Part shown: positions 1-64,000 of the stretch, piece after piece
Position numbering within the stretch: the first letter of the stretch is position 1
Layout of the letters: each line of letters begins with the position of its first letter
Source: Gemmatimonadota bacterium
GTDB lineage: Bacteria > Gemmatimonadota > Gemmatimonadetes > Longimicrobiales > Gaopeijiaceae
DNA: 64,000 bases
NCBI GenBank assembly: GCA_007126575.1
Contig: SLBA01000042.1
Span: 1 to 64,000 of the forward strand
Reading direction: 5' to 3'
Translations under genes and position numbers: made by a program
Notes under the pieces: generated by a model
Told to the model about the DNA's origin: nothing
The model's database searches: none
What the model saw: the letters and a program-made list of their open reading frames with translations, nothing else

Positions 1-1
1 A

Positions 2-74
2 TGGAGCCAATCGGGATCGAACCGATGACCTCCTGCTTGCAAAGCAGGCGCTCTCCCAACTGAGCTATGGCCCC
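2..74 (-). tRNA. tRNA-Ala (anticodon TGC)
   Basis: On the minus strand a complete 73-nt cloverleaf can be drawn. It has a 7-bp acceptor stem (GGGGCCA with TGGCTCC), a D-arm with the TAGCTCAG-type sequence, an anticodon stem CCTGC/GCAGG around TTTGCAA giving anticodon TGC, and a T-arm containing GGTTCGATCC. The discriminator base is A; CCA is not encoded. The sequence matches the usual bacterial tRNA-Ala(UGC) pattern. In many bacteria this tRNA sits in the rRNA spacer; no rRNA is visible here because the window edge lies next to its 3' end. Confidence 0.96.
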
Positions 75-198
75 TGAAACGGGAATGCGCCTTCGAGCCG
101 ACGTTGCCGGCCCCGCAACTCCCGAGACTCCTAATTTCAGAGAAATCGGGGCGGGAAGTCAACACGTGCCCTCGACAGCGGTTCGTCCACCCCCGTCT

Positions 199-1098
199 TC
201 AGGGGAGGACGGAGCGGGCCACGAATAGCAGATTCGCCGGGCGCTCGGCCAGGCGCCGCACGTACCAGGGGTACCACTGTTCCCCGTAGGAGATCAGGAC
301 CCGAAAGGGAGTGCCGACCTCGAGGATCTTCGGCCACGCCCGCGTGCGGATCCCGTAGAGCATCTGGATCTCGGGCCCGTCGGCGATCTGCGACAGGAGA
401 TCGATGTCGTGGCTGCCGAGCACGTGGCGCAGGGGCCGTCCCGCGCCGGGGCCCGTCAGATCCAGGCTCAGCTCTCCGGCCAGGTGAAGAAAGGCCGCAT
501 CCACCGCACCGGAGCCCTGCAGCGCCACATCCTCCGGCTCGCGATACGCGCCCTTAACCAGCCGCACCGTGCCCCCCGCCCCCAGGACCGCCTCGAGGTC
601 AGCGGGGGTGCGGTGCAGGTAGGCCTGCAGGCAGATCCCGAGCGGCGCCCCCGGATCCAGGAGCGAGCGGTAGAGGTCAAGGGTGGCATCGACATAGCTC
701 GAATCCTCCATGTCGATCCATACCGGCACCCCCGCCGACAGGGCGTGATGGGCCAGCCGGCTCAGCGCCCCCCGACAGATCTCCTCGCCCAGGTCCAGCC
801 CCAGGTGCGTGGGCTTGACCGAGACCTGTACGTCCAGCCCCTCTTCGAGCGAGCGATCCACCACACTCCGGTAGTGGTCGACCACCCGTGACACAGCGGC
901 GGCGGAATCGACGTTTTCACCCAACTGGGTCAGAACGACCGGAATCCCCTCCCCGGCCAGACGGTGCGATGCCGCCAGCGCCTCATCCAGGGTTTCGCCC
1001 GGCATGAAGCGACGAACGGCCCTTCGAACGAACCCCCGTCGCCGCGCCTGATCCGCCAGCCACGGGTTTCGCGACGCCTTCAGAAGCAGAGAACGCAT
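199..1098 (-). CDS. Proline dehydrogenase (short monofunctional type)
   Basis: This 299-residue FAD enzyme would oxidise proline to pyrroline-5-carboxylate and pass electrons to the quinone pool. The PRODH barrel signatures are readable in order: RLVKGAYRE, a GSHD turn, EIQMLYGIR, and the C-terminal YGEQWYPWYVRRLAERPANL, which carries the paired arginines of the substrate carboxylate site. The length fits the monofunctional PutB/PRODH class rather than PutA. The ATG at 1098 was chosen over longer upstream starts because GGAAGGGGGG lies just before it and the protein then begins at the family's usual N-terminus. No P5C dehydrogenase is in the window. A short palindrome (1113-1123) and an AT-rich TATATC element lie directly upstream and could be its promoter and operator. 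Confidence 0.9.
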   Translation of the reverse strand: MRSLLLKASRNPWLADQARRRGFVRRAVRRFMPGETLDEALAASHRLAGEGIPVVLTQLGENVDSAAAVSRVVDHYRSVVDRSLEEGLDVQVSVKPTHLGLDLGEEICRGALSRLAHHALSAGVPVWIDMEDSSYVDATLDLYRSLLDPGAPLGICLQAYLHRTPADLEAVLGAGGTVRLVKGAYREPEDVALQGSGAVDAAFLHLAGELSLDLTGPGAGRPLRHVLGSHDIDLLSQIADGPEIQMLYGIRTRAWPKILEVGTPFRVLISYGEQWYPWYVRRLAERPANLLFVARSVLP

Positions 1099-1307
1099 GA
1101 CCCCCCTTCCACCTTGTGACAAGTCTGATATATTCCGGCGCTGTCTCGGGAGACGGGAGTGCGGGACCCGCCGGAATTTCGGCCCCCGATCCCTCGCCGA
1201 CGACATGCTTTGAAACCTGATCCGGGGACCCTCCGTACGGGGAGTCACAAGCGGATGAACTTCGGCCGCTAACCGGAACTCATAGATAGAACGACCTGGA
1301 GAATATC

Positions 1308-1478
1308 ATGGCAATGCTTACATCCAAGAGCACGCGCTTCGAGCGCAGCATGAACTACACGATGCCCGAGTACCGTCCGAATTCCGCCCGTCGCACGGGC
1401 AACCGGATTTCGGTCGTGGCTCCCCTCGGCCAGAACCGCGAGGTGACGTCGCGTAACAAGGAGAATGGCGAGCGCTGA
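1308..1478 (+). CDS. Small basic protein of unknown function, 56 aa
   Basis: A 56-residue ORF starts with ATG at 1308, preceded at good spacing by GGAGA, and stops 21 nt before a strong intrinsic terminator (1500-1540). It is an independent short transcription unit between divergent proline dehydrogenase and the large regulator downstream. The product is rich in Arg, Asn and Ser, has no signal peptide or membrane segment, and contains no motif I recognise. The visible order is MAMLTSKSTRFERSMN..., then an RPNSARRTGNR basic stretch, then ...APLGQNREVTSRN. It could be a small nucleic-acid or ribosome-associated protein, but that is only suggested by charge. The ribosome-binding site plus terminator are the main reasons to believe it is a gene. 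Confidence 0.6.
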   Translation: MAMLTSKSTRFERSMNYTMPEYRPNSARRTGNRISVVAPLGQNREVTSRNKENGER

Positions 1479-1499
1479 CGCGTTCCGCCAGCAGTACCC

Positions 1500-1540
1500 G
1501 CGGCCCGGTGCCCCCTCTGGGGTGCCGGGCCGCTTTGTTT
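1500..1540 (+). terminator. Intrinsic terminator after the 56-aa gene
   Basis: GCGGCCCGGTGCCCC pairs with GGGGTGCCGGGCCGC across a TCT loop. This gives 15 bp including two G-T wobbles, followed directly by TTTGTTT. It ends the small-gene transcript before the 1641 gene. Confidence 0.85.
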
Positions 1541-1640
1541 CCCGTCACCGGACAGGCTCCGCGGGTTTGACGAAACAGGGGGCTCCCCACCATCCTGAGA
1601 CACACTCCCACAACCCGATGCGCGACAGTGGAGCCGCCCC

Positions 1641-4600
1641 ATGGGCCATGCGCCCCCCTATGAACTGAAGCTGTTCGGCCCCCCGGACCTCCGGGACGCG
1701 ACCGGGGCTCCGGTCGGGCTCCCGGCCGGGAAGCCGCTCGCGCTCGTCATCTACCTGCACCTGTCCGACAGCCCCGTCCCGCGCGATCAGCTCGCGGGGC
1801 TCCTGTGGAGCGGGTCGACGCGCGATCGGGCGCGGGGATCCGTCCGGCACGCCCTCTGGTATCTTCGCAAGGAGCTCGGGGAGGACCTCTTCGCGCAGGA
1901 CGATCCCGTCGCGCTGACCCCCGGCAGGGTGCGCTCCGACCTCCAGCAGCTCAGGAGTCACCTGAGCGCCGGTCGCCTCGCCGACGCCGCCCGCCTCTGG
2001 AGCGGCTCCCCCCCGGAGCTGGCCGGCCTGGCCGACGGCGTCGAGTGGAGCCACTGGTGCGAGACGGTCCGACTCTCGATCGAGCGGGAGTTCGCCACCG
2101 CGCTCTCGGACCAGGCGGCCACGGAGCGAGCGCAGGGGAAGCCCCAGGCCGCCATCCGGTGGCTGAGGGTCGCCACCACCGTTCAACCCGGCCGGCTGGG
2201 CGCCCACCTCGAACTGATCGAGACGCACCTCGACCTGCGGAACTTCGACGAGGCCTCGCGTGCGCTGCACGAGGCCCGCGAGCACCTCTCCGATCCCGAC
2301 TCGATCGCCGAGCTCGATCCCCTGGAACGGCGCCTGGACCTTCTGCAGCGGGGGAGCCCGGTCTCGGAACTCGACGACCCGGCGCTCCGCCTGGAGTTCA
2401 CCGGACGCGACGACGAGTTCAACGCCCTGCTCCGACGGTGGAGACAGGCCCGCGAGGGGGAGCCGGGGATCGGCCTCGTCACCGGCGAGCCCGGAATCGG
2501 AAAGACGCGCCTGTCGGAAGAGATCGCGGCCGTCGCGAAGGCCGAGGGCGGACGGGTCATCCAGCTCAAGGCCGACGACTCCGAGCGGCCGATCGAGTGG
2601 GGACTCCTGTCGGAGACCATCCAGCGGCTGCTCAACCTTTCCGGGGCCGCCGGGATCAGCCACGCGTCGGATGGTGTGCTCCGAACCCTGGTGCCGAGCC
2701 TCAACCTGACCGATCCCTCGGGTCCGGGGGCCCCGGATCGCATGGGTCCGTACCTGCCGCGCAGTCGACCCTCGGCAGCGCTCTCGGACGCGCTGATCGA
2801 CCTCATGTCGGCGGTTTCCGAAGATGCCCCCCTTCTCCTCGTGGTCGATGACCTCCAGTGGGCCGACACCGAGAGCCGCTCGGTCCTGGCCCGCGTCGCC
2901 ACCCGGCTCTCCGAGGTCTCGGTCTTCCTCCTCTTCAACTGCCGCGCCGAAGTCGACAGCGCCCGGGTCCGCAAGACGCTCGCGCTCCTCGCCGAGGGCC
3001 CCCGCACGACCTCGATCGAACTCACCCCGTGGAGCGAGGCCGATGTGAGCCGGCTCCTGCAGGCCCGCATCCGGTTTTCAGGGAGGGGAAGCCGAGACGC
3101 GATCATCGGTCGCATCCATCGCACCACCCGGGGCAACCCCCTCTTCGTGGTCGAACTCCTCAAGGCCTTCGAGGAGGAGGGCACGCTGGAGGGGACCGCC
3201 GAAGGGGTCTGGATCTTCCACACCGACCGGCTTCCCCCGGACCTCCCCCTGCCCCGGTCGCTCCGGGACCTCGTCGACCGTCAGCTCGATCAGCTCTCGG
3301 AAGAGGGCAAGCTGGTGGCGGCCCACCTCGCGCGGATCGGTCATCCGACCTCGCCCCGCATGCTGGCCCTTCGGACCGGTCTCGGAACCTCGGCGGTCAC
3401 CAGCGGGGTCGGCGACCTGTTGAATCGCCGGATGATCCGCTGGGAGAACCCCGAGACGCTGACCTTTCTGCACGACGAACTGCGTTCGGCGGTGGCCCGC
3501 CGCTTCCAGCTGCACGTGGGACTGACCACCGGGGGAGGGGCACAATGGTCGTTCTTCCGGACGGCGGTCGTGGCTTCGGTCGCACTCCTGATGCTCGGGG
3601 CGGTCGCCTACGCCTTCGCCCGCCCCGCACCCACGTCTCCTTCGCTCTTCGGGGGCGGCATGCTGGTCCTGACCCGCGACGCAGGAGTCGAGAGCTATCG
3701 GGTCGAGATTTCGGAGGTCGACGGAGGGCTCGAAATGATCCCGCAGAACCCGGCTTTCTCTCCCCCCGAGACGCCCGGGTCGGGAGGGCCGGTCCGGCTG
3801 GTCAGCGGAGCGGTGGAATGGGTACCGAAAGGCCTCCTTGGACTGAGTCCCGACGGGATGCATCAGCTGGTACACCGAGAACTCGACGACGACCGCCACC
3901 AGCTGGTCCTGTACAACGTCGAAAAGGGGGACCGGGTCCCGATCTACGAGGGTCGGCGCAGTCCCGAGCAGGTCGACGTCTCGCCCCTGGGCCAGCGAAT
4001 CCTCGTGCTCCTGCCGGGGCGGACCGACGCGCTGCTGGTCATGACACCCGGGGGCAGACCGCTCGCCCGGTGGACGTCGGCGGGGATCCTGCGCAGCCAC
4101 TGGTGTGGTCCGGACCGGGTCCTGATCCTCGTGCGGGAAGAGCATGAGGTGCACGCCCACCTCTGGAACCCGGCGCAGGACTCGCTGGAGCGACTCCGGC
4201 TCATGGAGCTTCACCTGGGCGGACAGACCGCGTGTTCTCCCGACGGATCGGCGATCGTGCTCCAGGGTGCGCTCGAGGGGCGGGTGGGAATGTATCTGCA
4301 CCAGCTCGATCGGGGGTCGACGATCCCGCTCCCCCTCCCCCCCGGTGGAGTGCCCGAGCGGGTTCACTGGATCCCCGATGAGGTGGCCCCCCTTCCCTCG
4401 GGTATCCGGATCGCGAGCCCCAAGAAGGTCACATTGGGGTGGGGGGACCAATACCGGCTCGAGGGCCGGCTCCTCTTTCCCGACGGCAGCGCCCGTGAAG
4501 ACTCGCTCCAGTGGGTGAGCCGGGACCGCGAGATCGCCTTCATCGCACAGGACGGCCAGATCACCGCGGCGAGCCCCGGAAAGAGCTGGATCATCGCCGA

Positions 4601-5321
4601 GTGGAACGGCTGGTTGCGCGACAGCGTGCGGATCGAGGTCTCCCCCTCGGAGAGTCCGGGCACCCTCCTGCGGGAAGCGTTCCAGGACCCGAGACTTCCG
4701 GGCTGGCTCGCGACCGGCAGCGCCACCCCCCGTTGGCAACTGCGCGGAAGACCGGGCAGCCTGGGCTTCGCGGGCCCCGACGACCGGCTCGCAGCACTGA
4801 TTTCGGAGTCCGGAGTATGGCTTCCCGACGGGGGGACCCTCGAGCTCGAGTTCCGGCTTCCCCTGTCTCGGTCCGAGGGGCAGTCGCTGGCGCTCTGCCT
4901 CTTTCAGGTGGGAAGCACCCAGTTGGGCACCTTCGCCGAGGAGGGCCTCGAGGCATTCTCGGCATTCCGCAACGGGGTGCGTCAATCGGCCTGTGCCCGC
5001 TACCCCTCGGGCACCGGGGACCAGTGGGACCCGCGACGGATCGAGCTGCACTCGCATCGATCCTTCCCCGCGACCCCCATCGACGTCAGCCCGTCGCTTC
5101 CGAGAGAGGAGTGGGCCCACCTCGCCATATCGGTGGGAGCGGACGGGGCGGTCAGCACCTTCATCGATCGGGAATGGGTCGGATCGACCCCCGTCTTTCT
5201 CGACCCGGACCCGACGGGGTGGAGGATCGCGGTCCTCGGAAAGGCACTCGACACCGAACTCGAGATCCGGCACCTGACGCTCTGGCCGGGTCTGCGATAC
5301 GAGCCGTCGGGTCGCCCCTGA
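1641..5321 (+). CDS. Membrane-anchored BTAD/SARP-like regulator with AAA ATPase and LamG-like C-terminus
   Basis: A 1226-residue multidomain protein. Residues 1-230 look like the OmpR-type DNA-binding plus bacterial transcriptional activator (BTAD) module of AfsR/SARP regulators. Residues 250-600 are an AAA_16/NACHT-like ATPase with Walker A GEPGIGKT (282-289) and Walker B LLLVVDDLQWAD (around 398-409). One hydrophobic segment (about 636-660) follows. The rest, outside the membrane if the DNA-binding half is cytoplasmic, contains beta-propeller-like strands (700-900), an Ig/Big_2-like segment near 960-1010, and a concanavalin/LamG-like end. The ATG at 1641 has GGAG upstream. A single-pass SARP with a periplasmic sensor half resembles CadC-type one-component signalling; the ligand is unknown. 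It stands alone, so its target genes cannot be inferred from context. Confidence 0.8.
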   Translation: MGHAPPYELKLFGPPDLRDATGAPVGLPAGKPLALVIYLHLSDSPVPRDQLAGLLWSGSTRDRARGSVRHALWYLRKELGEDLFAQDDPVALTPGRVRSDLQQLRSHLSAGRLADAARLWSGSPPELAGLADGVEWSHWCETVRLSIEREFATALSDQAATERAQGKPQAAIRWLRVATTVQPGRLGAHLELIETHLDLRNFDEASRALHEAREHLSDPDSIAELDPLERRLDLLQRGSPVSELDDPALRLEFTGRDDEFNALLRRWRQAREGEPGIGLVTGEPGIGKTRLSEEIAAVAKAEGGRVIQLKADDSERPIEWGLLSETIQRLLNLSGAAGISHASDGVLRTLVPSLNLTDPSGPGAPDRMGPYLPRSRPSAALSDALIDLMSAVSEDAPLLLVVDDLQWADTESRSVLARVATRLSEVSVFLLFNCRAEVDSARVRKTLALLAEGPRTTSIELTPWSEADVSRLLQARIRFSGRGSRDAIIGRIHRTTRGNPLFVVELLKAFEEEGTLEGTAEGVWIFHTDRLPPDLPLPRSLRDLVDRQLDQLSEEGKLVAAHLARIGHPTSPRMLALRTGLGTSAVTSGVGDLLNRRMIRWENPETLTFLHDELRSAVARRFQLHVGLTTGGGAQWSFFRTAVVASVALLMLGAVAYAFARPAPTSPSLFGGGMLVLTRDAGVESYRVEISEVDGGLEMIPQNPAFSPPETPGSGGPVRLVSGAVEWVPKGLLGLSPDGMHQLVHRELDDDRHQLVLYNVEKGDRVPIYEGRRSPEQVDVSPLGQRILVLLPGRTDALLVMTPGGRPLARWTSAGILRSHWCGPDRVLILVREEHEVHAHLWNPAQDSLERLRLMELHLGGQTACSPDGSAIVLQGALEGRVGMYLHQLDRGSTIPLPLPPGGVPERVHWIPDEVAPLPSGIRIASPKKVTLGWGDQYRLEGRLLFPDGSAREDSLQWVSRDREIAFIAQDGQITAASPGKSWIIAEWNGWLRDSVRIEVSPSESPGTLLREAFQDPRLPGWLATGSATPRWQLRGRPGSLGFAGPDDRLAALISESGVWLPDGGTLELEFRLPLSRSEGQSLALCLFQVGSTQLGTFAEEGLEAFSAFRNGVRQSACARYPSGTGDQWDPRRIELHSHRSFPATPIDVSPSLPREEWAHLAISVGADGAVSTFIDREWVGSTPVFLDPDPTGWRIAVLGKALDTELEIRHLTLWPGLRYEPSGRP

Positions 5322-5764
5322 CGCAGGGGTGAGCAGAGAGGAAGGGGATCCCGGCGCATGGCCCACCGTTGGTGGCGAAGGTTGGACGCCACAGTGGTCG
5401 ACCGGAGGGCGGTGTGCTGCAGATCGAGAACGCCGAAGCGCTCACTCACCGTAGCCGACCCTGGTAGGAATCATTCATCCGTTGGGCTGCGGAGAGCCAC
5501 GCGCCGGAATGAGGGATCCTGCGCTAGGAGAGTCGCAACGCACCGTTTATCGAGCGTTAAACACCACCCGAGCCACCAGCGATTGACGTGGGAGACGGGA
5601 CCCATCAGAGTGACAACCCCTATAATCACTGGACAATCTCAACTTTAACGCCCATTTGCGAGCGATCGACAGGCACCCCGATCACACCTTGCCACGGAAC
5701 CCGGATTGACGCACCTTCGGGCCCGAATCCCGACCTGCGCCCCCCCTCTCGACCCGGACCGCAC
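5322..5764 (+). other. 443-bp intergenic region, no supported gene
   Basis: Neither strand has an ORF with a convincing ribosome-binding site or coding pattern. The stretch is less GC-rich than its surroundings toward its right end. There, TATAAT at 5621-5626 is a clear -10-like hexamer, but no good -35 stands at 16-18 bp. It probably holds the promoter of the parvulin-type gene at 5765 and the 3' end of the large regulator transcript. Confidence 0.45.
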
Positions 5765-7024
5765 ATGCCCCGCATTCGACATCTGCTGCTCCTGAGCCTG
5801 CTCCTTCTGGTCGGCTGCGAGAGCGACCCGGTGACGCTCGAGGTTGGCGAGTTGGCCTTCACGGAATCCCAGCTCCTGGGGCTCTCGGACGCCCGGCTCG
5901 AGGAGCTCACCCTGATCGCGGCACTCGCCGAGGCCCGGGTCCGAGGCGAAGAGTCCGAGCTCGCGGCGCCTGCCCTCGAGAGAGGACTGCGCGAGTCCCG
6001 GATTCAGTCGCTGCGAGAAGAGGTGATGCTCGAGGCCGCGGGGGTCACCGAGGAGGACCTCGCCGCCCGATACGCGGCGTCGCCCGAGCTGGAGCTCGAG
6101 GTCCGTCACCTGGTGATCCTCTCCGAGCGCTGGCAGCCCGATGCGCACCGGACCGCCGCCGAGAGCCGTGCCCGCACCGCCCTCGAACGCATCGAGGCGG
6201 GGGAGCCCTTCGCCGAGGTGGCCGGAGAGGTGTCGGACGAGCCGGGCGCCGGGCGCCGGGGGGGACTGCTCGAACCGGGTCGCGCGGGGACCTGGGTGCC
6301 CGAATTCTGGGAGGCCGCCCGGGCGCTCGACGAAGGCCAGGTGAGCGGGGTCGTCGAAAGCGAGTTCGGCTTCCACGTCCTGAAGCTCGAGTCGCGCACC
6401 GAGCTCCCCTTCTCCGAGGGCCGCCCACGCGTGGTGCGTGCAATGGCTGCCGAACTCGGGGGGGTCGAGGGATGGGAGCGCTGGCGCGAGGAGGAACTCG
6501 CCGGGCTGACCCTCGACCGCGAGGCGATCCGGGACCTCGCCCTCTCGCCCTCGCCACCGGACGCCTCGGCTGGTGGGGGCACGGACGAGCCCCCTGCCCC
6601 CGTGGTGCTCGCCGACTGGGGCGACGGGTCGTTCACCTCGGCGAACCTCGTCACCGCGCTGCAGGGGGCCCGCGCCGCCGAGTGGGAGCGGCTGCGCGCC
6701 GCCGAAGGCGACGACCGCATCGAACTCGTGCGCGAGCACGCGGAGCGCCACCGGCTCGACGCGATCGCCCGCGAGCGGGGCATCGAGCCCCGCGAGGAGG
6801 CCCGCAGTCGACTCCAGCGGGAGTGGGAGCAGCGGATCGTGAGCTGGACCGCCTTTCTGGACCTCCCCGAGGGACTCGCCCGCGAGGAAGCGGCGGAGCG
6901 GGCCCTCGCCGGACTCCGCAGCAATGATCAGAACGCCCGGATCGCCCGCTCCGAGCTGCGCGAGTGGGCCCCGGTGCTGCGCGCGGCGTATGGGATCTCC
7001 GGCCCGAACGACGAGCGCGCGTGA
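5765..7024 (+). CDS. Parvulin-type (PpiC) peptidyl-prolyl isomerase lipoprotein
   Basis: A 419-residue envelope foldase candidate. The first 18 residues form a lipoprotein signal ending in the lipobox LVGC, so the protein should be lipid-anchored at Cys18. After an alpha-helical SurA_N-like region (about 30-110), a rotamase domain follows (about 110-215), with EVRHLVI at its start, the EVSDEPGAGRRGGLL loop, and FGFHVLKLESR at its end. This is the order seen in PpiC/PrsA/SurA proteins. The C-terminal 200 residues are Glu/Arg-rich helices. The ATG at 5765 was chosen because it places the signal peptide at the N-terminus; an upstream in-frame ATG at 5588 would add 59 unlikely residues. The next gene overlaps its stop codon as GTGA, so the two are probably co-translated. 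Confidence 0.85.
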   Translation: MPRIRHLLLLSLLLLVGCESDPVTLEVGELAFTESQLLGLSDARLEELTLIAALAEARVRGEESELAAPALERGLRESRIQSLREEVMLEAAGVTEEDLAARYAASPELELEVRHLVILSERWQPDAHRTAAESRARTALERIEAGEPFAEVAGEVSDEPGAGRRGGLLEPGRAGTWVPEFWEAARALDEGQVSGVVESEFGFHVLKLESRTELPFSEGRPRVVRAMAAELGGVEGWERWREEELAGLTLDREAIRDLALSPSPPDASAGGGTDEPPAPVVLADWGDGSFTSANLVTALQGARAAEWERLRAAEGDDRIELVREHAERHRLDAIARERGIEPREEARSRLQREWEQRIVSWTAFLDLPEGLAREEAAERALAGLRSNDQNARIARSELREWAPVLRAAYGISGPNDERA

Positions 7025-7692
7025 AGGCCTCCACGAAACGAAAGGCCCGGTTCCTGGCCGGCTTCGCTCTGTATTTCGTTGCGCTCTGGTTCCTGTGGGA
7101 CACCCCGGTGATCTATCCACTCAAGGTCTTCGTGGTCTTTCTGCACGAGATCAGCCACGGGCTCGCGGCGATCGCCACGGGGGGGTCGATCCAGCGCATC
7201 GAGCTGAGCCCGCGGCTGGGGGGGCTCTGCTACTGTCCGGGGGGCAACGCCTTTCTGACCCTCTCGGCCGGATACCTGGGGTCTCTCGCTTGGGGAGGGG
7301 TGATCCTCGAGGCAGGGCACCGGGCGGGGCGACACGCCGGACGGGTGGTTCAGGGCCTGGGGGCACTGGTGCTGCTGATCTCGATCCTCTTCGTGCGGAG
7401 CGCCTTCGGGATCGTCTTCGGACTCCTCTTCGGACTCGCCCTGATCCTGGCCGCGGGGAGGCTGTCGCCGGCGGTCAACCGGGGGCTCCTCTACGTGCTG
7501 GGGCTGACCAGCGCGCTTTACGCGATCCTCGACATCAAGTCCGATGTACTGGATCGTCCGCACCTCCCCTCCGACGCCCACATGCTGGCCGAGCTGACCG
7601 GGGTCCCGACCGTGGTCTGGGGACTGATCTGGATCGGGCTCGCCCTTGTCGTCTCGACTCTGCTCTTCCTGCGCGCCTTCCGCTCCGCCTGA
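7021..7692 (+). CDS. M50B-like membrane metalloprotease
   Basis: A 223-residue integral membrane protein with about six hydrophobic segments. HEISH at residues 42-46 lies inside the first membrane region, giving the HExxH zinc motif of the S2P/M50 family. The GGSIQRIELSPRLGG stretch after it and a late Asp-rich segment (SDAHMLAELTGVP) match the M50B-like subfamily (PF13398). The GTG at 7021 overlaps the stop of the parvulin gene (GTGA), and this start removes a non-hydrophobic extension. A pairing of envelope foldase and intramembrane protease suggests envelope quality control, but that is inference. The gene converges with tamB, 19 bp away. Confidence 0.8.
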   Translation: MKASTKRKARFLAGFALYFVALWFLWDTPVIYPLKVFVVFLHEISHGLAAIATGGSIQRIELSPRLGGLCYCPGGNAFLTLSAGYLGSLAWGGVILEAGHRAGRHAGRVVQGLGALVLLISILFVRSAFGIVFGLLFGLALILAAGRLSPAVNRGLLYVLGLTSALYAILDIKSDVLDRPHLPSDAHMLAELTGVPTVVWGLIWIGLALVVSTLLFLRAFRSA

Positions 7693-7711
7693 CCGTCGGT
7701 CGGACGCCGGA

Positions 7712-10700
7712 TCAGAAGCGCCATTCCCGGAAGATCAGGGAGCCGAAGACGCTCGCCCGGTCCGGCTCCTCGGGAAGAAGGGTCGGCACCGCCGGAAGGA
7801 ACCGGGGTCGCCAGGTCACCCGCCACACCCAGCCGTGTTCGGTCTCGTAGTCCATGCGGGCGCCCGGGTGCACGAAGGTGGGGCGGGCCTGTCCCGAAAT
7901 GAAGAGGCGCGAGGTCACGTAGCGCCCGGCCTCGAACTCGGTGCCCCGGAGGAGGTCGGCGAACTCCCCGGTCGAGATCTCGGCCGGTATCTCGGCGGGG
8001 CGGATGTTCAGGACATCAAGCCCGAGGGTCCGGGCCGTCTCGGCTTCGACCTGCCCGAGAACCGCGTCGAATCCCACCGTGGCGAACTGCTGGGCGGCCC
8101 GGCTCGCGACCTGCCCCACCAGGGGTCCGCCGGACGACCCCTGTCCCGAGAGGGCCGAGCCGGGCTGGGCCAGCAGGGAGCCGGCGTCCCGGCCGAAGAC
8201 CACGAAGCTGAGCAGGTCCGTCTGGGAGAGGGGTGGCTCGGCGGTACTCTCGAGTTCGGTCTCCAGATCCGTCGGCGTCCCGTCAAGCACGATCCGGACG
8301 TCGAAGGGCTCCCGACCCGGGAGCTGCACCTCGTGCTCGGCGGTGAGCCGGATCAGGGGCTCGAGCGGTGCTCCCTCGACGAAGGTGACGGTCCCACGGC
8401 TCAGGCTGAAGCGCCGACTCATGAACTCGTACTCCCCCCGGTCGCTCTGCACGGTCCCCTCGAGGCCGATGTCCTCGGGGCGAACCCCGTTCATCCGCAC
8501 GCGGAGCGGCCCGATGGCCGGCGGGGTCGAGAACTCCACATTCGCGTCGGGAGAGCGGACCCACATCCCGCGGGCGATATGCAGATCCAGCTCCACCTGC
8601 AGGTTCTGCAGGACGGGCGGGGTATCGACCAGGCGGTCGATCTCCTGGACCAGCCGGGGGTCGAGCCGGGCTCGGAGCGCCGGGTCCTCCAGGTCCAGGG
8701 GAACGGGCTCGGCCAGTTCCTCGGTGCTGGGAATGCGGACCACCCCCTCCCGGGTCCGTACCTCGCCGGTGACCACGACCTCGTCGAGAGTGCCGGCCAC
8801 CTCGATCTGCGCGTCGGCTCGGGCCCTCACGTCCGCGGTGCGGATCGCCTGGGCATCAGTGGCCTCGATCGCGAGCTCGAAGGTGGGTTCGGCCAGCTCG
8901 GCCAGGTCCACTTCGCCCGACATCCGGATCGGCCCCCTGCTGTAGGCCACGATCGAGTCCACCCGAAGGAGCCGGTCGTCGAACGAGACCCTGCCGGCCA
9001 GGTCGTCGACCCGGATCCCGAGGGGCTCCACGAAGACGGTGGGGACGATCACGTCCATGCCTCCGGCCACACGGGCGTCTTCGTAGCTCCCCGACAGCCT
9101 GAGCTCTCCGTCGACCCTCCCGGCGATCCCCGCGATCTCTTCGACGAGGGCATCGAACCCCTCGAGTCGGAGCTCCTCGAGACGGGCCTCGGCGGCGATC
9201 GGCCCCTCCAGAAGGCGCTCCTCGGGGGCCTCGATGAGCCCCAGGTCCAGGGGGAGGCGGGCTTCGGCCACCAGGATCCGGCGCTCCTCCTGAAGGGCCC
9301 GGGCGTCCAGAGTCAGCCGCTCCTCGGCGTAGTCCACCTCCGCCTGGAGTTCCGGAAGGGGATGGTCGGCCAGGGTGACCCCGGTCAGGCCCGTGGTCCC
9401 GTGGATCACCGGTCGCTCGAGCGATCCCCTCCACTCCACCTCCAGATCGAGGTGTCCGGCCAGGTCGGGTTCCATTTGCGCCAGGTGGGCCAGGTGGCCG
9501 AGCTCGAAGGCGTTCAGCGAGAGCGCGAGCGACTCGTCGTCGGGCGCCGTGTCCTGGGCGTCGACCTCGCGCAGGGGGAGGACTCCGGTGGCGGTGAACC
9601 CGGCCTCGATGTCGCTTTCGAGGATGACGTCGGCCAGCTCGACCCTCCGGTCGTCCCATCGCACCACACCGGGACGGGGGAGTCGGTACAGGGCGTCTTC
9701 GAACTCGAGGGTCAGGTCGTCGAGTCGGGCCTCGCCGGACTCCCCGGCGAGCTCGAAGGCGCCCGCGACACGGACCCCGGTCTCGGGGTCCTGACGGACC
9801 GAAAGCGCCAGGTCACCCGACTGGACCTCTCCGGTCTGGATGGCCACCTCGGTCTCGACCCGGTCGTACTCGAACCCGGCCAGGAAGAGCCCCTCGGCCT
9901 CGAGCTCTGCGGTGGCCTCGAGCACGAGATCGGGCCCCTGGTCCTCATCGGCCTCCGGGGCGGGCTGGTCACCCACCGAAGGGGTCCGCGCCACACCCGC
10001 CAGGGCGTAGCTCCCCCGAGCGTGCTCGACGCGATTGCCGAGCACGATGAGACCCTCTGCGTTCATCCCTCCCTGCGCGTCGAAGTGGCCCGTGTGCCCC
10101 TCCAGCACTCCGAAGATCTCGAGGCTCCCGTCCATCCGGTCCCGGGGGATGCCCTCGAGCCCGGGAAGCTCCTCGAGCTCGGGAAGGCCCGGCCGGTCCC
10201 CCGTGGCCAGGTGCTCCACCTGGGCGTCGCGTACGATCCGGGCCAGATCCTCCTCTCGGACCTCCACCGCGGCCTCGCGAACCGAGGGTCGGGGCTCGAC
10301 GAGCTCCGGATCGGCCGGGACCAGGGGCTCCAGAAGGTGGAGCGAGTCCACCGAGACCCGGTACTCCAGCGCTCCACTCCGTTCGTCGGTGAGTCCGAAG
10401 GATCCCCGGGCGTCGAGGTAGGCCGACGCCATCTCGAAGGTGAGGGTGTCGACCCGGACGAGGCCCCGGTCCATGGCCAGCCGGGCGGTCAGGTGGCGGG
10501 AGGGCAGCTCCGCCCCCACCTCGGGCTCCCCCTCGTCGATCGATCGCCAGGGGCCGTCGTCCAGCAGCTCGGCGGAAAGCTCGGCGGCGAGTTCGGCGGG
10601 GTCCGTGCCCTCGCCGCGGGCCTGCACACTCCCTGCGAGCGAGGTCTCGTCTCGGACCCGGCCCGAGAGCGCCGAAAGGTCCAGGTCGCCGAGCGTCAGC

Positions 10701-12703
10701 CCCAGGCGGTACAGGGGGCTGTCACCCGTCAGATCGAGGGCCCCCTCGGACTCCAGCAGCCCACCACCCGGAAGCTCGAGCCGGAGCGATCCGTCGAGCT
10801 CCCGGAAGCTCCCCTGGAAGCGGCCCTCGCCGTTCAGGTCTCCTCGCAGCCCGGCGTCCGGAGCGAAGCGTCCGGCGGTGACGAGCGAGACATCGTCCAG
10901 CGCCACGTCGGCCGCGAACCGCCCGTCTCCGTCGGTGGCCACCTCGCCGCTGGCCAGGAGCCGGGAGCTCTCGTCCTCGGCCTGCCGGTGAAGGAACTCG
11001 GTCTCGAAGCGCAGCTCCTCGTCGAGCGTGCCATCGAGACGGGCGATCCCGTCGATGGTGCCCCCCAGGGGAAGCTCCGGATCCACCTCGCGGAGGAGCC
11101 CGACCTGCACGCCCTCGAGGTGGACGACCCCGTCCGACACCCGCAGCTCGTCCACGAAGGCGACCCGTGCGGTCGCGCTTACCCGGCTGGTGCCGACCGC
11201 CGGATCCATGTGGGCCAACGCTCCGTCGATGGCAAGGGGACCGGTGAGGGGACCGTCGAGGGTGGCCTGCCCCCGGATCTCGCCCCGCAGCGGGGTCTGG
11301 GGTGCCACCGCGCGAACGAGCTCGGTGCGCAGGGGATCGAGACGCACCGTCAGCCCGGCAAGGCGGATCTCTTCTCCAGGGATGACGCCCCCCTCGATCC
11401 CGATCGAACTGGTGTGCCCCGCCTCGCTCCGGAACCCGATGCGGGCGTCCACCCGGGCGGGGGGCCGGGACCCCTCCTCGTCCAGCGAGGTGACCGCCAC
11501 CCGACCACTCAGCTCGCCGTGCTCCGGGATCGTCAGCTCCGGGAGGACGTCGTCGCCGAGGAGCTCCTCGACGAATCGGGTCCGGATCCCTTCGAGCCGG
11601 AGCTCGGTGTCGTCCAGGACGAGCCGGTCGCCGAACTCGATGCCCCCCCCACCCTCGAGGCGACCCTCGCCGACGCGGATCTCGAGCTCCCCAAGCGTGG
11701 CCCGGGTCGTATGCTCGTCGAGCTGGACCGCCAGGGCGGCCTGCCCCTCGATCTCGCGGGGGAGGGGCGGATAGAGGAAACGCAGGTCGTCGAGGGTGAC
11801 CAGGGGGGCGTCCACTGCGGCCTGGAGCGCCGAGCTCTCGGGCACGAAGACGACATGGCCCGACAGCTCCGACGCGGGAAGAGCGAGGGTGAACTCCTCG
11901 ACCTCGAGGAGCTCCGGTCCGACCCGAAGGCGGGCCGACAGATGCTCGACCACCCCGGGCTCGGGCGATCGGAAGGGTTCGGCCCCTCCGCTGAGGTGGG
12001 CGAGATCGACACGGATCTCGTCGCTCTCCGGCTCGGCGAGGACGACGCGCGGAAGGTGGGCTTCGCTCACCCGGAACGCCATGACGCTCTGCAGGCCCTC
12101 GGGGACCTCCTCGACCCTCTCGAGCCCCTCGCCCGCCCGCGCCCGACGCTCCTGCTCCTCGCGCTCCCCGACGGTCAGCTCCGGGTTCGGCTCCCATGGC
12201 ATGCGAACGGCGACGTGGAACTCCTCTCCCCGGATCTCTCGCAGTTCGATCCAGTCGCCGAGCCCGGGGGCGGCGGCGGGGTCAGGGTCGGGCGCCTCCT
12301 CCGGCTCGAAGATGCGGGCGAAATTCCAGTCCTCGTCGGGGCGCTGGTCGAGGACGAGGTCGAGGCCGCTGAACTCCAGGCGGGTCAGGACGATGCGGCG
12401 CCCTACGAGCTCCGACAGGGAGTGGCGCCACCCGATCTCGCTGGCGGTCACGAAGGGCCGGCCCTCGGGATCGACGATGCTCATGTCCCGCAGGGTGCCC
12501 CCCACGATTAGGTTGCCGTCGAGCCGTCCAATCTCGACCTGCCCCTCGACGACCTCGTTCAGCTGGGCCTCGGCGAAGCCCCGCACCTGGTCGCGCCCCC
12601 ATGGGGTGTTGGTGATGATCAGGACGAATAGTACGGCCAGCAGGACCACCGATCCGAGACCGATGAGAAGGCCCCTGCCCACTCCCCTGACGGTGCCCGG
12701 CAT
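7712..12703 (-). CDS. tamB: TamB/YtfN-type translocation and assembly module protein
   Basis: At 1663 residues the protein has the TamB layout: an N-terminal membrane anchor (about 11-31), a very long run of beta-rich, Asp/Glu-rich repeats forming the lipid-conducting groove, and a C-terminal DUF490 domain (roughly the last 350 residues). Typical DUF490 phrases can be read there, such as GTVTFVEGAPLEPLIRLTAE, LSQTDLLSFVVFGRD and VTSRLFISGQ. TamB-like proteins bridge inner and outer membranes and are thought to carry phospholipids or help outer-membrane protein assembly with a BamA-family partner. That partner, tamA, lies immediately upstream; its stop TGA shares one base with this ATG (TGATG). 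The charge composition is strongly acidic, which is common in this genome. Confidence 0.93.
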   Translation of the reverse strand: MPGTVRGVGRGLLIGLGSVVLLAVLFVLIITNTPWGRDQVRGFAEAQLNEVVEGQVEIGRLDGNLIVGGTLRDMSIVDPEGRPFVTASEIGWRHSLSELVGRRIVLTRLEFSGLDLVLDQRPDEDWNFARIFEPEEAPDPDPAAAPGLGDWIELREIRGEEFHVAVRMPWEPNPELTVGEREEQERRARAGEGLERVEEVPEGLQSVMAFRVSEAHLPRVVLAEPESDEIRVDLAHLSGGAEPFRSPEPGVVEHLSARLRVGPELLEVEEFTLALPASELSGHVVFVPESSALQAAVDAPLVTLDDLRFLYPPLPREIEGQAALAVQLDEHTTRATLGELEIRVGEGRLEGGGGIEFGDRLVLDDTELRLEGIRTRFVEELLGDDVLPELTIPEHGELSGRVAVTSLDEEGSRPPARVDARIGFRSEAGHTSSIGIEGGVIPGEEIRLAGLTVRLDPLRTELVRAVAPQTPLRGEIRGQATLDGPLTGPLAIDGALAHMDPAVGTSRVSATARVAFVDELRVSDGVVHLEGVQVGLLREVDPELPLGGTIDGIARLDGTLDEELRFETEFLHRQAEDESSRLLASGEVATDGDGRFAADVALDDVSLVTAGRFAPDAGLRGDLNGEGRFQGSFRELDGSLRLELPGGGLLESEGALDLTGDSPLYRLGLTLGDLDLSALSGRVRDETSLAGSVQARGEGTDPAELAAELSAELLDDGPWRSIDEGEPEVGAELPSRHLTARLAMDRGLVRVDTLTFEMASAYLDARGSFGLTDERSGALEYRVSVDSLHLLEPLVPADPELVEPRPSVREAAVEVREEDLARIVRDAQVEHLATGDRPGLPELEELPGLEGIPRDRMDGSLEIFGVLEGHTGHFDAQGGMNAEGLIVLGNRVEHARGSYALAGVARTPSVGDQPAPEADEDQGPDLVLEATAELEAEGLFLAGFEYDRVETEVAIQTGEVQSGDLALSVRQDPETGVRVAGAFELAGESGEARLDDLTLEFEDALYRLPRPGVVRWDDRRVELADVILESDIEAGFTATGVLPLREVDAQDTAPDDESLALSLNAFELGHLAHLAQMEPDLAGHLDLEVEWRGSLERPVIHGTTGLTGVTLADHPLPELQAEVDYAEERLTLDARALQEERRILVAEARLPLDLGLIEAPEERLLEGPIAAEARLEELRLEGFDALVEEIAGIAGRVDGELRLSGSYEDARVAGGMDVIVPTVFVEPLGIRVDDLAGRVSFDDRLLRVDSIVAYSRGPIRMSGEVDLAELAEPTFELAIEATDAQAIRTADVRARADAQIEVAGTLDEVVVTGEVRTREGVVRIPSTEELAEPVPLDLEDPALRARLDPRLVQEIDRLVDTPPVLQNLQVELDLHIARGMWVRSPDANVEFSTPPAIGPLRVRMNGVRPEDIGLEGTVQSDRGEYEFMSRRFSLSRGTVTFVEGAPLEPLIRLTAEHEVQLPGREPFDVRIVLDGTPTDLETELESTAEPPLSQTDLLSFVVFGRDAGSLLAQPGSALSGQGSSGGPLVGQVASRAAQQFATVGFDAVLGQVEAETARTLGLDVLNIRPAEIPAEISTGEFADLLRGTEFEAGRYVTSRLFISGQARPTFVHPGARMDYETEHGWVWRVTWRPRFLPAVPTLLPEEPDRASVFGSLIFREWRF

Positions 12704-15039
12704 CAGAAGGCCTCCCCGATCGAGAAGTGGAGGGTGAGACGCCCCAGGATGCGGCCCAGGGTGCCCTGATCCTCGAGCGGATCGAAGAGCCGTCTCTGGT
12801 CGAGCTGGATGAGCTCTCGCTCGGTGACGCCCCCGCCGACGTCGATCTCGCTCTCGGTAATGACCGGCAGAAGCCGGGCCTCGCGCGGCCGGACGCCCAG
12901 GTCGATGCGGATGGGACCGGCCGGAGAGGGGACCCTCACCCCGAAGCCCGGAGTGATGGAGCCCGCGGCGTCCTGGAGGAAGCCCTCGACCCGCCCTCCC
13001 ACCAGCGCCCCGTCCACGAAGACGGCCGCGTAGATCCCGGCGACCGGGAATCGGTACTCGACACTCCCTTCGAGGACGCTCGTGCCCCCCAGCGGTCGGG
13101 AGGCGAACGCACTCACCGGGGCTCCGTGCGGATCACAGCTCCGGTCCCGGATCTCCTCTTCGGTGCAGATGTCGTCCTCGAGGAGGAGCACCCTTGGAAT
13201 GGCGAGGACCCTCGGGCCGAGCTGGTTTTCGGCGTAGCCCCGGACAGAGCGGGCCCCACCCGAGAAGAAGCGCTTGCGCGGGTGGAGGAGGGCCTGGCCC
13301 TTCCCGCCGTTCCCGTCGGTGCCGAGTGCCTCGCCGGTGCTCTCGAGCGACCGGACCCAGCCCGCCCGCACGTGGGCGGCCAGCACGTGGCGGATGGGCC
13401 CACCGAAGGGCTGGTAGTAGCTCGCATTGGCCGAGGCCCGGTTGTAGCGGAAGTCCGAGAGGGTCCAGCTCGAGGCGTGCTCCAGCGCCACCCGTGCCCG
13501 GTACCCGGTGGTCGGCGCCAGGGCGGCATCGCTGCGGTCCACGTAATAGCTGAGCGTCAGGGGCGCCAGGGAGTTCTGCTTGCGGAGCGAGGCGATGGCA
13601 GTGGGCTCGCAGATCCCGAAGGTGACGCAGAAGTAGACGTCTCCGGCTCGGACCGAGATCATCTCGGGTCGGTAGCTGAGGCTCAACGGCATCTGGAACC
13701 CCAGCGCCCGTGTGAGCGAGACCTCGGCCCCGTACCCCTGGTCCACCGAGACGGCCGGCACCACCCGCCGGTGGCCGAAGAGACTCAGGCTCAGGGTGTT
13801 CTCGGCGGCCCGGAACGCCGGCTGGGTCAGCTCGACGCTGGCCTGCCAGGTGGGACGCTTGAAGGGCCCCTCGTCGACGCCCGAGAGCTCGCCCGGAAGG
13901 ATGTCGCGGAAGAAGAGGCGATCGGTGAGCTGGGCGGCCAGCAGGTTGCCGACGGTGCTCCGCAGATCCACCCGCCGGCCTCCGCCTCGCCAGTTGTAGT
14001 GGGTGTAGCGCCCCTCGACCTGCACGAACTCCAGCGTGTTGAATCCCCCCCCGACCCGGGCGAGGCGCGGGGGCGCCTCGCGGACGCGCACCTCGACCAC
14101 CTTGCCACTATCGGCCGGCTCCGTGCCGTTGGGCGCCGCCTCTCCCACCGACACGTCCGCCTCGTGGAAGAGGTTGGACCGGTGGAGCGCCCTTCGACTC
14201 CGGTTCAGGAGCGGGGTCGTAAGGAGGTCTCCCTCGCTGAAGAAGAGGGCCCGGATGATGGTGGAGTCCGCGATCTGCTCGTTGCCCCGGATATCGAAGT
14301 CCGCGACGGTGGCCCGAGCTCCGGGGTCCACCAGGACTTCGACCCGGGCGGACCCGTCGGAGACCACGATGGAGTCCCGGATGTCATGGTCCAGGAATCC
14401 ACGCTCCTCGAGGAGGACGGCCATGCGCTCGAGGGCCACCTCGATCTGCCGGTGGCTCAGGGGGGCTCCCTCGTCCGGAAGGTTCGCCCCGGCGATGTCG
14501 CGCCTCGACAGCACCTGCCGGGTCTGGCGGAGCTCCAGCGACTCGATCCGGGTCGGCGGGCCCTCGACGACCTGGAACTGCACATGGAGGTCGCCCCCGT
14601 TCTCGTGGATCTCGGCCACGGCTGCGGCGTCCCGATAGCCCTCCCTGAAGTACCGGACCAGAATTCGGAGCTCGTCGCGGGCCAGCTCGTCGGGGTCGAG
14701 CCGATGGCGCTCGATCAGGAAATCGGAGTCGATGAACCAGCAGAAGGGCGTGAGGAGCAGGCCACGGCACCGGGTGGGGGTGGTGTAGATGCTGGCCTCG
14801 AGACTGCTTTCGGAAAGGGCGTCGACCCCCGAGAAGCTCACCTCGCCGATGATCCGGTGGGCGGCGTCCCCGGCGGTGAGCTGGGCCTCGAGCTTGGGCG
14901 GGGTGCCGAGGGCGAAAGCCACCACGGCCGCGGTGAACAGGGCCGTGCCGTGCGGAAACCACCGACGCGAAGCCGATATCCACCCGGGTGAAGACGTGCA
15001 GAGTCCTTGTCGGCTGAACGAAGGCAGACGTACGGTCAT
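12703..15039 (-). CDS. tamA: TamA/BamA-family (Omp85) outer-membrane protein
   Basis: A 778-residue Omp85 protein. After a longish N-region (positively charged to about residue 27) comes a hydrophobic core ending near KLEAQ, giving a signal peptide of about 53 residues. About three POTRA domains fill residues 55-340 (IIGEVSFSGVDALSE, RIESLELRQTRQVLSRRDI, VADFDIRGNEQIADSTIIRALFF). A 16-strand-type barrel follows to the C-terminus, which ends in the aromatic LHFSIGEAF. The barrel contains the conserved GGARSVRGY motif of lid loop 6. Several cysteine pairs in predicted loops (for example CVTFGIC and DDICTEE...RSC) are unusual for an Omp85 barrel and may form surface disulfides. It is translationally coupled to tamB. 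Confidence 0.92.
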   Translation of the reverse strand: MTVRLPSFSRQGLCTSSPGWISASRRWFPHGTALFTAAVVAFALGTPPKLEAQLTAGDAAHRIIGEVSFSGVDALSESSLEASIYTTPTRCRGLLLTPFCWFIDSDFLIERHRLDPDELARDELRILVRYFREGYRDAAAVAEIHENGGDLHVQFQVVEGPPTRIESLELRQTRQVLSRRDIAGANLPDEGAPLSHRQIEVALERMAVLLEERGFLDHDIRDSIVVSDGSARVEVLVDPGARATVADFDIRGNEQIADSTIIRALFFSEGDLLTTPLLNRSRRALHRSNLFHEADVSVGEAAPNGTEPADSGKVVEVRVREAPPRLARVGGGFNTLEFVQVEGRYTHYNWRGGGRRVDLRSTVGNLLAAQLTDRLFFRDILPGELSGVDEGPFKRPTWQASVELTQPAFRAAENTLSLSLFGHRRVVPAVSVDQGYGAEVSLTRALGFQMPLSLSYRPEMISVRAGDVYFCVTFGICEPTAIASLRKQNSLAPLTLSYYVDRSDAALAPTTGYRARVALEHASSWTLSDFRYNRASANASYYQPFGGPIRHVLAAHVRAGWVRSLESTGEALGTDGNGGKGQALLHPRKRFFSGGARSVRGYAENQLGPRVLAIPRVLLLEDDICTEEEIRDRSCDPHGAPVSAFASRPLGGTSVLEGSVEYRFPVAGIYAAVFVDGALVGGRVEGFLQDAAGSITPGFGVRVPSPAGPIRIDLGVRPREARLLPVITESEIDVGGGVTERELIQLDQRRLFDPLEDQGTLGRILGRLTLHFSIGEAF

Positions 15040-15211
15040 GCGCAGATCGGGGAGCTGAATCGAAAAATGCGGGAGCGGATCGGGGGTCCTGGAAAGAAGC
15101 TACCCACGACTTGCCAATAAGATTTCCAGCGCACCCCAGCCCGGCCCTCTCCAGCGCGTTCGCCCGGGACGGGGAGCCGGCGCTCCCCGAGGCAACCTAC
15201 GAAGAAAGGGG

Positions 15212-15240
15212 TAGACAAATCCGCCGGGGCCCCGTACATT
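15212..15240 (+). promoter_or_regulatory. Promoter for blaI
   Basis: TAGACA (15212-15217), a 17-bp spacer and TACATT (15235-15240) form a good sigma-70-type promoter about 70 bp before the blaI-like ATG. An inverted repeat ACGAA-N4-TTCGT lies about 10-25 bp downstream in the untranslated leader and could be an operator, though it is not the TACA/TGTA dyad known for BlaI. Confidence 0.55.
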
Positions 15241-15309
15241 GCAACTTGACGCCACGAACACGTTCGTACCGCAGGGTCGGCCACCACCGGCCCCACACCG
15301 GGAGATCGA

Positions 15310-15696
15310 ATGAGCGATGTGAGTTTTTCCGAGCGTGAGCTCGACATCATGAGCATTCTCTGGCGCGAGGGCTCGGGTACGGTCAGTGAGGTCCGCGAGG
15401 CGCTCGAGGATTCGCTCGGCTACACCTCGGTGCTGAAGATCCTGCAGATCCTGGAAGAGAAGGGTCACATCCGGCACGAGAAGGAGGGGCGTGCCTATCG
15501 CTACATCCCCCTGGTCCAGGCCGAAGAGGCCGGACAGACCGCACTGGGGCGCGTCGTCGACAAGATCTTTCACGGCTCGGCGGAGCTGACGCTGGCCCGC
15601 CTCGTCTCGCAGCGCTCGATCTCGGCCGAGGAACTGGACCGGATGCGCCGGCTCCTCGACGAGCTCGACGCCGACGAAACGGGGAGCGAACGATGA
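15310..15696 (+). CDS. BlaI/MecI/CopY-family transcriptional repressor
   Basis: A 128-residue winged-helix repressor that begins SDVSFSERELDIMSILW and carries the recognition-helix region GYTSVLKILQILEEKGHI, followed by YRYIPLV. This is the BlaI pattern from end to end, with a helical dimerisation C-terminus. Proteins of this family dimerise on a dyad and are inactivated by cleavage or derepression through a partner M56 membrane peptidase. Such a partner starts 10 bp downstream, so the pair forms an operon and very likely a signalling module. No beta-lactamase or other obvious target lies nearby. Alternative readings such as CopY-type copper sensing cannot be excluded; no cysteine motif is present. 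Confidence 0.92.
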   Translation: MSDVSFSERELDIMSILWREGSGTVSEVREALEDSLGYTSVLKILQILEEKGHIRHEKEGRAYRYIPLVQAEEAGQTALGRVVDKIFHGSAELTLARLVSQRSISAEELDRMRRLLDELDADETGSER

Positions 15697-15706
15697 GGCA
15701 CGAACG

Positions 15707-17440
15707 ATGAGCTGGGTCCTCTACGTCCTGGCGCTCACCGGACTGCTCACCGCGGCGGCCTGGGGGGCCGAGCGGCTCTGCGCCGCGCTCCGGCTGCCCA
15801 CTCGCTGGCCCTGGCTTCTGGCCATGGGTGCGAGCTGCCTGCTCGTCCCACTGGCGTGGTCCGGCGTCCTGACTGCTCCCGACGAGCCTGCGGTGCCGGT
15901 CACCACGACGATGCCGGCGGCCACCCCCTCGGTCGCCTCTGACCCGGGGCCCGAGCGGGGTCTGCTCGCGGGGGTCCTGGGCGCCCTGAACCCGGCCGGC
16001 ACCCCGGCAGTGTTTGTGAACCGCGCGCTCCGGAGTACCGAGGAGGCCCTTGCCGGGGCCGCGTCCCGCATGGGCATGGACCGATCCGGCGCCGGGTCGA
16101 TGGTCGCCTCCCTCTCGATCTTGCTCTGGGGGGCCGCCTCGCTGGCGCTCCTCCTGACCTTGGCGACGACCTGGCAGCGCCTGGCCCACTCCCGCCGGCG
16201 GTGGCCCCGGGCGCGCCTGCTGGGTCACGAGGTCCGGATGTCGACCGAGCTGGGTCCGGCGGTGGTGGGGATCCGACGTCCCGAGATCGTGATGCCCACC
16301 CGGAGCCTGAGCCTCGAGGCACCGCAGCTCGGCCTGGTGCTGCTACATGAGCGCGAGCACCTGACCTCCGGAGACACCCGGGTACTCGCCGCGGGATTGC
16401 TCCCGCTGCTGCTCTTTCCCTGGAATCCCTTTCTCTGGATCCAGAACGCGCGTCTCCGGGAGGCGATCGAAGTCGATTGCGATGCCCGGGTCCTGCGCTC
16501 CGGCATTCCCGCCCGGCAGTACGCCGGCACCCTGCTCGACGTGGGAGGGGACCGCTTTCCCGGTCTCTCGCCCTCTCCGGCCCTCGGAGGGCCGACCCGA
16601 CTTCTCGAACGGAGGATCCGATCCATGAAGCCCCGCACCCGTACGCAACGCCTTCCCGCCGGACTCGCCGGTGCCGCCCTCGCGGTCATCTTCCTCGTCC
16701 TTGCCTGCGAGGTGGACACCCCGACCGTCGACGGCCACGATCCGGTCGAAGCCCAGGCTCTCCAGACGGCCGAAGAAGCCTCGCCGGACGAGGACGGCAC
16801 GATCACGGTTCGTGGCCGCCAGTCGATCTCGACGCACCCCTCGCCCCTGATCGTCATTGACGGCGTGATCCAGAGCTCCGGGCAGATCGGTGTGGCACCC
16901 GAGAACATCGTCTCGATCGAGGTCGTTAAGGGCTCCGACGCACGCGAGCAGTACGGCGAGCGCGCCAATGAGGGCGCGATTCTGGTCACGACCGTCGATG
17001 CCCCCGACGGGCCTCCCTCCCCCCCGACCCCGACGGAGCCCGGATCGAGCGACGATGCCGAGTCCGACGCGTCGATCGAGGCCATCGAACTCCCGCCCGA
17101 GGTCGATTCGCCGCCGCCCCCGGCCGATATCGAGGACCGGCGGGAGGTCCTTGAGGGGATGGTGTCCGGAGCCAGGGTGATGAGCCGCTCCGCTGACGAC
17201 CGGACGACCGTTCGACTGCGTGGCCGCACCAGCGGTACCTCCGGGGCGGCGCCCCTGATCGTGGTAGACGGGATCATCCAGGCGTCCGGAAGTGCCGACC
17301 ACCTGGACCCCGACGAGATCCTCGACATCGAGATCGTGAAGGGCTCGGCCGCCTCGGAGCGGTACGGATCGCGCGCCGCCGAGGGCGTGATCCTGATCAC
17401 CACCCGGGGGGCCGGCGACCCGCCGTCCTCCACACCCTGA
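15707..17440 (+). CDS. M56 (BlaR1-like) peptidase fused to two TonB-plug-like domains
   Basis: A 577-residue membrane protein. Residues 1-310 are the BlaR1/MecR1-type M56 region: hydrophobic segments near 1-60 and 130-150, then the cytoplasmic zinc site HEREH (214-218) with the following EAIEVDCDARVLR helix, and a last membrane segment near 315-335 that ends in LVLAC. Instead of a penicillin-binding sensor, the exported part carries two similar blocks. Block 1 (about 366-428) reads PLIVIDGVIQ...IEVVKGSDAREQYG...GAILVTT; block 2 (about 490-567) reads PLIVVDGIIQ...IEIVKGSAASERYG...GVILITT. This is the plug-domain signature of SusC/RagA-type TonB-dependent receptors. M56 proteins with one plug domain occur in Bacteroidota and relatives; tandem blocks suggest an internal duplication. 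Its presumed target is the BlaI-like repressor upstream. Confidence 0.85.
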   Translation: MSWVLYVLALTGLLTAAAWGAERLCAALRLPTRWPWLLAMGASCLLVPLAWSGVLTAPDEPAVPVTTTMPAATPSVASDPGPERGLLAGVLGALNPAGTPAVFVNRALRSTEEALAGAASRMGMDRSGAGSMVASLSILLWGAASLALLLTLATTWQRLAHSRRRWPRARLLGHEVRMSTELGPAVVGIRRPEIVMPTRSLSLEAPQLGLVLLHEREHLTSGDTRVLAAGLLPLLLFPWNPFLWIQNARLREAIEVDCDARVLRSGIPARQYAGTLLDVGGDRFPGLSPSPALGGPTRLLERRIRSMKPRTRTQRLPAGLAGAALAVIFLVLACEVDTPTVDGHDPVEAQALQTAEEASPDEDGTITVRGRQSISTHPSPLIVIDGVIQSSGQIGVAPENIVSIEVVKGSDAREQYGERANEGAILVTTVDAPDGPPSPPTPTEPGSSDDAESDASIEAIELPPEVDSPPPPADIEDRREVLEGMVSGARVMSRSADDRTTVRLRGRTSGTSGAAPLIVVDGIIQASGSADHLDPDEILDIEIVKGSAASERYGSRAAEGVILITTRGAGDPPSSTP

Positions 17441-17516
17441 CCGCTCGACCGCGACCGGAACCCCGGCGAGAAAGTCCAGCTGCCGCAGGGATCCCTGGAA
17501 AAATTTCGCATCCCCC

Positions 17517-17545
17517 TTGTGCATCGCCGGGGGCCCTCTTTAGCT
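17517..17545 (+). promoter_or_regulatory. Putative promoter of the structured small transcript
   Basis: TTGTGC (17517-17522), a 17-bp spacer and TTAGCT (17540-17545). The -10 is weak. The predicted start site near 17552 coincides with the first base of a perfect GTCCCC/GGGGAC hairpin, which supports the assignment. Confidence 0.4.
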
Positions 17546-17672
17546 TGCGGTGTCCCCAGATAGGGGACTGGGCCGGGGAGGGTTTCCCCAGAGGGAGATC
17601 TTCCGACCGGACCCCGGGTGTGATCCCGGCGGTGTGGTGCCCGATGTCGACTCAAACGAAGGAGGTGATCCC

Positions 17673-17735
17673 TTGTTAAGCCCCAGTAGACGTTCCAGCC
17701 TGGCATGGGCAAGCGATTGCCGACTCGGCCTCTGA
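17673..17735 (+). CDS. Short ORF (20 aa) with extended Shine-Dalgarno
   Basis: TTG at 17673 lies at ideal distance (7 nt) from GGAGG in the long Shine-Dalgarno and opens 20 codons. The peptide begins MLSPSRRSSL, ends CRLGL, and terminates with TGA at 17735. The last 14 codons overlap the closing stem and first two arms of the RNA fold, so translating ribosomes would disrupt that structure. This is the geometry of an attenuation or leader peptide, but no regulated gene follows because a terminator ends the transcript. A GTG at 17550 is in the same frame and would give 61 residues, but it has no ribosome-binding site and would lie at or before the predicted transcript start. Confidence 0.4.
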   Translation: MLSPSRRSSLAWASDCRLGL

Positions 17736-17807
17736 TAGCAAAAGCCTAGTCGCTCGCTGTTCGAGCCGCGCGAGGTAATCGCGCCAGGCTGGACGGCGTA
17801 ACGAAGA

Positions 17808-17842
17808 ACCCCCGTCGGATGCGAATCCGGCGGGGGTTTTTT
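17808..17842 (+). terminator. Intrinsic terminator of the structured small transcript
   Basis: ACCCCCGTCGGAT pairs with ATCCGGCGGGGGT around a GCGA tetraloop (13 bp, one G-T wobble), followed by six T residues. Confidence 0.92.
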
Positions 17843-17912
17843 CACGCCCGGAACCCTCGGGCGGTACCCGAAGCGTCCCACAGGCTGAGATGCCCGGGCG
17901 CTCCTCAAGCGA

Positions 17913-18482
17913 TCAGCCCGGCCCCTTCCCCGGCTTCCACTTGATGTTGCACCCCATCGAGGGGAGCTGCTCGCCGGGCACCTCGCGCCCATCCACGACC
18001 GCGTCGACCGCGCGGCGAAGGTCCTCGCCCGTGACCGGCACGTCGTTGCCCGGTCGGCTCGCGTCGAACTGCCCTCGATACACCAGCTCCTGGTCTCCGT
18101 CGAAGAGGAAGAAGTCCGGAGTGCACGCGGCCTGGTAGGCCTCGGCCACCTCCTGGCTCTCGTCGTACAGGTACGGGAACGGATATCCGGCCTCGCGCTT
18201 CTCGATCGCCATCTTCTCCGGCGAATCCGCCGGATGCGTCTCGACATTGTTCGACGAGATCGCCACCACCCCGACGCCCTTCTCGGCCATGTCCCGGCCA
18301 AAGTCCGCGAGCCCGTCGCGCACGTGTTTCACGAAGGGGCAGTGATTGCAGATGAACATCACGACCAGCGCGGGGGCCTCCCGGAAGTCATCGAGCGCGA
18401 CGGTCCCGCCGTCAGTGTCCGGGAGCGAAAAGTGGGGCGCCTCGGTCCCGAGGGGAAGCATCGTCGAAGGGGTCCTGGCCAT
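17913..18482 (-). CDS. Thioredoxin-fold (redoxin) family protein
   Basis: A 189-residue cytoplasmic protein with the AhpC/TSA-Redoxin fold. FSLPDTDGGTVALDDF is the N-terminal strand region, and VVMFICNHCPFVKHV carries a CxxC pair in the form CNHC. It ends with the conserved SMGCNIKWKPG segment, which is characteristic of a widespread family annotated simply as thioredoxin family protein of about 190 residues. The family probably acts as a peroxiredoxin or thiol reductant, but the substrate is unknown. The ATG at 18482 is preferred over a GTG at 18509 because AGGAG sits 5 nt upstream. It is divergent from the BtuF-like gene, sharing about 140 bp of upstream DNA. Confidence 0.88.
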   Translation of the reverse strand: MARTPSTMLPLGTEAPHFSLPDTDGGTVALDDFREAPALVVMFICNHCPFVKHVRDGLADFGRDMAEKGVGVVAISSNNVETHPADSPEKMAIEKREAGYPFPYLYDESQEVAEAYQAACTPDFFLFDGDQELVYRGQFDASRPGNDVPVTGEDLRRAVDAVVDGREVPGEQLPSMGCNIKWKPGKGPG

Positions 18483-18621
18483 GGGGGCTCCTGAGCGTTG
18501 TCGGTCCACGTTTGGTTTCGGGGAGGACTACCCGGGGACCTCTGTCCGGGTCCGGAATCCCGGCGCCGGACCAGGGGCCCCTCGCCGGAACTTCGCGGTG
18601 CTCCCGGTGATCTCTTCATGC

Positions 18622-19398
18622 ATGAGAATCGTCTCCCTCGCCTGCTCCAACACCGAGATCCTCGTCGCCCTGGGCGCCGGAGTTCAGCTCGTGGGTGTGG
18701 ACTCGCATTCGGACCATCCCCGGCACCTTCTGCGCGACCTTCCCCGCGTGGGACCCGACCTCGAGATCGACGTCGAGCGCGTGGTGGCGCTCGAGCCCGA
18801 CCTGGTCCTGGCCTCGCTCACCGTTCCCGGACACGAGACCGTGGTCGAGGGAATGGAGGCGGCCGGGGTCCCGCTCCTGACGCTCGCCCCCGAATCCCTC
18901 GACGATGTGCCTCGCTCGATCGAGGCCATCGGGTCGGCGATCGGACGGGAGGACCGGGCCGCCACTCTCGCCGCCCAGCTCCGCGCTGCCTTTCAGGTGG
19001 ACCCCGGGGACACGGGACCGGACTCCGGCGCCCCCTCGATCCTGATCCAGTGGTGGCCGAAGCCCGTGATCGCCCCCGGGGCCCGGAGCTGGATCCACGA
19101 CCTGCTGGCCGCCGCCGGGGCCACCCACCCGCTCGCCACCGAGTCGGTGCTGAGCCGTCCGCTCGACGACGAGGAAGTCCGGGCCGCGGACCCGGACGCG
19201 ATCGTGATGGCCTGGTGCGGGGTCGACCCGGCCAGGTACCGCCCCGACGTGATCTACCGGAATCCGGCGTTTGAGGAGCTCCGAGCGGTCCGAAACGGCC
19301 GCGTCCACCTGATCCCCGAAGCGTGGCTCGGTCGCCCCGGGCCCAGGCTCCTCGAGGGGCTGAGGGCCCTGCGCGAAGTGGCGGAGAGCGCCCGCTGA
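18622..19398 (+). CDS. BtuF/TroA-like helical-backbone metal/cobalamin-binding protein without signal peptide
   Basis: A 258-residue protein of the periplasmic-binding-protein class III fold (PF01497). It opens RIVSLACSNTEILVALGAG..LVGVDSHSDHP, the standard lobe-1 signature for vitamin B12 and iron-siderophore receptors, with LEPDLVLAS and the interlobe region following. At the C-terminus NPAFEELRAVRNGRVHLI is also typical. No signal peptide or lipobox is present from the ATG at 18622, and upstream in-frame starts do not add one, so it may act in the cytoplasm. Signal-less members of this family are common and are usually annotated as cobalamin-binding protein. No BtuCD transporter genes are nearby, so transport is not supported by context. 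Confidence 0.8.
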   Translation: MRIVSLACSNTEILVALGAGVQLVGVDSHSDHPRHLLRDLPRVGPDLEIDVERVVALEPDLVLASLTVPGHETVVEGMEAAGVPLLTLAPESLDDVPRSIEAIGSAIGREDRAATLAAQLRAAFQVDPGDTGPDSGAPSILIQWWPKPVIAPGARSWIHDLLAAAGATHPLATESVLSRPLDDEEVRAADPDAIVMAWCGVDPARYRPDVIYRNPAFEELRAVRNGRVHLIPEAWLGRPGPRLLEGLRALREVAESAR

Positions 19399-19441
19399 CC
19401 CGAGGAATCCGGGCTCCCGGCATCACCGACGAGACCGACCC

Positions 19442-19470
19442 TTGACATTACTTCAAGTTTCAAATATCGT
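19442..19470 (+). promoter_or_regulatory. AT-rich promoter of the dioxygenase-hydrolase operon
   Basis: A perfect TTGACA (19442-19447), 17-bp spacer and TATCGT (19465-19470) lie about 80 bp before the operon in an island of low GC. The spacer contains the palindrome ACTTCAAGT, and a near-repeat of TTCAA follows. That arrangement would suit a MarR-type repressor such as the MhqR that controls similar operons in Bacillus. The repressor link is inference. Confidence 0.6.
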
Positions 19471-19548
19471 CATGTTGACAATCACCAGCCGGCCCCGACC
19501 CGCATCTCCGATCACGGAGGCGGGTCGGCTCACACCGCACGGGGAACC

Positions 19549-20550
19549 ATGATGCTCCAGACACCCGGATTCCACCACATCGCCTTTGTCTCGGCGGGGC
19601 TCCAGCGCTCCCGGATCTTCTACGAGGATGTTCTGGGACTCCGCCTCCTCCTGGACCGAGACCGGGACGAGCGACTCCAACGCTCCCCCTACGACCTCCT
19701 CTTCGGCGACGCCGAGGGCTCGCCGGGATCGCTGATCGCCTTCATCGAGGACCGCGATGCCCGGAAGGGCCACTGGGGCATCGGAGGCATCCACCACCTG
19801 GCGCTCACCGTGCGCGATCGCGACCAGCAGCTTCGCTGGAAGCGCTGGCTCACGGATCACGGCGTTCCGGTCACGGGACCGTACGATCGGGGCTACTTTC
19901 ACAGCATCTACTTCTCGGATCCGGACGGCCACATCCTGGAGCTGGCCACGCAGGGGCCCGGATACGATTTCGACGAGCCCGCCGACGCGCTCGGCGAGCA
20001 GTTCATCCAGCCCGACGAGGAGAGATTGCGCGGGGAGCGCGACGAGGCGACCATTCGGGCGCTGACCCACCCCGACCCGGTCGAGGCGATCGACGACGAG
20101 ATGCGCCTCGACGGGATCCATCACATCACGGGGATCACCGACCGACTCGACGAGACCCACCGGATGTACACCGACGGGCTCGGGCTGTCGCTGGTCAAGA
20201 AGACCGTGAACCAGGACGACGGCGAGACCCGTCACGACTTCTGGGCCCGCTACGAGGGGACGCGTGTCGAGCCCCGGAGCAGCATCACCCACTTCGACTG
20301 GCGGACATCGCAGTACCGGGCGAGGCCCGGAACCGGCCAGACCCGTCACATCGCCTTTCGCTCGGACTCCGACGACGACCTGGAGCGCTGGCGTGACCAC
20401 CTCGACGGCCTCGGCATCGAGGTCGGTGCGACCCGTGACCACGCCATCTTCCGGAGTCTCGAGTTCGTGGCGCCCGACGGACTCATCCATCAGATCGCGA
20501 CCCCCTTCACCCCTCCCGCATCGACGGGACCCGAATCGGAGGCCTCATGA
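19549..20550 (+). CDS. VOC-family ring-cleaving dioxygenase (MhqE/MhqO-like)
   Basis: A 333-residue protein made of two vicinal-oxygen-chelate halves. Half 1 (about 6-150) begins GFHHIAFVS and contains GIHHLALTVRD and SDPDGHILELAT. Half 2 (about 185-320) begins GIHHITGITD and contains GQTRHIAFRS and APDGLIHQIAT. The paired His and Glu residues fit a mononuclear Fe(II) site. In Bacillus subtilis the homologues MhqE/MhqO are ring-cleavage dioxygenases that detoxify hydroquinones and quinones, usually next to the hydrolase MhqD. Here the next gene is just such a hydrolase, overlapping by ATGA. Two consecutive ATGs (19549 and 19552) are possible starts. Confidence 0.85.
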   Translation: MMLQTPGFHHIAFVSAGLQRSRIFYEDVLGLRLLLDRDRDERLQRSPYDLLFGDAEGSPGSLIAFIEDRDARKGHWGIGGIHHLALTVRDRDQQLRWKRWLTDHGVPVTGPYDRGYFHSIYFSDPDGHILELATQGPGYDFDEPADALGEQFIQPDEERLRGERDEATIRALTHPDPVEAIDDEMRLDGIHHITGITDRLDETHRMYTDGLGLSLVKKTVNQDDGETRHDFWARYEGTRVEPRSSITHFDWRTSQYRARPGTGQTRHIAFRSDSDDDLERWRDHLDGLGIEVGATRDHAIFRSLEFVAPDGLIHQIATPFTPPASTGPESEAS

Positions 20551-21236
20551 CCGAGCACCACGAAGATCCAGGGACCGACCTCGTGTTCGAGAGCCGCGGG
20601 CTCGACGGATTCACCGAGGGCCAGCCCCTCGTGATCCTCCTGCACGGACGCGGATCGAACGAGCGCGACCTCCTGGGACTCCACCCATACCTCGAGAAGA
20701 GTGGGGCGCTGGGGTCCTCCCTCGGCCTGATCACCCCGCGGGCCACCTTTTCGGGGCAGGCGTGGGGATACGGCCCCGGGTGGGCATGGTACCGCTACGT
20801 CGCCGAAGACCGGGTCGAGGTCGACACCCTCGAAGAGAGCCTCGGAGCACTCGACCACCTGATCGACCGGCTCCCCGAGATCCTCGGTGCGACGCCCGGG
20901 CCTCTCCTGCTCGGAGGGTTCTCGCAGGGGGGAACCACCGCGCTGGCCTGGGCCCTGACCCGACCGGGAAGAGTCCGCGGCGTCATCAACCTTTCGGGGT
21001 TCCTCGTGCGGGCTCCCTCGGTGGACCAGGCGCTGGACTCGGGCCCGGACACCCTCGAGGTGTTCTGGGGGCACGGGCAGTCCGATCCCGCCATCCCCTT
21101 TCAGCTCGGCGAGAAGGGACGGGCGCGGCTGAGCGAAGTCGGAGTCGCGCTCGAGGTCTTCAACCACCCCTCGGGGCACACCATCACCCCTGGCGAGCTC
21201 ACGGCACTTTCGCGCTGGATGGAAACACTGGTGTAG
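20547..21236 (+). CDS. Alpha/beta-hydrolase, phospholipase/carboxylesterase family (MhqD-like)
   Basis: A 229-residue serine hydrolase. The strand ending in the oxyanion region reads VILLHGRGSNERDLL; the nucleophile elbow is GGFSQGG; an acidic residue stands in GHGQSDPAIP; and the catalytic histidine is in PSGHTITP. This is the pattern of the PF02230 phospholipase/carboxylesterase group, to which MhqD belongs. It overlaps the stop of the dioxygenase gene (ATGA), so the two are translated together. The likely role is hydrolysis of a product of aromatic ring cleavage during quinone stress. That role is inferred from the Bacillus system and has not been shown for this lineage. Confidence 0.87.
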   Translation: MTEHHEDPGTDLVFESRGLDGFTEGQPLVILLHGRGSNERDLLGLHPYLEKSGALGSSLGLITPRATFSGQAWGYGPGWAWYRYVAEDRVEVDTLEESLGALDHLIDRLPEILGATPGPLLLGGFSQGGTTALAWALTRPGRVRGVINLSGFLVRAPSVDQALDSGPDTLEVFWGHGQSDPAIPFQLGEKGRARLSEVGVALEVFNHPSGHTITPGELTALSRWMETLV

Positions 21237-21282
21237 GGGAGGTTTTTCAGCAGGGACGGGGGATGTGCCCCACCTTCCGGGG

Positions 21283-21648
21283 CTACTGGAGCACCCGATC
21301 GACGGTGTCGAGAAGCTTCTGAACCGAGAAGGGCTTGGGGAGGGTCGCACTGGCGCCGAGGAGCTCCGCGTCGGTCAGCGGGCCCGCATCCGAGCCGCTC
21401 CCCGCTCCCGAGATCGCGATGATCCGCACCGAGGGAAACTGGTCCTGGAGCTCCATGATCGTCTCGATCCCTTCCTTTTCGGGCATCAGGAGGTCGGTGA
21501 TCACGAGATCAGGCGGATCATCGCCCACCAGCTTGAGGCCCGCCACCCCGTCTTCGGCCTCACGGACCGAGTGTCCCCCCCGCTCCAGGATCTTTCGGAT
21601 GGTGCCCCGGAGTGCGGGATCGTCGTCGATCACAATGATATCGGCCAT
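21283..21648 (-). CDS. Single-domain response regulator (CheY-like receiver)
   Basis: A 121-residue receiver domain with nothing attached. The acidic pocket is IDDDP (residues 7-11), the phospho-acceptor is Asp52 in VITDLLMP, and the conserved switch Lys is in LPKPFS near the end. The ATG at 21648 follows AGGGAG; longer in-frame starts have no support. Such stand-alone receivers act as phosphate shuttles or bind a partner kinase or effector. No histidine kinase is encoded within this window, so the partner is unknown. Pfam-style cluster context gives no target. Confidence 0.92.
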   Translation of the reverse strand: MADIIVIDDDPALRGTIRKILERGGHSVREAEDGVAGLKLVGDDPPDLVITDLLMPEKEGIETIMELQDQFPSVRIIAISGAGSGSDAGPLTDAELLGASATLPKPFSVQKLLDTVDRVLQ

Positions 21649-21786
21649 TCGCGCTCCCTGTGCGCACTTCTGAAATCCGTGGGTCGGAGCCGAACGACCG
21701 AACGGCTGGCGGGCTCGCGCCCCTTCAGTACCTGCATCGCTCAAGATACGGGATCGAGGCGGTCCGGACGAGGGTAAACCCCGATT

Positions 21787-22995
21787 TTACTCCGATCCGG
21801 ACCCGGCCCCCCGCGTCCCCCCGTCCTCGGCGTACCCGGTCAGCTCCACGTAGCCCAGACCGCCCACGGGGCCGGAGCCCGAGGTGCCGTCGACCGTCAC
21901 GGCTCCCTCCCAGTACCGGAAGGATACCACCATCTCCTGGTCCGCCACGCGTGGCGTGATGGTCAGGTCGAGCTCCTCGTCCGGGATCTGCATCCTCCAG
22001 CGGGCCGGGTAAAGGGCGCCGTCGACCGGGCTCTCCCAGCGGTCGAGCACCTCGAGGGTCACGTCCCCGGCACCCAGCCTCCGGGCCTCGCCATCGACGC
22101 CGACCAGGCTCCCGTGGTTCATCGGATCCGGCTCCCCGTCGTCGCGGCGCAGCTCGAAGAACATGACCTCACGCCCATCGTCGAGCTGCAGCGAAAACCA
22201 GTCCCACCCGGTGTTGGCCTCGCCGAGCGCCGAAGTGCTCCACTCCCGATCCATCCAGGCGTTGCCCCGGAGCGTGTGTCGATCCCCGCCGATCGTCACG
22301 TGTCCGCGGGTCGGCATGCGGGTCCACGAGAGGTAGTACGAGGCGTTTCCGGGCTCCGGGCCCTTCTGCGACCATCCGTCGATCCCCTGCGGCACCGGCC
22401 CCTTCCCCTCGTCGAGCTCGAGCCGGAGCTCGACCCCTTCCTGCTCGACCTCGAGAACCATCGGGAAGGCGCCCGAGTCGTCGAGCCCCCGGATCTCCCA
22501 GTCGTGAAGCCACACTCGAAAGGGCTCCGCCTGCCCTCCGGCGAGTCCGGCCGCGCCGCGGGCGAACCGCTCTCCGACGATGTGGCTGCCGGCCTCGATG
22601 TCGGTCAGCGCGAAGTGCGCCATCCAGAGCTGGTTCGTGTTCCAGGCCGACGGCCGGTCCGGAGCTGTCGGACTGAGCGCGCTCCGGAAGAAGGTGAGTT
22701 GGAAGCCGAAGGGTCGGCCCCCGTCGGACTCCAGGTTTCCGGTCAGGTACCACCACTCGGTCCGGTAGTCGGGATGGGGACCATGGTCCCTCGGAAACTC
22801 GAAGGGGCGGGGTGCCATGGCCCGGGCGAACCCGGCGGTATCGGAGCCGGCGAGCGCCTCGGCCGCCGAGAGCCCCGCGCGTACGTGGGTGCGGGCATCG
22901 GGGCCGTCGCCGACCCCGTCGACCACGATCCAGACCGCCACGGCCAGGAGCGCCACCAGGCCGGCGAGCAGGCCGAACGAGACCGTCCTATTCAT
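21787..22995 (-). CDS. AttH/CrtC-like lipocalin-domain protein, ABC exporter partner
   Basis: A 402-residue exported or membrane-tethered protein. A hydrophobic N-terminus (about 5-27) anchors or exports it. The body matches the AttH/carotenoid 1,2-hydratase fold (two lipocalin-like barrels): HPDYRTEWWYLTGNL, FGFQLTFFRSA, WMAHFALTD, then GNAWMDREWSTS and WDWFSLQLDDG. Members next to LolCDE-like exporters are thought to accept or shield a lipophilic substrate. Its ATG overlaps the last 8 bases of the permease gene, so these are one operon. CrtC hydratase activity itself is unlikely to be the role, since the gene travels with an ABC transporter and not with the carotenoid genes at 33-35 kb. Confidence 0.85.
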   Translation of the reverse strand: MNRTVSFGLLAGLVALLAVAVWIVVDGVGDGPDARTHVRAGLSAAEALAGSDTAGFARAMAPRPFEFPRDHGPHPDYRTEWWYLTGNLESDGGRPFGFQLTFFRSALSPTAPDRPSAWNTNQLWMAHFALTDIEAGSHIVGERFARGAAGLAGGQAEPFRVWLHDWEIRGLDDSGAFPMVLEVEQEGVELRLELDEGKGPVPQGIDGWSQKGPEPGNASYYLSWTRMPTRGHVTIGGDRHTLRGNAWMDREWSTSALGEANTGWDWFSLQLDDGREVMFFELRRDDGEPDPMNHGSLVGVDGEARRLGAGDVTLEVLDRWESPVDGALYPARWRMQIPDEELDLTITPRVADQEMVVSFRYWEGAVTVDGTSGSGPVGGLGYVELTGYAEDGGTRGAGSGSE

Positions 22996-25543
22996 CGCGC
23001 AGCGCCTCGGCAGGTGAGGTGCGGGCCATGCGCCACGAGGGATAGACCCCGGCCAGCAGGGCGCCGGCCAGGGCGAGTCCCACCGCCTGCGCCAGGAGCA
23101 TGGGGCTTACGGTCATCTCGAGCGTCCACCCGAAGGACCGTCGATTCACCACGTGGATCATGATGACCGCCATGAGAAGGCCGAGGGGGAGGGCGAGGAT
23201 CCCGGAGACGAGGCCCATCAGCCCGGTCTGGGCCGTGACGAGACCCCAGGTCTGCCCGGGCGTCATTCCGTTCGCCCGAAGAACCCCGAGTTCGCGCGAA
23301 CGTTCGAGCTGCAGCGCCATGAGCGCGCTCAGCACCCCCACGAAGGCCACCAGGAAGGCGAGCAGCCGCAGCACCCGGGTCACCTCGAAGGTGCGGTCGA
23401 ACACCTCGAGAGTGAGCTGCCTGAGCTCCTGATTGGATCGCACCTCGAGCAGTTCGCTCCCCGAGCCGCTCCGCAGGCCGGCCTCGATGGGACCCTCGGA
23501 TGCCCCGGGCTCGAGGAAGATCCCCAGCGAGGTGATGCGCCGGTCGTCCCAGCCGCGATCCCAGGCGACCCGCCCGATCATGACCGTGCCCATCTCGGCG
23601 CCATAGTCCCGAAACACCGCCAGCACCGGAAAGGCCGCCGGTCCCCGCGCCGAGGCGAAGCGCACGGTGTCGCCGGCCGACAGGTCGTGCCGAAAGGCGA
23701 AGGGCTCCGAAATGAGGGCGCCGTCTCCGGCCCGGAACCGCTCGAAGAGGCCCTCGTCGGAGAGCCCGCCCATCCGCTCGAGGACATCGAAGGCGTCCTC
23801 GCCCCGGGGATCGAGGTCGAGCCCGACCAGGCGCGTGCGACCGTAGTCGGAGTCGAACTCGGCGCCCCGGTAGGTACTGACCCCGACCACCCCCGGAAGC
23901 CCCCGGGCCAGCTCGTCGAGGCCCTCCGGAAGACTCCCCTCGGCGCGAGCCGAGACTCCCCCGGGAGCCGACACGTACAGATCGGCCTGAAGCGTCACAT
24001 CGAGCCACTGCACCACGCTCCCCCGAAAGGACTGGATCATCACGCCGAGTCCCACGGTCACCGAGACCGCGATCACCAGGGCGGCCACTGCCGGCGCCGT
24101 CCGCGAAAGGGCTGTCACCACCCCGCGAGCCGCCATTGCGCCCAGGATGCCCACGGTTCTGCGCAGCAGGGGCCGCAGCACCCCGACCAGGACGATCGTG
24201 AGGATCGGCACGACCAGGGCCGCGCCCACGATGATCGCGAAGAGCCCCGTGAAGGCCGCGCCCAGCGAACGTTCGGTGAGCAGGATCAGCGCGCCCCCGA
24301 GACCGAGCAGACCGACCCCGATCCCGGCGGCCACCGGGATCAGTGCCCGCACCCGGGTCTCGACCGTGGAGCGCGCGAGCGCCTCGCGGGCCGAGACCGA
24401 GGTCGCCTCCCAGGCCGGGGGGAGAGCCGCCAGGAGGGTGGCGAAGATCCCCAGAAGGCCTCCCCGCAACAGGACATCGGGGGGGAGCGCCAGCCCCTCG
24501 ACCGACACGACGAAGTAGAGGTCGTTGATCGTGCGGGTCACCAGGCGGACCAGCCCGCGGCCCAGCAGGATGCCCAGGAGCACCCCCACCACCGAGCCCG
24601 CCACCCCCAGGAAGGCGGCCTCGCCCAGCACACTCTTCAGGATGCCCCCCCGGGTCACCCCGAGGGCCCGCAGGGTGCCGAAGTGCCGGCGCCGGCGCAC
24701 GACCGAGAAGGTCATGGTGTTGTAGATCAGGAAGACGCCGAAGACGAGACCGAGCAGGGAGAGGGCCGTCAGGTTGAGGTCGAAGGCCCGGACCATCTCC
24801 TCCATCGTGCGTTCGCGGCTCCCTGCCGGCTCGACCCGAAGCTCCGGAGGCAGGACCGCCCGGATCCGCTCGAGGACCGAGTCGGCGACCGCCTCGTCGA
24901 GCAGCAGGTCGATCCGGTCGAGTTCCCCGCCCCGTCCGAGGACCGCCTGCGCCTCGGACAGGTCGACGACGATCAGATCCCGAAGGCCGCGTCGACTCCA
25001 CTCGTCTTCGGGCTCGAGCACTCCCAGCAGACGGAGTTCGACGAGCCCCCCGCCAACGAGCAGTGTGAAGGCCTCGTTCTCGGCCACCCCCAGCCGGTCG
25101 GCGGTGGCGCGGGAGACGAACGCCGCCCCCCGCTCGGTCAGCAGCCTCGTCCCATCGACCTCGGCGCCCGGCCCCCCCGCGAGATAGGGACGGAAGGGGG
25201 CTTCCGAGAAGGGGTCGATCCCCAGGAGCCGAAGGGGTCGGTCGGGCTCCGAGGGATGGCTCCCCCACCCTTCCACCACCGGAGCCAGGGCGCGCACCCC
25301 CGTCTCCCGCAGGAGGAGGGCGGGAATCGAGTCGGCCACCCCGGTGACGCCACCCTGGATCTGATGGGTGGCGCGGCCCGCGACGGTCTCGCTGGACACC
25401 CGGAAGGCCTCGCGGGACGACTGGATCGCCAGGTCGATCGCCACGGTGACGGCCACACCGAGCGCGATGCCCAGGACCGGCAGGAGCAGGTTCCACGGGT
25501 GCCGGAGCAGATGCCGGAACCCGGCTCGGAACTGGAGCGACAC
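22988..25543 (-). CDS. FtsX/MacB-like ABC transporter permease
   Basis: An 851-residue permease of the LolCE/MacB superfamily. A first transmembrane helix (about 10-35) is followed by a MacB periplasmic core domain, three helices near 250-400 (FtsX repeat 1), a further helix pair near 430-480, a second periplasmic domain, and a final FtsX block near 720-845 that contains SPMLLAQAVGLALAGALLAG. This is the tandem-FtsX arrangement of AttFG-type single-chain permeases. The GTG at 25543 was chosen because it begins at the family's N-terminus (VSLQFRAGFRHLLRHPWN) and overlaps the end of the ATPase gene. It should work with that ATPase and the AttH-like protein to move a lipid-like substrate out of the inner membrane. 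Confidence 0.88.
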   Translation of the reverse strand: MSLQFRAGFRHLLRHPWNLLLPVLGIALGVAVTVAIDLAIQSSREAFRVSSETVAGRATHQIQGGVTGVADSIPALLLRETGVRALAPVVEGWGSHPSEPDRPLRLLGIDPFSEAPFRPYLAGGPGAEVDGTRLLTERGAAFVSRATADRLGVAENEAFTLLVGGGLVELRLLGVLEPEDEWSRRGLRDLIVVDLSEAQAVLGRGGELDRIDLLLDEAVADSVLERIRAVLPPELRVEPAGSRERTMEEMVRAFDLNLTALSLLGLVFGVFLIYNTMTFSVVRRRRHFGTLRALGVTRGGILKSVLGEAAFLGVAGSVVGVLLGILLGRGLVRLVTRTINDLYFVVSVEGLALPPDVLLRGGLLGIFATLLAALPPAWEATSVSAREALARSTVETRVRALIPVAAGIGVGLLGLGGALILLTERSLGAAFTGLFAIIVGAALVVPILTIVLVGVLRPLLRRTVGILGAMAARGVVTALSRTAPAVAALVIAVSVTVGLGVMIQSFRGSVVQWLDVTLQADLYVSAPGGVSARAEGSLPEGLDELARGLPGVVGVSTYRGAEFDSDYGRTRLVGLDLDPRGEDAFDVLERMGGLSDEGLFERFRAGDGALISEPFAFRHDLSAGDTVRFASARGPAAFPVLAVFRDYGAEMGTVMIGRVAWDRGWDDRRITSLGIFLEPGASEGPIEAGLRSGSGSELLEVRSNQELRQLTLEVFDRTFEVTRVLRLLAFLVAFVGVLSALMALQLERSRELGVLRANGMTPGQTWGLVTAQTGLMGLVSGILALPLGLLMAVIMIHVVNRRSFGWTLEMTVSPMLLAQAVGLALAGALLAGVYPSWRMARTSPAEALRDE

Positions 25544-25548
25544 CCGGA

Positions 25549-26250
25549 TCAGACCGTTCGGGGCTCGCGCAGCTCGAGCCGCCCGGCATTCAGGTCGTAG
25601 ATCCGGTCCGCCCGCGCCGCGGCGTTCTCGGAGTGGGTCACCATGACCATGGTGGTGCCGGAGCCGCGCACCAACTCCTCGAGCAGATCGAGGACCCACG
25701 TGCCCGTGGCTTGGTCCAGGTTTCCGGTCGGCTCGTCGGCCAGCACGAGCGACGGCTGGTGCGCCAGCGATCGGGCCACGGCGACCCGCTGCTGTTCCCC
25801 GCCCGAGAGGCGATCCGGCCAGGCCCCCGCCCGGTCCTCGAGCCCCACGCGTCCGAGCAGCCCGCGCACCCGCTCACGATCCTCGTCGCGGGTCCGCCCG
25901 GCGAGTTCCAGGGGCAGGAGCAGGTTCTCTTCGACCGTGAGCGTCGGGATCAGGTTGAAGAACTGAAAGACGAAGCCCACGTGATCCCGGCGAAAGAGGG
26001 TCCGGTCACGCTCCGAGAGTCCGTGCAGGTCGACGCCCGCCACCCGGATCTCGCCGCGGTCCGGCCCGTCGATCCCGCTGATCAGGTTCAGGAGGGTCGA
26101 TTTTCCCGAACCCGAGGGCCCGAGAAGCGCGATGAAGTCGCCGGGCTCGAGGCGAAGATTCAGCTCGGACAGGACGGTGTGCCGCCGTCCGCCCTCCTGG
26201 TAGCCCTTCTCGACGTCGACGAGCTCGAGCGCGGGCTGGGATCGGGTCAT
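25549..26250 (-). CDS. LolD/MacB-type ABC transporter ATPase
   Basis: A 233-residue ATP-binding subunit with all ABC motifs: Walker [11 protein letters not shown]-loop [12 protein letters not shown], signature [13 protein letters not shown], Walker B VLADEPTG, and the H-loop His in MVTHSENAA. The phrase [19 protein letters not shown] is typical of the LolD/MacB branch that pairs with FtsX-type permeases. Its 3' end overlaps the GTG start of the permease gene, and greA ends about 14 bp upstream on the same strand. The operon order is ATPase, permease, AttH-like lipocalin. Confidence 0.93.
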
Positions 26251-26263
26251 CGGGGGCGAAGGG

Positions 26264-26743
26264 TCAGTCGAGACCCAGCTGCTGCGGGAGCGTCACGAGC
26301 TTCCTGATTTCGTAGTGGCGCTCTCCACGCGGCAGGGTGACCTTCACCTCTTCACCCTCGCGGGCACCCAGAAGCCCGTTTCCGATCGGCGAAGCCATCG
26401 AGACGTGGCCCGCGTCCAGGTCCATGAAGTCGCCGGCCACGAGCGTCAGCGTCATCTCTTCCTCGAGGTCGAAGTCGTAGAGCGTCACCTTTGAGCCGAA
26501 GCCGACCCGGTCCGAGGGCATCTCCGTCACATCGATCTTCGAGAGCTCCGACATCCGCTTCGAGAGGTGCTCGATCCTGGCCTGCACGAAGGACTGGCGC
26601 TCGAGGGCCGCCTTGTACTCGGCGTTCTCCTTGAGGTCACCGAGCTCCACGGCCGTCGAAATCTTCTCGGGGATTTCGACATTCAGTTCCCGTGCGAGCG
26701 TTTCGATCTCGGCTTCCAGCCTCTCCTTGATTTCGTCCAGCAT
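26264..26743 (-). CDS. greA: Transcription elongation factor GreA
   Basis: A 159-residue Gre factor. The N-terminal coiled coil (about 1-75) ends one arm with the acidic tip region [18 protein letters not shown], where the Asp/Glu residues reach into RNA polymerase to stimulate transcript cleavage. The C-terminal FKBP-like domain includes [12 protein letters not shown] and [19 protein letters not shown]. GreA rescues backtracked RNA polymerase. The ATG at 26743 gives the normal family length. A long perfect hairpin lies just upstream in its leader (26771-26820), and the ABC operon follows closely on the same strand. Confidence 0.96.
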
Positions 26744-26770
26744 GGGGCCTCACTTGCAGATGCGACGAAA

Positions 26771-26820
26771 TGCCGTGGGCCCGTATCTCCCGTTCAGGAC
26801 GGGGGGTCGGGCCCACGGCA
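26771..26820 (-). repeat. Long perfect inverted repeat in the greA leader
   Basis: TGCCGTGGGCCCG (26771-26783) and CGGGCCCACGGCA (26808-26820) form 13 perfect base pairs. Inside the loop a second stem CCCGT/ACGGG caps a 5-nt loop. It lies 28-77 bp before the greA start. There is no U-run on either side, so it is not a standard terminator. It may be a leader structure or an attenuator recognised by RNA polymerase. Confidence 0.8.
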
Positions 26821-26969
26821 CCGTAGTCTGAAGGGTCCGCTGGACAGGCCACGGACCCCGATGATCTCTTTCACTTCCTGCCTGCAAGGTAGCACACCCT
26901 CTGCGGCAACGGGAGGGGGGATCGACCCGGAGGATCCGACCGGAAGAATTCCTCTGCAGGGATTCAGCC

Positions 26970-27006
26970 TTGACTCGGACCCGGAATAACATGATAGTTA
27001 ACTATC
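26970..27006 (+). promoter_or_regulatory. Promoter and palindromic operator of merC-fur
   Basis: TTGACT (26970-26975), 17-bp spacer and GATAGT (26993-26998). The perfect 14-bp palindrome GATAGTTAACTATC (26993-27006) covers the -10 element. The sequence is AT-rich, like Fur- or Zur-family boxes, and the operon encodes a Fur-family protein, so autoregulation is likely by inference. Confidence 0.65.
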
Positions 27007-27070
27007 GTTAGCCATTATCAATACCGCCGGAGGGACCGAACCTCCCCGCGGTCCGACCCGGGATCCGTAC

Positions 27071-27526
27071 ATGCGTCGCCTCTTCGCTCACCCCTGGGGA
27101 TGGGCCAGCATCGCCCCCATCCTCTGCGCGATCCACTGCGCGGTGACCCCGATCTTCGTGGTACTGGCCCCGGCCCTCGCACCGGGCGAGGCGATCGAGT
27201 GGGCGCTACTGGGAATCACCGTGATCCTCGCTGCGGTGGCCCTGGCTTCGGGGCTGAGCCGCCATGCGGACATGCGCCCCGCACTTCCCATCATCGCGGG
27301 CCTTCTCGTCTGGGGTGCTTCGCTCATGCACCTGTTTCATCCGCTGCCCGAAGAGGCCACGACGATCGTGGCTTCGCTGACGGTCGCCGCGGGACTCATC
27401 TGGAACTCGAGGATCCACTGCGCCTGGAAGGCCGGAACCGCCGGCCAGAGTTGCTCGGTCTGCGAGCATGAGACCATCCCCGAGGCGAACAGCGTCGAGG
27501 GGGCCCCCGGAGTCCGTCCATCTTGA
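27071..27526 (+). CDS. MerC-domain membrane protein
   Basis: A 151-residue protein with four hydrophobic segments spread over residues 10-110. The first contains CAIHCAVTPIF, the CxxHC metal site of the MerC family (PF03203). MerC carries Hg(II) in mer operons, but many chromosomal members lie beside Fur or Zur genes and are probably linked to zinc or other divalent metals. That is the arrangement here: a Fur-family gene begins 75 bp downstream. A second cluster of cysteines (IHCAWKAG and SCSVCEH) occupies the C-terminus. No merA, merR or merT is nearby, so a mercury resistance operon is not supported. Confidence 0.85.
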   Translation: MRRLFAHPWGWASIAPILCAIHCAVTPIFVVLAPALAPGEAIEWALLGITVILAAVALASGLSRHADMRPALPIIAGLLVWGASLMHLFHPLPEEATTIVASLTVAAGLIWNSRIHCAWKAGTAGQSCSVCEHETIPEANSVEGAPGVRPS

Positions 27527-27601
27527 GCGATCTCGCGTTCGACCCTACCCTATACATAGGGTTATGAAAGAGCACGGGGCGTACCGGACCGGGAGCAACT
27601 G

Positions 27602-27973
27602 ATGCAGCGAGAGACCAAACAGCGGAGAGCGATCCGAAAGGCCCTGATCGATGCGGGGCATCCCCTGAGCCCGCAGGAGCTCCACGAATCGGCCCAGGAG
27701 GACGTCTCGGGCATCGGGATCGCGACGGTCTACCGGAACATCAAGGCGCTGCACGAAGATGGATGGCTCGAGATCGTGGAACTCCCCGGAGAACCTCCCC
27801 GATACGAGGTCGCCGGAAAGGAACACCATCACCACTTCCACTGCCGCCGCTGCGACAAGGTCTACGAGGTGGAGGGCTGTCCGGGCAACCTGAAGGCGGT
27901 GACCCCCGAGGGATTCGAGCTCGAGGGTCACGAGTTCGTGCTCTACGGCCTCTGCGTGAAGTGCGCGGCCTGA
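27602..27973 (+). CDS. Fur-family metalloregulator
   Basis: A 123-residue regulator. The winged helix (about 1-75) includes ISTVYRN-like GIATVYRNIKALHEDGWL. The dimerisation domain has the metal site EHHHHFHCRRCDKVYEV and a final CVKC pair, giving a CxxC...CxxC structural zinc site. Residue pattern alone does not decide among Fur, Zur and PerR; the adjacent merC favours Zur-like zinc sensing. The ATG follows GGGAGC at good spacing. An inverted repeat CCCTA-TACA-TAGGG stands about 40 bp before the start and could be a further binding site. Confidence 0.92.
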   Translation: MQRETKQRRAIRKALIDAGHPLSPQELHESAQEDVSGIGIATVYRNIKALHEDGWLEIVELPGEPPRYEVAGKEHHHHFHCRRCDKVYEVEGCPGNLKAVTPEGFELEGHEFVLYGLCVKCAA

Positions 27974-27995
27974 CGCCGATCGAACGCGCCGGCCG

Positions 27996-29138
27996 TCACC
28001 CCTCTCCGTAGCGCGCCGCGATCTCCCCGAGTTCGGCCAGCCGTCGCTCCAGCCCCTCCAGCGTCTCGGCACGGGTGTTCAGATGGCCCAGCTTGCGTCC
28101 GGGCCGAGGCTCCTTTCCGTAGAGGTGAAGCCGGGCCCCGCCAGCGCCCAGCGACTCCCCCCTCGGTGGAATTCCCCCGATCAGATTGACCATCCCCGCC
28201 CAGCCGATCGGCCGGGGGTCTCCGAGAGGCAGCCCCAGGATCGCGCGAATGTGGTTCTCGAACTGGGACACACCGCCTCCATCCTGCGACCAGTGGCCCG
28301 AGTTGTGGACTCTCGGCGCCATCTCGTTCGCCAGAAGGCCTTCCTCGGTGTCGAAGAACTCCACGGCCAGCACACCCACGTAGTCGAGGTGATCGAGGAG
28401 CCGCTCCACCAGCTCGGCCGCCTCGCGCGCTCGCTCCGCGGTGATCCCGGGTGCGGGCGCTCGGCTCTCCCGTAGGATCCCGTCGGTGTGCGCGTTTTCG
28501 ACCAGGGGATACACGCGCAGCTCTCCGGAACGGCTCCGCACGGCCAGACAGGAGAGCTCCCGCTCGAAGTCCACGAAGGACTCGAGGATCAGGGGCCGGC
28601 CCCCCAGGCGGTCCCACGCGGCGGCGGCCGAGTCGGGGTCTTCGATCACGGCCTGACCCTTCCCGTCGTATCCCAGCCTCCGGGTCTTGAGTACCGCCGG
28701 CATCCCCAGCTCCACGAGGGCCCGGTCCAGCTCCTCGCGCGTGTCGACCCGCCGGTACGGCGCGGTGCCGATCCCCAGCTCCCGGAAGGTCTCCTTCTCG
28801 ACCAGCCGATCCTGCGCGACCTCGAGCGCCATGGGAGGCGGGTACACGGGGACCCGCTCGGAAAGGCGCTTCGCGGAGTCGACCGGGACGTTCTCGAACT
28901 CGTAGGTGATCACGTCCACCCCGTCGCTGAAGCGATCCAGGGCGTCGGGGTCGTCGTAGGCCCCCCGCACCACCTCGCCGACCGAGGCGCAGGGCGGATC
29001 CTCCTTCGGCTCCAGGAATCGGAAGCTGAGCCCCAGGGGGATCCCGGCGAGGGCCATCATCCGTCCCAACTGGCCCCCTCCGATGACCCCGACCCGCACC
29101 GAGCGACGCACTCCCGAACTCTGTCGTTCCTGACTCAT
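27996..29138 (-). CDS. purK: N5-carboxyaminoimidazole ribonucleotide synthetase
   Basis: A 380-residue ATP-grasp enzyme of purine biosynthesis that carboxylates AIR to N5-CAIR. It begins VGVIGGGQLGRMMA and contains DVITYEFENVP, the ATP-grasp core KTRRLGYDGKGQ, and EMAPRVHNSGHWSQDG near the metal site. The ATG at 29138 gives the expected N-terminus; a longer frame runs back over purE but is only read-through. purE ends 14 bp upstream, so the two form the usual purE-purK pair. The shared pathway is AIR to CAIR. Confidence 0.95.
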   Translation of the reverse strand: MSQERQSSGVRRSVRVGVIGGGQLGRMMALAGIPLGLSFRFLEPKEDPPCASVGEVVRGAYDDPDALDRFSDGVDVITYEFENVPVDSAKRLSERVPVYPPPMALEVAQDRLVEKETFRELGIGTAPYRRVDTREELDRALVELGMPAVLKTRRLGYDGKGQAVIEDPDSAAAAWDRLGGRPLILESFVDFERELSCLAVRSRSGELRVYPLVENAHTDGILRESRAPAPGITAERAREAAELVERLLDHLDYVGVLAVEFFDTEEGLLANEMAPRVHNSGHWSQDGGGVSQFENHIRAILGLPLGDPRPIGWAGMVNLIGGIPPRGESLGAGGARLHLYGKEPRPGRKLGHLNTRAETLEGLERRLAELGEIAARYGEG

Positions 29139-29152
29139 GGCTTCGACCCCCC

Positions 29153-29662
29153 TCAGGACGCGGGAGGGACGGACGGGTCCGGATCCTTCAGCACCGCACG
29201 GGTGCGGGCCTCGCGGTACTCGCGGAGCCGCTCCCGGATCTCGGGGTGCGCCCCACCCAGGATCGAAGCCGCCAGGAGCGCGGCGTTGATCGCCCCGGCG
29301 CGGCCGATCGCCAGCGTCCCCACCGGGACGCCCGCGGGCATCTGAACGATCGAGAGGAGCGAGTCCATCCCGTTCAGTGCCCGCGACTGCACCGGGACGC
29401 CCAGGACCGGCAGCACGGTCTTCGCCGCGACCATCCCCGGCAGGTGAGCCGCTCCCCCGGCTCCGGCAATGATCACCTCGACCCCCCGCTCCTCGGCGGC
29501 GCCGGCGAACTCGTGGAGCAGGTCCGGCGTCCGGTGCGCCGAGACGACTCTGGTTTCCAGCGGGATTTCGAGAGCTTCGAGGGTCTCCACCGCCTGGGAC
29601 ATGGTCTCCCAATCGGAACGGGAGCCCATGATCACGGCGACGAGCGGGGAATCCGAAGGCAC
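29153..29662 (-). CDS. purE: N5-carboxyaminoimidazole ribonucleotide mutase
   Basis: A 169-residue class I PurE. It has [12 protein letters not shown] at the phosphate-binding loop, VVSAHRTPD with the catalytic His, and [16 protein letters not shown] and [20 protein letters not shown] downstream. It converts N5-CAIR to CAIR after PurK. The GTG at 29662 matches the normal family start; an ATG at 29782 would add 40 residues of no recognisable sequence. The ribosome-binding site before the GTG is weak, so the start is moderately certain. Confidence 0.93.
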
Positions 29663-29838
29663 GGCATCAGCCTGGGTTCGGGGAACGTGGGGTCGGTCAC
29701 AGAGGGCTTCATGGTGGGGGAAGTGCGCGGGCCGGGTCAAGTCCCACGCGATCGAGAGCCAACACGGAACGTCGGGGGCCATGCGCCGTATTCATCGGGG
29801 TCCCGACGCGCCCCACCGCCAGAGTCCCAGGAGATCCC

Positions 29839-32214
29839 ATGCCCCCCCCGAGCTCCGCCAGCCCCTCGCCGGTCCCCTCAGCCCACCCCTGGCCCGGTGA
29901 CGATCCCGAGCTCATGCCGTATCTGCCCATGATCTACGTGGCCTGGGCCGACGGCGCCCTCTCGCTCGAAGAGATCACCGAGGTCCGCAGCCGGCTCGCC
30001 GCGTCGGGAGGCATTCCGGCAGACTCCTGGGTGATTCTCGAGAGCTGGCTGCACCCCGAGTATCCGCCGACCTCGGTGGAGCTGGCCGAACTCCGTGATC
30101 GGATCCGGGAGCTCGCCAACGAACTGCCCGACGCCGAGCGCCGCTCGCTCGCCTCGCTCGGGGCGGCCATGGCCCGCCGACGCAGCGCCGAGGGGTCGCG
30201 GTGGGAGAGCGCCTCGAGCCTGCAGACCCTCGAGGCGGTCGAGGAGCTGCTCGGGGTGCTCGGGGGCGAGGCCACCCGGGCACTCCTGGCCCCTGAGGCG
30301 CCCCCGGCGCCTGCGCCGGCCCCGGAGATTCCCGAGCCCAGCTTTCCCGTCGAGACGCTGCGGGCCTACCTGGCGGGGCCGCACGCCAAGATTCGCGAGC
30401 GCGTCCTGGCGCTGATCACCCGCCCCGAGTTCGAGTCCCCCCCGGGCGCCTCGACGCACGAGCGCCGAGAGCACGTCCTCGAGCGACTGCAGGACCTGGC
30501 CGACGCCGGCCTCGGACGGGTCGCACAGCCCGAGGCCTTCGGGGGCGAGGGCGACGTCCCCGGCTCGATCGCGCTCTTCGAAACGCTGGCCCTCGGAGAC
30601 CTCAGCCTGCTCGTGAAGTACGGGGTCCAGTTCGGGCTCTTCGGGGGAAGTGTCCAGCAGCTGGGAACCGAGGTGCACCACGAGCGCTGGCTCCCCGCGA
30701 TCGGCTCGCTCGAGCTGCCCGGCTGCTACGCCATGACCGAGATGGATCATGGATCGAATGTCCGCGAACTCCAGACGCGGGTGCGCTACCTTCCCGACGA
30801 GGACCAGTTCGAGGTCCACACCCCGCACCCTAGCGCCCGCAAGGACTGGATCGGAAACGCCGCCCTCCACGGACGCATGGCCACCGTATTCGGCCAGCTC
30901 GAGGTCGACGGCGAGGAGCACGGGGTGCACGCCTTCATGGTGCCGATCCGCGACGAAGACGGCACACCCCTGGATGGGATCACGATCGAGGACTGCGGTG
31001 AGAAGATCGGGCTGCACGGCGTCGACAACGGGCGTCTCGCCTTCGATCGCGTCAGGATCCCGCGCGACCATCTCCTCGATCGCTTCGGCACGGTGACCGC
31101 CGAGGGTCGCTACGAGAGCCCGATCAACTCGCCCGGCCGGCGCTTCTTCACCATGCTCGGGACGCTGGTGACCGGCCGGATCTCGATCGGGGCCGCGGCA
31201 ATCTCGGCCTCGAAGGCGGCGCTCTCGATCGCTCTGCGGTACTCCTCGCAGCGACGCCAGTTCGGCCCCTCGGGGGAGCACGAGGTGCCGATCCTCGACT
31301 ACCTGACGCAGCAGCGCCTCCTCCTCCCGCGGCTGGCGGAGTGCTATGCGCTGCACTTCACCACCCAGGCGCTCATCGACGACTACGGTGCCTCGACCGA
31401 TGACGAGGAGCTGCGCTCACGGGTCGAAGTGGAGGCCGCGGCGCTCAAGGCCCTCGCCTCGCGCCACGCCGTCGACACGATCCAGGCGTCGCGGGAGGCC
31501 TGCGGCGGCCGCGGGTACCTGGCCGAGAACCGTTTCGGCGAGCTGCGCGACGACACCGACGTCTTCACCACCTTCGAGGGGGCCAACGTGGTCCTGCTAC
31601 AGCTCGTCGCCCGTGGGCTCCTCTCCCGCTACCGCGAAGAGATGGGCGACCTGAGCCTGCGGGGGATGGTCCGGGTGCTGGCGGACCGCGCCGGCTCCGA
31701 GGTCCACCGTCGGAACCCCGTGCGCTCCCGGCGCTCCGCCGAGGATCACCTGCGCGACCCCGAGACCCACCTCGACGCGATGCAGTTTCGCGAGCAGCGG
31801 CTCCTGCAGTCGGTGGCGCGCCGGCTCAAGTCCCGCATCGACGACGGGATGGACTCCTTTCACGCGATGAACGAATGCCAGGACCACCTGGTGAGTCTGG
31901 CCCGGGCCCACGCCGAGCGGCGGGTCCTGGAGGAGTTCCAGAGTGCGGTGGAGGCCGCTCCGGACCCCGAGGTGGCCGCGGTTCTGACCCGCCTGATGGA
32001 GCTGTGGGCGCTCTCTCGCCTCGAAGAGGACCGCGCGTGGTTCCTCGAGACCGGGTACATGGAGGGGTCGCAGTCACGCGCGATCCGGTCGCTCGTCAAT
32101 CGGCTCTGCGGGGAATTGAAGGACGACGCCGTTGCGCTCACCGAGGGCTTCGGGATTCCGCCGGAGCTGCTGCGGGCCCCCGCGGCGAGGCTGCCCGACG
32201 ACCGACCCGCCTGA
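29839..32214 (+). CDS. Acyl-CoA oxidase/dehydrogenase with N-terminal TerB-like domain
   Basis: A 791-residue fusion. Residues about 25-110 (LPMIYVAWADGALSLEEITEVR...) look like a TerB/DnaJ-associated acidic metal-binding helical domain. A Pro/Ala linker (150-168) leads to an acyl-CoA oxidase region (about 170-790). It contains GCYAMTEMDHGSNVRELQT at the flavin loop, the GRISIGAAAISASKAALSIALRYSSQRRQFG helix, EACGGRGYLAENR, and DTDVFTTFEGANVVLLQ, where the Glu is the acyl-CoA oxidase catalytic base. The enzyme should oxidise long-chain acyl-CoA at C2-C3. A perfect Shine-Dalgarno (AGGAG) sits 7 nt before the ATG. The TerB-like fusion is unusual; its function is unknown. Confidence 0.88.
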   Translation: MPPPSSASPSPVPSAHPWPGDDPELMPYLPMIYVAWADGALSLEEITEVRSRLAASGGIPADSWVILESWLHPEYPPTSVELAELRDRIRELANELPDAERRSLASLGAAMARRRSAEGSRWESASSLQTLEAVEELLGVLGGEATRALLAPEAPPAPAPAPEIPEPSFPVETLRAYLAGPHAKIRERVLALITRPEFESPPGASTHERREHVLERLQDLADAGLGRVAQPEAFGGEGDVPGSIALFETLALGDLSLLVKYGVQFGLFGGSVQQLGTEVHHERWLPAIGSLELPGCYAMTEMDHGSNVRELQTRVRYLPDEDQFEVHTPHPSARKDWIGNAALHGRMATVFGQLEVDGEEHGVHAFMVPIRDEDGTPLDGITIEDCGEKIGLHGVDNGRLAFDRVRIPRDHLLDRFGTVTAEGRYESPINSPGRRFFTMLGTLVTGRISIGAAAISASKAALSIALRYSSQRRQFGPSGEHEVPILDYLTQQRLLLPRLAECYALHFTTQALIDDYGASTDDEELRSRVEVEAAALKALASRHAVDTIQASREACGGRGYLAENRFGELRDDTDVFTTFEGANVVLLQLVARGLLSRYREEMGDLSLRGMVRVLADRAGSEVHRRNPVRSRRSAEDHLRDPETHLDAMQFREQRLLQSVARRLKSRIDDGMDSFHAMNECQDHLVSLARAHAERRVLEEFQSAVEAAPDPEVAAVLTRLMELWALSRLEEDRAWFLETGYMEGSQSRAIRSLVNRLCGELKDDAVALTEGFGIPPELLRAPAARLPDDRPA

Positions 32215-32218
32215 ACAC

Positions 32219-32788
32219 TCAGCCTTCGCCGTAGCTGCTCCAGACGCGGGTCTCGCCCTCGGCGTTGAAGAGGAGCACGTCGTAGCGGTCGACGCGGTCC
32301 CCCATCTCCATCCCCGGAGAGCCGACGGGCATGCCGGGCACGGTCAGGCCGCGGGCGTCCGGCACCTCGGCCAGGAGCCGGCGGATGTCCTCTGCGGGCA
32401 CGTGGCCCTCGACCACGTACCCTTCGACCACGGCGGTATGACAGGACGCCAGGCGATCGGGGACCGCAAAGCCCTCCTTGACCGTCATCATGTCCTGCGT
32501 CATGTGTGACTCGACCTCGAAGCCGTGCTCCTCGACGTGCTCGACCCACAGGCCGCAGCACCCGCAGGTCGGAGCCTGGTAGACCGTCATCTGGATCACC
32601 CCGTCGTAGTCGAGGGGGATCGGCTGACGGTCGGGATCCTGGACCAGCGCCATCTCTCCCGGCACCTCGGCCCCGCTCACGGGAGACGCGCTGCTCTCGG
32701 CCTGGGTCCAGAGCCAGATCCCGACGCCCACGATGGCCGCCATGAGGGGCAGCGCGATGAGCCAGTTACGAGTTGTCGAATTCGCCAT
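32219..32788 (-). CDS. DUF411 metal-binding protein, membrane-anchored
   Basis: A 189-residue exported protein with an N-terminal hydrophobic anchor (about 9-27). The DUF411 signature is complete: VYQAPTCGCCGLWVEHVEEHGF, LASCHTAVVEGYVVEGHVPAEDI, and VPGMPVGSPGME. DUF411 proteins bind copper or other thiophilic metals through the CGCC and later Cys/His/Met residues, often near copper resistance genes. None are visible here; the gene lies downstream of the lycopene cyclase on the same strand, 75 bp away. It converges with the oxidase gene with a 4-bp gap. Confidence 0.9.
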   Translation of the reverse strand: MANSTTRNWLIALPLMAAIVGVGIWLWTQAESSASPVSGAEVPGEMALVQDPDRQPIPLDYDGVIQMTVYQAPTCGCCGLWVEHVEEHGFEVESHMTQDMMTVKEGFAVPDRLASCHTAVVEGYVVEGHVPAEDIRRLLAEVPDARGLTVPGMPVGSPGMEMGDRVDRYDVLLFNAEGETRVWSSYGEG

Positions 32789-32863
32789 GGGTAATGCTCC
32801 GTTGAATCGTGTGCCGAAAGATAAGTGCGTCGCCCGATCGGCGCCAAGCGGTCCGGGACCCGG

Positions 32864-33637
32864 TCAGGTGGGGTCCGGTGTGGATTCGGGCAGGCCGGGG
32901 AGGGTGAAGAGCATCGTGCCGACCACAACCAGGACGTTGGTGATCAGGAAGAAGGTGGCCTCTTCGACCGGAAGACCGAAGGGGTTCCAGCCGAAGGTGT
33001 ACTCCGCCGAGATCTCCCAGATCCCGAGTCGGATCGCCACGGCGTCGGCGACCCACAGATAGACCGTGGGGACCGCCACCGCGAGCCCCATCACGTGCAC
33101 ATAGCTCCAGAGCCTGCCCCCGTCGAAGAGCCACATGCACCCGATGACCGGGGCTGCCCAGGCCAGGATGAGGCCCATGTAGAGCCCCGAGGGAATCGTC
33201 AGGCACCAGGCCCCCACGGCCGCGAGTGCGAACCAGGGCAGAGCGGTCAGGATTCGGGGCGCCCAGCCCGCGGCGAGCGGCGGTTCGAGCCGAAGGCCCG
33301 GGATCGAACGCAGCCCGGCCTCTTCGGCCCCCTGCCGCCGGGCCAGCACGTGCAGGGTGAACAGCCCCGTGAGCAGTGGCTGCAGGATGAAGAACATGTA
33401 CTCCTCGATCGGCACGTATCCGATCGTGCCCATCACCCGGTCGAGTCCGTACCACCAGATCTCGCGGTAGACCAGGTAGTTGTCCCAGGGCGTGGTGTAC
33501 GCCAGGGCGATCGGGGGGATCAGCGCCAGGGCGATGAAGCCGCGCCGCCCCAGGCGGGGCCGGATGCGCGGGGCGCCCGCCGCCAGAAGGAGGATGGGAG
33601 GGATGATGAAGATCAGGTGGAACTGCAGGTAGCTCAT
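32864..33637 (-). CDS. Lycopene cyclase, heterodimer-type fused (CrtYcd-like)
   Basis: A 257-residue integral membrane protein with six or seven helices. It carries the lycopene cyclase domain twice: [17 protein letters not shown]...[20 protein letters not shown] and, in the second half, [30 protein letters not shown]. The two PxEE motifs are the hallmark of CrtYc/CrtYd-type cyclases found in Actinobacteria, archaea and fungi. The fused form acts as one enzyme making beta-type rings from lycopene. It starts only 1 bp from the stop of the carotenoid oxidoreductase gene, so they are co-transcribed. Confidence 0.9.
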
Positions 33638-33638
33638 C

Positions 33639-35294
33639 TCAGACCCTCTTCCGATCCAGATCCTTCAGGACGACCCGGGCCGCGTTCCGTCCCGAAGCGC
33701 CCATGATTCCCCCGCCGGGGTGCGTGCTCGCCCCGGTCAGGTAGAGTCCCTTCCGATGTGACCGGTAGCCCGACATTCCGAGCAGGGGTCGCAGGGCGAA
33801 CATCTGATCCATTCCCATCTCAAGGTGCATCACGTTGCCCCCGGGCAGCGCGAGTTCTCGCTCGAGCCACCGGGGGTGCTGGAAGAGACTGCCGACCACC
33901 CGGTCGCGCGTTCCGGGAGCATACCGCTCGAAGGTGTCCAGGATCCGGTCGGCCTCGCGCTCCCCGATCTGGTCCCAGCTACCGCTCGCGAGCTCGCAGG
34001 GGTAGTACTGCGCCCAGAGCCAGAGCACCTCGTGACCCGGGGGAGCCAGGGTGTCGTCGACCGCCGAGAAGGACATGGCCACGATCGGTGGGTCCCGGGA
34101 GGGCTCTCCGCGCAGGAAATCCCCGTACGCGGTCTGGATCTGTCGGCGGTCGCGGCAGAGCAGCTGCAGGGGGACTCTCGCCTCGGGGCCCGGGTGCGCC
34201 GTGTACCGGATGGGGCCGTCGAGGGCCAGGCGGAGGATCGCGCCGAACCCGTTGCCCACCCGCATGCGTTCCGCCCCGGGGGGGCGATGTTCTTCGGGCA
34301 GGAGCCGCGTGAGGGTCTCGAGGGCGTGCGTTCCGGAGAGGACGGCCCGGGCGGTGATGGTCTCGCGGGGTGCGTCCGCGATCTCGGCCGCCGTCGGGGC
34401 CGCCCACCCGTCGGCGCCGGGGGTGGTCCGAAACCTGGAGTCGTCGTCGGGCCGTGGTCGGTTGCCGCTTTCGACCGCGGCCACCTCGACCCCGACGGCG
34501 CGGTCTCCCTCCATGAGGATCCGGGTGACCGGGGTCCCGGTGTGAATTGTCCCCCCGTGCGAGAGGATCTTCCGGGCCAGCGCCTGCGAGAGCGCCCCCG
34601 ACCCCCCGCGGGGCCGGGCGATCCCTCCCTCGTGGTAGAGGGGGTGCCAGAGGAGAAAGGGAGCCGAGAGGGGCTCGGTCGGGGGTGGGCCCGACTGCGC
34701 CGCCATCCACACGAGGGGGGTCTTCACCCGCTCTTCGGTGAAGTACTCGTCGACGATCTCTCCGTAGGGACGGAAGATGTGCTGCAGCATCTTCTTCCAG
34801 TCGGCACCCGACCGCCGGAAGACGAACTTCTTGCCGAGCTCCCACGGAGAGGGGACGGCCAGAAACGCGTCGCGCACGGTCCGGGCGAAGGGACGCCAGG
34901 CGTCCAGAAAGCGGAGATAGGCCTCGCCTTCCCCGGGAAAGTGCGCATCTAGCCCGGCCGCGGTACGCTCCTCGTCGCGATGGAAGAAGAGCGCCTGGCC
35001 GTCCTCGAAGGGCGCGAAGAAGAGGGGGTCGACATCGAGATACTCGAGCCCGTGCTTCTCGAGTTCGAGCTCCTCGACGATCGGGGTCAGGCGGATCAGA
35101 ATGTGCGCGCTGCCCCCCAGGTCGAAGCGGTAGCCCGGCACGATCTCGGCCGTCGACACCGCGCCCCCCACGCTGCGACGGCGCTCCACGACGCAGACCC
35201 GTCGACCGGCCGCCGCGGCGTACGCCGCCGCCACCAGCGCATTGTGACCCGCGCCGATCACGATCAGATCGTAGTCCGGCCCCGCTCCACCCAT
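33639..35294 (-). CDS. CrtI/CrtO-type carotenoid oxidoreductase
   Basis: A 551-residue flavoprotein. The N-terminal Rossmann motif is [20 protein letters not shown] with [11 protein letters not shown] behind it. [25 protein letters not shown] and the C-terminal [23 protein letters not shown] complete the phytoene-desaturase superfamily pattern. Length and the GSAHIL segment are closer to the CrtO ketolase or related desaturase-like group than to the 490-residue CrtI. Either a C4 ketolase or a desaturase/cis-trans isomerase role is possible. It is followed by lycopene cyclase, so it serves carotenoid synthesis; no crtB or crtE is in the window. Confidence 0.85.
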
Positions 35295-35415
35295 CCGCCA
35301 CTCCTCATCGATTGCACCGTCTCTGGCCGGGAACTCCGATCGACATCACCGACCCGCGTGCCCCGAAACCCCTCTGACCCCGACAGGTGCCCGCACCCGG
35401 TCCGGGGTCCGCATG

Positions 35416-35444
35416 TTTTGCTTTTCCCCGCGGGAACGTACATT
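35416..35444 (+). promoter_or_regulatory. Promoter of the outer-membrane protein gene
   Basis: TTTTGC (35416-35421), 17-bp spacer and TACATT (35439-35444), about 45 bp before the ATG at 35487. The GTACATT -10 also occurs before blaI. Confidence 0.5.
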
Positions 35445-35486
35445 GAAGGCGTTCGGTGATGCCCCATGACCCGCGGAGGATGGCCC

Positions 35487-36989
35487 ATGATTCGCTCGAG
35501 TCTGACAGGACTTCTGGCGTTCGCGTTGATCGTACCGTCGACCCCCCTGGCCGCTCAGGTGGCCACCTCCGACTGGTCGCCGCGCCCCGACAGCCATGCG
35601 CCCGCCGGAGTCGTGGCGGATCGCCTGACCCCCGCCGGAGTGCTCAACGCCCGGTTCCAGCTCACCCACCACTCCTTTCACGACCTGGTGATCGGGCGCG
35701 AAGAGATCGCACCGGTCGTGGTGCTGCAGGACTGGGACTACGCCCCTCTCTCGGCCGAGCGGCAGACCGCCGTGGCCGAGGTCTCGTACGGTGTCGCCTC
35801 CTGGCTCTCGCTCATGACCCGGATTCCCGTGGTCCGGTCCGAGGTGCAGCTCGCCAATCAGAACGAGATCAGCACCACCTCGACCTCGGGGCTGGGAGAT
35901 GTCGAGGTCTATTCGCTCTTCGGGCTCCATGACATCTGGCCGGTGCGTGCGCACGTTGCGGCCGGCGTCTCGATCCCGACGGGCCCTGCCGACCAGCGCG
36001 GGGTTCTGACCGGGGGGGGAGAGTCGGTCCTCCCCTACGCACTCCAGTCGGGAGCCGGCACCCCGGCCCTTCTGCCGAGCGCGACCCTGGTGACCGAGAA
36101 CGAGTACGGCACGGTGGGCTTCCAGGCGGGTGGGCGTTACTACCTGGGCCAGAACGACCGGGAGTGGGCCCCCGGCCACCTGTTCAACGCCAACGTCTTC
36201 ATGCAGTACCGCTTCAACGACTGGATGGGGGGGTCCCTGCGGGTCGAGTACACCCGCCAGTCCGACATCTCGGGAGCGGACGCCGGGCTGGACCCCTTCG
36301 TCTCGCCCCTGCACTTCAGCCTGGCGAGCGGGGGCACCCGGGTCCGGGTGCCGATCGGTGTGAATGTCTACTTCGCCGAGGGTGCGCTGCAGGGGAACCG
36401 CCTGCAGGCCGAGCTGCTGGTCCCCGCGCACTCCGCCCTGAACGGCCCGCAGCTCCGTGAGTCCTGGGGAGCGTCGGTGTCGTGGGGATTCTCCTTCGGG
36501 GGGGAGCGCCAGCCCGCCGCGCCGGCCCGCGCCCTGGCCCCGATCCAGCGCGGCGAAGTCGACCGTCCCGCCCCCGCCGCGCCGGCCGAAGAGGCACCCG
36601 CTCCCGCCGGAACGCCGGTCACCCTGTGTCTGGCGACGGGAGAGTCTGTGACGGTCTACCGTACCGCCGACGGCCGGACGTTGGTGGGAGCCGACCGGAT
36701 CCCGCTCGAGGAGGCCGGGGGCGCGGACGTTGTGTTTCCGGGCAGCTACGCCCAGGGGGAACGCTGGTTCGTCGAGGACGAGGCCGTCGAATTCGAGGAG
36801 AGAGATTTCCTGCGGTCGGGTGGAGAGCGTGAGCTCGACTGCGCCGACCTCGTCCGCGTGGGGTCGTTCAATGCGGTCCCCCTCTTCGTGACCCGCACCG
36901 CCGAAGCCCCGTACGAGCTCCTGTACGTGCCCGTGCGACCCGGCATCTGGCAGCTCTACAGCGCCGAGCTGGCTCGCGTACGGGGCTGA
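35487..36989 (+). CDS. Outer-membrane beta-barrel (transporter-like) protein with C-terminal extension
   Basis: A 500-residue exported protein. The signal peptide ends near PLAAQ. Residues 40-325 alternate in beta-barrel style with conserved-looking phrases (SYGVASWLSLMTRIPVV, GLGDVEVYSLFG, VSIPTGP, GVNVYFAEG) that resemble the MetA-pathway/alpha-subunit-type transporter barrels (PF13557). A Pro/Ala linker (about 330-375) follows, then a 125-residue domain with TVYRTADGRTLVG and GSYAQGERWFVEDEAVEFEERDF, which I do not recognise. The ATG at 35487 is chosen over 35466 because GGAGG sits 10 nt upstream and the signal peptide begins there. Substrate unknown. It is divergent from the carotenoid operon. 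Confidence 0.72.
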   Translation: MIRSSLTGLLAFALIVPSTPLAAQVATSDWSPRPDSHAPAGVVADRLTPAGVLNARFQLTHHSFHDLVIGREEIAPVVVLQDWDYAPLSAERQTAVAEVSYGVASWLSLMTRIPVVRSEVQLANQNEISTTSTSGLGDVEVYSLFGLHDIWPVRAHVAAGVSIPTGPADQRGVLTGGGESVLPYALQSGAGTPALLPSATLVTENEYGTVGFQAGGRYYLGQNDREWAPGHLFNANVFMQYRFNDWMGGSLRVEYTRQSDISGADAGLDPFVSPLHFSLASGGTRVRVPIGVNVYFAEGALQGNRLQAELLVPAHSALNGPQLRESWGASVSWGFSFGGERQPAAPARALAPIQRGEVDRPAPAAPAEEAPAPAGTPVTLCLATGESVTVYRTADGRTLVGADRIPLEEAGGADVVFPGSYAQGERWFVEDEAVEFEERDFLRSGGERELDCADLVRVGSFNAVPLFVTRTAEAPYELLYVPVRPGIWQLYSAELARVRG

Positions 36990-37054
36990 GCCGCCGAGAA
37001 GGAGAGGGGGCGGGGCGTTCCCGAAGCAGTCCGGGATCGCGATGACCGGCCCCG

Positions 37055-38335
37055 TCAGCCTTCGACCACCACCAGGTGGTACTTGCGCTTCCCCTTCCGC
37101 AGCACGAGGAACCGTCCCTCGACCGTATCGTCGACCGTAAGGACCCGGGCGGAGTCCGTGACCCGCACGTTGTTCAGGTAGATCCCTCCCTGGTCGACCG
37201 AGCGGCGCGCCTCGCCCTTCGAGGAGGTCAACCCGGACTCGGCGAGCAGCTCCACGATCCCCACCGTCCCCCCGCTCACCGCGTCGGCGGCCACCGAGCT
37301 CGAGGGCACATCGGCGAAGATGTCGGCGATCTCGCCCGCCCCGAGCCCTTCGAGCTCGGCGCCTCCGAAGAGGACCTCGGTGGCCCGCCGGGCCCGGTCC
37401 AGCCCCTCCTCGCCATGCACGGTCCGGGTGACCTCCTCGGCGAGCCGCCGCTGCGCCTCGCGCTCGTGCGGGGCCTCCTCGACCCGGCGGTCCAGCTCCT
37501 CGATCTCCCCTCGCGTCAGGAGAGTGAAGAAGCGCAGGTACCGTCCCACGTCTCCGTCGTCGGTGTTGACCCAGAACTGGTAGAAGCGGTAGGGAGAGGT
37601 GCGCTCGGGGTCGAGCCAGACCGCCCCGGCCTCGGTCTTTCCGAACTTCACCCCCGAGGCGGTGGTGATAAGGGGAAAGACCGCTCCGTAGGCTTTCTCC
37701 GAGGTCACCCGCCGCACCAGGTCGATCCCCCCGGTGATGTTGCCCCACTGGTCACTCCCCCCGAACTGAAACCGGCAGCCCCGGTCCTGGAAGAGGCGCA
37801 GGAAGTCGTAGGACTGAAGCAGGAGGTAGGAAAACTCGGTGTAGGAGATCCCCGTGGCCTCGTCCTCGAGACGGCGACGGACCGTCTCCTTGCGAAGCAT
37901 GACATTGACCGGAAAGTGCTTTCCGACGTCGCGCAGGAAGCTGAGCACGTCCATCGCTCCGAGCCATTCGAGATTGTTGACCATCTCGGCCGGGTTCGGC
38001 ACCCCGTCGAAGTGCAGGAAGGACTCGAGCTGGTCGCGGACCGCCTCGGCGTTGGCGATCGACTCCTCGCGGCTGAGCAGCTGGCGCTCCGCGGTCTTCC
38101 CCGAGGGATCTCCGATCAGCCCCGTGCCCCCACCGACCAGGGCGATCGGCGAATGCCCCGCCCGCTGCAGGTGCACCAGCCCCATGATCGGTAGCAGGTG
38201 CCCCACGTGGAGGGAGGCGGCCGTCGGATCGAAGCCCACGTACGCGGCCTGTCGCCCGGACGCGAAGGCCTCCTCGGCCCCCTCGGTGACGTCGTGGAGC
38301 ATTCCCCGCCAGCGGTACTCTTCGAACAGGTTCAT
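37055..38335 (-). CDS. tyrS: Tyrosyl-tRNA synthetase
   Basis: A 426-residue class I synthetase. The HIGH-type motif is HVGH in DPTAASLHVGHLLPI; the tyrosine pocket is readable in TEFSYLLLQSYDFLRLFQD and FGGSDQWGNITGG; the KMSKS-type motif is KFGKT, the usual bacterial TyrRS form. A C-terminal S4 RNA-binding domain (about 360-420) contains SSKGEARRSVDQGGIYLNN. It charges tRNA-Tyr. The start fits the family exactly. It stands alone downstream of menE on the same strand, 213 bp away. Confidence 0.97.
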   Translation of the reverse strand: MNLFEEYRWRGMLHDVTEGAEEAFASGRQAAYVGFDPTAASLHVGHLLPIMGLVHLQRAGHSPIALVGGGTGLIGDPSGKTAERQLLSREESIANAEAVRDQLESFLHFDGVPNPAEMVNNLEWLGAMDVLSFLRDVGKHFPVNVMLRKETVRRRLEDEATGISYTEFSYLLLQSYDFLRLFQDRGCRFQFGGSDQWGNITGGIDLVRRVTSEKAYGAVFPLITTASGVKFGKTEAGAVWLDPERTSPYRFYQFWVNTDDGDVGRYLRFFTLLTRGEIEELDRRVEEAPHEREAQRRLAEEVTRTVHGEEGLDRARRATEVLFGGAELEGLGAGEIADIFADVPSSSVAADAVSGGTVGIVELLAESGLTSSKGEARRSVDQGGIYLNNVRVTDSARVLTVDDTVEGRFLVLRKGKRKYHLVVVEG

Positions 38336-38548
38336 GGTCTGGTCCCGGATCGTCTGGACTTCAGGGTTCGGGTGCGGGGTCGTGCGACGGACCCCTCGGA
38401 TGGGCGACCGACCTTCGACGGTGCGCCCTGCAGCCTCTCAAGGTACGAGGCGCAGAGCCGGGGGGAAGGGGTCGGCGGCTTTCCCCCGTCCCGCCTGCGG
38501 AGACGAACGGGAGATTCGGCCCCGCGCACCCGGGCCATCGAGGGGTCG

Positions 38549-39964
38549 TCAGGCCTCGCCGAGCGGTCGATCTCGAAGAGCCGACCGATCTACCTTGCCA
38601 TTCGCATTTCGGGGGAGGCGATCCACATACCGGACCTGCCGCGGGCGTTTCGGAGGTGCCAGGATGCCCTCGAGGAACCGGCGCAGGTCTTCGAGGGTGG
38701 GCTCCTCGGCGCCCGGCCGGAGCACCGCCACGGCCACCACCCGCTCTCCCCACTCGGGATCGGGGAGGCCGAGCACGGCGACTTCACGGATCGCCGGGTG
38801 CCGTGCGATCGCCGCCTCGACCTCCTCGGGCGAGACGTTCACCCCACCGCTGATGATCCGGTCCGAGGAGCGTCCCACGATCCACAGGTCCCCCTCGGCG
38901 TCGAGGCGGCCCAGGTCTCCGGTCGGGTACCAGCCTTGGTCGTCGGTGAGGGGAGCGGGTGCTTCGTCCGGCCCACGGTAGACCCCCTCGGCGAGGGTGG
39001 GGCTCCGGATGAACAGTTCGCCGCCCGCATTGCCCTCCCCGAGAATCGGTGTCGCTTCGGGAACGACCCGCAGCTCGACCCCCTCGAGCGGGGGCCCCAC
39101 CGACCCTGGCTTCCCGCGCACACGCGCGGTGTCGGCGGTGGCGACCTGGGACGCCGCCTCGGTCATGCCCCAGGTCAGGGCGACCGGATACCCTCGCTCC
39201 AGCGCCTCCTCGACGAGTCCCGGGGGGGGAGCCGCCCCCCCGATCAGCAGGCACCGGAGCGCGGAGGGCACGGGCTGGTCACGCCGCAGGTCGAGGAGCC
39301 GCTGCAGCTGGGTCGGAACGAGCGACGCGTGGGTGATTCCGTCGCGGTCCAGCGCCTTCGACACCCCCTCGACCCGGAAGCGGCCGGGAGCGTGCAGCTC
39401 GCTACGCAGCGTCACCGCACGCAGGATCAGCGCGAGCCCCCCGACGTGCGCCGGAGAGAGGGTGCAGAGCCACCGGTCCGAGGGCCCCAGACGCAGGCGC
39501 CCGGCAACCGCGCGGGCCGATTCCTCGAAGGCCCGGTGAGAGCAAACGATCCCCCGCGGCGCCCGACCCGACGTTCCCGAGGTCCAGAGGACCCAGGTGG
39601 GCAGCCCCGAGGCCCCCGATTCTTCACCGGCCCGCCCCGCACCCCGACCCACCCGTTCGAGAGGCACGACCCGAACCCCCACGTCGAGACCCTGCGGGGC
39701 GTGGGCATCGCTCGCGGCAATGAAGACGTGGGGGCGAAAGGCCTGAACCACCCGAAGCGTCTCTTCGTGGGTCCAGACCGGGTGGAAGGGGCTCACCGTC
39801 GCACCGGTGAGCGATGCACCCAGGATCGCCGCGACCCCGGCGGCATCCGGCTCGACCTGCAGCGCAATTCGGCGACCCGGTTCCACACCCAGCCCGCGAA
39901 AGTGGTTGGCCGCGAGCTGCACCAGGCCGCGGGTGACCGCCTCGGAGGGTCTCTCGGCCGACAT
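38549..39964 (-). CDS. menE: O-succinylbenzoate-CoA ligase
   Basis: A 471-residue adenylate-forming enzyme. The AMP-binding P-loop is LWTSGTSGRAPRGI, followed by LTWGMTEAASQV, WYPTGDLGRLDAEGDLWIVGRSSDRIISGGVNVSP and the C-terminal Lys loop NGKVDRSALRD. Its place at the end of menF-D-B-A identifies it as MenE, which makes OSB-CoA for MenB. Its ATG overlaps the stop of menA (TGATG). Without this context it could be taken for a general acyl-CoA synthetase. Confidence 0.9.
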   Translation of the reverse strand: MSAERPSEAVTRGLVQLAANHFRGLGVEPGRRIALQVEPDAAGVAAILGASLTGATVSPFHPVWTHEETLRVVQAFRPHVFIAASDAHAPQGLDVGVRVVPLERVGRGAGRAGEESGASGLPTWVLWTSGTSGRAPRGIVCSHRAFEESARAVAGRLRLGPSDRWLCTLSPAHVGGLALILRAVTLRSELHAPGRFRVEGVSKALDRDGITHASLVPTQLQRLLDLRRDQPVPSALRCLLIGGAAPPPGLVEEALERGYPVALTWGMTEAASQVATADTARVRGKPGSVGPPLEGVELRVVPEATPILGEGNAGGELFIRSPTLAEGVYRGPDEAPAPLTDDQGWYPTGDLGRLDAEGDLWIVGRSSDRIISGGVNVSPEEVEAAIARHPAIREVAVLGLPDPEWGERVVAVAVLRPGAEEPTLEDLRRFLEGILAPPKRPRQVRYVDRLPRNANGKVDRSALRDRPLGEA

Positions 39965-40920
39965 CAGAAGAGCCCTCCCCCGCCCCACCCGGCACCCAGC
40001 ACGAAGCCGGTCGCCAGCAGCCCTCCGTACCAGGCCACGGCGCGCGCGGTCTCACCCAGCGCGGGGTTCAGTTCGACCGGATCCAGGAAGGTGAGCACCC
40101 GCGAGAGCGGGCGCCCCAGGAGCACCACCACGCCCAGCGCCCCAAGCGTCCAGGGGTGCCACCCATAGCCGAATACGCCGACCACCGGAGCCAGCAGCCC
40201 GACCCCGACGAGTCCGACGTACTGGACCTGGCTTCCCAGGTCTCCGAGGCGCACCGCGAGCGTCCGCTTGCCGGTCTCGGCATCGGTCTTCCGGTCGCGC
40301 AGGTTGTTCACAACGAGGATCGCGGTGATCAACGCCCCGATCCCCGCCCCCGCCACCAGCAGGTCCGCGTCGAAGCTGCGCGCCTGGACCCAATACGTCC
40401 CCGACACCGCGACGGGGCCGAAGAAGACGAATACGAAGAGATCGCCGAGTCCGTGGTAGGCCAGGGGAAAGGGCCCTCCGGTGTACACCACCGCGCAGAG
40501 GAGCGCGGCCAGGCCGATCACGAGGATCGGGAGCCCCCCGACCCACACCAGGTAAGCTCCCACCGTGGTGGCCAGAGCGAGCGTCAGCGCGGTCGCCCTC
40601 CGGACCGCCGCGGGCGAGAGGATCCCCGCCTGCACCACCCGCACCGGACCGATCCGGTCGTCGGTATCGCTCCCCTTCACGAAGTCGAAGTAGTCGTTCG
40701 CCAGGTTGGTGGCGATCTGAAGGAGGAGCGCACCCACCAGCGCCGCGATCGCGGGCCATGGGTCGGCAACACCGCGTGCCGACGCCATCCCCGTGCCCAC
40801 GACGACCGGTGCCACCGCAGCCGGGAGTGTCCGGGGCCGGATGGCCAGAAGCCACGCGCGGGCCGCTCCGATCTCGTGCACCGAAGCAGTCATCGCCAGC
40901 GAGGGTCCTGCGAGAGGCAT
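39964..40920 (-). CDS. menA: 1,4-dihydroxy-2-naphthoate polyprenyltransferase
   Basis: A 318-residue UbiA-superfamily membrane enzyme with about eight helices. The first Asp-rich motif is NLANDYFDFVKGSD, and the second is NNLRDRKTDAETGKRTLAVRLG. MenA attaches the polyprenyl tail to dihydroxynaphthoate, making demethylmenaquinone. It begins 4 bp after the menB stop. A second in-frame ATG at 40893 is an alternative start, with AGGA further upstream. Confidence 0.95.
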   Translation of the reverse strand: MPLAGPSLAMTASVHEIGAARAWLLAIRPRTLPAAVAPVVVGTGMASARGVADPWPAIAALVGALLLQIATNLANDYFDFVKGSDTDDRIGPVRVVQAGILSPAAVRRATALTLALATTVGAYLVWVGGLPILVIGLAALLCAVVYTGGPFPLAYHGLGDLFVFVFFGPVAVSGTYWVQARSFDADLLVAGAGIGALITAILVVNNLRDRKTDAETGKRTLAVRLGDLGSQVQYVGLVGVGLLAPVVGVFGYGWHPWTLGALGVVVLLGRPLSRVLTFLDPVELNPALGETARAVAWYGGLLATGFVLGAGWGGGGLF

Positions 40921-40924
40921 CGGG

Positions 40925-41764
40925 TCACCACGGCAGCCAGGGGTACTTCCGGAAATCCGGCTTCCGCTTCTCGAGGTAGGCGTTCTTCGCCTCCTGCGCC
41001 TGCTCGGTCATGTAGAAGAGCAGGGTCGCGTTGCCCGCCAACTCCTGGATCCCGGCCTGTCCGTCGACCGCGGCGTTGAAGGAGCTCTTGAGAAGCCGGA
41101 TCGAGAGCGGGCTCTTCTCGAGGATCTCCTGCGCCCACTTCCACCCTTCGGCCTCGAGCTCGTCGACCGGGACCACGGCGTTCGCGAGCCCCATCTCGCG
41201 CGCCTCCTCGGCTCCGTACTGGCGACACAGGTACCAGATCTCGCGCGCCTTCTTCTGTCCGATGATCGAGGCCAGGTACGAGGCCCCGAAGCCTCCGTCG
41301 AAACTCCCGACCTTCGGACCCGTCTGGCCGAAGACGGCGTTGTCCGCCGCGATCGTCAGGTCGCAGATCACGTGCAGGACGTGTCCGCCCCCGATGGCGT
41401 AGCCGGCAACCAGGGCGATCACGGGCTTCGGCATGCTCCGGATGTAGCGCTGCAGCTCCAGGACGTTGAGCCGGGGCATCCCGTCGCCCCCGACGTACCC
41501 CTCGTCTCCGCGGACCCGCTGGTCCCCTCCCGAGCAGAAGGCGTATTTGCCGTCCTTCGCCGGCCCGTTGCCGGTGAGCAGGACCACCCCGATATCCGGA
41601 TTCTCACCCGCGTCCCGAAAGGCCTCCTGGAGCTCCAGAAGGGTCTCCGGCCGAAAGGCGTTTCGCACCTCGGGGCGGTTGAAGGCGATCCGGGCGACCC
41701 CGTCGGCCTGATGATAGGTGATATCGGTGTACGCTTTGACTTCCTTCCAATCGGGCTTCGACAT
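40925..41764 (-). CDS. menB: 1,4-dihydroxy-2-naphthoyl-CoA synthase
   Basis: A 279-residue crotonase-fold enzyme that closes the second ring of the naphthoquinone nucleus from OSB-CoA. MenB-specific phrases are all present: [49 protein letters not shown], and [20 protein letters not shown] with the catalytic Asp. The product must then be hydrolysed and prenylated by MenA, the next gene. It lies 71 bp after menD on the same strand. Confidence 0.97.
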
Positions 41765-41835
41765 GCATCCTCATCGTCGTTGGGTGTGCGGCTCCGCGAA
41801 ACTTCCCTGCGGCGGTCGGTGACAGTCTGGATCCT

Positions 41836-43716
41836 TCACGCCGTTTCGTCCAGTCCGCCGCCGAACTCCAGACCGTGGCGGACCGCATCGAATACCGCGG
41901 TGCGGGCCCGACGGTTCATTTCGCGATCGGTGCGCACCTCGATCATCATCGACTCCTTGCCGCCATGGGCCTCTTCGAGGGCGGCCCGAAGGCCCGCGAT
42001 CCCCTCCCGCCGATCCGTCGCCTCGGGCGCTTCGCCCACAAGGTTCACCTTCCGGTGACGGAGCCCGTGCAGGGCGGCGATCCGGGCGGGCTCGAGCCCG
42101 TGTGGGGTCGCGAAGAACCGGCTGAACTCGGGCTCCATCTCCCGAACCGGAAGCAGGTGGAAGATCCCGCCCCCATCGTTGTTGATCACAACCAGGGTCA
42201 GGCGGACCCCCGATTCACCGAGCGCCACCAGGCCGTTCATGTCGTGGATGAGCGCCAGGTCACCGACCACCGCCGTGACCGATCGACCCCGCCCGACGCC
42301 CACACCGATCGCGGTCGACACGATCCCGTCGATCCCGCTCGCCCCCCGGTTGCCCAGCACGAGCAGGGGTCGGGAGCGCCCGGACCGAAGCGAGGGCAGC
42401 CCAAAGGCGTCGAGGTCGCGGATCGGCATCGAACTCGACACGAAGAGCACCTCGCCTTCCGGCGCCCCGCGGACCACTTCGGCGAGCACCGAGCCCTCGC
42501 AGGGATGATCGTGGAGGCCGTTGTCGGCCAGCTCCCCCACCCGGCGCTCCACCCGCATCCACTCGTCGAGCCAGCTCGACGGGGGAGCGGTGTCGGTGCC
42601 GCGCACGGCGCCGGGAACGGAGGCACGGGTCCGGGCCGCCTCGAGGGCTCGCGCCACTCGCGCCGGATCGCCGTGGAGCATCCGGCTCGCCGCGCTCAGG
42701 TGGTCCTTCCAGCGGCCACCCCCGTCGACCACCACGCCGGGCACCCCGTGCAGCTCCTCGAGGAAGGCCAGGAGCCGGGCCGAGGTCGGAGACGCTCCGA
42801 AGCGCAGCACCAGGTCGGGGCGCAGCCGCTCGCGCAGCGCCGACGACCCGAGCGCCAGGTCGTAGCCCCCGATCGCCCTCCCCCGGGGCTCGAACCGGGC
42901 CCCGGAGAGAGCATCGGCCAGAAGGGGGGCGCCAAGGGTGCGGGCCAGCGAGACGAGCGCCGGTCCCGCAGACTCCGGGTGGGGGAGCCGGCCCGCGATC
43001 AGCAGGGGACGGCGAGCCCGCTCCAGCTCCGCGCCCAGGGTGGCCAGGGCGTCTTCGGAAGGGAGGGCGCGCCGGGGCTCCGTGACGGTCCACGGGCGAG
43101 CGTCGGGTCGGGCCCGACCCGTCACACCCGCCGGACCGGGCTCGAGCGGCTTCTCGAAGGGCACGTTCAGGTGGACCGGCCCCCCGGGATCACCGATCGC
43201 CTCGCTCATCGCCCGCGCGGCCGAGGCCCGCAGGTGACGCAGGGTGCGGTCGTCGATCCCGGCCGGTGACAGCTCCTGGGCGTGCCGGGTGTAGCCGCCG
43301 AAGATGCCGGGCTGATCGATCGCCTGGTTCGCATCGGTGCCCCGCAGACGCGGCGGTCGGTCGGCGGTGAGCAGGAACAGCGGCGCCTCACTCTGCGAGG
43401 CCTCGACGACGGCGGGCAGCAGGTTCGCGACCGCGGTGCCCGAGGTGGTGATCACGGCCGCCGGGCGCCCCGTGGCCTTTCCGACCCCCAGTGCGAGAAA
43501 GCCCGCCGACCGCTCGTCGAGCTGGACCAGGGTGCGGAGTTCCGGGTGGCGCGCCGCCGCGAAGACCAGGGGCGACGAGCGGGACCCCGGAGCGACCACC
43601 ACCACCCGGAGTCCCGCCCGAGCGAGCTCGTCGATCAGGACGGCGGCCCAGCGCTCGTTGGCGCGGCGCACCCCCTCGTCCCGGGAGTCTCCGGAGTCCG
43701 CCCCCCCATCGGTCAC
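41836..43716 (-). CDS. menD: 2-succinyl-5-enolpyruvyl-6-hydroxy-3-cyclohexene-1-carboxylate synthase
   Basis: A 626-residue thiamine-diphosphate enzyme that joins isochorismate with 2-oxoglutarate. VVVVAPGSRSSPLVFAAA starts the pyrimidine domain, LDERSAGFLALGVGKATG carries the cofactor Glu, and VVGDLALIHDMNGL...VVINNDGGGIFHLLP is the diphosphate and Mg site. The GTG at 43716 overlaps the menF stop as GTGA, so translation is coupled; longer ATG starts lie inside menF and are not credible. The product is normally processed by MenH and MenC, which are not in this cluster. Confidence 0.95.
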   Translation of the reverse strand: MTDGGADSGDSRDEGVRRANERWAAVLIDELARAGLRVVVVAPGSRSSPLVFAAARHPELRTLVQLDERSAGFLALGVGKATGRPAAVITTSGTAVANLLPAVVEASQSEAPLFLLTADRPPRLRGTDANQAIDQPGIFGGYTRHAQELSPAGIDDRTLRHLRASAARAMSEAIGDPGGPVHLNVPFEKPLEPGPAGVTGRARPDARPWTVTEPRRALPSEDALATLGAELERARRPLLIAGRLPHPESAGPALVSLARTLGAPLLADALSGARFEPRGRAIGGYDLALGSSALRERLRPDLVLRFGASPTSARLLAFLEELHGVPGVVVDGGGRWKDHLSAASRMLHGDPARVARALEAARTRASVPGAVRGTDTAPPSSWLDEWMRVERRVGELADNGLHDHPCEGSVLAEVVRGAPEGEVLFVSSSMPIRDLDAFGLPSLRSGRSRPLLVLGNRGASGIDGIVSTAIGVGVGRGRSVTAVVGDLALIHDMNGLVALGESGVRLTLVVINNDGGGIFHLLPVREMEPEFSRFFATPHGLEPARIAALHGLRHRKVNLVGEAPEATDRREGIAGLRAALEEAHGGKESMMIEVRTDREMNRRARTAVFDAVRHGLEFGGGLDETA

Positions 43717-45128
43717 GGCGCGGCCGCGCCCGCCCGAAGGGCTCGGAGTGCGGGCTCGAACTTGAGCGCCGTCTCCTCCCACTCGAGCTCCGGATCGGAG
43801 CCCTCGACGATCCCGGCTCCGGCGAAGAGGCGCCATCGGCGGCCGTACCCGACCCCCACCCGGAGCGCCGGCACGAAGTCGCCCTCGCCCCGAACGTCGA
43901 ACCATCCCACCGGCCCCGCGTACCAGCCGCGGGCGAAGGGCTCACGGGCCCGGATCAGCCGCAGCGCCGCCTCGCGGGGCCGGCCGCACACCGCGGGAGT
44001 CGGGTGGAGCGCGGCGACCAGCGAGAGGACGTCCTCGCCCTCGCGTACCGCGCCCTCGATCGGGGATTCCAGGTGCTGGATCCTGGCCAGCGGCAGGATC
44101 CGTGGGTCATCGGCCACCTGCAGACCGGTCACCCGATCGGTCAAGACATCCCTCATCTCGTCGACGGTCATGCGGTGCTCCGCCCGGTCCTTCTTCGACG
44201 CGAGGAGAGCATCCGCCTGCCGGCGATCGGTCTCGTCATCGTCTCCCCGAGCCGCCGAGCCGGCCACCGCGGTCGCATGGAGCCGCCCTCCCCTCAACTC
44301 CGCCAGGACCTCGGGGGCGGCGCCGAAGAGGGTACCCCCGGGGGCGAAGTCGAAGAGAAAGACGTGGGCCCGGGGGTTTTCATGCCGAAGAAAGCGGACC
44401 AGGTCGCCCACGGCCGGTACACGATCCAGCTCCAGGTCCTGGATCCGTGCCAGCACGGCCTTCTCGAGTTCACCGACCCGAACCGCCTCGAGCACCGCCG
44501 AGACCGCCGCGGCCCAGGCCTCCCGCTCCGCCCCGTTGCGCTCGGCAAGAACCTCGGACGCTCGCGGGACCAGGACCCTCGGTGGCACCGGGATCCGCTC
44601 GAGCTCCCCCACGAGCCGATCCAGCTCCACCTCGCCCTCCCCATCCCCATCCTCGTCTCCACCCGCGGCGACGAGTCGCTGCACGCGCAGCTCGCACCCG
44701 TCGCCCCCCCCTCGAAGCAGGACCCGAGGAAGCACGAAGCGGGCCGAAGGAAAGCCCTCCCAGGACGACGCGGACTGAGGCGCGGCCAGGAAGGAGAATC
44801 CCCCGAACACCCGCGGCGACCCATGGCCGTCCGAGGCCCCCGCCCCCTCGCCGAGCAGCGCGCGCAGCTGCCTGCGCAGCTCGACGAAGCGCCGGTCCCG
44901 CGACGGCTCGAGCGCGTGACTCTCGTCGTCTCGATCGTCGGCGACGGCGTTCGGGATCGTGAACTCGTGCAGGGTGCCGGCCCACGCCACCCAGCGATCC
45001 CCTCGCCCCCAGAACCCCCGTGACTCCCCCTCGAACCGGTCCAGGAAGACCCCGGGGTCGGTTGGGCCCATCGAGGCCTGACGGCGCCTCAACTGAAGGC
45101 CCGGGGTGGATTGGGAGGTCGACGGCAT
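43713..45128 (-). CDS. menF: Isochorismate synthase
   Basis: A 471-residue chorismate-utilising enzyme. The conserved chorismate-binding part fills the C-terminal half: ELEKAVLARIQ, FLFDFAPGGTLFGAAPEVL, ATAVAGSAARGDDDETDRRQADAL, HRMTVDEMRDVL and GRPREAALRLIRAREPFARGWYAGPVGWF. It isomerises chorismate to isochorismate for menaquinone. The N-terminal 120 residues are poorly conserved and unusually acidic. The ATG at 45128 is preferred; the longer frame runs into the upstream antiporter promoter region. It is the first gene of the operon and is divergent from the antiporter. Confidence 0.93.
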   Translation of the reverse strand: MPSTSQSTPGLQLRRRQASMGPTDPGVFLDRFEGESRGFWGRGDRWVAWAGTLHEFTIPNAVADDRDDESHALEPSRDRRFVELRRQLRALLGEGAGASDGHGSPRVFGGFSFLAAPQSASSWEGFPSARFVLPRVLLRGGGDGCELRVQRLVAAGGDEDGDGEGEVELDRLVGELERIPVPPRVLVPRASEVLAERNGAEREAWAAAVSAVLEAVRVGELEKAVLARIQDLELDRVPAVGDLVRFLRHENPRAHVFLFDFAPGGTLFGAAPEVLAELRGGRLHATAVAGSAARGDDDETDRRQADALLASKKDRAEHRMTVDEMRDVLTDRVTGLQVADDPRILPLARIQHLESPIEGAVREGEDVLSLVAALHPTPAVCGRPREAALRLIRAREPFARGWYAGPVGWFDVRGEGDFVPALRVGVGYGRRWRLFAGAGIVEGSDPELEWEETALKFEPALRALRAGAAAP

Positions 45129-45312
45129 GTATGAGTGGTGAGAGAGGATGGGGGCCGGCGCGGATCCGGGTTGCAACCGATCCGCCCTGAATATACGGAT
45201 CCGAAGCGCTCGACCAACATCCCCGGAACCAAGTTGCAGTTCCACGGTACCCGTGCACTCGGGCCGGTACGGGCCCGGGACCGCCTCCGACGACCCCGAG
45301 TTCCGAAACCGA

Positions 45313-47826
45313 ATGCCCACCTCTCTGCCGATCAACGACCCGGTCCTCATCTTTGCACTCGCCATGGGGATCTTCCTCGTGGCCCCGGTCATCTTCGAAC
45401 GGTTCAAGATCCCGGGGATCGTGGGGCTGATCGTCTTCGGGGCGATCGTCGGCCCCAACGTGCTGAACCTGCTCGAACGCGACTTCACCTTTGAGCTCCT
45501 CGGACAGGTCGGACTCCTCTACCTGGTCTTCCTGGCCGGACTCGAGCTCGACCTCAATCGTTTCAACGAGTACCGGCGCCGCTCGATCATCTTCGGGCTC
45601 TTCTCCTTCGGACTCCCGATGGGGCTGGCGGTCGGATTCATGCCCCTCCTGGGATTCTCGATTCCGGCATCGATCCTGATCGGGGCGATCATCGGCTCGC
45701 ACACCCTGCTCGCGTACCCGATCGCCAGCCGCCTCGACATTGTCAAGAATCCCGCAATCATCACCGTGATCGGGGGCACCCTGGTCACCGACACCCTGGC
45801 GCTCACCGTGCTCGCCGTCGTGGCGGGCTCGATGGTGGGAGAGCTGACCCCGGCCTTCTGGGTGCAGCTGTTCGGGGTCCTCGGCATCTACGTCGCCGCG
45901 GTCCTGATCGCGGTCCCCCGCGTCGGACGATGGTTCTTCCGAAACGTGCCCAGCCAGGCCCCGGCCGAGTTCATCTTCCTGATGGTCGTGCTCTTCGCGG
46001 TGGCGTGGGCCGCGAACCTTGCGGGCGCGGAGCCCATCATCGGGGCCTTCCTGGCGGGGCTCACCCTGAATCGGCTGATCCCGCTTCAGAGCCCCCTGAT
46101 GACCCGGGTGCGCTTCGTTGGGAACGCCCTGTTCATCCCCTTCTTCCTCCTCTCGGTGGGAATGCTCGTCGATCCCCGGGTCATGGTCGGCAGCGCCGAC
46201 GTCTGGATCATCGCCGGGGCCCTCACGGTCCTGGTCCACGTCGGAAAGTTCGGGGGCGCGTGGATCTCCCGGCTCCTCTTCCGCTACAGTCGCACCGAGG
46301 GGATGGCGATGTTCGGGCTCTCGTCCCCACAGGCCGCGGCGACCCTGGCGGTCACCTTCGTCGGCCTCGAGATCGGGCTCTTCGGTGAGGAGGTCGTCAA
46401 CGCCGTGATCATCATGATCGTGGTCACCGTCTTCGTCGGCCCCTCGGTCCTCGAGCGCTTCGGCCGCGAGCTCGCGAGGCAGGAGGAGCGCAAGCCGTAC
46501 GACCCGTCCGAAGCCCCCCGCCGGATCCTCATTCCGATCTCCAATCCGGCCACGGCCGACGCGCTGCTCGACATCTCGTTTCTCCTGCGTGGCAAGGACT
46601 CCGAAGAGGCGCTGTACCCGCTCATGGTTGTGCGCGGCACCGAAGAGGGCTCCGAGGCGCAGGTGGCCGAGGCCGAGAAGATGCTCTCGCACGCGGTCCT
46701 CTACGCGGCCGGGGCCGATGTTCCCGTCGCCCCGCTCACCCGGGTGGACCGCAACATCGCCACCGGCATCTCTCGCGCCATGGCCGAGACCCGGACCTCG
46801 ATCGTGGTGGTGGGATGGGATGGACGGAGCAGCGGGAGCCGTACCGCGGTCTTCGGCACCGTGCTTGATCAACTCCTGGAGCAGACGAAGCAGACGGTGA
46901 TCGTGGCGCGCATGGGCCACCCCCTCAACACGACGGGTCGCATGGTCCTTGTGGTTCCCCCGGGGAGCGATCGGAACCCCGGGTTCGGAGGTGCCGCGAG
47001 CCTGATCAAGAGCCTGGCATCGGAGGTCGACGCGACCCTCGAGACCCTCGTGGTGGGCGAGGACCCCTCGCGCGTCGAGCGGCTCTTCGTGGAGACGCAG
47101 CCCGAGCACCCCATGAGCTTCGAAGGCGTCGAGGGATGGGGGCCCCTGCTCTGGGAGCTCCGGACCCGCCTCGAACCCGAAGACCTCGTGGTGCTCCTCA
47201 GCGCACGGAAAGGCACACTCTCGTGGAGCCGCGAGCTCGAAAAGCTGCCGGGACAGCTCTCGTCGCTCGTACCCGAAAGCTTCCTGATCGTCTATCCTTC
47301 CGAGGCCGAGGCGCCCTCGGCAGATGCTTCCTCCCCGGCGTTGCGGATCCAGGATTCCCTGCCCAGCGCCCTCGCCGCGGAACGGGTGGTCTTCGATGTC
47401 CCGGGAGGCCCGTACCGCGAGGGGCTTCGGACCATTCTCGCCTCGCACTTCCCACCCGGAACCGACCTGACGGGCGTCGTGGAACGGCTGGCCGCAAGCG
47501 AAGAGGAGTTCTCGTCGGAGATCCGCGAGGGGATCGCCCTGCCCCACGCGCTGGTCCCCGGAATCGAGTCTCCCCTGATGTTTCTCGGCATCTCGGCCGA
47601 GGGGGTCCGCTTCCCCAATGCGATGGCCCCGTCCCGGGCGGTCTTCATCCTCCTCGGGCCCATGGAACGACGGTTCGACCACCTTCGCCTGATGACCCGG
47701 CTCGCCCGACGAATCCGGGAGAGCGAAGATGTCGACCATCTCTTCGAGGCCCGCAAGCTCGAAGACGCCGTCGCATGGTTCGCCGCCAACGAGGCTCCGG
47801 ATCCCGGAGTGCCCGCAAAGAGGTAG
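45313..47826 (+). CDS. CPA2 cation/proton antiporter with USP-like and PTS EIIA domains
   Basis: An 837-residue fusion. Residues 1-395 form the 12-13-helix CPA2/KefB-type exchanger (GIVGLIVFGAIVGPNVL, LFLAGLELDL-type YLVFLAGLELDLNRF, AGAEPIIGAFLAGLTLNR, GLSSPQAAATLAVTFVGLE). Residues about 403-680 carry universal-stress-protein-like alpha/beta segments (RRILIPISNPATADALLDIS, TSIVVVGWDGRSSG). Residues about 690-825 are an EIIA type-2 (PtsN-like) domain, with the phosphorylatable His745 in GIALPHALVP. Such antiporters may be tuned by phosphotransfer state or by a small ligand in the USP-like part. The ATG at 45313 gives a family-like N-terminus. The next gene starts 3 bp after the stop. Confidence 0.9.
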   Translation: MPTSLPINDPVLIFALAMGIFLVAPVIFERFKIPGIVGLIVFGAIVGPNVLNLLERDFTFELLGQVGLLYLVFLAGLELDLNRFNEYRRRSIIFGLFSFGLPMGLAVGFMPLLGFSIPASILIGAIIGSHTLLAYPIASRLDIVKNPAIITVIGGTLVTDTLALTVLAVVAGSMVGELTPAFWVQLFGVLGIYVAAVLIAVPRVGRWFFRNVPSQAPAEFIFLMVVLFAVAWAANLAGAEPIIGAFLAGLTLNRLIPLQSPLMTRVRFVGNALFIPFFLLSVGMLVDPRVMVGSADVWIIAGALTVLVHVGKFGGAWISRLLFRYSRTEGMAMFGLSSPQAAATLAVTFVGLEIGLFGEEVVNAVIIMIVVTVFVGPSVLERFGRELARQEERKPYDPSEAPRRILIPISNPATADALLDISFLLRGKDSEEALYPLMVVRGTEEGSEAQVAEAEKMLSHAVLYAAGADVPVAPLTRVDRNIATGISRAMAETRTSIVVVGWDGRSSGSRTAVFGTVLDQLLEQTKQTVIVARMGHPLNTTGRMVLVVPPGSDRNPGFGGAASLIKSLASEVDATLETLVVGEDPSRVERLFVETQPEHPMSFEGVEGWGPLLWELRTRLEPEDLVVLLSARKGTLSWSRELEKLPGQLSSLVPESFLIVYPSEAEAPSADASSPALRIQDSLPSALAAERVVFDVPGGPYREGLRTILASHFPPGTDLTGVVERLAASEEEFSSEIREGIALPHALVPGIESPLMFLGISAEGVRFPNAMAPSRAVFILLGPMERRFDHLRLMTRLARRIRESEDVDHLFEARKLEDAVAWFAANEAPDPGVPAKR

Positions 47827-47829
47827 CGC

Positions 47830-48447
47830 ATGGAACCGATCAGCCCACTCGTGGCCCAGACCGAAGGGCTCCAGCCGTGGAGACGGGTCTTTCATGCCGC
47901 GAACGGGCTGGGGGTCCTGGCGCTCCTGCTCTTCACTCCGGTGCCCCAGTTCGAGCTGGCGATCCTCCTCGGGGCGGCTGCCGTGGGCGCGCTCCTCCTC
48001 GACTGGCTCCGGTTGCGATCCCCCCGGGTCAACCGCCTCTTCTTCCGGCTCCTGAAGCGTCTCGCCTCTCCCCGCGAGGCCGAGGGGATTGCCTCGTCGA
48101 CCTGGTTCCTGATCGGCATCTCGCTCACCCTTCTTCTCTTCCCACAAGCCGTGGCGGTGGGGGCGATCCTGGTCCTGTCGCTCGCGGACCCCGCGGCCAG
48201 CTATCTGGGCCGGCGGTGGGGGCGCACGCCCTTCGGGTCGGGAACGGTCGAGGGCTCACTCACCTTCCTCTGCGTCTCCGCCTTCCTCCTTGTCCCCCTG
48301 GCGGGCTGGATCCCCGGCGGAGTCACGGCGCTTCTCGTCACCGGAATCGAACGGGTGCCGTGGCCCCTCGATGACAATCTGACGATCCCTCTCGCCACGG
48401 GCGTCCTCCTCTGGTCCCTCCTGCCGGTCGGCACCCCGCTGCTTTGA
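47830..48447 (+). CDS. CTP-dependent lipid kinase family (dolichol/phytol/DAG kinase-like)
   Basis: A 205-residue integral membrane protein with about seven helices. The family signature VLSLADPAASYLGRRWGRTPFG plus GTVEGSLTFL, and near the end ERVPWPLDDNLTIPL, match the SEC59/DGK1/VTE5 group, which phosphorylates polyprenols, phytol or diacylglycerol with CTP. Prokaryotic members are short like this one. The substrate in this organism is unknown; polyprenol or diacylglycerol recycling is the simplest guess. It begins 3 bp after the antiporter gene and is likely co-transcribed. Confidence 0.85.
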   Translation: MEPISPLVAQTEGLQPWRRVFHAANGLGVLALLLFTPVPQFELAILLGAAAVGALLLDWLRLRSPRVNRLFFRLLKRLASPREAEGIASSTWFLIGISLTLLLFPQAVAVGAILVLSLADPAASYLGRRWGRTPFGSGTVEGSLTFLCVSAFLLVPLAGWIPGGVTALLVTGIERVPWPLDDNLTIPLATGVLLWSLLPVGTPLL

Positions 48448-48455
48448 CACATCGA

Positions 48456-48484
48456 GTAACAGTACAGAAACAGATCTGTACAAT
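48456..48484 (+). promoter_or_regulatory. Promoter and operator-like palindrome of the porin gene
   Basis: GTAACA (48456-48461), 17-bp spacer and TACAAT (48479-48484). The palindrome GTACAG-N8-CTGTAC (48462-48481) fills the spacer and overlaps the -10 element. A second dyad GTTAC-N6-GTAAC follows 20 bp downstream. The layout fits repressor control. Confidence 0.55.
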
Positions 48485-48543
48485 CGTGAAAACATCTCCA
48501 GCTTGTTACTGGAACGTAACGGCCCCCAAGCTCAGGTGTTTCG

Positions 48544-49695
48544 GTGACTTCCATCTTCTGCACAGCGCTGCTCGTGGCATCCGCGGCGTGTCTCGGATCC
48601 GGCGCGCCCGGCGGTGGCGAGGTCGAGGGGGCCGGCAAGCCTCCCGTCTCGATCGCGCATCCGACGCACGAGCTCGCCGCCCCCCTCTTCGGACCCTTCA
48701 CCTTCGGAACCTGGATCCAGCCGCTCTTCGAGCTTCGGGACTGGCAGGACCACGAGTCGACCGTGGGATTCCGACTTCGGCGGGCCCGCCTGATCGTGAA
48801 TGGGCAGGGGCTCGACGGCCGGCTCCGCTTTCGCCTGATGCCCGACCTGGCGAGCACCCCCCAGCTGCGCGACGCCTGGATCCAGCTCGACGGCAACGCC
48901 GGGTGGGTCCGTATGGGTCAGCAGACCGTCCCCTTCTCTCTTCAGCGAGAGGTCACGATGGCCCGGGGCCACTTCGGCGATCGGGCGCTCGCCGGCCGCC
49001 GCTTCGAGCTCTCGGGGGGTCGGGACATCGGCGTCGTCGTGGGGACCGGCACGTCGGCCGGCCACTTGCGAGTGAGCGCGGGGGCCTTCAATGGCCGAGG
49101 CCCCAATCGGTCCGATCCCTCGCCCTTCCCTCTGCTCGCAGCCCGCGCCGGAGTCGCCGTCGGGGGTCCCGTCCCGAACGGCGAGACCGACCTGGCCCGG
49201 ACCCCGGGCACGGTGGTGGCCCTCGGGGGAGCCCTGATGGGGTCGAGGGACAGCTTCCTGCGTCCGCGTCCGGGATTCGCCGCGGACCAGACCGCCGACT
49301 GGAGGAGTTGGACGATCGACCTCCTGGTCCGCTCCCGAGGGCTCTCGGTAACGGGCGCGTGGTTCGCGCAGTCCGTCACCACGCCCCCACCGGGAGAGTC
49401 CCCCACCTCGGTCGAGATCCCGGGAGAAGGGTGGTACGTCGGTGCGGGCTGGCTCCTGCCCATCGAGGCCGGCGTGCCCGTCCCCGACATGGAGGTCGTG
49501 GTCCGGCACTCCCGGGCCCGCTGGGATCTGGCCCGGCAAGGCTCAGGGGAGCGCGAGTCCGCGATCGGGCTGACCCTCTTTCACAGGGACCACGCGGTCC
49601 AGACCCGACTCCAGCTCACCCGCGAGCGCGGCATGCTCACCGGGCTCTCCGACCGAAGTACCCGCCTGACCCTCGAGCACCAGCTGTTCATGTAG
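48544..49695 (+). CDS. Phosphate-selective porin O/P-like outer-membrane protein
   Basis: A 383-residue barrel-type protein. The N-terminus is a short hydrophobic signal (IFCTALLVASAACLG) with a possible lipobox-like AAC. FGTWIQPLFELRD, VGFRLRRARLIVNGQGLDGRLRFRLM and LRDAWIQLD.GWVRMGQQTVPFS correspond to the start of the OprO/OprP fold (PF07396), and the C-terminus ends LEHQLFM. The GTG at 48544 is the only start that keeps the signal. Selectivity for phosphate or polyphosphate is not established in this lineage. The palindromic promoter upstream suggests specific control. Confidence 0.75.
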   Translation: MTSIFCTALLVASAACLGSGAPGGGEVEGAGKPPVSIAHPTHELAAPLFGPFTFGTWIQPLFELRDWQDHESTVGFRLRRARLIVNGQGLDGRLRFRLMPDLASTPQLRDAWIQLDGNAGWVRMGQQTVPFSLQREVTMARGHFGDRALAGRRFELSGGRDIGVVVGTGTSAGHLRVSAGAFNGRGPNRSDPSPFPLLAARAGVAVGGPVPNGETDLARTPGTVVALGGALMGSRDSFLRPRPGFAADQTADWRSWTIDLLVRSRGLSVTGAWFAQSVTTPPPGESPTSVEIPGEGWYVGAGWLLPIEAGVPVPDMEVVVRHSRARWDLARQGSGERESAIGLTLFHRDHAVQTRLQLTRERGMLTGLSDRSTRLTLEHQLFM

Positions 49696-49747
49696 GGGGG
49701 GGCGCAACCCGATCCCGTGATGCCACCCTCATCCGACTGACATTGGC

Positions 49748-50782
49748 TCAGGGGATGGTGGCGCGGCCGATCGTGTGCGTGTCGGTCGCGAACCAGATCG
49801 CGTTGCTCGCGGCGTCGAAGACCATGTGCCGCACGTTTCCGCCTCCCGAGGGCACCTCGGAGACCGAGAAGAACTCCTCGGTCGCGGGATCGAACCCCAC
49901 GAAGCGGTTGGGCGAACGGTTGCTCTCGACGTACCAGATCCGGTCCCGGGCATCGACCGCCATCGCGTAGAGACCGCTCTCCTCTCCCCCGGGCGACTGC
50001 CATTGGTCCATCTCGCCCGAGACCGGGTCGAACACGCCCACGAATCCGTACGCGGCGTCCACCCACCAGATCCGATCGTCCGACGTCACCCCGATCCGTC
50101 GAATCCGGCTGCCCTCGAATGGAGTCTCGAACATCTCGAGTTCGAGGGTCTCCGGATCGACGGTGCCGATCCGATTGCTCCCCATGAAGGCCACCCACGG
50201 GCGATCGCTCGAGTCCAGCACGATCCCGTAGGGCCGCATCTCCTCGCCGGGCACCCCCACGGCCTCGATCACGCCGGTCACGGGTGAAAAGCGGGCCACG
50301 TATCCGGCCGGCGCCGAGCGCTGGGCCGTGAACCAGATCTCACCGCTCGCGTTCTGGACCATCGTGTGGGGGTCCCGCACACCCTCGGGCATGTCGTATC
50401 GGAGCACCTCGCCGGTGGCCGGATCAAGGCGCCCGATGTGGGCATCGCCGTTCCCCGCGTACCAGGGGAAGCCCTCGGTGTCGACGATCACATTGTGCGG
50501 CGCGGAGCCTTCGGGGAGGGCGTAGCGGTACATCTCTCCGGTCTCGGGATCCAGGAAGCCCATGTAGTCCCCGAGCTGGCCCACGAACCAGATCGATCCG
50601 TCGAGCCCGACGAAGGGATCGCGAGGCCGGGTGTCCTCCCAGGGAACATCCCACTCCTCGAACTCCGGTTCGCTCCCGGAGACCGCGGGCAGGTCGGGGT
50701 CGTCCGGTGTCTGTGCGACGCCGGGCCCGGCCAGGGCACCGAAGACGAATAGGAGGGGGATCAGGGTGATGGTCGTTCGCAT
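49748..50782 (-). CDS. Secreted Vgb-like beta-propeller protein
   Basis: A 344-residue exported protein. The signal peptide ends near GPGVAQ. Six to seven propeller blades follow, each with a phrase like GSIWFVGQLGDYMGFLDP, GFPWYAGNGDAHIGRLDP, GEIWFTAQRS, RIWWVDAAYGFVGVFDP and RIWYVES. This resembles virginiamycin B lyase (Vgb) and related streptogramin-lyase-like proteins. However, the last blade reads IWFATDTHTIGR, where true Vgb enzymes have an acidic residue, so lyase activity is doubtful. It may be a secreted binding protein. It is divergent from the coiled-coil gene. Confidence 0.78.
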   Translation of the reverse strand: MRTTITLIPLLFVFGALAGPGVAQTPDDPDLPAVSGSEPEFEEWDVPWEDTRPRDPFVGLDGSIWFVGQLGDYMGFLDPETGEMYRYALPEGSAPHNVIVDTEGFPWYAGNGDAHIGRLDPATGEVLRYDMPEGVRDPHTMVQNASGEIWFTAQRSAPAGYVARFSPVTGVIEAVGVPGEEMRPYGIVLDSSDRPWVAFMGSNRIGTVDPETLELEMFETPFEGSRIRRIGVTSDDRIWWVDAAYGFVGVFDPVSGEMDQWQSPGGEESGLYAMAVDARDRIWYVESNRSPNRFVGFDPATEEFFSVSEVPSGGGNVRHMVFDAASNAIWFATDTHTIGRATIP

Positions 50783-51005
50783 GTCCGGGACCCTCTGATG
50801 GAATGATCGCTGGGGTGTGGGGTGCGCACCGAGCGGGCGGAGCGGTTCAGGATCCGATCGGGAACCCCGGAACTTCGGAGTCGTGTCACTGTAGGACCCT
50901 GCACTTCCCCGGGGGTCGAGAACGCACGATCGACCTCGCGGCTGACGGGTGGTACATTCATCCGCGACGATAAGTTCACTGTGCGTTCAAACAGGAAGCC
51001 AAACT

Positions 51006-51584
51006 ATGCGATTTTTCGAAGCGACGTTGAGCCGCCTCTCGATCGCGATGATCGCCGCTGCTCTCATGGCCACGCCCCTCGTGGCGCAGGGCCCACCGGT
51101 GCAGCAGGATCAGATGCAGATGCAGATGCCGGACTCGGTGCAGGAGATGATCACCGAGGCGCAGGCCATCCAGCAGGAGATCCAGGGATTGCAGTCGCAG
51201 GCGATGGCGAGCAATGAGGAGCTCCAGGTCATGGAAAACCAGCTTCGGGAGATGGTGCAGGCCGCGATCTCCGAGATCGAGCCGGAGTTCGATGCGCTGA
51301 TCGAGCGGATGGGTGAGCTCGAGGCCGAGTTCATGGCCGCGCAGCAGTCCGAGGACCAGGAGGCGCTCCAGCAGCTCCAGATGGAGGCTCAGCAGCTCCA
51401 GACCCGACTTCAGACGGCCGAGCAGGAAGCGGTCGAGCTTCCCGAGATCCAGGAAGAGATCGAGGTCTTCGAGGACGAGCTCCTGGCCGAGATGACGCGA
51501 CAGGACCCCGACGCCCCCGAGAAGCTGGACCGACTCGAGGATCTGGCGGAGCGGATCCAGGCTGCGATGGGCGGGATCGGCTGA
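51006..51584 (+). CDS. Periplasmic coiled-coil protein of unknown function
   Basis: A 192-residue exported protein. The signal peptide (about 1-28) ends in ALMATPLVAQ. The mature part is almost entirely alpha-helical coiled coil, very rich in Gln, Glu and Met (for example QQDQMQMQMP and QEALQQLQMEAQQLQTRLQT). It resembles Skp/OmpH-type chaperones in composition and length, but the Skp motif is not clear. The ATG at 51006 follows AGGAAG. The GTACATT promoter element stands about 55 bp upstream. Function unknown. Confidence 0.7.
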   Translation: MRFFEATLSRLSIAMIAAALMATPLVAQGPPVQQDQMQMQMPDSVQEMITEAQAIQQEIQGLQSQAMASNEELQVMENQLREMVQAAISEIEPEFDALIERMGELEAEFMAAQQSEDQEALQQLQMEAQQLQTRLQTAEQEAVELPEIQEEIEVFEDELLAEMTRQDPDAPEKLDRLEDLAERIQAAMGGIG

Positions 51585-51616
51585 ACCGACCCCGCTGACG
51601 CCTGAGTACGTCGACG

Positions 51617-51653
51617 CCCCTCGGCCTCCCGGAGTTCCGGTAAGGCCGGGGGG
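51617..51653. terminator. GC-rich hairpin between convergent genes
   Basis: CCCCTCGGCCT pairs with AGGCCGGGGGG (11 bp with one wobble), and CCGGA/TCCGG caps the loop. It lies in the 79-bp gap between convergent genes. No U-run follows, so termination could be Rho-assisted or weak in both directions. Confidence 0.5.
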
Positions 51654-51663
51654 CTTCGTCGTA

Positions 51664-52446
51664 CTACCGCGAGCCCGCCTTCTGTCCCTCCGGGGGAAGC
51701 TTCCCTCCCGTCTCGAGGTAGAAGGCGAACTCGTCGGGCAGGCTGCTCGACCGGATGGCCGCCGCGGCCTCGTCGACCGGGTACTCGACCCGAATCGGCT
51801 CCCACTTCGGATCGGCATCGGCACCGAACTCCACCCGGGCCCACCCCGCCCGGGGATCCCCGTCCTTGGGACGCCCGACCGAACCGGTATTCACCAGGCG
51901 AACCCCGTCGACCACCCGACTCCACGGAATGTGCGTGTGGCCGAAGGCGATCGCGTCCCCCTCCCGGGCCCCGAGCGTCCCGATCATCTTGCGAGCGAAG
52001 GCATCGTTCCGATCCTCGGTCCAGTAGACCGTATTGAGGACCGCGTTGCCGTGGATCAGGATGAGCCTCGGGCCGGAGGCATGCCCCCCCATCGGCCTCA
52101 GGTCGATCCGGAAGGGGAGGGATGCGAGCCACGCCTTGGTGGTCGACGACGTGTGGTCGAGCGTCCACCGATAGCTCTCGTGCGACAGCACCTCCTGTCG
52201 GGGATCCTCGTACCGGCACCCGCAGTGTTCGTACCCGGTGGCCGTGGTCGAGTCGTAGTTTCCGGCCACCCCCTGGATCCCCAGCTCCCGAATCCGATCA
52301 CAGACCCCGTCCGGCCATGGAGCGTACCCGACCAGGTCTCCCAGGTGAAGGATCGCATCGATGCCGGGCCGCGTCTGGATGTCGCGCAGCACCGCATCGA
52401 GTGCAGGGAGATTCCCGTGGATATCGGAGATCAGGGCGTATCGCAT
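51664..52446 (-). CDS. Calcineurin-like metallophosphoesterase
   Basis: A 260-residue cytoplasmic phosphoesterase. The dinuclear metal motifs run in order: MRYALISDIHGNLPALDAVL, HLGDLVGYAPWPDG, GVAGNYDSTT, LILIHGN and FGHTHIPW, followed by LVNTGSVGRPKDGDPRAGW. This is the YfcE/DR1281-like single-domain group, with unknown substrate. The ATG at 52446 follows GAGGA and gives a family-like start; an upstream ATG would add 45 unrelated residues. It converges with the coiled-coil gene. Confidence 0.9.
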   Translation of the reverse strand: MRYALISDIHGNLPALDAVLRDIQTRPGIDAILHLGDLVGYAPWPDGVCDRIRELGIQGVAGNYDSTTATGYEHCGCRYEDPRQEVLSHESYRWTLDHTSSTTKAWLASLPFRIDLRPMGGHASGPRLILIHGNAVLNTVYWTEDRNDAFARKMIGTLGAREGDAIAFGHTHIPWSRVVDGVRLVNTGSVGRPKDGDPRAGWARVEFGADADPKWEPIRVEYPVDEAAAAIRSSSLPDEFAFYLETGGKLPPEGQKAGSR

Positions 52447-52662
52447 GGGGCATTCCTCGCGGACGGACGGCGGGCAGACGGTCGGCGGTGCGCCGATGCT
52501 CGAGCACGGAACGGCGTCCCGAATGGATCGGAACCACCGGCTGATTAAATATAGAACCCACCCGACTCCCGAAACCCCCACCCGCTTCCGAGACTATTTT
52601 GTTACCTTCCTCAGCGTTCCGCATTTCGCCATCCGGCCGCCCGCCCCGAATCACACGACCCG

Positions 52663-53325
52663 ATGCTTCGTCTCCTCCCCATCGTCCTGTTGACCCTCAG
52701 CCTCACGACGCCCTCTGTCGGGGCGCAGGACCCCGCCGGCGACCTGAGTAGCGCGGAGCAGATCCTGGCCCAGGCGCGGGCGCACGACGACCCCGAGGTC
52801 CGGCGGCAGCTCTACGAGCTGGTCGAGGATCGGGCGACTCGGGCGCTTGAGGCGGACCCCGACGACCTGGAGGCGCGCTGGTGGCGGATCGCGGCAAAGG
52901 GCCTTCGGGTCGATGACGTCTCCCCCCGAACGAAGATCCGGCTGGCCGGCGAGGTGCACGAGGATGCAACCCGGATCCTGGCCACCGACTCGCTGCATCC
53001 GGGGGCTCACCACGCCATGGCCCGGATCCACGCGGGCATCATGCGGCTCAATCCGGTCGTCCGGTACATCGCGGTTCGCCTCGTCGGCGAGAGCACCCTG
53101 CGGCAGGCTGCGTGGGAGGACGCCGAGTGGCACATCGCCCGGGCAATGGAGGGGGAGCCCGACGCGCTCGTGCATCGCTACGAGCTCGTGCGCATGCTCC
53201 AGAGCCAGAGACGGTATGACGAGGCCGAAGCGGTGATCGCCACCCTGCTCGCCCTCCCCGACCACCGCCCCATGGACCCGGTCGTTCGAGATCGGGCCCT
53301 CAGCCTTCGAGAGGAACTGCCATGA
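52663..53325 (+). CDS. Exported TPR-like protein
   Basis: A 220-residue protein with a signal peptide ending near SVGAQ. The mature part is helical, with TPR-like pairs (EDRATRALEADPDDLEARWWRIA, DATRILATDSLHPGAHHAMARIH, AEWHIARAMEGEPDALVHRYELVRML). The middle phrase resembles the regulator-of-microtubule-dynamics-like TPR family seen in bacterial periplasmic proteins. Function unknown. The next gene starts inside its stop codon (ATGA), so they form an operon. Confidence 0.75.
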   Translation: MLRLLPIVLLTLSLTTPSVGAQDPAGDLSSAEQILAQARAHDDPEVRRQLYELVEDRATRALEADPDDLEARWWRIAAKGLRVDDVSPRTKIRLAGEVHEDATRILATDSLHPGAHHAMARIHAGIMRLNPVVRYIAVRLVGESTLRQAAWEDAEWHIARAMEGEPDALVHRYELVRMLQSQRRYDEAEAVIATLLALPDHRPMDPVVRDRALSLREELP

Positions 53326-54116
53326 CGTGCCGACCCCTCCTCGCCCCGCTGCTCCTGCTGGCCACCCTCGGGACCCTCCTGTTCCCCCACGGGCTCGCGG
53401 CGCAGACCATCCTGAACACCGAGCGCTTCCAGCTCTCGGAGGTGGATGGGTTCCACCTCAGCGCGTCCTTCTCGATGAACGGGGACCGGGGCAACTCCGA
53501 GGTGTTGAACATCGCGTCGTCGGGGATCGTGGGCGTCCTGGCGGGGAGCCATTGGACCCGCTTCATCTTCGGTGGGAAATTCCTCTCCAACGAGGAGCGC
53601 TCGATCCTCGACAACCGCTTCGGTCAGATCCGCTACTCATACATCTTCTCGGACCGCACGCAGAGTTTCCACTTCGTCCAGGCGCAGAGGAACGAGACAC
53701 TTCGGCTGCGCAGCCGATGGCTTCTCGGGAGCGGGCTCCGGCACACCATCGTCGAGAGCGAGCGCACCTCCCTCTCGCTGGGCACCGGGCTCATGGGAGA
53801 ATGGGAGCGACTGAACGCCGATGCGGTCGGAGAGGGAGACCCGACCGAGAGTGAGGCGCTGCGGATGGCGAACCAGGCGATCTATTCGTTCGAGCTGGCG
53901 TCCGGAGCGCGGATCCTGAACATCCTCTACTTCCAGCCCGACATCACGGACTTCTCGGACCTGCGCGTCCTGAACGACCTGGGGCTCGTCGTGCCGGTCA
54001 CCGAGCATGTGCGCCTCACCCTCTCGGTAGAGTGGCGACGCGACACCCGGCCTCCGTCCGAACTGGGCAAGGACGACCTCACCTTCTCGATGAGCCTCGG
54101 GATCGACGTGCGCTGA
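53322..54116 (+). CDS. DUF481-like outer-membrane protein (YdiY type)
   Basis: A 264-residue exported protein with a signal peptide ending near HGLAAQ. The mature part is beta-rich with an alternating pattern (GFHLSASFSMNGDRGNSEVLNIASSG, DNRFGQIRYSYIFSDRTQSFHFVQAQRNE, LLGSGLRHTIVESERTSLSLGTGLMGEWERL) that matches DUF481/YdiY-like barrels. It ends TFSMSLGIDVR. Its function is unknown. It overlaps the TPR gene by ATGA and converges with a lipoprotein gene 8 bp away. Confidence 0.8.
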   Translation: MTCRPLLAPLLLLATLGTLLFPHGLAAQTILNTERFQLSEVDGFHLSASFSMNGDRGNSEVLNIASSGIVGVLAGSHWTRFIFGGKFLSNEERSILDNRFGQIRYSYIFSDRTQSFHFVQAQRNETLRLRSRWLLGSGLRHTIVESERTSLSLGTGLMGEWERLNADAVGEGDPTESEALRMANQAIYSFELASGARILNILYFQPDITDFSDLRVLNDLGLVVPVTEHVRLTLSVEWRRDTRPPSELGKDDLTFSMSLGIDVR

Positions 54117-54124
54117 GTCGGAGC

Positions 54125-54784
54125 TCAGAACCCCTGGTGGTTGGCCGAGCGAAAGTCCACCGCGGCCCGGACCATCCGGGGGGACTCACCGGACGCCGGA
54201 GAGATCTCTCGAAAATCGACTTCGATGCGACCGTCGAGCAGGATTCGTCGGCTGGGGGGATCGTTTCGAACCACGCTGTTGACGATGAGCTCACCCGAGA
54301 CCGCCTCGGCCCAGAGCTCGAGTCCGCCCAGCCCGCGACCCATCTTCAGTTCGCCGGTGAGCACCCCCAGGTTCTCGGCCAACAGCCGTTCGTCGGCAGG
54401 AACGAAGGCCACCGGGTACCGGCCCGGCTCCAGAGGGAGCTCCAGCCCCCGAGCCTCGAACTCGAGCTCGAGCCACTGTCCCCCGCTTCCGGCCGACTCG
54501 GGAAAGGTCGTGACTTTCAGGCTGAGAAAGGAGGGAGCCCCCTCCCCCTCGGGCGGCTGGGCTCCCGAGGTCTGATTCGGCGCGAATCTCCAGCGGTTGT
54601 TGGCGGGAGCGTCCCGACGGAGCTGCAGGATCCTTCGCCCGTCCTCGAAGACCGACGCATTCGTCAGGGTCTCTCGCGAGGAGGGACCGGTCGGATCGCT
54701 GTCCGAGCAGGCGGGAATTGCGAGCAGGAGTGCAAGCGCTGCGATCGCAGCGGGAGCGAAGGCGCGGGAGAGGGCTTCACGCAT
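54125..54784 (-). CDS. Lipoprotein of unknown function
   Basis: A 219-residue protein with a lipoprotein signal (AALALLLAIPACSDSD; lipobox IPAC), so it should be lipidated at the Cys near residue 26. The mature part is a single beta-rich domain with GSGGQWLELEFEARGLELPLEPGRY and MVRAAVDFRSANHQGF at its end. I do not recognise the family. It faces the DUF481-like gene tail to tail and lies 120 bp from the decarboxylase stop. Confidence 0.65.
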   Translation of the reverse strand: MREALSRAFAPAAIAALALLLAIPACSDSDPTGPSSRETLTNASVFEDGRRILQLRRDAPANNRWRFAPNQTSGAQPPEGEGAPSFLSLKVTTFPESAGSGGQWLELEFEARGLELPLEPGRYPVAFVPADERLLAENLGVLTGELKMGRGLGGLELWAEAVSGELIVNSVVRNDPPSRRILLDGRIEVDFREISPASGESPRMVRAAVDFRSANHQGF

Positions 54785-54904
54785 GGCTGGAACGGTCAGG
54801 GGGTGCGGGCGAACAGAGAGACCTCATGCATCGAGCCCGATGCACCTCTAACGATAGAGTCGCCGGCCCCCGATGACAACGCCCCGGGGCGTGCCGGCCG
54901 GGAG

Positions 54905-56932
54905 TCAACGGCCACTTCCGGCCAGGGTGCGCCGGGCCTCCTCGAGCACCGAGGCGACGAACCCCGAGGTATGGTCCGGCCCGTCCTCGTCGGCCAGGAA
55001 GGGGTCCATGACGGTGGCCCGCAAAATGACCAGCCCCTCGGGACCCGAGCGCTCCCACTCCTCGACGGACCCGACGCCGAGGCGCTCCAGGACCGGTTCG
55101 ACGGCCCCGTCGTACATCGGCGTCTGGAACCGGGTGCGGGTGATGATGTAGTCGGGCTGCGCTCCCGGCTCACTCAGGCTCATGCGGGCGTAGATCCCCT
55201 CGTTCAGCCGGTTCACCTCTTCGATCGTCCGAAAGGCCGGATGGGTGAGCAGGAAGCAGACGATGTTGATGTCGGGCTCCGGAAGCAGGACCAGGCGGAA
55301 GGGGTCCATCGAGGTATCACGCAGCGCCCGGTAGAGCTGGCGGGCACCGGCCACGGTGCGCTCGACCAGGTGTCCGTACCCACGCTCGTCGAGGGGCAGC
55401 ACCTTGTGCGAGAGCCAGACCGAGGCCGCCGCGGCGCCGGGCTTGGAGCCCTCGAAGATGAAGCGTCCCAGGAAGAGGTCCTCGGAGGAGCCCAACCCCT
55501 GCGTCGGGAGCAGGTAGGGGGGGTCGACCGCCACCAGTTCCCGGGCCCGCTTGTCGCGAAAGAGGATGGCACCGGCCGGATAGGGGATATAGCCCAGCTT
55601 GTGGGGGTCGATCGTGATCGAGTCGGCGCCCGAGAGGGCCTCCATGGACTTCACCCATCCGGGGGTGGGCCAGGCTTCGATGTCTGGATCCGGATCCAGC
55701 CCGATCGAGTCCCGGATCTCCTCGGCGCTCCGGAGCCCTCCATCGGCGCCCCGGATCACCGAGGCGGCGTAGCCACCGTAGCAGGCGTCGGAGTGCAGGT
55801 GGAAGGTGACCCCCAGTTCGCGCCGCGCCCGCTCGCGGACCTCGAGCACCCGATCGAGGCGGTCGACCGCGCTCTCCTCGGTGGTGCCGCAGACCGAGAT
55901 GCAGGCCAGGATCGGCACGTTGCGGGCGGTCAGCTCCTGAATCGTCTCCCACAGGGCGTCGGGGTCCAGCCGATACCGATCGTCGACCGGAATGAAGACG
56001 AGCTGGTTCGACCCGATGCCCAGGGCGCGCACGATCTTCTCCCACGAGTAGTGCGCGGTGGCCGCGACCAGGACCACCGAAGGCGGGAGGGGGTCGCCGA
56101 AGGCGCGGTCCAGCCGGGCCACGTACTCCTGGTAGCCCAGGTGCTGGAGCGAGTGCTCCTGCAGGGCGGTGTGCACCTCGGCCCGGGGGGCCCCGGTCCA
56201 GAGCGCCTCCCACAGGTCCATCGCGGCCTCGGGGTGAACGTTCACCAGTTCGCGCAGCTCCAGGGAACGCAGCGGTGCCCGGCTCCCGTCGGCCCGCTCC
56301 ACCTCGAGGTCGAGCGCCAACTCGTCGGCGGCACCCCGCGCCGCCAGGGGAAAGTAGATGACGTTGCGGGCCACCCAGAGGGCCTCGAAGTTCGCGACGG
56401 TCCCCCCCGAGGTCAGATGTCCCCACGAGGCCCCCCGCTCGTAGCCCACCATCCGCGCGAGCTGGGCGGCGACCTCGAGCTCGAGCCGCGTGGTCACCGG
56501 CGAGGCCTCGATCGCCACATTGTTGGGGTTGTAGAGCATCGCAGCGAAGTAGCCGACCTGCGACGCGATGGTCTGCTCGAAGGCCATGTGTCCCTTGTAG
56601 CGCCCCGAAAAGAAGGGAACCCCACGCTTGAGCTCGGCCAGCAGCCCCATCAGCTCCTGGGTGAGGGTCGCGACCGCGTTGTCGTAACCGGGCCGGCGCT
56701 TGTCCGTCTCGCGGATCGTGAACCCGTCTTCGGGATGATGATTCCGGCGCCAGAAGACGTGGTCGCGCAGCGCCTCGGTCAGAAGCCGCTCCAGGAGCTC
56801 GGCGTTTTCGCCCCGAGGGCCCAGGAACCAGGCGCGAAGGGCATCGGAACGATTTCGGGATCGATCGGAGCCGGCGCCGGTGGAGCCCGGCGACCGGGAG
56901 TCGGGCGTGGAATCGGGTGTGGAGTCGGGCAT
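54905..56932 (-). CDS. Large group II PLP decarboxylase, tyrosine-decarboxylase-like
   Basis: A 675-residue fold-type I PLP enzyme. ATPH-like signatures are HLTSGGTVANFEALWVARN (cofactor phosphate), SVCGTTEESAVDRLDRVLE, HLHSDACYGGYAASV (the Asp that pairs with the pyridine ring) and the Schiff-base lysine in DSITIDPHKLGYIPYPAGA. Length and the N-terminal domain GYDNAVATLTQELMGLLAELKRGVPFFSGRYKGHM are close to the bacterial tyrosine decarboxylases (about 620 residues) of Enterococcus and Lactobacillus rather than to short decarboxylases. The tyrosine substrate is inferred; another aromatic or glutamate-like substrate remains possible. The N-terminus starts with three PDST/S repeats. No amine antiporter (TyrP-like) is adjacent. 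Confidence 0.82.
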   Translation of the reverse strand: MPDSTPDSTPDSRSPGSTGAGSDRSRNRSDALRAWFLGPRGENAELLERLLTEALRDHVFWRRNHHPEDGFTIRETDKRRPGYDNAVATLTQELMGLLAELKRGVPFFSGRYKGHMAFEQTIASQVGYFAAMLYNPNNVAIEASPVTTRLELEVAAQLARMVGYERGASWGHLTSGGTVANFEALWVARNVIYFPLAARGAADELALDLEVERADGSRAPLRSLELRELVNVHPEAAMDLWEALWTGAPRAEVHTALQEHSLQHLGYQEYVARLDRAFGDPLPPSVVLVAATAHYSWEKIVRALGIGSNQLVFIPVDDRYRLDPDALWETIQELTARNVPILACISVCGTTEESAVDRLDRVLEVRERARRELGVTFHLHSDACYGGYAASVIRGADGGLRSAEEIRDSIGLDPDPDIEAWPTPGWVKSMEALSGADSITIDPHKLGYIPYPAGAILFRDKRARELVAVDPPYLLPTQGLGSSEDLFLGRFIFEGSKPGAAAASVWLSHKVLPLDERGYGHLVERTVAGARQLYRALRDTSMDPFRLVLLPEPDINIVCFLLTHPAFRTIEEVNRLNEGIYARMSLSEPGAQPDYIITRTRFQTPMYDGAVEPVLERLGVGSVEEWERSGPEGLVILRATVMDPFLADEDGPDHTSGFVASVLEEARRTLAGSGR

Positions 56933-57073
56933 GGGGTCTCGTGGTTCGATCGAGGGCAGGGTGGGCGGCGAGGGAACTCCTTCGCCGTGCCGTCCGTATC
57001 ACCTAATGGTAGGGAGGTTCCTTGGGGGGAGGAACAGGCCCTGGCCTCGAATCCCCGTTTCGGAGTCCCCGTA

Positions 57074-57853
57074 ATGTCAAAAAACCCCTGGTTTCTCGCA
57101 CCGTTCGCGCCACTGGGTACGCTACTCGCCGTCGTCGTGGTGGCCGCTCCTTCGGCCGATCTGCACGCGCAGTCCGGCCAGCCCGACTTCCTCTTCTCTC
57201 CCCCCTCCCTGAATGTGACGCTCCGGGGGGGACTGATGGACTACCAGGCGACGGGCCAGCTCTTCGACTTCACCTCGGATCTGTTCACCACCGACGCTTC
57301 GGACTTCCGGGGGCGGACCCTCGGAATCGAGCTGGGCGTGCGCCTCTCGGAGCATTTCGAGGCGACGCTGGGCCTCGACGGCGGCCAGGTGACCGTGAAC
57401 CACGAGAGCCGCGACTGGGAGGAGGTCGATGGATCCCCGATCCGGCAGACCACCCGGGTACGCTCGGGGCCGTCCGGGCAGTTGGGCCTGAAGGGTTATA
57501 TTCTGCCCCAGGGCGAACAGATCGGACAGTTCGCCTGGGTCCCCAACCGGGCGAACCTCTTCGTGAGCGGGGGGATCGGGGTGACCGCCTACGAGTTTCG
57601 CCAGTTCGGCGATTTCGTCAACGAGGAGCCGGATCCGGCGCTGATCTTCAGCGACGACTACCAGTCGGAGGGAGCGGCCTTCCTGATGTATGCGGGGGCA
57701 GGGGGCGAGGTCACCCTGCGGCGAAACCTCGCACTGGTCCTTGAAGGCCGCTATCAGTGGTCCGAAGATGAACTGGACGGCGACTTCGGCGATTTCGAAC
57801 CCATCAACCTCAACGGGCTCCGCCTGACGGCCGGCCTGTCCGTACGATTCTGA
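57074..57853 (+). CDS. Outer-membrane beta-barrel protein (OmpA/opacity-like size)
   Basis: A 259-residue exported protein with a signal peptide ending near SADLHAQ. About eight amphipathic strands follow: LNVTLRGGLMDYQATGQ, RGRTLGIELGVRLSEHFEATLGLDGG, SGQLGLKGYILPQGEQIGQF, NLFVSGGIGVTAYEF, LMYAGAGGEVTLRRNLALVLEGRYQW and the C-terminal LRLTAGLSVRF, with a terminal Phe typical of barrels. It is probably an eight-stranded barrel. Function unknown. The ATG at 57074 was chosen because it starts the signal peptide. It is followed closely (23 bp) by another exported protein gene. Confidence 0.78.
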   Translation: MSKNPWFLAPFAPLGTLLAVVVVAAPSADLHAQSGQPDFLFSPPSLNVTLRGGLMDYQATGQLFDFTSDLFTTDASDFRGRTLGIELGVRLSEHFEATLGLDGGQVTVNHESRDWEEVDGSPIRQTTRVRSGPSGQLGLKGYILPQGEQIGQFAWVPNRANLFVSGGIGVTAYEFRQFGDFVNEEPDPALIFSDDYQSEGAAFLMYAGAGGEVTLRRNLALVLEGRYQWSEDELDGDFGDFEPINLNGLRLTAGLSVRF

Positions 57854-57876
57854 ACGATCTTCTTCCGGGAGCCATC

Positions 57877-59190
57877 ATGTTGCGTTCGATACTGCCTCTG
57901 CTGACCCTCGCTCTGGTCGCCATTGCGCTGCCCGAGGGAGTCGAAGCGTCAGAGCCGGGGGCCACCGATTTCGTGCCGCAGGCGGCCGAGGACACCCGCT
58001 GGCTCCCGTGGATCGGGTGCTGGGAGCCGTCCGACGTTTCGGACAACGCCGAGGGATCCGATTTGCTCGTCTGCTTCGAGCCGACCGACCAGGGCGTCCG
58101 CGTCCTGACCCTCGGCGACGGTGAGGTGCTCGGAGAGGAGCACATCGTGGCCGATGGCCGCCCGGTGCCCACCGCCGACGGGGGGTGCGAGGGCACACGC
58201 GAGGCTCGCTGGTCCGATGACGGACGGCGCGCATTCGTCCTCTCCGACCTGAACTGCGCCGAAGGCGTCGACCGGGTCACGCGGGGTGTGTTCGCCATGG
58301 CCAACGAGGGTCGCGAGTGGCTCGAGATCCACGGGGTGCGCTCGGCGGACCGTGACCAGACGATGGCCGTGCGTGCCTTCCGGACCGCCTCGCGGGCGAC
58401 GCTCGAGCGGCACGATGTGACTCCGGCGGGAGCCGAGCGGAACCTGGCGATCCAGACCTCGCGCCTGGCGGCGTCCGATGCACTCGACCGAGACGACCTG
58501 CTCGAGGCCGTCTCGGTGATCGGCTCCGAGGTCACCGCCGCCCTCGTGGCCGAGATGGGAGAGCCCTACCGGCTCGACGCAGCCACCCTGAGGGCCCATG
58601 CCTCGGCCGGTGTGCCGGGCGAGGTCATCGACATGATGATCGCGGTCAGCTATCCGGATCGCTTCGTGATCGACGCCGGGCAGGCCGAGGCGGTGCCCGC
58701 CCGGCTGGCCGACGGCAGGCACGATGCGTACCCGCCCCGATCCGCCTACTACGGCCCGAGCACCCGCTGCCCCACCTGGGACCGGTTTTGCTGGGACATG
58801 CGATATCGCAGCATGTTCGGATACTACGGTCCTCCCGGGTACGCCTTCGGGGGAGGATACGGATGGGGCTACCGGGGTCCACGGTACGTGATTTACCAGC
58901 CTGGCACCGTGCGGGGCAGCGGGGGCACCGTGAATCCCGATCAGGGCTACCGTGCCCCGACCAATCGGGTCCGGCCGGCCGTGCCGCAGACCGGTCCGTC
59001 GGAAACGAGGCCGGCGTCCAGCCAGGGGCTGGGCTCGGTGATCAACCGTCTCCGTCCCAGCCGTAGCGGCAGCTCGCAGGGCTCGAGCGGAGGGAGCCGG
59101 GTGAACCCGGACACTGGCCACAGCTCGGGGGGAAGTAGCGGACGCACCACCCGGCCCACCCGCACGTCGGGTGGGGGTGGAGACGGCTGA
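57877..59190 (+). CDS. Secreted protein with Gly/Tyr-rich and Ser/Arg-rich low-complexity tail
   Basis: A 437-residue exported protein. The signal peptide (about 1-24) is followed by a domain (30-250) with WLPWIGCWEPSD, LLVCFEPTD, DLNCAEGVDRVTRG and RHDVTPAGAERNLAIQTSR; two Cys pairs may form disulfides. The rest is low complexity: a Tyr/Gly run (SMFGYYGPPGYAFGGGYGWG) then Ser/Arg/Gly repeats to the end. I do not recognise the family. CGGGAG precedes the ATG. It may follow the barrel gene in one operon. Confidence 0.7.
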   Translation: MLRSILPLLTLALVAIALPEGVEASEPGATDFVPQAAEDTRWLPWIGCWEPSDVSDNAEGSDLLVCFEPTDQGVRVLTLGDGEVLGEEHIVADGRPVPTADGGCEGTREARWSDDGRRAFVLSDLNCAEGVDRVTRGVFAMANEGREWLEIHGVRSADRDQTMAVRAFRTASRATLERHDVTPAGAERNLAIQTSRLAASDALDRDDLLEAVSVIGSEVTAALVAEMGEPYRLDAATLRAHASAGVPGEVIDMMIAVSYPDRFVIDAGQAEAVPARLADGRHDAYPPRSAYYGPSTRCPTWDRFCWDMRYRSMFGYYGPPGYAFGGGYGWGYRGPRYVIYQPGTVRGSGGTVNPDQGYRAPTNRVRPAVPQTGPSETRPASSQGLGSVINRLRPSRSGSSQGSSGGSRVNPDTGHSSGGSSGRTTRPTRTSGGGGDG

Positions 59191-59214
59191 CCCCCGGGTG
59201 AGCGCGGGGCACGA

Positions 59215-61080
59215 TCAGGAGTCTTCGACCACGAGGCGCCGGCGGGCGACCGCCGGCTCCTCGCCCGGCACCTGGACCTCGATGAACAGGTCGTAGTTCC
59301 CCGCGTCGAGATCCGGGATCGACAGGTCGATCGCCCGGAACACGATGCCCGTGTCATCGTCGGGGGCATCATCCCACCGGATCGTCACCGGCTCTGCGGT
59401 CTCGATCACGCGGAAGAACTCCCCGATCGCCCGCAGCAGGCTCCGCTCCGCCCGTTCCACCCCGATCGAGACCGAGGCGATGTCCCCCTCGTCCAGCCCG
59501 TAGACCTCCCAGCCCACCCGCAGTGTCTCCCCCGCGGGGAAGCGAAGGGACGGGCGCACCTCGTGGAGGGCTTCGGCCAGGGATTCCGGGGGCAGCTCGT
59601 CGCTCACGGTGAAGAAGACGGGGTCGGACAGGCTCACCCGCCCCGCCGGCGCCTCGAGCGCGGGGAGCGCGCGCCGTGTCCGCCACGCCCTTCCCTCGAC
59701 CCGTGACCACCCCTCGAGACTCAGGATGTGATCGGTGCGGCGGTCCAGCTGTGCGGTCCACACCCCCTCGAGCTCGGCCCCCTCCTGGACGGGGATGGGG
59801 CCCTCTTCGATCACCGGCCCATCGACGGGCAGCAGATAGAGCGCGGTCCGCAGGTCCCGGGGAAGGTCCGGCCCCGTAATCGCTGCAGCGGGTTCGTATC
59901 CTCCGAAGGGGTCATCGGATCGCTCCGGGGCGCGCTGCGCCACGGCCCCCTCGGCATCGTCCGAGAGGCGGGCGAAGGAGTGAACGATGTACATCTCGCC
60001 CTCGCGCAGGAACCGTGCGGTCTGGCTCTGCAGGTTCAGGAAGGTGGGCGCGTAGGCGGGTGTGAATCCCGCGGGCTGCCGTCCCGTCTGCACCCGCAGA
60101 TCGCCGTCGTCACCCACGGGGAACCGCACCAGCTCCTCTCCCAGCGGGAGATACCGTCGGCGGTCGGGGTCGAGGCGAGCGGTCATCCGGTTGCGGGAGA
60201 GCTGCTGCATGTTTCCGACCCCGCCCTGCTGCCGCTCCCACCCCAGGGCCCAGCCATAGCGCAGCAGGATCTCCTCGAGGTCGACATCCCAGGGCAGGCC
60301 GAAGGGGTTCCAGGCGTCTTCGAGCGTCCGGACCTGGGTCAGGCGGGCCATGTGAGCGGTCCACCGGGCGTTGCCGGGCACCATGAAGAGGGGGTCCGAC
60401 AGCCTCCAGAGGAGGGCGCGCCGCCGCATCCGCTCCTCGGGGTCCGACACGTCCAGGAAGCTGCGACCATCGCGCTCCAGAAGGTACCGCTCCCCGGTCC
60501 ACTGATCCTCCTGGCCGGGAGGCAGGGTCTCGAGCAGGGTCAGGAAGGCGTCGCCCGCACGGACCCAGTCGTCGTCTTCGTGAAAGACCCACCCGGCGAG
60601 CGCGGCGCACCAGTGTTCGCGAGCGCGGCAGTCCTGGAGCACCTGGCGCGCTCCGATGAGGTCGTTGGACTCGATCAGGTAGCGCACCCGCTGCCCCAGG
60701 ATCCATTCGTCGCCGGGGAGGGCCTCGCCGGCCACGGCCAGCGCATCGAGCAGCTCCACCCGGGCATCGACGATCGGACGGGGTGCGGAGGCGATCGGGG
60801 GTGACTCCTCACCCTCCCTCGGATACATCAGGCAGAGTCGACCCATCGGCTCGTCGCACGGGCGTCCCCCCATCCGGCGCTCGGCCGGGATCCGGGTCTC
60901 GCGGAAGCGCTCGAAGTCCTCTTGGGCGGAGCGGGCGCCACGAAGGATCTGCACGGAATCCGCGGTCAGCTCCCGGGTCGTCGCACCCGTGTCCCCCTCC
61001 GAATGCGGCCGCTCGGCGAGGGGGACCAGTGTGATCAGGGCGACGATCAGTCCGGGCAGAACCGAGATGGGTGACAGCAT
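59215..61080 (-). CDS. Large exported protein, GWxTD-like middle region, unknown function
   Basis: A 621-residue protein with an N-terminal signal or anchor (about 5-22). Residues about 95-185 contain helical repeats of TPR character (DALAVAGEALPGDEWILGQR, GARQVLQDCRAREHWC). Around 215-290, RRRALLWRLSDPLFMVPGN, TQVRTLEDAWNPFGLPWDVDLEEILLRYG resembles the GWxTD-domain pattern that is common in secreted Gemmatimonadota proteins, but the key GWxTD tetrad is not exact. The C-terminal third is beta-rich. Function unknown. It converges with the previous gene, 24 bp apart. Confidence 0.62.
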   Translation of the reverse strand: MLSPISVLPGLIVALITLVPLAERPHSEGDTGATTRELTADSVQILRGARSAQEDFERFRETRIPAERRMGGRPCDEPMGRLCLMYPREGEESPPIASAPRPIVDARVELLDALAVAGEALPGDEWILGQRVRYLIESNDLIGARQVLQDCRAREHWCAALAGWVFHEDDDWVRAGDAFLTLLETLPPGQEDQWTGERYLLERDGRSFLDVSDPEERMRRRALLWRLSDPLFMVPGNARWTAHMARLTQVRTLEDAWNPFGLPWDVDLEEILLRYGWALGWERQQGGVGNMQQLSRNRMTARLDPDRRRYLPLGEELVRFPVGDDGDLRVQTGRQPAGFTPAYAPTFLNLQSQTARFLREGEMYIVHSFARLSDDAEGAVAQRAPERSDDPFGGYEPAAAITGPDLPRDLRTALYLLPVDGPVIEEGPIPVQEGAELEGVWTAQLDRRTDHILSLEGWSRVEGRAWRTRRALPALEAPAGRVSLSDPVFFTVSDELPPESLAEALHEVRPSLRFPAGETLRVGWEVYGLDEGDIASVSIGVERAERSLLRAIGEFFRVIETAEPVTIRWDDAPDDDTGIVFRAIDLSIPDLDAGNYDLFIEVQVPGEEPAVARRRLVVEDS

Positions 61081-61295
61081 GGATGAACTCCGGACAGGGG
61101 GGCAGATGCGTCGTTCTACCCAATGCAGGAAAGGCGGGTCCCGTTCCCCGGGTCCACGGGTGGGTGCGCAAGGCGGCCGGCCCTCCTTTCTGTGTGCGGT
61201 GCTGTCCGCTACACTACCCGCCGAATCGCACCCCCTCTCCCGCGACGGGGGGTGTGAACGGGTGCGTCGAACCTTCCACTCCAGACCGGAAACGG

Positions 61296-62585
61296 ATGAC
61301 CCTGTCGGCTCCGAATCTCGTCAGACTGCGAAGCACCCTGGGACCCGGCCTCCTTTGGGCCGCGGCGGCCATCGGGGTCTCGCACCTGGTCCAGTCGACC
61401 CGCGCCGGGGCGGATGGCGGCTTCGCGCTGGTCTGGGTGGTGCTCGTGGCACTCGCGGTGAAGTACCCCTTCTTCGAGTTCGGTCCGCGATACGCCGCCG
61501 CGACCGGCGAGAGTCTGGTCGAGGGCTACCGGAGGCTGGGGCGCTGGGGGGTCTGGCTCTACCTCCTGATCACCCTCAGCACCGCGCTGATCGTCCAGTC
61601 GGCGGTGGTGCTCTTCACCTCGTTCCTCCTGGCCGCGGTCCTCGGCGTCGAATGGCCGATGGCGGTGGCGGGAGGCGTGGTGCTGACGGGATGCGGACTC
61701 CTTCTCCTGATCGGGCGCTTCCGGGCGCTCGACCGCACCATCAAGGTCGTGCTGGCCGCGCTCGCGCTGTGCACGATGGTCGCCGCGGCGCTGACGCTGC
61801 CGCGCATGGGCGAGGCGACCTTCACCCCCTGGCCCCTCGAGGGGAGTGCCGCGGTCGGCTGGATCTTCGTGCTGGCCCTGGTTGGGTGGATGCCCTCGGC
61901 GATCGACATCTCGGTCTGGAGCTCCCTGTGGACGCTCGCGCGCAACCGGAGCTCCGGGGTCACAGCCACCCTGCGCGAGGCCCTCTTCGACTTCCGCCTG
62001 GGCTACCTGGGCACCGGCGTCATCGCGCTGGCCTTTCTCACCCTGGGGGCCACCGTCATGTACACGGCCGAGGTGCGCTTCAGCCCCGAGGGCGGTGTCT
62101 TCTCGCTCCAGCTGGTGGATCTCTATGCGGCCACCCTCGGGAGCTGGTCCCGTCCCGTGATCCTGATCGCCGTTCTCACGACGATGTTCTCGACCTCGCT
62201 CACGGTGATGGACGGGTTCCCCCGCGCGATCGCACGCTCCGTCCAGGTCCTGCGGGAGTGGGATCCGGAGAGCCGCGAGGACACCGGCGCCGGACACGAA
62301 GAGGCCGGGCGGATCTACTGGGTGGCGCTGGTGGTCCTGGCGGCCTTGACCGTCGTGGTCTTCGCCCAGTTCGCCGGAACGCTCACGACGATGGTGGACT
62401 TCGCCACCCTCGTCACCTTCGTGACCGCCCCGGTGCTGGGGTACCTGAACCTGAGGGCCGTTACCCTTCCGACCATGCCCGAGGCCGCGCGCCCGGGCCC
62501 CCTGCTGAGGGGCTTCGCGTGGGTCGGGCTCGGGCTCATGAGCCTGATCGCGGCCATCTTCGTGGGGAGCCTGCTGATGCGGTAG
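61296..62585 (+). CDS. Divergent NRAMP-family metal transporter
   Basis: A 429-residue membrane protein with about eleven hydrophobic segments and the overall NRAMP fold: LGPGLLWAAAAIGVSHLVQSTRAGADGGFALVWVVLVAL at the start, VMDGFPRAIARSVQVL late. The two metal-binding signatures are altered. Canonical DPGN in helix 1 is here GVSH, and the MPH of helix 6 is MPS (LVGWMPSAIDISVW). The helix-1 phrase SHLVQSTRAGA recurs in a non-canonical NRAMP branch of Bacteroidota-like bacteria, from memory. Transport of a different cation, or a different mechanism, is likely. The ATG at 61296 gives a family-like N-terminus. It is divergent from the large exported protein. Confidence 0.82.
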   Translation: MTLSAPNLVRLRSTLGPGLLWAAAAIGVSHLVQSTRAGADGGFALVWVVLVALAVKYPFFEFGPRYAAATGESLVEGYRRLGRWGVWLYLLITLSTALIVQSAVVLFTSFLLAAVLGVEWPMAVAGGVVLTGCGLLLLIGRFRALDRTIKVVLAALALCTMVAAALTLPRMGEATFTPWPLEGSAAVGWIFVLALVGWMPSAIDISVWSSLWTLARNRSSGVTATLREALFDFRLGYLGTGVIALAFLTLGATVMYTAEVRFSPEGGVFSLQLVDLYAATLGSWSRPVILIAVLTTMFSTSLTVMDGFPRAIARSVQVLREWDPESREDTGAGHEEAGRIYWVALVVLAALTVVVFAQFAGTLTTMVDFATLVTFVTAPVLGYLNLRAVTLPTMPEAARPGPLLRGFAWVGLGLMSLIAAIFVGSLLMR

Positions 62586-62615
62586 TGTGCGTCAGTCCGG
62601 CTCCCTCCGCCCCCG

Positions 62616-63080
62616 TCAGCCCCCGTCGCCCGCCGCCTCGACGGTGAATTCCTGGCTGACGTAGAACCGCTCCCCCTGGGTCTCGAAGGTCGAGATCCGG
62701 TAGGTGCCCTCGACACCCATGAATTCCCGCAGTTCGAAGATCTCGGTGACCACCTCTCCGGGACCGATGTTGTCGAAGCCCCGGGTCAGGAATCCGCAGC
62801 CTTCGGTGAAACCCGGCAGCTCCTCTTCCCAGGTCTCGAAGACCCGGCCCAGGGCCTCCCACCCCCCGGGCCCGCTGCGCTCCACCGGGGCGCAGTAGAG
62901 CGATCGGTAACGCACGGTCATGGTGTCCTCGTTGACCAGTCGCAGCTCTCCAATCCCTCCGACCAAATATGCCGTGGTGTCGACCGTCAGGGTCAGACGA
63001 GGGCCCACCTCGGCCTCGGTCCCGGAGTCGCACCCGACGATCGCCAGCCCCAGGATGGCCGCCAGGATGATCGCGCGCAT
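62616..63080 (-). CDS. Small lipoprotein, BsuPI-like beta domain
   Basis: A 154-residue lipoprotein. The signal RAIILAAILGLAIVGC carries the lipobox IVGC and the Cys is near residue 17. The mature domain (PRLTLTVDTTAYLVGGIGELRLVNEDTMTVRYRS...YRISTFETQGERFYVSQEFTVE) has the immunoglobulin-like order seen in BsuPI and similar inhibitor domains. Function unknown. An in-frame ATG at 63188 has a better ribosome-binding site (GGAG), but it would place 36 non-hydrophobic residues before the signal, so 63080 is preferred. The inverted repeat at 63261-63280 lies upstream. Confidence 0.65.
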   Translation of the reverse strand: MRAIILAAILGLAIVGCDSGTEAEVGPRLTLTVDTTAYLVGGIGELRLVNEDTMTVRYRSLYCAPVERSGPGGWEALGRVFETWEEELPGFTEGCGFLTRGFDNIGPGEVVTEIFELREFMGVEGTYRISTFETQGERFYVSQEFTVEAAGDGG

Positions 63081-63260
63081 CAGGGCCCGCCCGGCACCGT
63101 TCCCGCGCCCGACATCGTCCCCGCTCCCCGCACCGCCCTCCGACACCGCGGGAAGAGTCGTGAACCTCGAACGAGCGATGGGTTTCATGACGGAATCTCC
63201 AGATGTGGAACACGAGTCAGCGGGCTCGCCGGCATCGGACCGAAAATCGGGCCGCCTCGA

Positions 63261-63280
63261 TTGTGATGGGTTTTTCACAA
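63261..63280. promoter_or_regulatory. Inverted repeat TTGTGA-N8-TCACAA
   Basis: Perfect 6-bp arms separated by 8 bp, in a low-GC patch between the lipoprotein gene and recQ. CRP/FNR-family sites have 6-bp spacing between TGTGA and TCACA, so this is a possible but atypical operator for either gene. Confidence 0.5.
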
Positions 63281-63436
63281 TAACGACCGAGCGGCCGCAA
63301 CGAAATGCGGCACGGGCAGGGTGCCCTCGACTCCTCCGCCCATGTTCCCGCACCCGACCGCGCATTAGTCTAGAGGGACCCGGCGCCCCACCCCCGCGAT
63401 GATCCGCCGACCTCTGCCCTCTCGTTCCGATCCGTC

Positions 63437-64000
63437 ATGCCCGAGTCGAGCAGCACCGCATCTCTCGCCCCCCGCGCGGTCCTTCAGAAGGTCTTCGGGT
63501 TCCCGGACTTTCGCCCGGGACAGCGCGAGGTCGTCGAAGCCGTCCTCGAGGGGCACGACTGCATTGCCATCATGCCCACGGGAGCGGGAAAGTCGCTCAC
63601 CTACCAGCTCCCGGCCCGGATCCTGAGTGGGACGACCCTCGTCATCTCTCCCCTGATCAGCCTCATGAAGGACCAGGTCGACGCCCTCAAGGACCTGGGA
63701 TTCAGAGCTGAGGCGATCAACTCGAGCCTCGACTTCGACGAGCGCGAGGCCCGGCTCGATGCACTGCGGCGAGGGGAGCTGGAGCTGGTCTACCTGGCCC
63801 CGGAAGCCCTCGAAGGCCGACTCCGGAGCTTCCTGATCGAGAAGTGCCCGATCTCGCTCCTGGTGGTCGACGAAGCACACTGCATCAGCCAGTGGGGCCA
63901 CGACTTCCGCCCCTCGTACCGCCGCCTTCAGGGACTCAGCCGGGAACTCGACGTTCCGGTGCTCGCCCTGACCGCCACCGCCACCCGCCGGGTCGCCGCC
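63437..64000 (+). CDS. recQ: ATP-dependent DNA helicase RecQ (N-terminal part, cut by window end)
   Basis: The first 188 codons of a RecQ-family DEAH-type helicase; the reading frame is still open at the window edge. [20 protein letters not shown] is motif 0, [15 protein letters not shown] carries the Walker A GAGKS (49-53), [17 protein letters not shown] is motif Ia, DEAH sits at 145-148, followed by [16 protein letters not shown] and [11 protein letters not shown] (motif III). RecQ unwinds recombination and stalled-fork DNA. The start ATG at 63437 gives the family N-terminus. No neighbours downstream can be seen. Confidence 0.95.

Follow-up and report, generated by a model that had tools for sequence, protein, structure and literature searches.

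The closest described systems are the BlaI-BlaR1 and MecI-MecR1 pairs. In these pairs, a repressor gene adjoins the gene of an M56 membrane protease whose exported C-terminal part is the sensor, and the BlaR1 protease acts on BlaI (PMC7593790). The locus described here shares with these pairs the repressor gene and an M56 protease with an exported C-terminal part and a protease motif between the third and fourth hydrophobic segments. It differs in having plug domains instead of a penicillin-binding sensor, and in a candidate internal start and lipobox that precede the sensor.

SusC/RagA receptors are a second point of comparison, and the locus shares with them the Plug family, its motifs, and the TIGR04057 signature. 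The plugs of the locus differ in that no barrel domain was matched alongside them, they occur in two copies, and they are joined to a protease; in relatives, they are also found in lipoproteins.

M56 proteins with TonB C-terminal domains are known from surveys of Bacteroidota. These have the same protease with a part of the TonB system in the place of the sensor, and relatives of the present locus include such proteins, e.g., L041, where Pfam confirms the TonB_C domain (66.7 bits). The present locus has plugs instead of TonB_C, plus a predicted nested lipoprotein start.

The clpB gene has two in-frame starts that give a long and a short product. The same arrangement is proposed here, except that the short form would be exported as a lipoprotein, with a transmembrane helix of the long form serving as its signal peptide. 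Searches of an open-access library gave no published account of the present arrangement.

The locus lies within a stretch of 64,000 nucleotides from a Gemmatimonadota bacterium, referred to as the window. From its sequence and that of its relatives, it is interpreted, with a probability of roughly three in four, as a self-repressed BlaI/M56 operon in which the protease gene holds a second in-frame gene, yielding a tethered plug sensor and a free plug lipoprotein. The features are listed in Table 1.

Table 1. Features of the BlaI/M56 locus, with positions in the window.
Feature	Position	Strand	Basis
Putative BlaI operator 1, CTACGAAGAAAGGGGTAG, imperfect dyad overlapping the -35 box	15197..15214	+	Recurrent dyads upstream of BlaI
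Promoter: -35 TAGACA (15212-15217), 17-base spacer, -10 TACATT (15235-15240)	15212..15240	+	Read from sequence
Putative BlaI operator 2, ACGAACACGTTCGT, perfect dyad downstream of -10	15254..15267	+	Recurrent dyads
BlaI/MecI-family repressor P0002, 128 aa	15310..15696	+	Pfam Penicillinase_R, E 3.6e-29
M56 (BlaR1-type) membrane protease P0001, 577 aa, full-length product, two plug domains	15707..17440	+	
Internal Shine-Dalgarno site GGAGG, within the L-E-R-R codons	16611..16615	+	Synonymous constraint in relatives
Internal in-frame ATG (Met307), candidate start of nested product	16625..16627	+	Shine-Dalgarno association, little-folded mRNA
Nested product: predicted plug lipoprotein precursor, 271 aa, residues 307-577, both plugs	16625..17440	+	
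Predicted signal peptide doubling as last transmembrane helix; lipobox V-L-A-C, Cys334 at 16706-16708	16625..16708	+	
Plug repeat 1, about residues 380-431	16844..16999	+	Pfam Plug; home-made profile with close relatives among its seeds, E 9e-23
Plug repeat 2, fuller, SusC-like N-terminal LEGMVSGARV part, residues 471-569	17117..17413	+	Pfam, TIGR04057, phmmer, Foldseek

Gene sets

P0001 has matches in all 59 related genomes searched; part of these are receptor plugs, and many are M56 genes. Set 1 is made up of 63 M56 genes from the same order, i.e., 68 matches minus four without HExxH and a near-copy of the window (L036). Set 2 is made up of 73 M56 genes from further genomes of the phylum, i.e., 74 matches minus a duplicate (L184). 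The 60 stretches of set 2 were picked from the upper part of the matches listed, in genomes outside set 1, and several are close kin of set 1. The selection profile of set 2 spans the Met and lipobox columns discussed below, and the set 2 counts of these two features are thus biased upward; codon choice is unaffected. A broader draw was scored with Pfam, and 30 of its genes were read, one of which (L107) lacks the motif and was left out. A broad survey of organisms for related loci gave one locus only.

The BlaI repressor and the M56 protease

The initial annotation described a BlaI repressor coupled to an M56 peptidase, and the Pfam scores bear this out. P0002 (15310-15693) reaches 101.9 bits with Penicillinase_R (cut-off 22.6), and P0001 (15707-17437) reaches 63.4 bits with Peptidase_M56 (cut-off 31). 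The zinc-protease motif HExxH of P0001 is HEREH (residues 214-218) and lies between the third and fourth of the four hydrophobic segments found by a simple hydropathy scan. P0001 scores 27.6 bits with the blaR1 equivalog NF000326, far from its cut-off of 400, and Pfam lists no transpeptidase, beta-lactamase, or penicillin-binding domain for it at E up to 1.

BlaI is found upstream of 103 of 137 M56 genes. Among the 34 others, five are in stretches too short to tell, and 17 are in stretches with more than one M56 gene. The Rfam search of the window gave nothing above threshold except a tRNA at 2-74.

Tandem plug domains in the place of the sensor

Plug (PF07715) matches P0001 in two stretches with 62.3 bits (cut-off 23.9), and the motifs are at the places given by the initial annotation: PLIVIDG starts at residue 380 and PLIVVDG at 516, with IEVVKG at 404 and IEIVKG at 541. 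Its claim of tandem plug-like domains in the place of the sensor thus holds. The SusC/RagA signature TIGR04057 also exceeds its cut-off in two stretches (54.9 vs. 46.2). The full-length SusC/RagA family TIGR04056 stays below its own (115.6 bits vs. 368.25), and the Pfam and TIGR profile searches list no beta-barrel domain for P0001.

Among PDB sequences, phmmer matched RagA/SusC plugs to residues 471-567 with a best E of 4.1e-8. A single-sequence model of the whole exported part was useless (mean pLDDT 43.6), and the structure search was run with plug 2 only, for which the model has a moderate mean pLDDT of 58. The initial annotation had allowed for a fold other than a plug; the top Foldseek matches of the plug 2 model are SusC chains (8aa4_A, E 2.7e-4). 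The VIA-align Z of this model is middling (best 5.8) and is insufficient alone as proof of fold. Superantigen rows low in the structure-match lists were disregarded as apparent chance similarities of fold.

Tandem plugs are found by a home-made profile in 6 of 63 M56 proteins of set 1 and 16 of 73 of set 2. An assembly artefact, raised earlier as a possible source of the duplication, is ruled out because these 22 of 136 M56 relatives have tandem plugs as well. The nearest relative found, in the sister genome (REBS01000160.1, Gemmatimonadales isolate LCM1.Bin31), is 92% identical over residues 1-431 and is uninformative on the duplication because its contig ends within plug 1.

Any plug is found in 19 of 63 (set 1) and 51 of 73 (set 2) relatives, TonB_C in 27 of 63 and 9 of 73, and both together in 2 of 136, as counted with home-made profiles that were seeded with these same proteins. 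Since relatives have one or the other, the exported part is an exchangeable module of plugs or TonB C-terminal domains. A link of the sensor to the TonB/receptor system gains circumstantial support from the relatives in which TonB_C replaces the plugs or, in the two cases above, stands beside them.

A conserved internal ribosome-binding site and candidate start codon

Ahead of the last transmembrane helix, the M56 family has a conserved motif, L-E-R-R-[IL]-x-x-M. The codons of E-R-R are kept at the DNA level as GAACGGAGR or GAAAGGAGA, which is a Shine-Dalgarno site. AGG or AGA encodes the second Arg in 48 of 63 genes of set 1 and 66 of 73 genes of set 2, where the AGR background among Arg codons is 11% and 16%; the 11% value comes from 55 genes that were chosen by a Met-requiring pattern and used for codon background only. 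Where the first of the two positions is Arg, its codon is CGG or AGG in 42 of 47 genes of set 1.

Constraint was scored for codon-alignment columns with a common residue, as the departure from the genes' own codon use. In set 1 (63 genes), the consecutive E, R, and R are the top three of 125 scored columns, with G/n of 0.67, 1.26, and 2.33 and a column median of 0.139. When set 2 (73 genes) is realigned alone, the second Arg ranks first and the first Arg third of 155 scored columns; rank 2 is held by an unrelated Ser column. Chance and common ancestry are ruled out as sources of the GGAGR codons. The site and its control columns belong to the same genes, so common ancestry fails to explain the site, and every control column except the set 2 Ser column is far less constrained.

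An in-frame ATG follows at a narrow distance. Set 1 has 54 genes with the Met, and the ATG lies 9 bases past the second Arg codon in 43 of them, 6 bases past it in 10, and elsewhere in one. A strict Shine-Dalgarno sequence precedes 102 of 127 site Mets, compared with 70 of 1012 internal Mets elsewhere in these genes. Both the AGR codon and the downstream Met are present in 114 of 136 M56 genes across the two sets. In set 1, the Met is present in 48 of 48 AGR genes vs. 6 of 15 others (Fisher 2e-7, not tree-corrected). On the tree, this co-occurrence comes down to three or four supported independent contrasts, and the sign test is not significant. The AGR codon is absent from 13 of 127 Met-bearing genes, six among the 54 of set 1 and seven among the 73 of set 2. 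Family f4, which keeps the Met and lipobox without AGR, contributes five of the set 2 cases.

The broader draw comprises 29 M56 genes from the top of the Pfam-scored list, 25 of them with HELxH. Eleven have AGR, four of these with a nearby Met, and two further genes have the Met without AGR. Since some M56 genes have AGR without a nearby Met, the site can occur without a start.

These seven of 29 genes with AGR and no nearby Met would fit a different role for GGAGR, namely a programmed pause that slows ribosomes before the last helix for its correct insertion, with the full-length protease as the only product. Pausing at Shine-Dalgarno-like sites in membrane-protein genes was reportedly described by Fluman and co-workers in 2014, and the loss of significance on the tree points the same way. 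A pause needs no ATG, yet in set 1 all but one of the 54 genes with the Met have the ATG at a distance of 9 or 6 bases, and the Shine-Dalgarno association of the site Mets, the open mRNA around the ATG, which resembles that at presumed true starts, the lipoprotein-type signal peptide that the ATG opens, and the free-standing counterparts that exist as genes all speak against it. A pause alone is an unlikely account of the site.

Messenger RNA folding at the internal ATG

The 40-base fold energy at the internal ATG averages -4.9 kcal/mol, compared with -12 to -16 at 45-90 bases to either side. Presumed BlaI start codons are similar, with a mean of -6.5 kcal/mol (72 genes). In the 114 genes with AGR and Met, the mRNA from -20 to +20 is, on average, less folded than 92% of the windows within its own gene; for the 22 genes outside this group, the share is 50%. 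When the protein is held fixed and the codons are recoded synonymously, the 114 genes give a z of +1.10 (90% positive). The controls give -0.09 (the 22 other genes) and -0.10 (404 other internal Mets). The M56 gene of the window alone has a z of +1.65 in this comparison.

The predicted nested lipoprotein

The protein from the internal ATG reads MKPRTRTQRLPAGLAGAALAVIFLVLAC, i.e., a charged end, a hydrophobic stretch, and a lipobox. Lipoprotein features from Met307 (MKPRTRTQRLPAGLAGAALAVIFLVLA-C334) are recognized by pattern and by eye. The lipobox-like pattern is found in 46 of 63 relatives in set 1 and 72 of 73 in set 2; the pattern is permissive, and part of the set 1 matches sit inside the helix.

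This pattern, located where the last helix ends, would also suit a sole full-length translation product that lipoprotein signal peptidase cleaves at Cys334, in which case failed processing would be the signal. The Shine-Dalgarno site, the ATG, and the open mRNA are not accounted for by such processing, and 7 of 48 AGR genes in set 1 have no lipobox. As the whole explanation, it is the least probable of those weighed here, although processing at Cys334 could act jointly with the internal start.

An acidic residue follows the lipobox Cys in 92 of 116 M56 proteins vs. 18 of 40 entries of a rough lipoprotein set, a count that gives no localization because the lipoprotein background contains some M56-like entries. 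Plug lipoproteins also exist as separate genes. Of 12 short plug loci from relatives, seven (L127-L132 and L137) are, by eye, free-standing plug lipoprotein genes with no barrel, and L128 is the sole tandem case among them, with two plugs.

With the internal ribosome-binding site, the ATG, and the lipoprotein-type signal peptide all conserved, the plug part probably exists as a free lipoprotein as well. The M56 gene would then probably give a full-length sensor-protease and a free 271-residue plug lipoprotein. In the relatives with M56 and TonB_C, the same start would give a membrane- or lipid-anchored TonB-like protein.

The initial annotation, in which the candidate internal start, lipobox, and operators had gone unnoticed, proposed that the plugs are sensor modules, tethered to the protease and responsive to the TonB/receptor system or to some other ligand. 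Plugs do stand in the place of the sensor, and this part of the proposal stands; it is incomplete insofar as the plug part is probably also free. Taken alone, with no free form, a tethered sensor agrees with the domain assignments and with the alternation of plug and TonB_C in relatives. It offers no explanation for the synonymous constraint, which is the strongest in the gene, for the open mRNA, or for the lipobox, and it is improbable, more so than the pause.

Promoter and putative operators

The putative operators were read from dyads that recur upstream of BlaI. Across 99 BlaI upstream regions (window included), TACGA-6-TCGTA is found in 16 and ACGAA-4-TTCGT in 21; in five shuffles of these regions, any dyad is found at most three times. 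The sequence GTTGACA, on either strand, is present in 57 of the 99.

The initial annotation suggested mapping genes that share an operator with this operon. Operator 1 with its -35 box matches exactly at two places in its own assembly, and the pair of operators was found at one other place there (C195:6102-6174). Another three places have a single operator 1-like match that differs at one base. The second site precedes a lipoprotein-type gene, L237 (218-1489, G000:C195), and its operator 1 is conserved in the sister genome (L244). The L237 gene has a sub-threshold match to a 6-bladed-propeller family (DUF5128, 17.3 bits vs. cut-off 22.9), and its product is possibly a beta-propeller.

A Parabacteroides plasmid has an operon of BlaI, M56, and DUF4934 (L260), in which the DUF4934 gene also exceeds the DUF5128 cut-off. 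The likeness is a BlaI/M56 pair beside a gene of a 6-bladed-propeller family, which L237 matches only weakly. The differences are that Parabacteroides belongs to another phylum and that its plug-like M56 tail is seen by eye only, with no Pfam Plug match at 0.01.

Omp85/TamA-like and TamB genes (window 7712-15039) diverge from the BlaI operon and border the same intergenic region, in which the putative operators lie. This pair may or may not be co-regulated with the BlaI operon.

M56 genes beyond the phylum

Thirteen annotated plasmid M56 genes, to the exclusion of the unannotated Phocaeicola gene L265, were inspected for an internal Shine-Dalgarno sequence and ATG; all of these are single cases. 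Sphingomonas (L256) has GGGAGG-6-ATG at the same place. Pseudoalteromonas (L257) has AGAGG-6-ATG, followed by an apparent classical signal peptide. Legionella (L264) has AGGAGA-6-ATG, and its sensor is a transpeptidase by Pfam. The M56 genes of Spirosoma and Parabacteroides have the Met and no clear Shine-Dalgarno sequence. In Paraburkholderia and three Bacillota BlaR1 genes, the stretch before the sensor has no in-frame start with a Shine-Dalgarno sequence. The M56 proteins of Ruegeria, Maritalea, and Aliiroseovarius have short tails with no sensor and no site, and that of Pusillibacter has no internal site. A tblastn search of plasmids with an M56-TonB_C relative gave no match.

A wider generalization is tentative and falls somewhat short of even odds: in Gram-negative bacteria, BlaR1-like sensor-proteases would often be two nested genes, giving a sensor tethered to its protease and, from an internal start, a free exported sensor whose signal peptide is the last helix of the tethered form. 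In Gemmatimonadota, the free forms, plug lipoproteins or TonB-like proteins, would act as decoys or competitors in TonB-dependent transport, and the balance of tethered and free sensor would report transport activity to the cell.

Proposed mechanism

In the two-product reading, ribosomes would start at both sites, giving a plug sensor tethered through its fusion to the protease and a free plug lipoprotein, and the last helix of the long form would serve as the signal peptide of the short form. Once the signal reaches the periplasmic part, BlaI would be cut by the protease, by analogy with BlaR1. Cutting of BlaI would raise expression of the operon and of the second operator-bearing lipoprotein gene, L237. 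The free lipoprotein may share a ligand or partner with the tethered form and thereby set the gain or threshold of the response, or it may carry the signal itself. As the signal, the state of either TonB-dependent import or the outer membrane is the most likely candidate, because relatives have plugs or TonB C-terminal domains in this place.

If this reading is true, these genomes make two proteins from a gene annotated as encoding one, and the classic sensor architecture of drug resistance has relatives in which the sensor comes both tethered and free. It would also offer a direct test of switching in M56 proteases that have no beta-lactam sensor, and it would suggest a transcriptional read-out of TonB-dependent import.

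Variant M56 genes

Several M56 genes depart from the common arrangement. In another M56 subfamily (L100, L101, L102, L110, and L113), the second Arg codon is AGG, and no start codon lies nearby. In L091 (3969-4979, G051:C76), the start of BlaI is fused to the end of M56; the protease center is gone, and the internal start, signal peptide, and plug part are intact. A real deletion and an assembly fault are indistinguishable in this case. In L037 (8884-9916, G026, a one-contig genome), the front of the M56 gene is in a different frame, and the part encoding the internal-start lipoprotein is intact.

The M56 tail of L067 (1-1584, the same gene as L033) resembles, by eye, the front of a receptor, with an STN secretin-like part, a carboxypeptidase-like repeat, and the start of a plug. 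Arrays of at least three tandem M56 genes, mostly without a BlaI of their own, are found in L177, L178, L179, and L180, all from one genus of the same family.

Follow-up and report, generated by a model that had tools for sequence, protein, structure and literature searches.

We find that the 64,000-nucleotide stretch of Gemmatimonadota DNA analyzed here (the window) encodes a small RNA that is best read, on comparative grounds, as a class-wide Gemmatimonadota variant of the rre/CC2171 kind and as very probably translated. In our judgment, it is probably a monocistronic structured small mRNA of the rre type that carries an extended Shine−Dalgarno sequence (SD) and is regulated by ribosomes. 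By sequence, the unit is free-standing, spans positions 17517−17842, and would give an RNA of ∼290 nt; it comprises a promoter, the SD, a TTG start codon, a short open reading frame (ORF), a folded 3′ half, and a terminator (Table 1).

Table 1. Features of the small-RNA unit, in order along the window
Feature	Position	Strand	Basis or observation
Sigma-70-like promoter, TTGTGC - 18 nt - TAGCTT	17517-17546	+	sequence; predicted transcription start ~17552
5′ hairpins	17552-17636 (first, 17552-17568)	+	predicted fold and homologue comparison
PK1, possible pseudoknot, GCCC : GGGC	17639-17642 : 17707-17710	+	GCCC conserved; 97.7% of cells paired
Extended SD, AAGGAGGTGATCC, 13 nt	17659-17671	+	complementary to 16S tail GGATCACCTCCTT
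20-codon ORF (MLSPSRRSSLAWASDCRLGL), TTG start 17673, TGA stop 17733-17735	17673-17735	+	sequence and homologues
P1 closing stem	17696-17704 (inside ORF) : 17783-17791 (3′ UTR)	+	both bases changed at 9 of 9 pairs
P1b	17713-17717 (inside ORF) : 17778-17782	+	both bases changed at 4 of 5 pairs
Internal anti-SD strand, GATTGCC (GATCGCC in most homologues)	17715-17721	+	can pair with SD 17664-17670
P2 region hairpin	17724-17745	+	in homologues, both bases changed at 4 of 6 pairs
Intrinsic terminator, strong, GCGA loop and U tail	17803-17842	+	sequence and predicted fold

The extended SD, the 20-codon ORF, the closing stem, and the strong terminator, all of which had been proposed in an earlier note on this DNA, are present, and the predicted fold of the RNA (−157.9 kcal/mol, z = −7.2) was equaled by none of 200 shuffled sequences. 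A strict promoter scan did not pick up the promoter-like site at 17517−17546 to which the note had also pointed, yet the motif TTGnnn-17/18-TAnnnT is strongly enriched upstream of the homologues, at matching and clade-specific positions. Relative to the start codon, these positions are about −126 to −130 in the window's clade, −108 to −110, or ∼−45, the last belonging to other families in which the motif lies much nearer the SD than in the window's clade. The 5′ hairpins exist in the window's copy and are confined to part of its family. In the predicted fold, the GCGA tetraloop, which had been assigned to an inner hairpin, is instead part of the terminator.

The RNA was found by blastn with 351 bases in 40 of 59 relatives, and a covariance model built from 29 homologues matches 159 of the 298 Gemmatimonadota genomes searched, with hits in seven families of the class; because the filters were strict, these genome counts are lower bounds. 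The covariance-model search places one copy in each genome, with one listed exception, and the titles of similar public records name Gemmatimonadetes. What had been described as an independent structured RNA with an ORF running through its fold is conserved far beyond close relatives.

Complementarity of the SD to the 16S 3′ tail covers 13 nt in the window's copy and up to 16 nt in other families. The complementary tails (GGATCACCTCCTTT) were read in three genomes from two other families of the class; a 16S gene was not found in the window's own assembly. Within this 3.68 Mb assembly, the 12-mer AAGGAGGTGATC occurs only twice. Two genomes of family f9 (L098, L099) have an altered SD, GGAGGTGGTCC (also given as GGAGGTGGTC), together with the internal strand GACTGCC, a double change that keeps the pairing; a search for their 16S genes likewise found none.

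Directly behind the SD, the start codon is TTG in 77 of 88 distinct homologues, GTG in 10, and ATG in one. The ORF that follows has 20 codons in 56 of them, 21 in 21, and 19−22 in 84, and it closes at the same place with TAA (35), TGA (31), or TAG (22), while the other two frames are scattered and show no such regularity. The start codon is separated from the internal GAUYGCC strand by 42 nt in 73 of the 88 and by 39, 42, or 45 nt in 85; these shifts come in threes, and insertions therefore preserve the frame. Because the length, the NTG start, and the use of all three stops are conserved, we infer that the ORF is almost certainly translated.

Covariation was assessed in the 88 homologues with an alignment fitted to the structure. 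Pairing in P1, P1b, and P2 is kept in 93.4% of cells, as compared with 27−39% when the partners are slid, and the observed level of covariation was reached by none of 500 shuffles. A plain MAFFT alignment of 29 sequences, not fitted to structure, gives the same picture, with five of the nine P1 pairs changed on both sides. The closing stem is 9−11 bp long and is continued by the conserved helix P1b, for which the compensatory variants GCGAU:AUCGC, ACGGU:ACCGU, and GUGGU:ACCAC are seen; in most homologues, the stop codon falls in the loop of P2, which is weak in the window's own copy. Of the 9-bp closed fold with four inner hairpins that the earlier note had described, the closing stem stands, whereas the interior consists of P1b, P2, and variable hairpins. 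Conservation and covariation, which the note had named beforehand as what its reading depended on, were both found, in the 159 genomes and at every pair of P1, and the comparison of homologues indicates that the RNA has a conserved structured fold. As the 5′ strands of P1, P1b, and P2 all lie inside the ORF, a translating ribosome must open the whole domain.

A near-invariant strand within the ORF, GGGCAnnCGAUYGCC, matches the upstream GCCC and the GGUGAUC of the SD, pairings that would form an SD-masking pseudoknot. It is plausible from this model that the internal GAUYGCC strand, at +42, could mask the SD. The SD:anti-SD helix is compatible with 97.7% of cells and nearly invariant, with one covarying pair, in the two f9 genomes, and SD masking is unproven for this reason; the PK1 strands are near-invariant as well, with no pair changed on both sides. 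Measured against shuffles, the energy of the SD:anti-SD duplex in Gemmatimonadota is not exceptional (mean z = −0.7). The masked and open folds have near-equal energies, with a median difference of −3.3 kcal/mol in favor of the masked fold; for the window's own copy, the open fold is the better of the two, by 1.8 kcal/mol. The anti-SD strand shares part of its length with the 5′ strand of P1b.

In the mechanism that we propose, the 13-nt SD would bind 30S subunits very tightly, and the weak TTG or GTG start would slow departure from the start site. Translation would then open P1, P1b, and P2 and end at the stop codon in P2, upon which refolding would reclose the RNA. Binding of 30S and folding of the RNA would be mutually exclusive, and the GAUYGCC strand would have two alternative partners, the SD and the 3′ strand of P1b, leaving the SD masked in the one case and free in the other. 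Occupancy and decay of the RNA would track the availability of free 30S subunits, as in a ribosome-responsive element, and the peptide is probably secondary to this function. The RNA might instead capture 30S subunits, sequestering them or the 16S tail without itself being regulated, with an ORF that only positions or releases the ribosome. An SD complementary to the single-stranded 16S tail, a weak start codon in nearly all members, and a poorly constrained peptide sequence are consistent with capture, but we consider it unlikely: the product of a one-copy gene would have to be very abundant before it could affect thousands of ribosomes, and simple capture would require neither the conserved stop codon nor the folding of the 3′ half.

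A search of the window against Rfam at the gathering threshold returned no family at the RNA locus, 6S RNA, SRP RNA, and RNase P RNA included, and only a tRNA elsewhere in the window, in agreement with the earlier note, which had seen neither these RNAs nor tmRNA here. tmRNA was rejected as an identity for the RNA; the locus has no ARAGORN or Rfam match and no tRNA-like domain, and a normal tmRNA gene is present elsewhere in the same genome (G000:C110). The resemblance to tmRNA (RF00023) is that of a stable, structured RNA with a short ORF within it, but the ORF here has its own SD and start codon. A permissive Rfam search gave weak matches only; CC2171 (RF01867), which shares the SD and start, reached 22.5 bits, below its gathering score of 75, so that membership by model score was rejected. 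When the CC2171 model was applied to 10 relatives, none exceeded the cut-off.

Among the matches listed in a scan for AAGGAGGTGATCCNNTGTCT in one genome per GTDB species, nearly all come from Alphaproteobacteria and Gemmatimonadota. The alphaproteobacterial loci are mostly free-standing genes. Their short ORFs range from 14 to 26 codons (18 in Sphingomonadales and Rhodobacterales, 20−26 in Rhizobiales and others, 14 in Bradyrhizobium), and eight of the 18 loci tested against CC2171 are above the Rfam threshold. Codons 3−4 are exactly complemented downstream, typically just before the terminator, in 40 of 72 alphaproteobacterial loci versus 3.4% in cross controls, and this pairing has the compensatory variants CATGGT, CATTGT, CATTGC, and CATCGT. 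In the consensus fold of Rhodobacterales and Bradyrhizobium, the SD itself is paired with an internal CACCUCC-like strand; we take these genes to be rreB/rreR. Internal copies of the 16S tail occur in L156, L157, L173, L176, and other alphaproteobacterial small mRNAs; the copy in L176, from a Rhodospirillaceae MAG, is exact (GGATCACCTCC).

The rreB/rreR genes of Bradyrhizobiaceae and the Rhodobacter/Roseobacter lineage (Hahn et al. 2017, RNA Biol 14:1353, PMC5711450) share with the RNA here an extended SD complementary to the 16S tail, a non-ATG start, a very short ORF, a transcription unit and terminator of their own, and, opposite the SD, an internal CACCUCC-like strand. Their ORFs have 14 codons (L156, L164, L168, L172, L189) or 18 (L157, L173, and others), as opposed to 20 in the Gemmatimonadota RNA. 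The rreB SD is reportedly 17 nt long, in contrast to 13 nt here, and the two RNAs also differ in P1 placement and in phylum. Strong binding of 30S and weak translation have reportedly been seen for rreB.

CC2171 members from Caulobacterales, Rhizobiales, and Acetobacterales likewise show the GAAAGGAGGUGAUCC-N-NUG-UCU start, a closing stem between the ORF and the 3′ end, and a terminator, but their ORFs have 21−25 codons, their closing stem starts at codon 3 rather than at about codon 8, and the inner helices differ. Such ORFs of 21−25 codons stand behind an extended SD in L181, L132, L169, L177, L128, L198, and L166; L162, for which no ORF length is listed, has the extended SD too. The Gemmatimonadota model gives the alphaproteobacterial loci ∼8−22 bits (maximum 22.3), mostly from the SD used to retrieve them, and because these loci were chosen by their SD, the likeness in SD is no evidence for common descent. 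The statement that the RNA works like rre/CC2171 is therefore, on present comparisons, better supported than the statement that it is a member. Judged from sequence, with translation inferred from conservation, it has three traits of the rre type, namely an SD of at least 13 nt, a very short ORF of clade-specific length, and a monocistronic unit with its own promoter and terminator. The "new small-RNA family" suggested in the earlier note is new as regards Gemmatimonadota, whereas Alphaproteobacteria have the same design in rreB/rreR and CC2171. As a tentative extension, about which we are more doubtful than confident, the two phyla may share a class of "self-competing" small mRNAs with an internal copy of the 16S anti-SD, in which a three-way exchange (SD:16S, SD:internal anti-SD, and internal anti-SD:3′ SD-like strand) would serve as a sensor of free 30S.

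Extended SDs also precede ordinary protein genes. The same SD-start-TCT string is carried by phage protein genes, which make up most of the matches in a viral collection together with a few bacterial-type copies. The phage loci L248−L289 have an extended SD as in the RNA here, but they encode ordinary longer proteins, mostly of 65−120 aa. On these viral contigs, the phage gene encoding a 65-aa protein (LSTTVFDVLN...) starts with TTG and has a GGGGCAAATGCCCC hairpin and the same 13-nt SD in front of it. Protein genes of S. aureus with an extended SD (PMC13009471) resemble the RNA in this element, and their products are again ordinary and longer.

Rfam catalogues CC2171, the alphaproteobacterial counterpart, as an sRNA, which would suit a trans-acting sRNA of the usual base-pairing type, its ORF being either incidental or, in a dual-function sRNA, a second function. 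The free-standing gene, its terminator, and a conserved segment between the start codon and P1 point the same way, but the frame and length of the ORF are kept class-wide, which is unexpected for an incidental ORF and makes a trans-acting sRNA improbable to us.

In codons 9−20, the third position varies no more than the first two, as expected for selection at the RNA level, and the peptide is only loosely conserved; selection appears, from these patterns, to act on the RNA fold and on translation over a fixed length and not on the peptide sequence. A functional micropeptide gene (M-S-S-P-S-...-[RW]ASDRR-x-G-x) whose mRNA is structured by chance would be in line with the common N-terminal MSSPS and RASDR and with third positions that are slightly more variable in codons 2−8. 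We hold little expectation of it, as the changes in codons 9−20 follow base pairing and not amino acids (L/P/S, R/W, and S/N/G swaps) and many families have quite different peptides.

Upstream of the RNA lies a BlaR1/M56-like gene with its stop at 17440, and downstream a redoxin-like gene on the minus strand (17913−18509), convergent to the RNA; both names come from reading the protein sequences. The redoxin-like gene is convergent to the RNA in 11 loci of the window's family, and over the class the flanking genes vary, with no conserved neighbor. At 15310−17440 (+), a BlaI-like regulator is followed by the M56/BlaR1-like peptidase, whose C-terminus contains two TonB-receptor-plug-like repeats (VIDGVIQxSG...I.SIEVVKGS.A.E.YG.RA.EG.IL.TT). 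Other families have, at seven loci, a gcvPA-like gene for glycine dehydrogenase upstream of the RNA and on the opposite strand, and this neighborhood is perhaps the ancestral one. The leader-peptide switch raised in the earlier note, or an attenuator for a downstream gene, would agree with a short ORF that runs into alternative stems and a terminator, but it is very improbable, since the downstream redoxin-like gene is convergent, no same-strand downstream gene is conserved, and neighbors that are not conserved over the class argue against any cis leader.

The RNA is single-copy and class-wide, matches the 16S tail almost completely, and keeps the length of its ORF while the sequence is free to vary; this combination points to a general function tied to the ribosome, and none is assigned in the literature that we found. 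These results extend the rre/CC2171 small mRNAs, which are poorly understood, beyond Alphaproteobacteria into Gemmatimonadota and give them an architecture in which covarying helices fold the ORF together with the 3′ UTR. They also suggest that CC2171, which is now catalogued as non-coding, is an mRNA.
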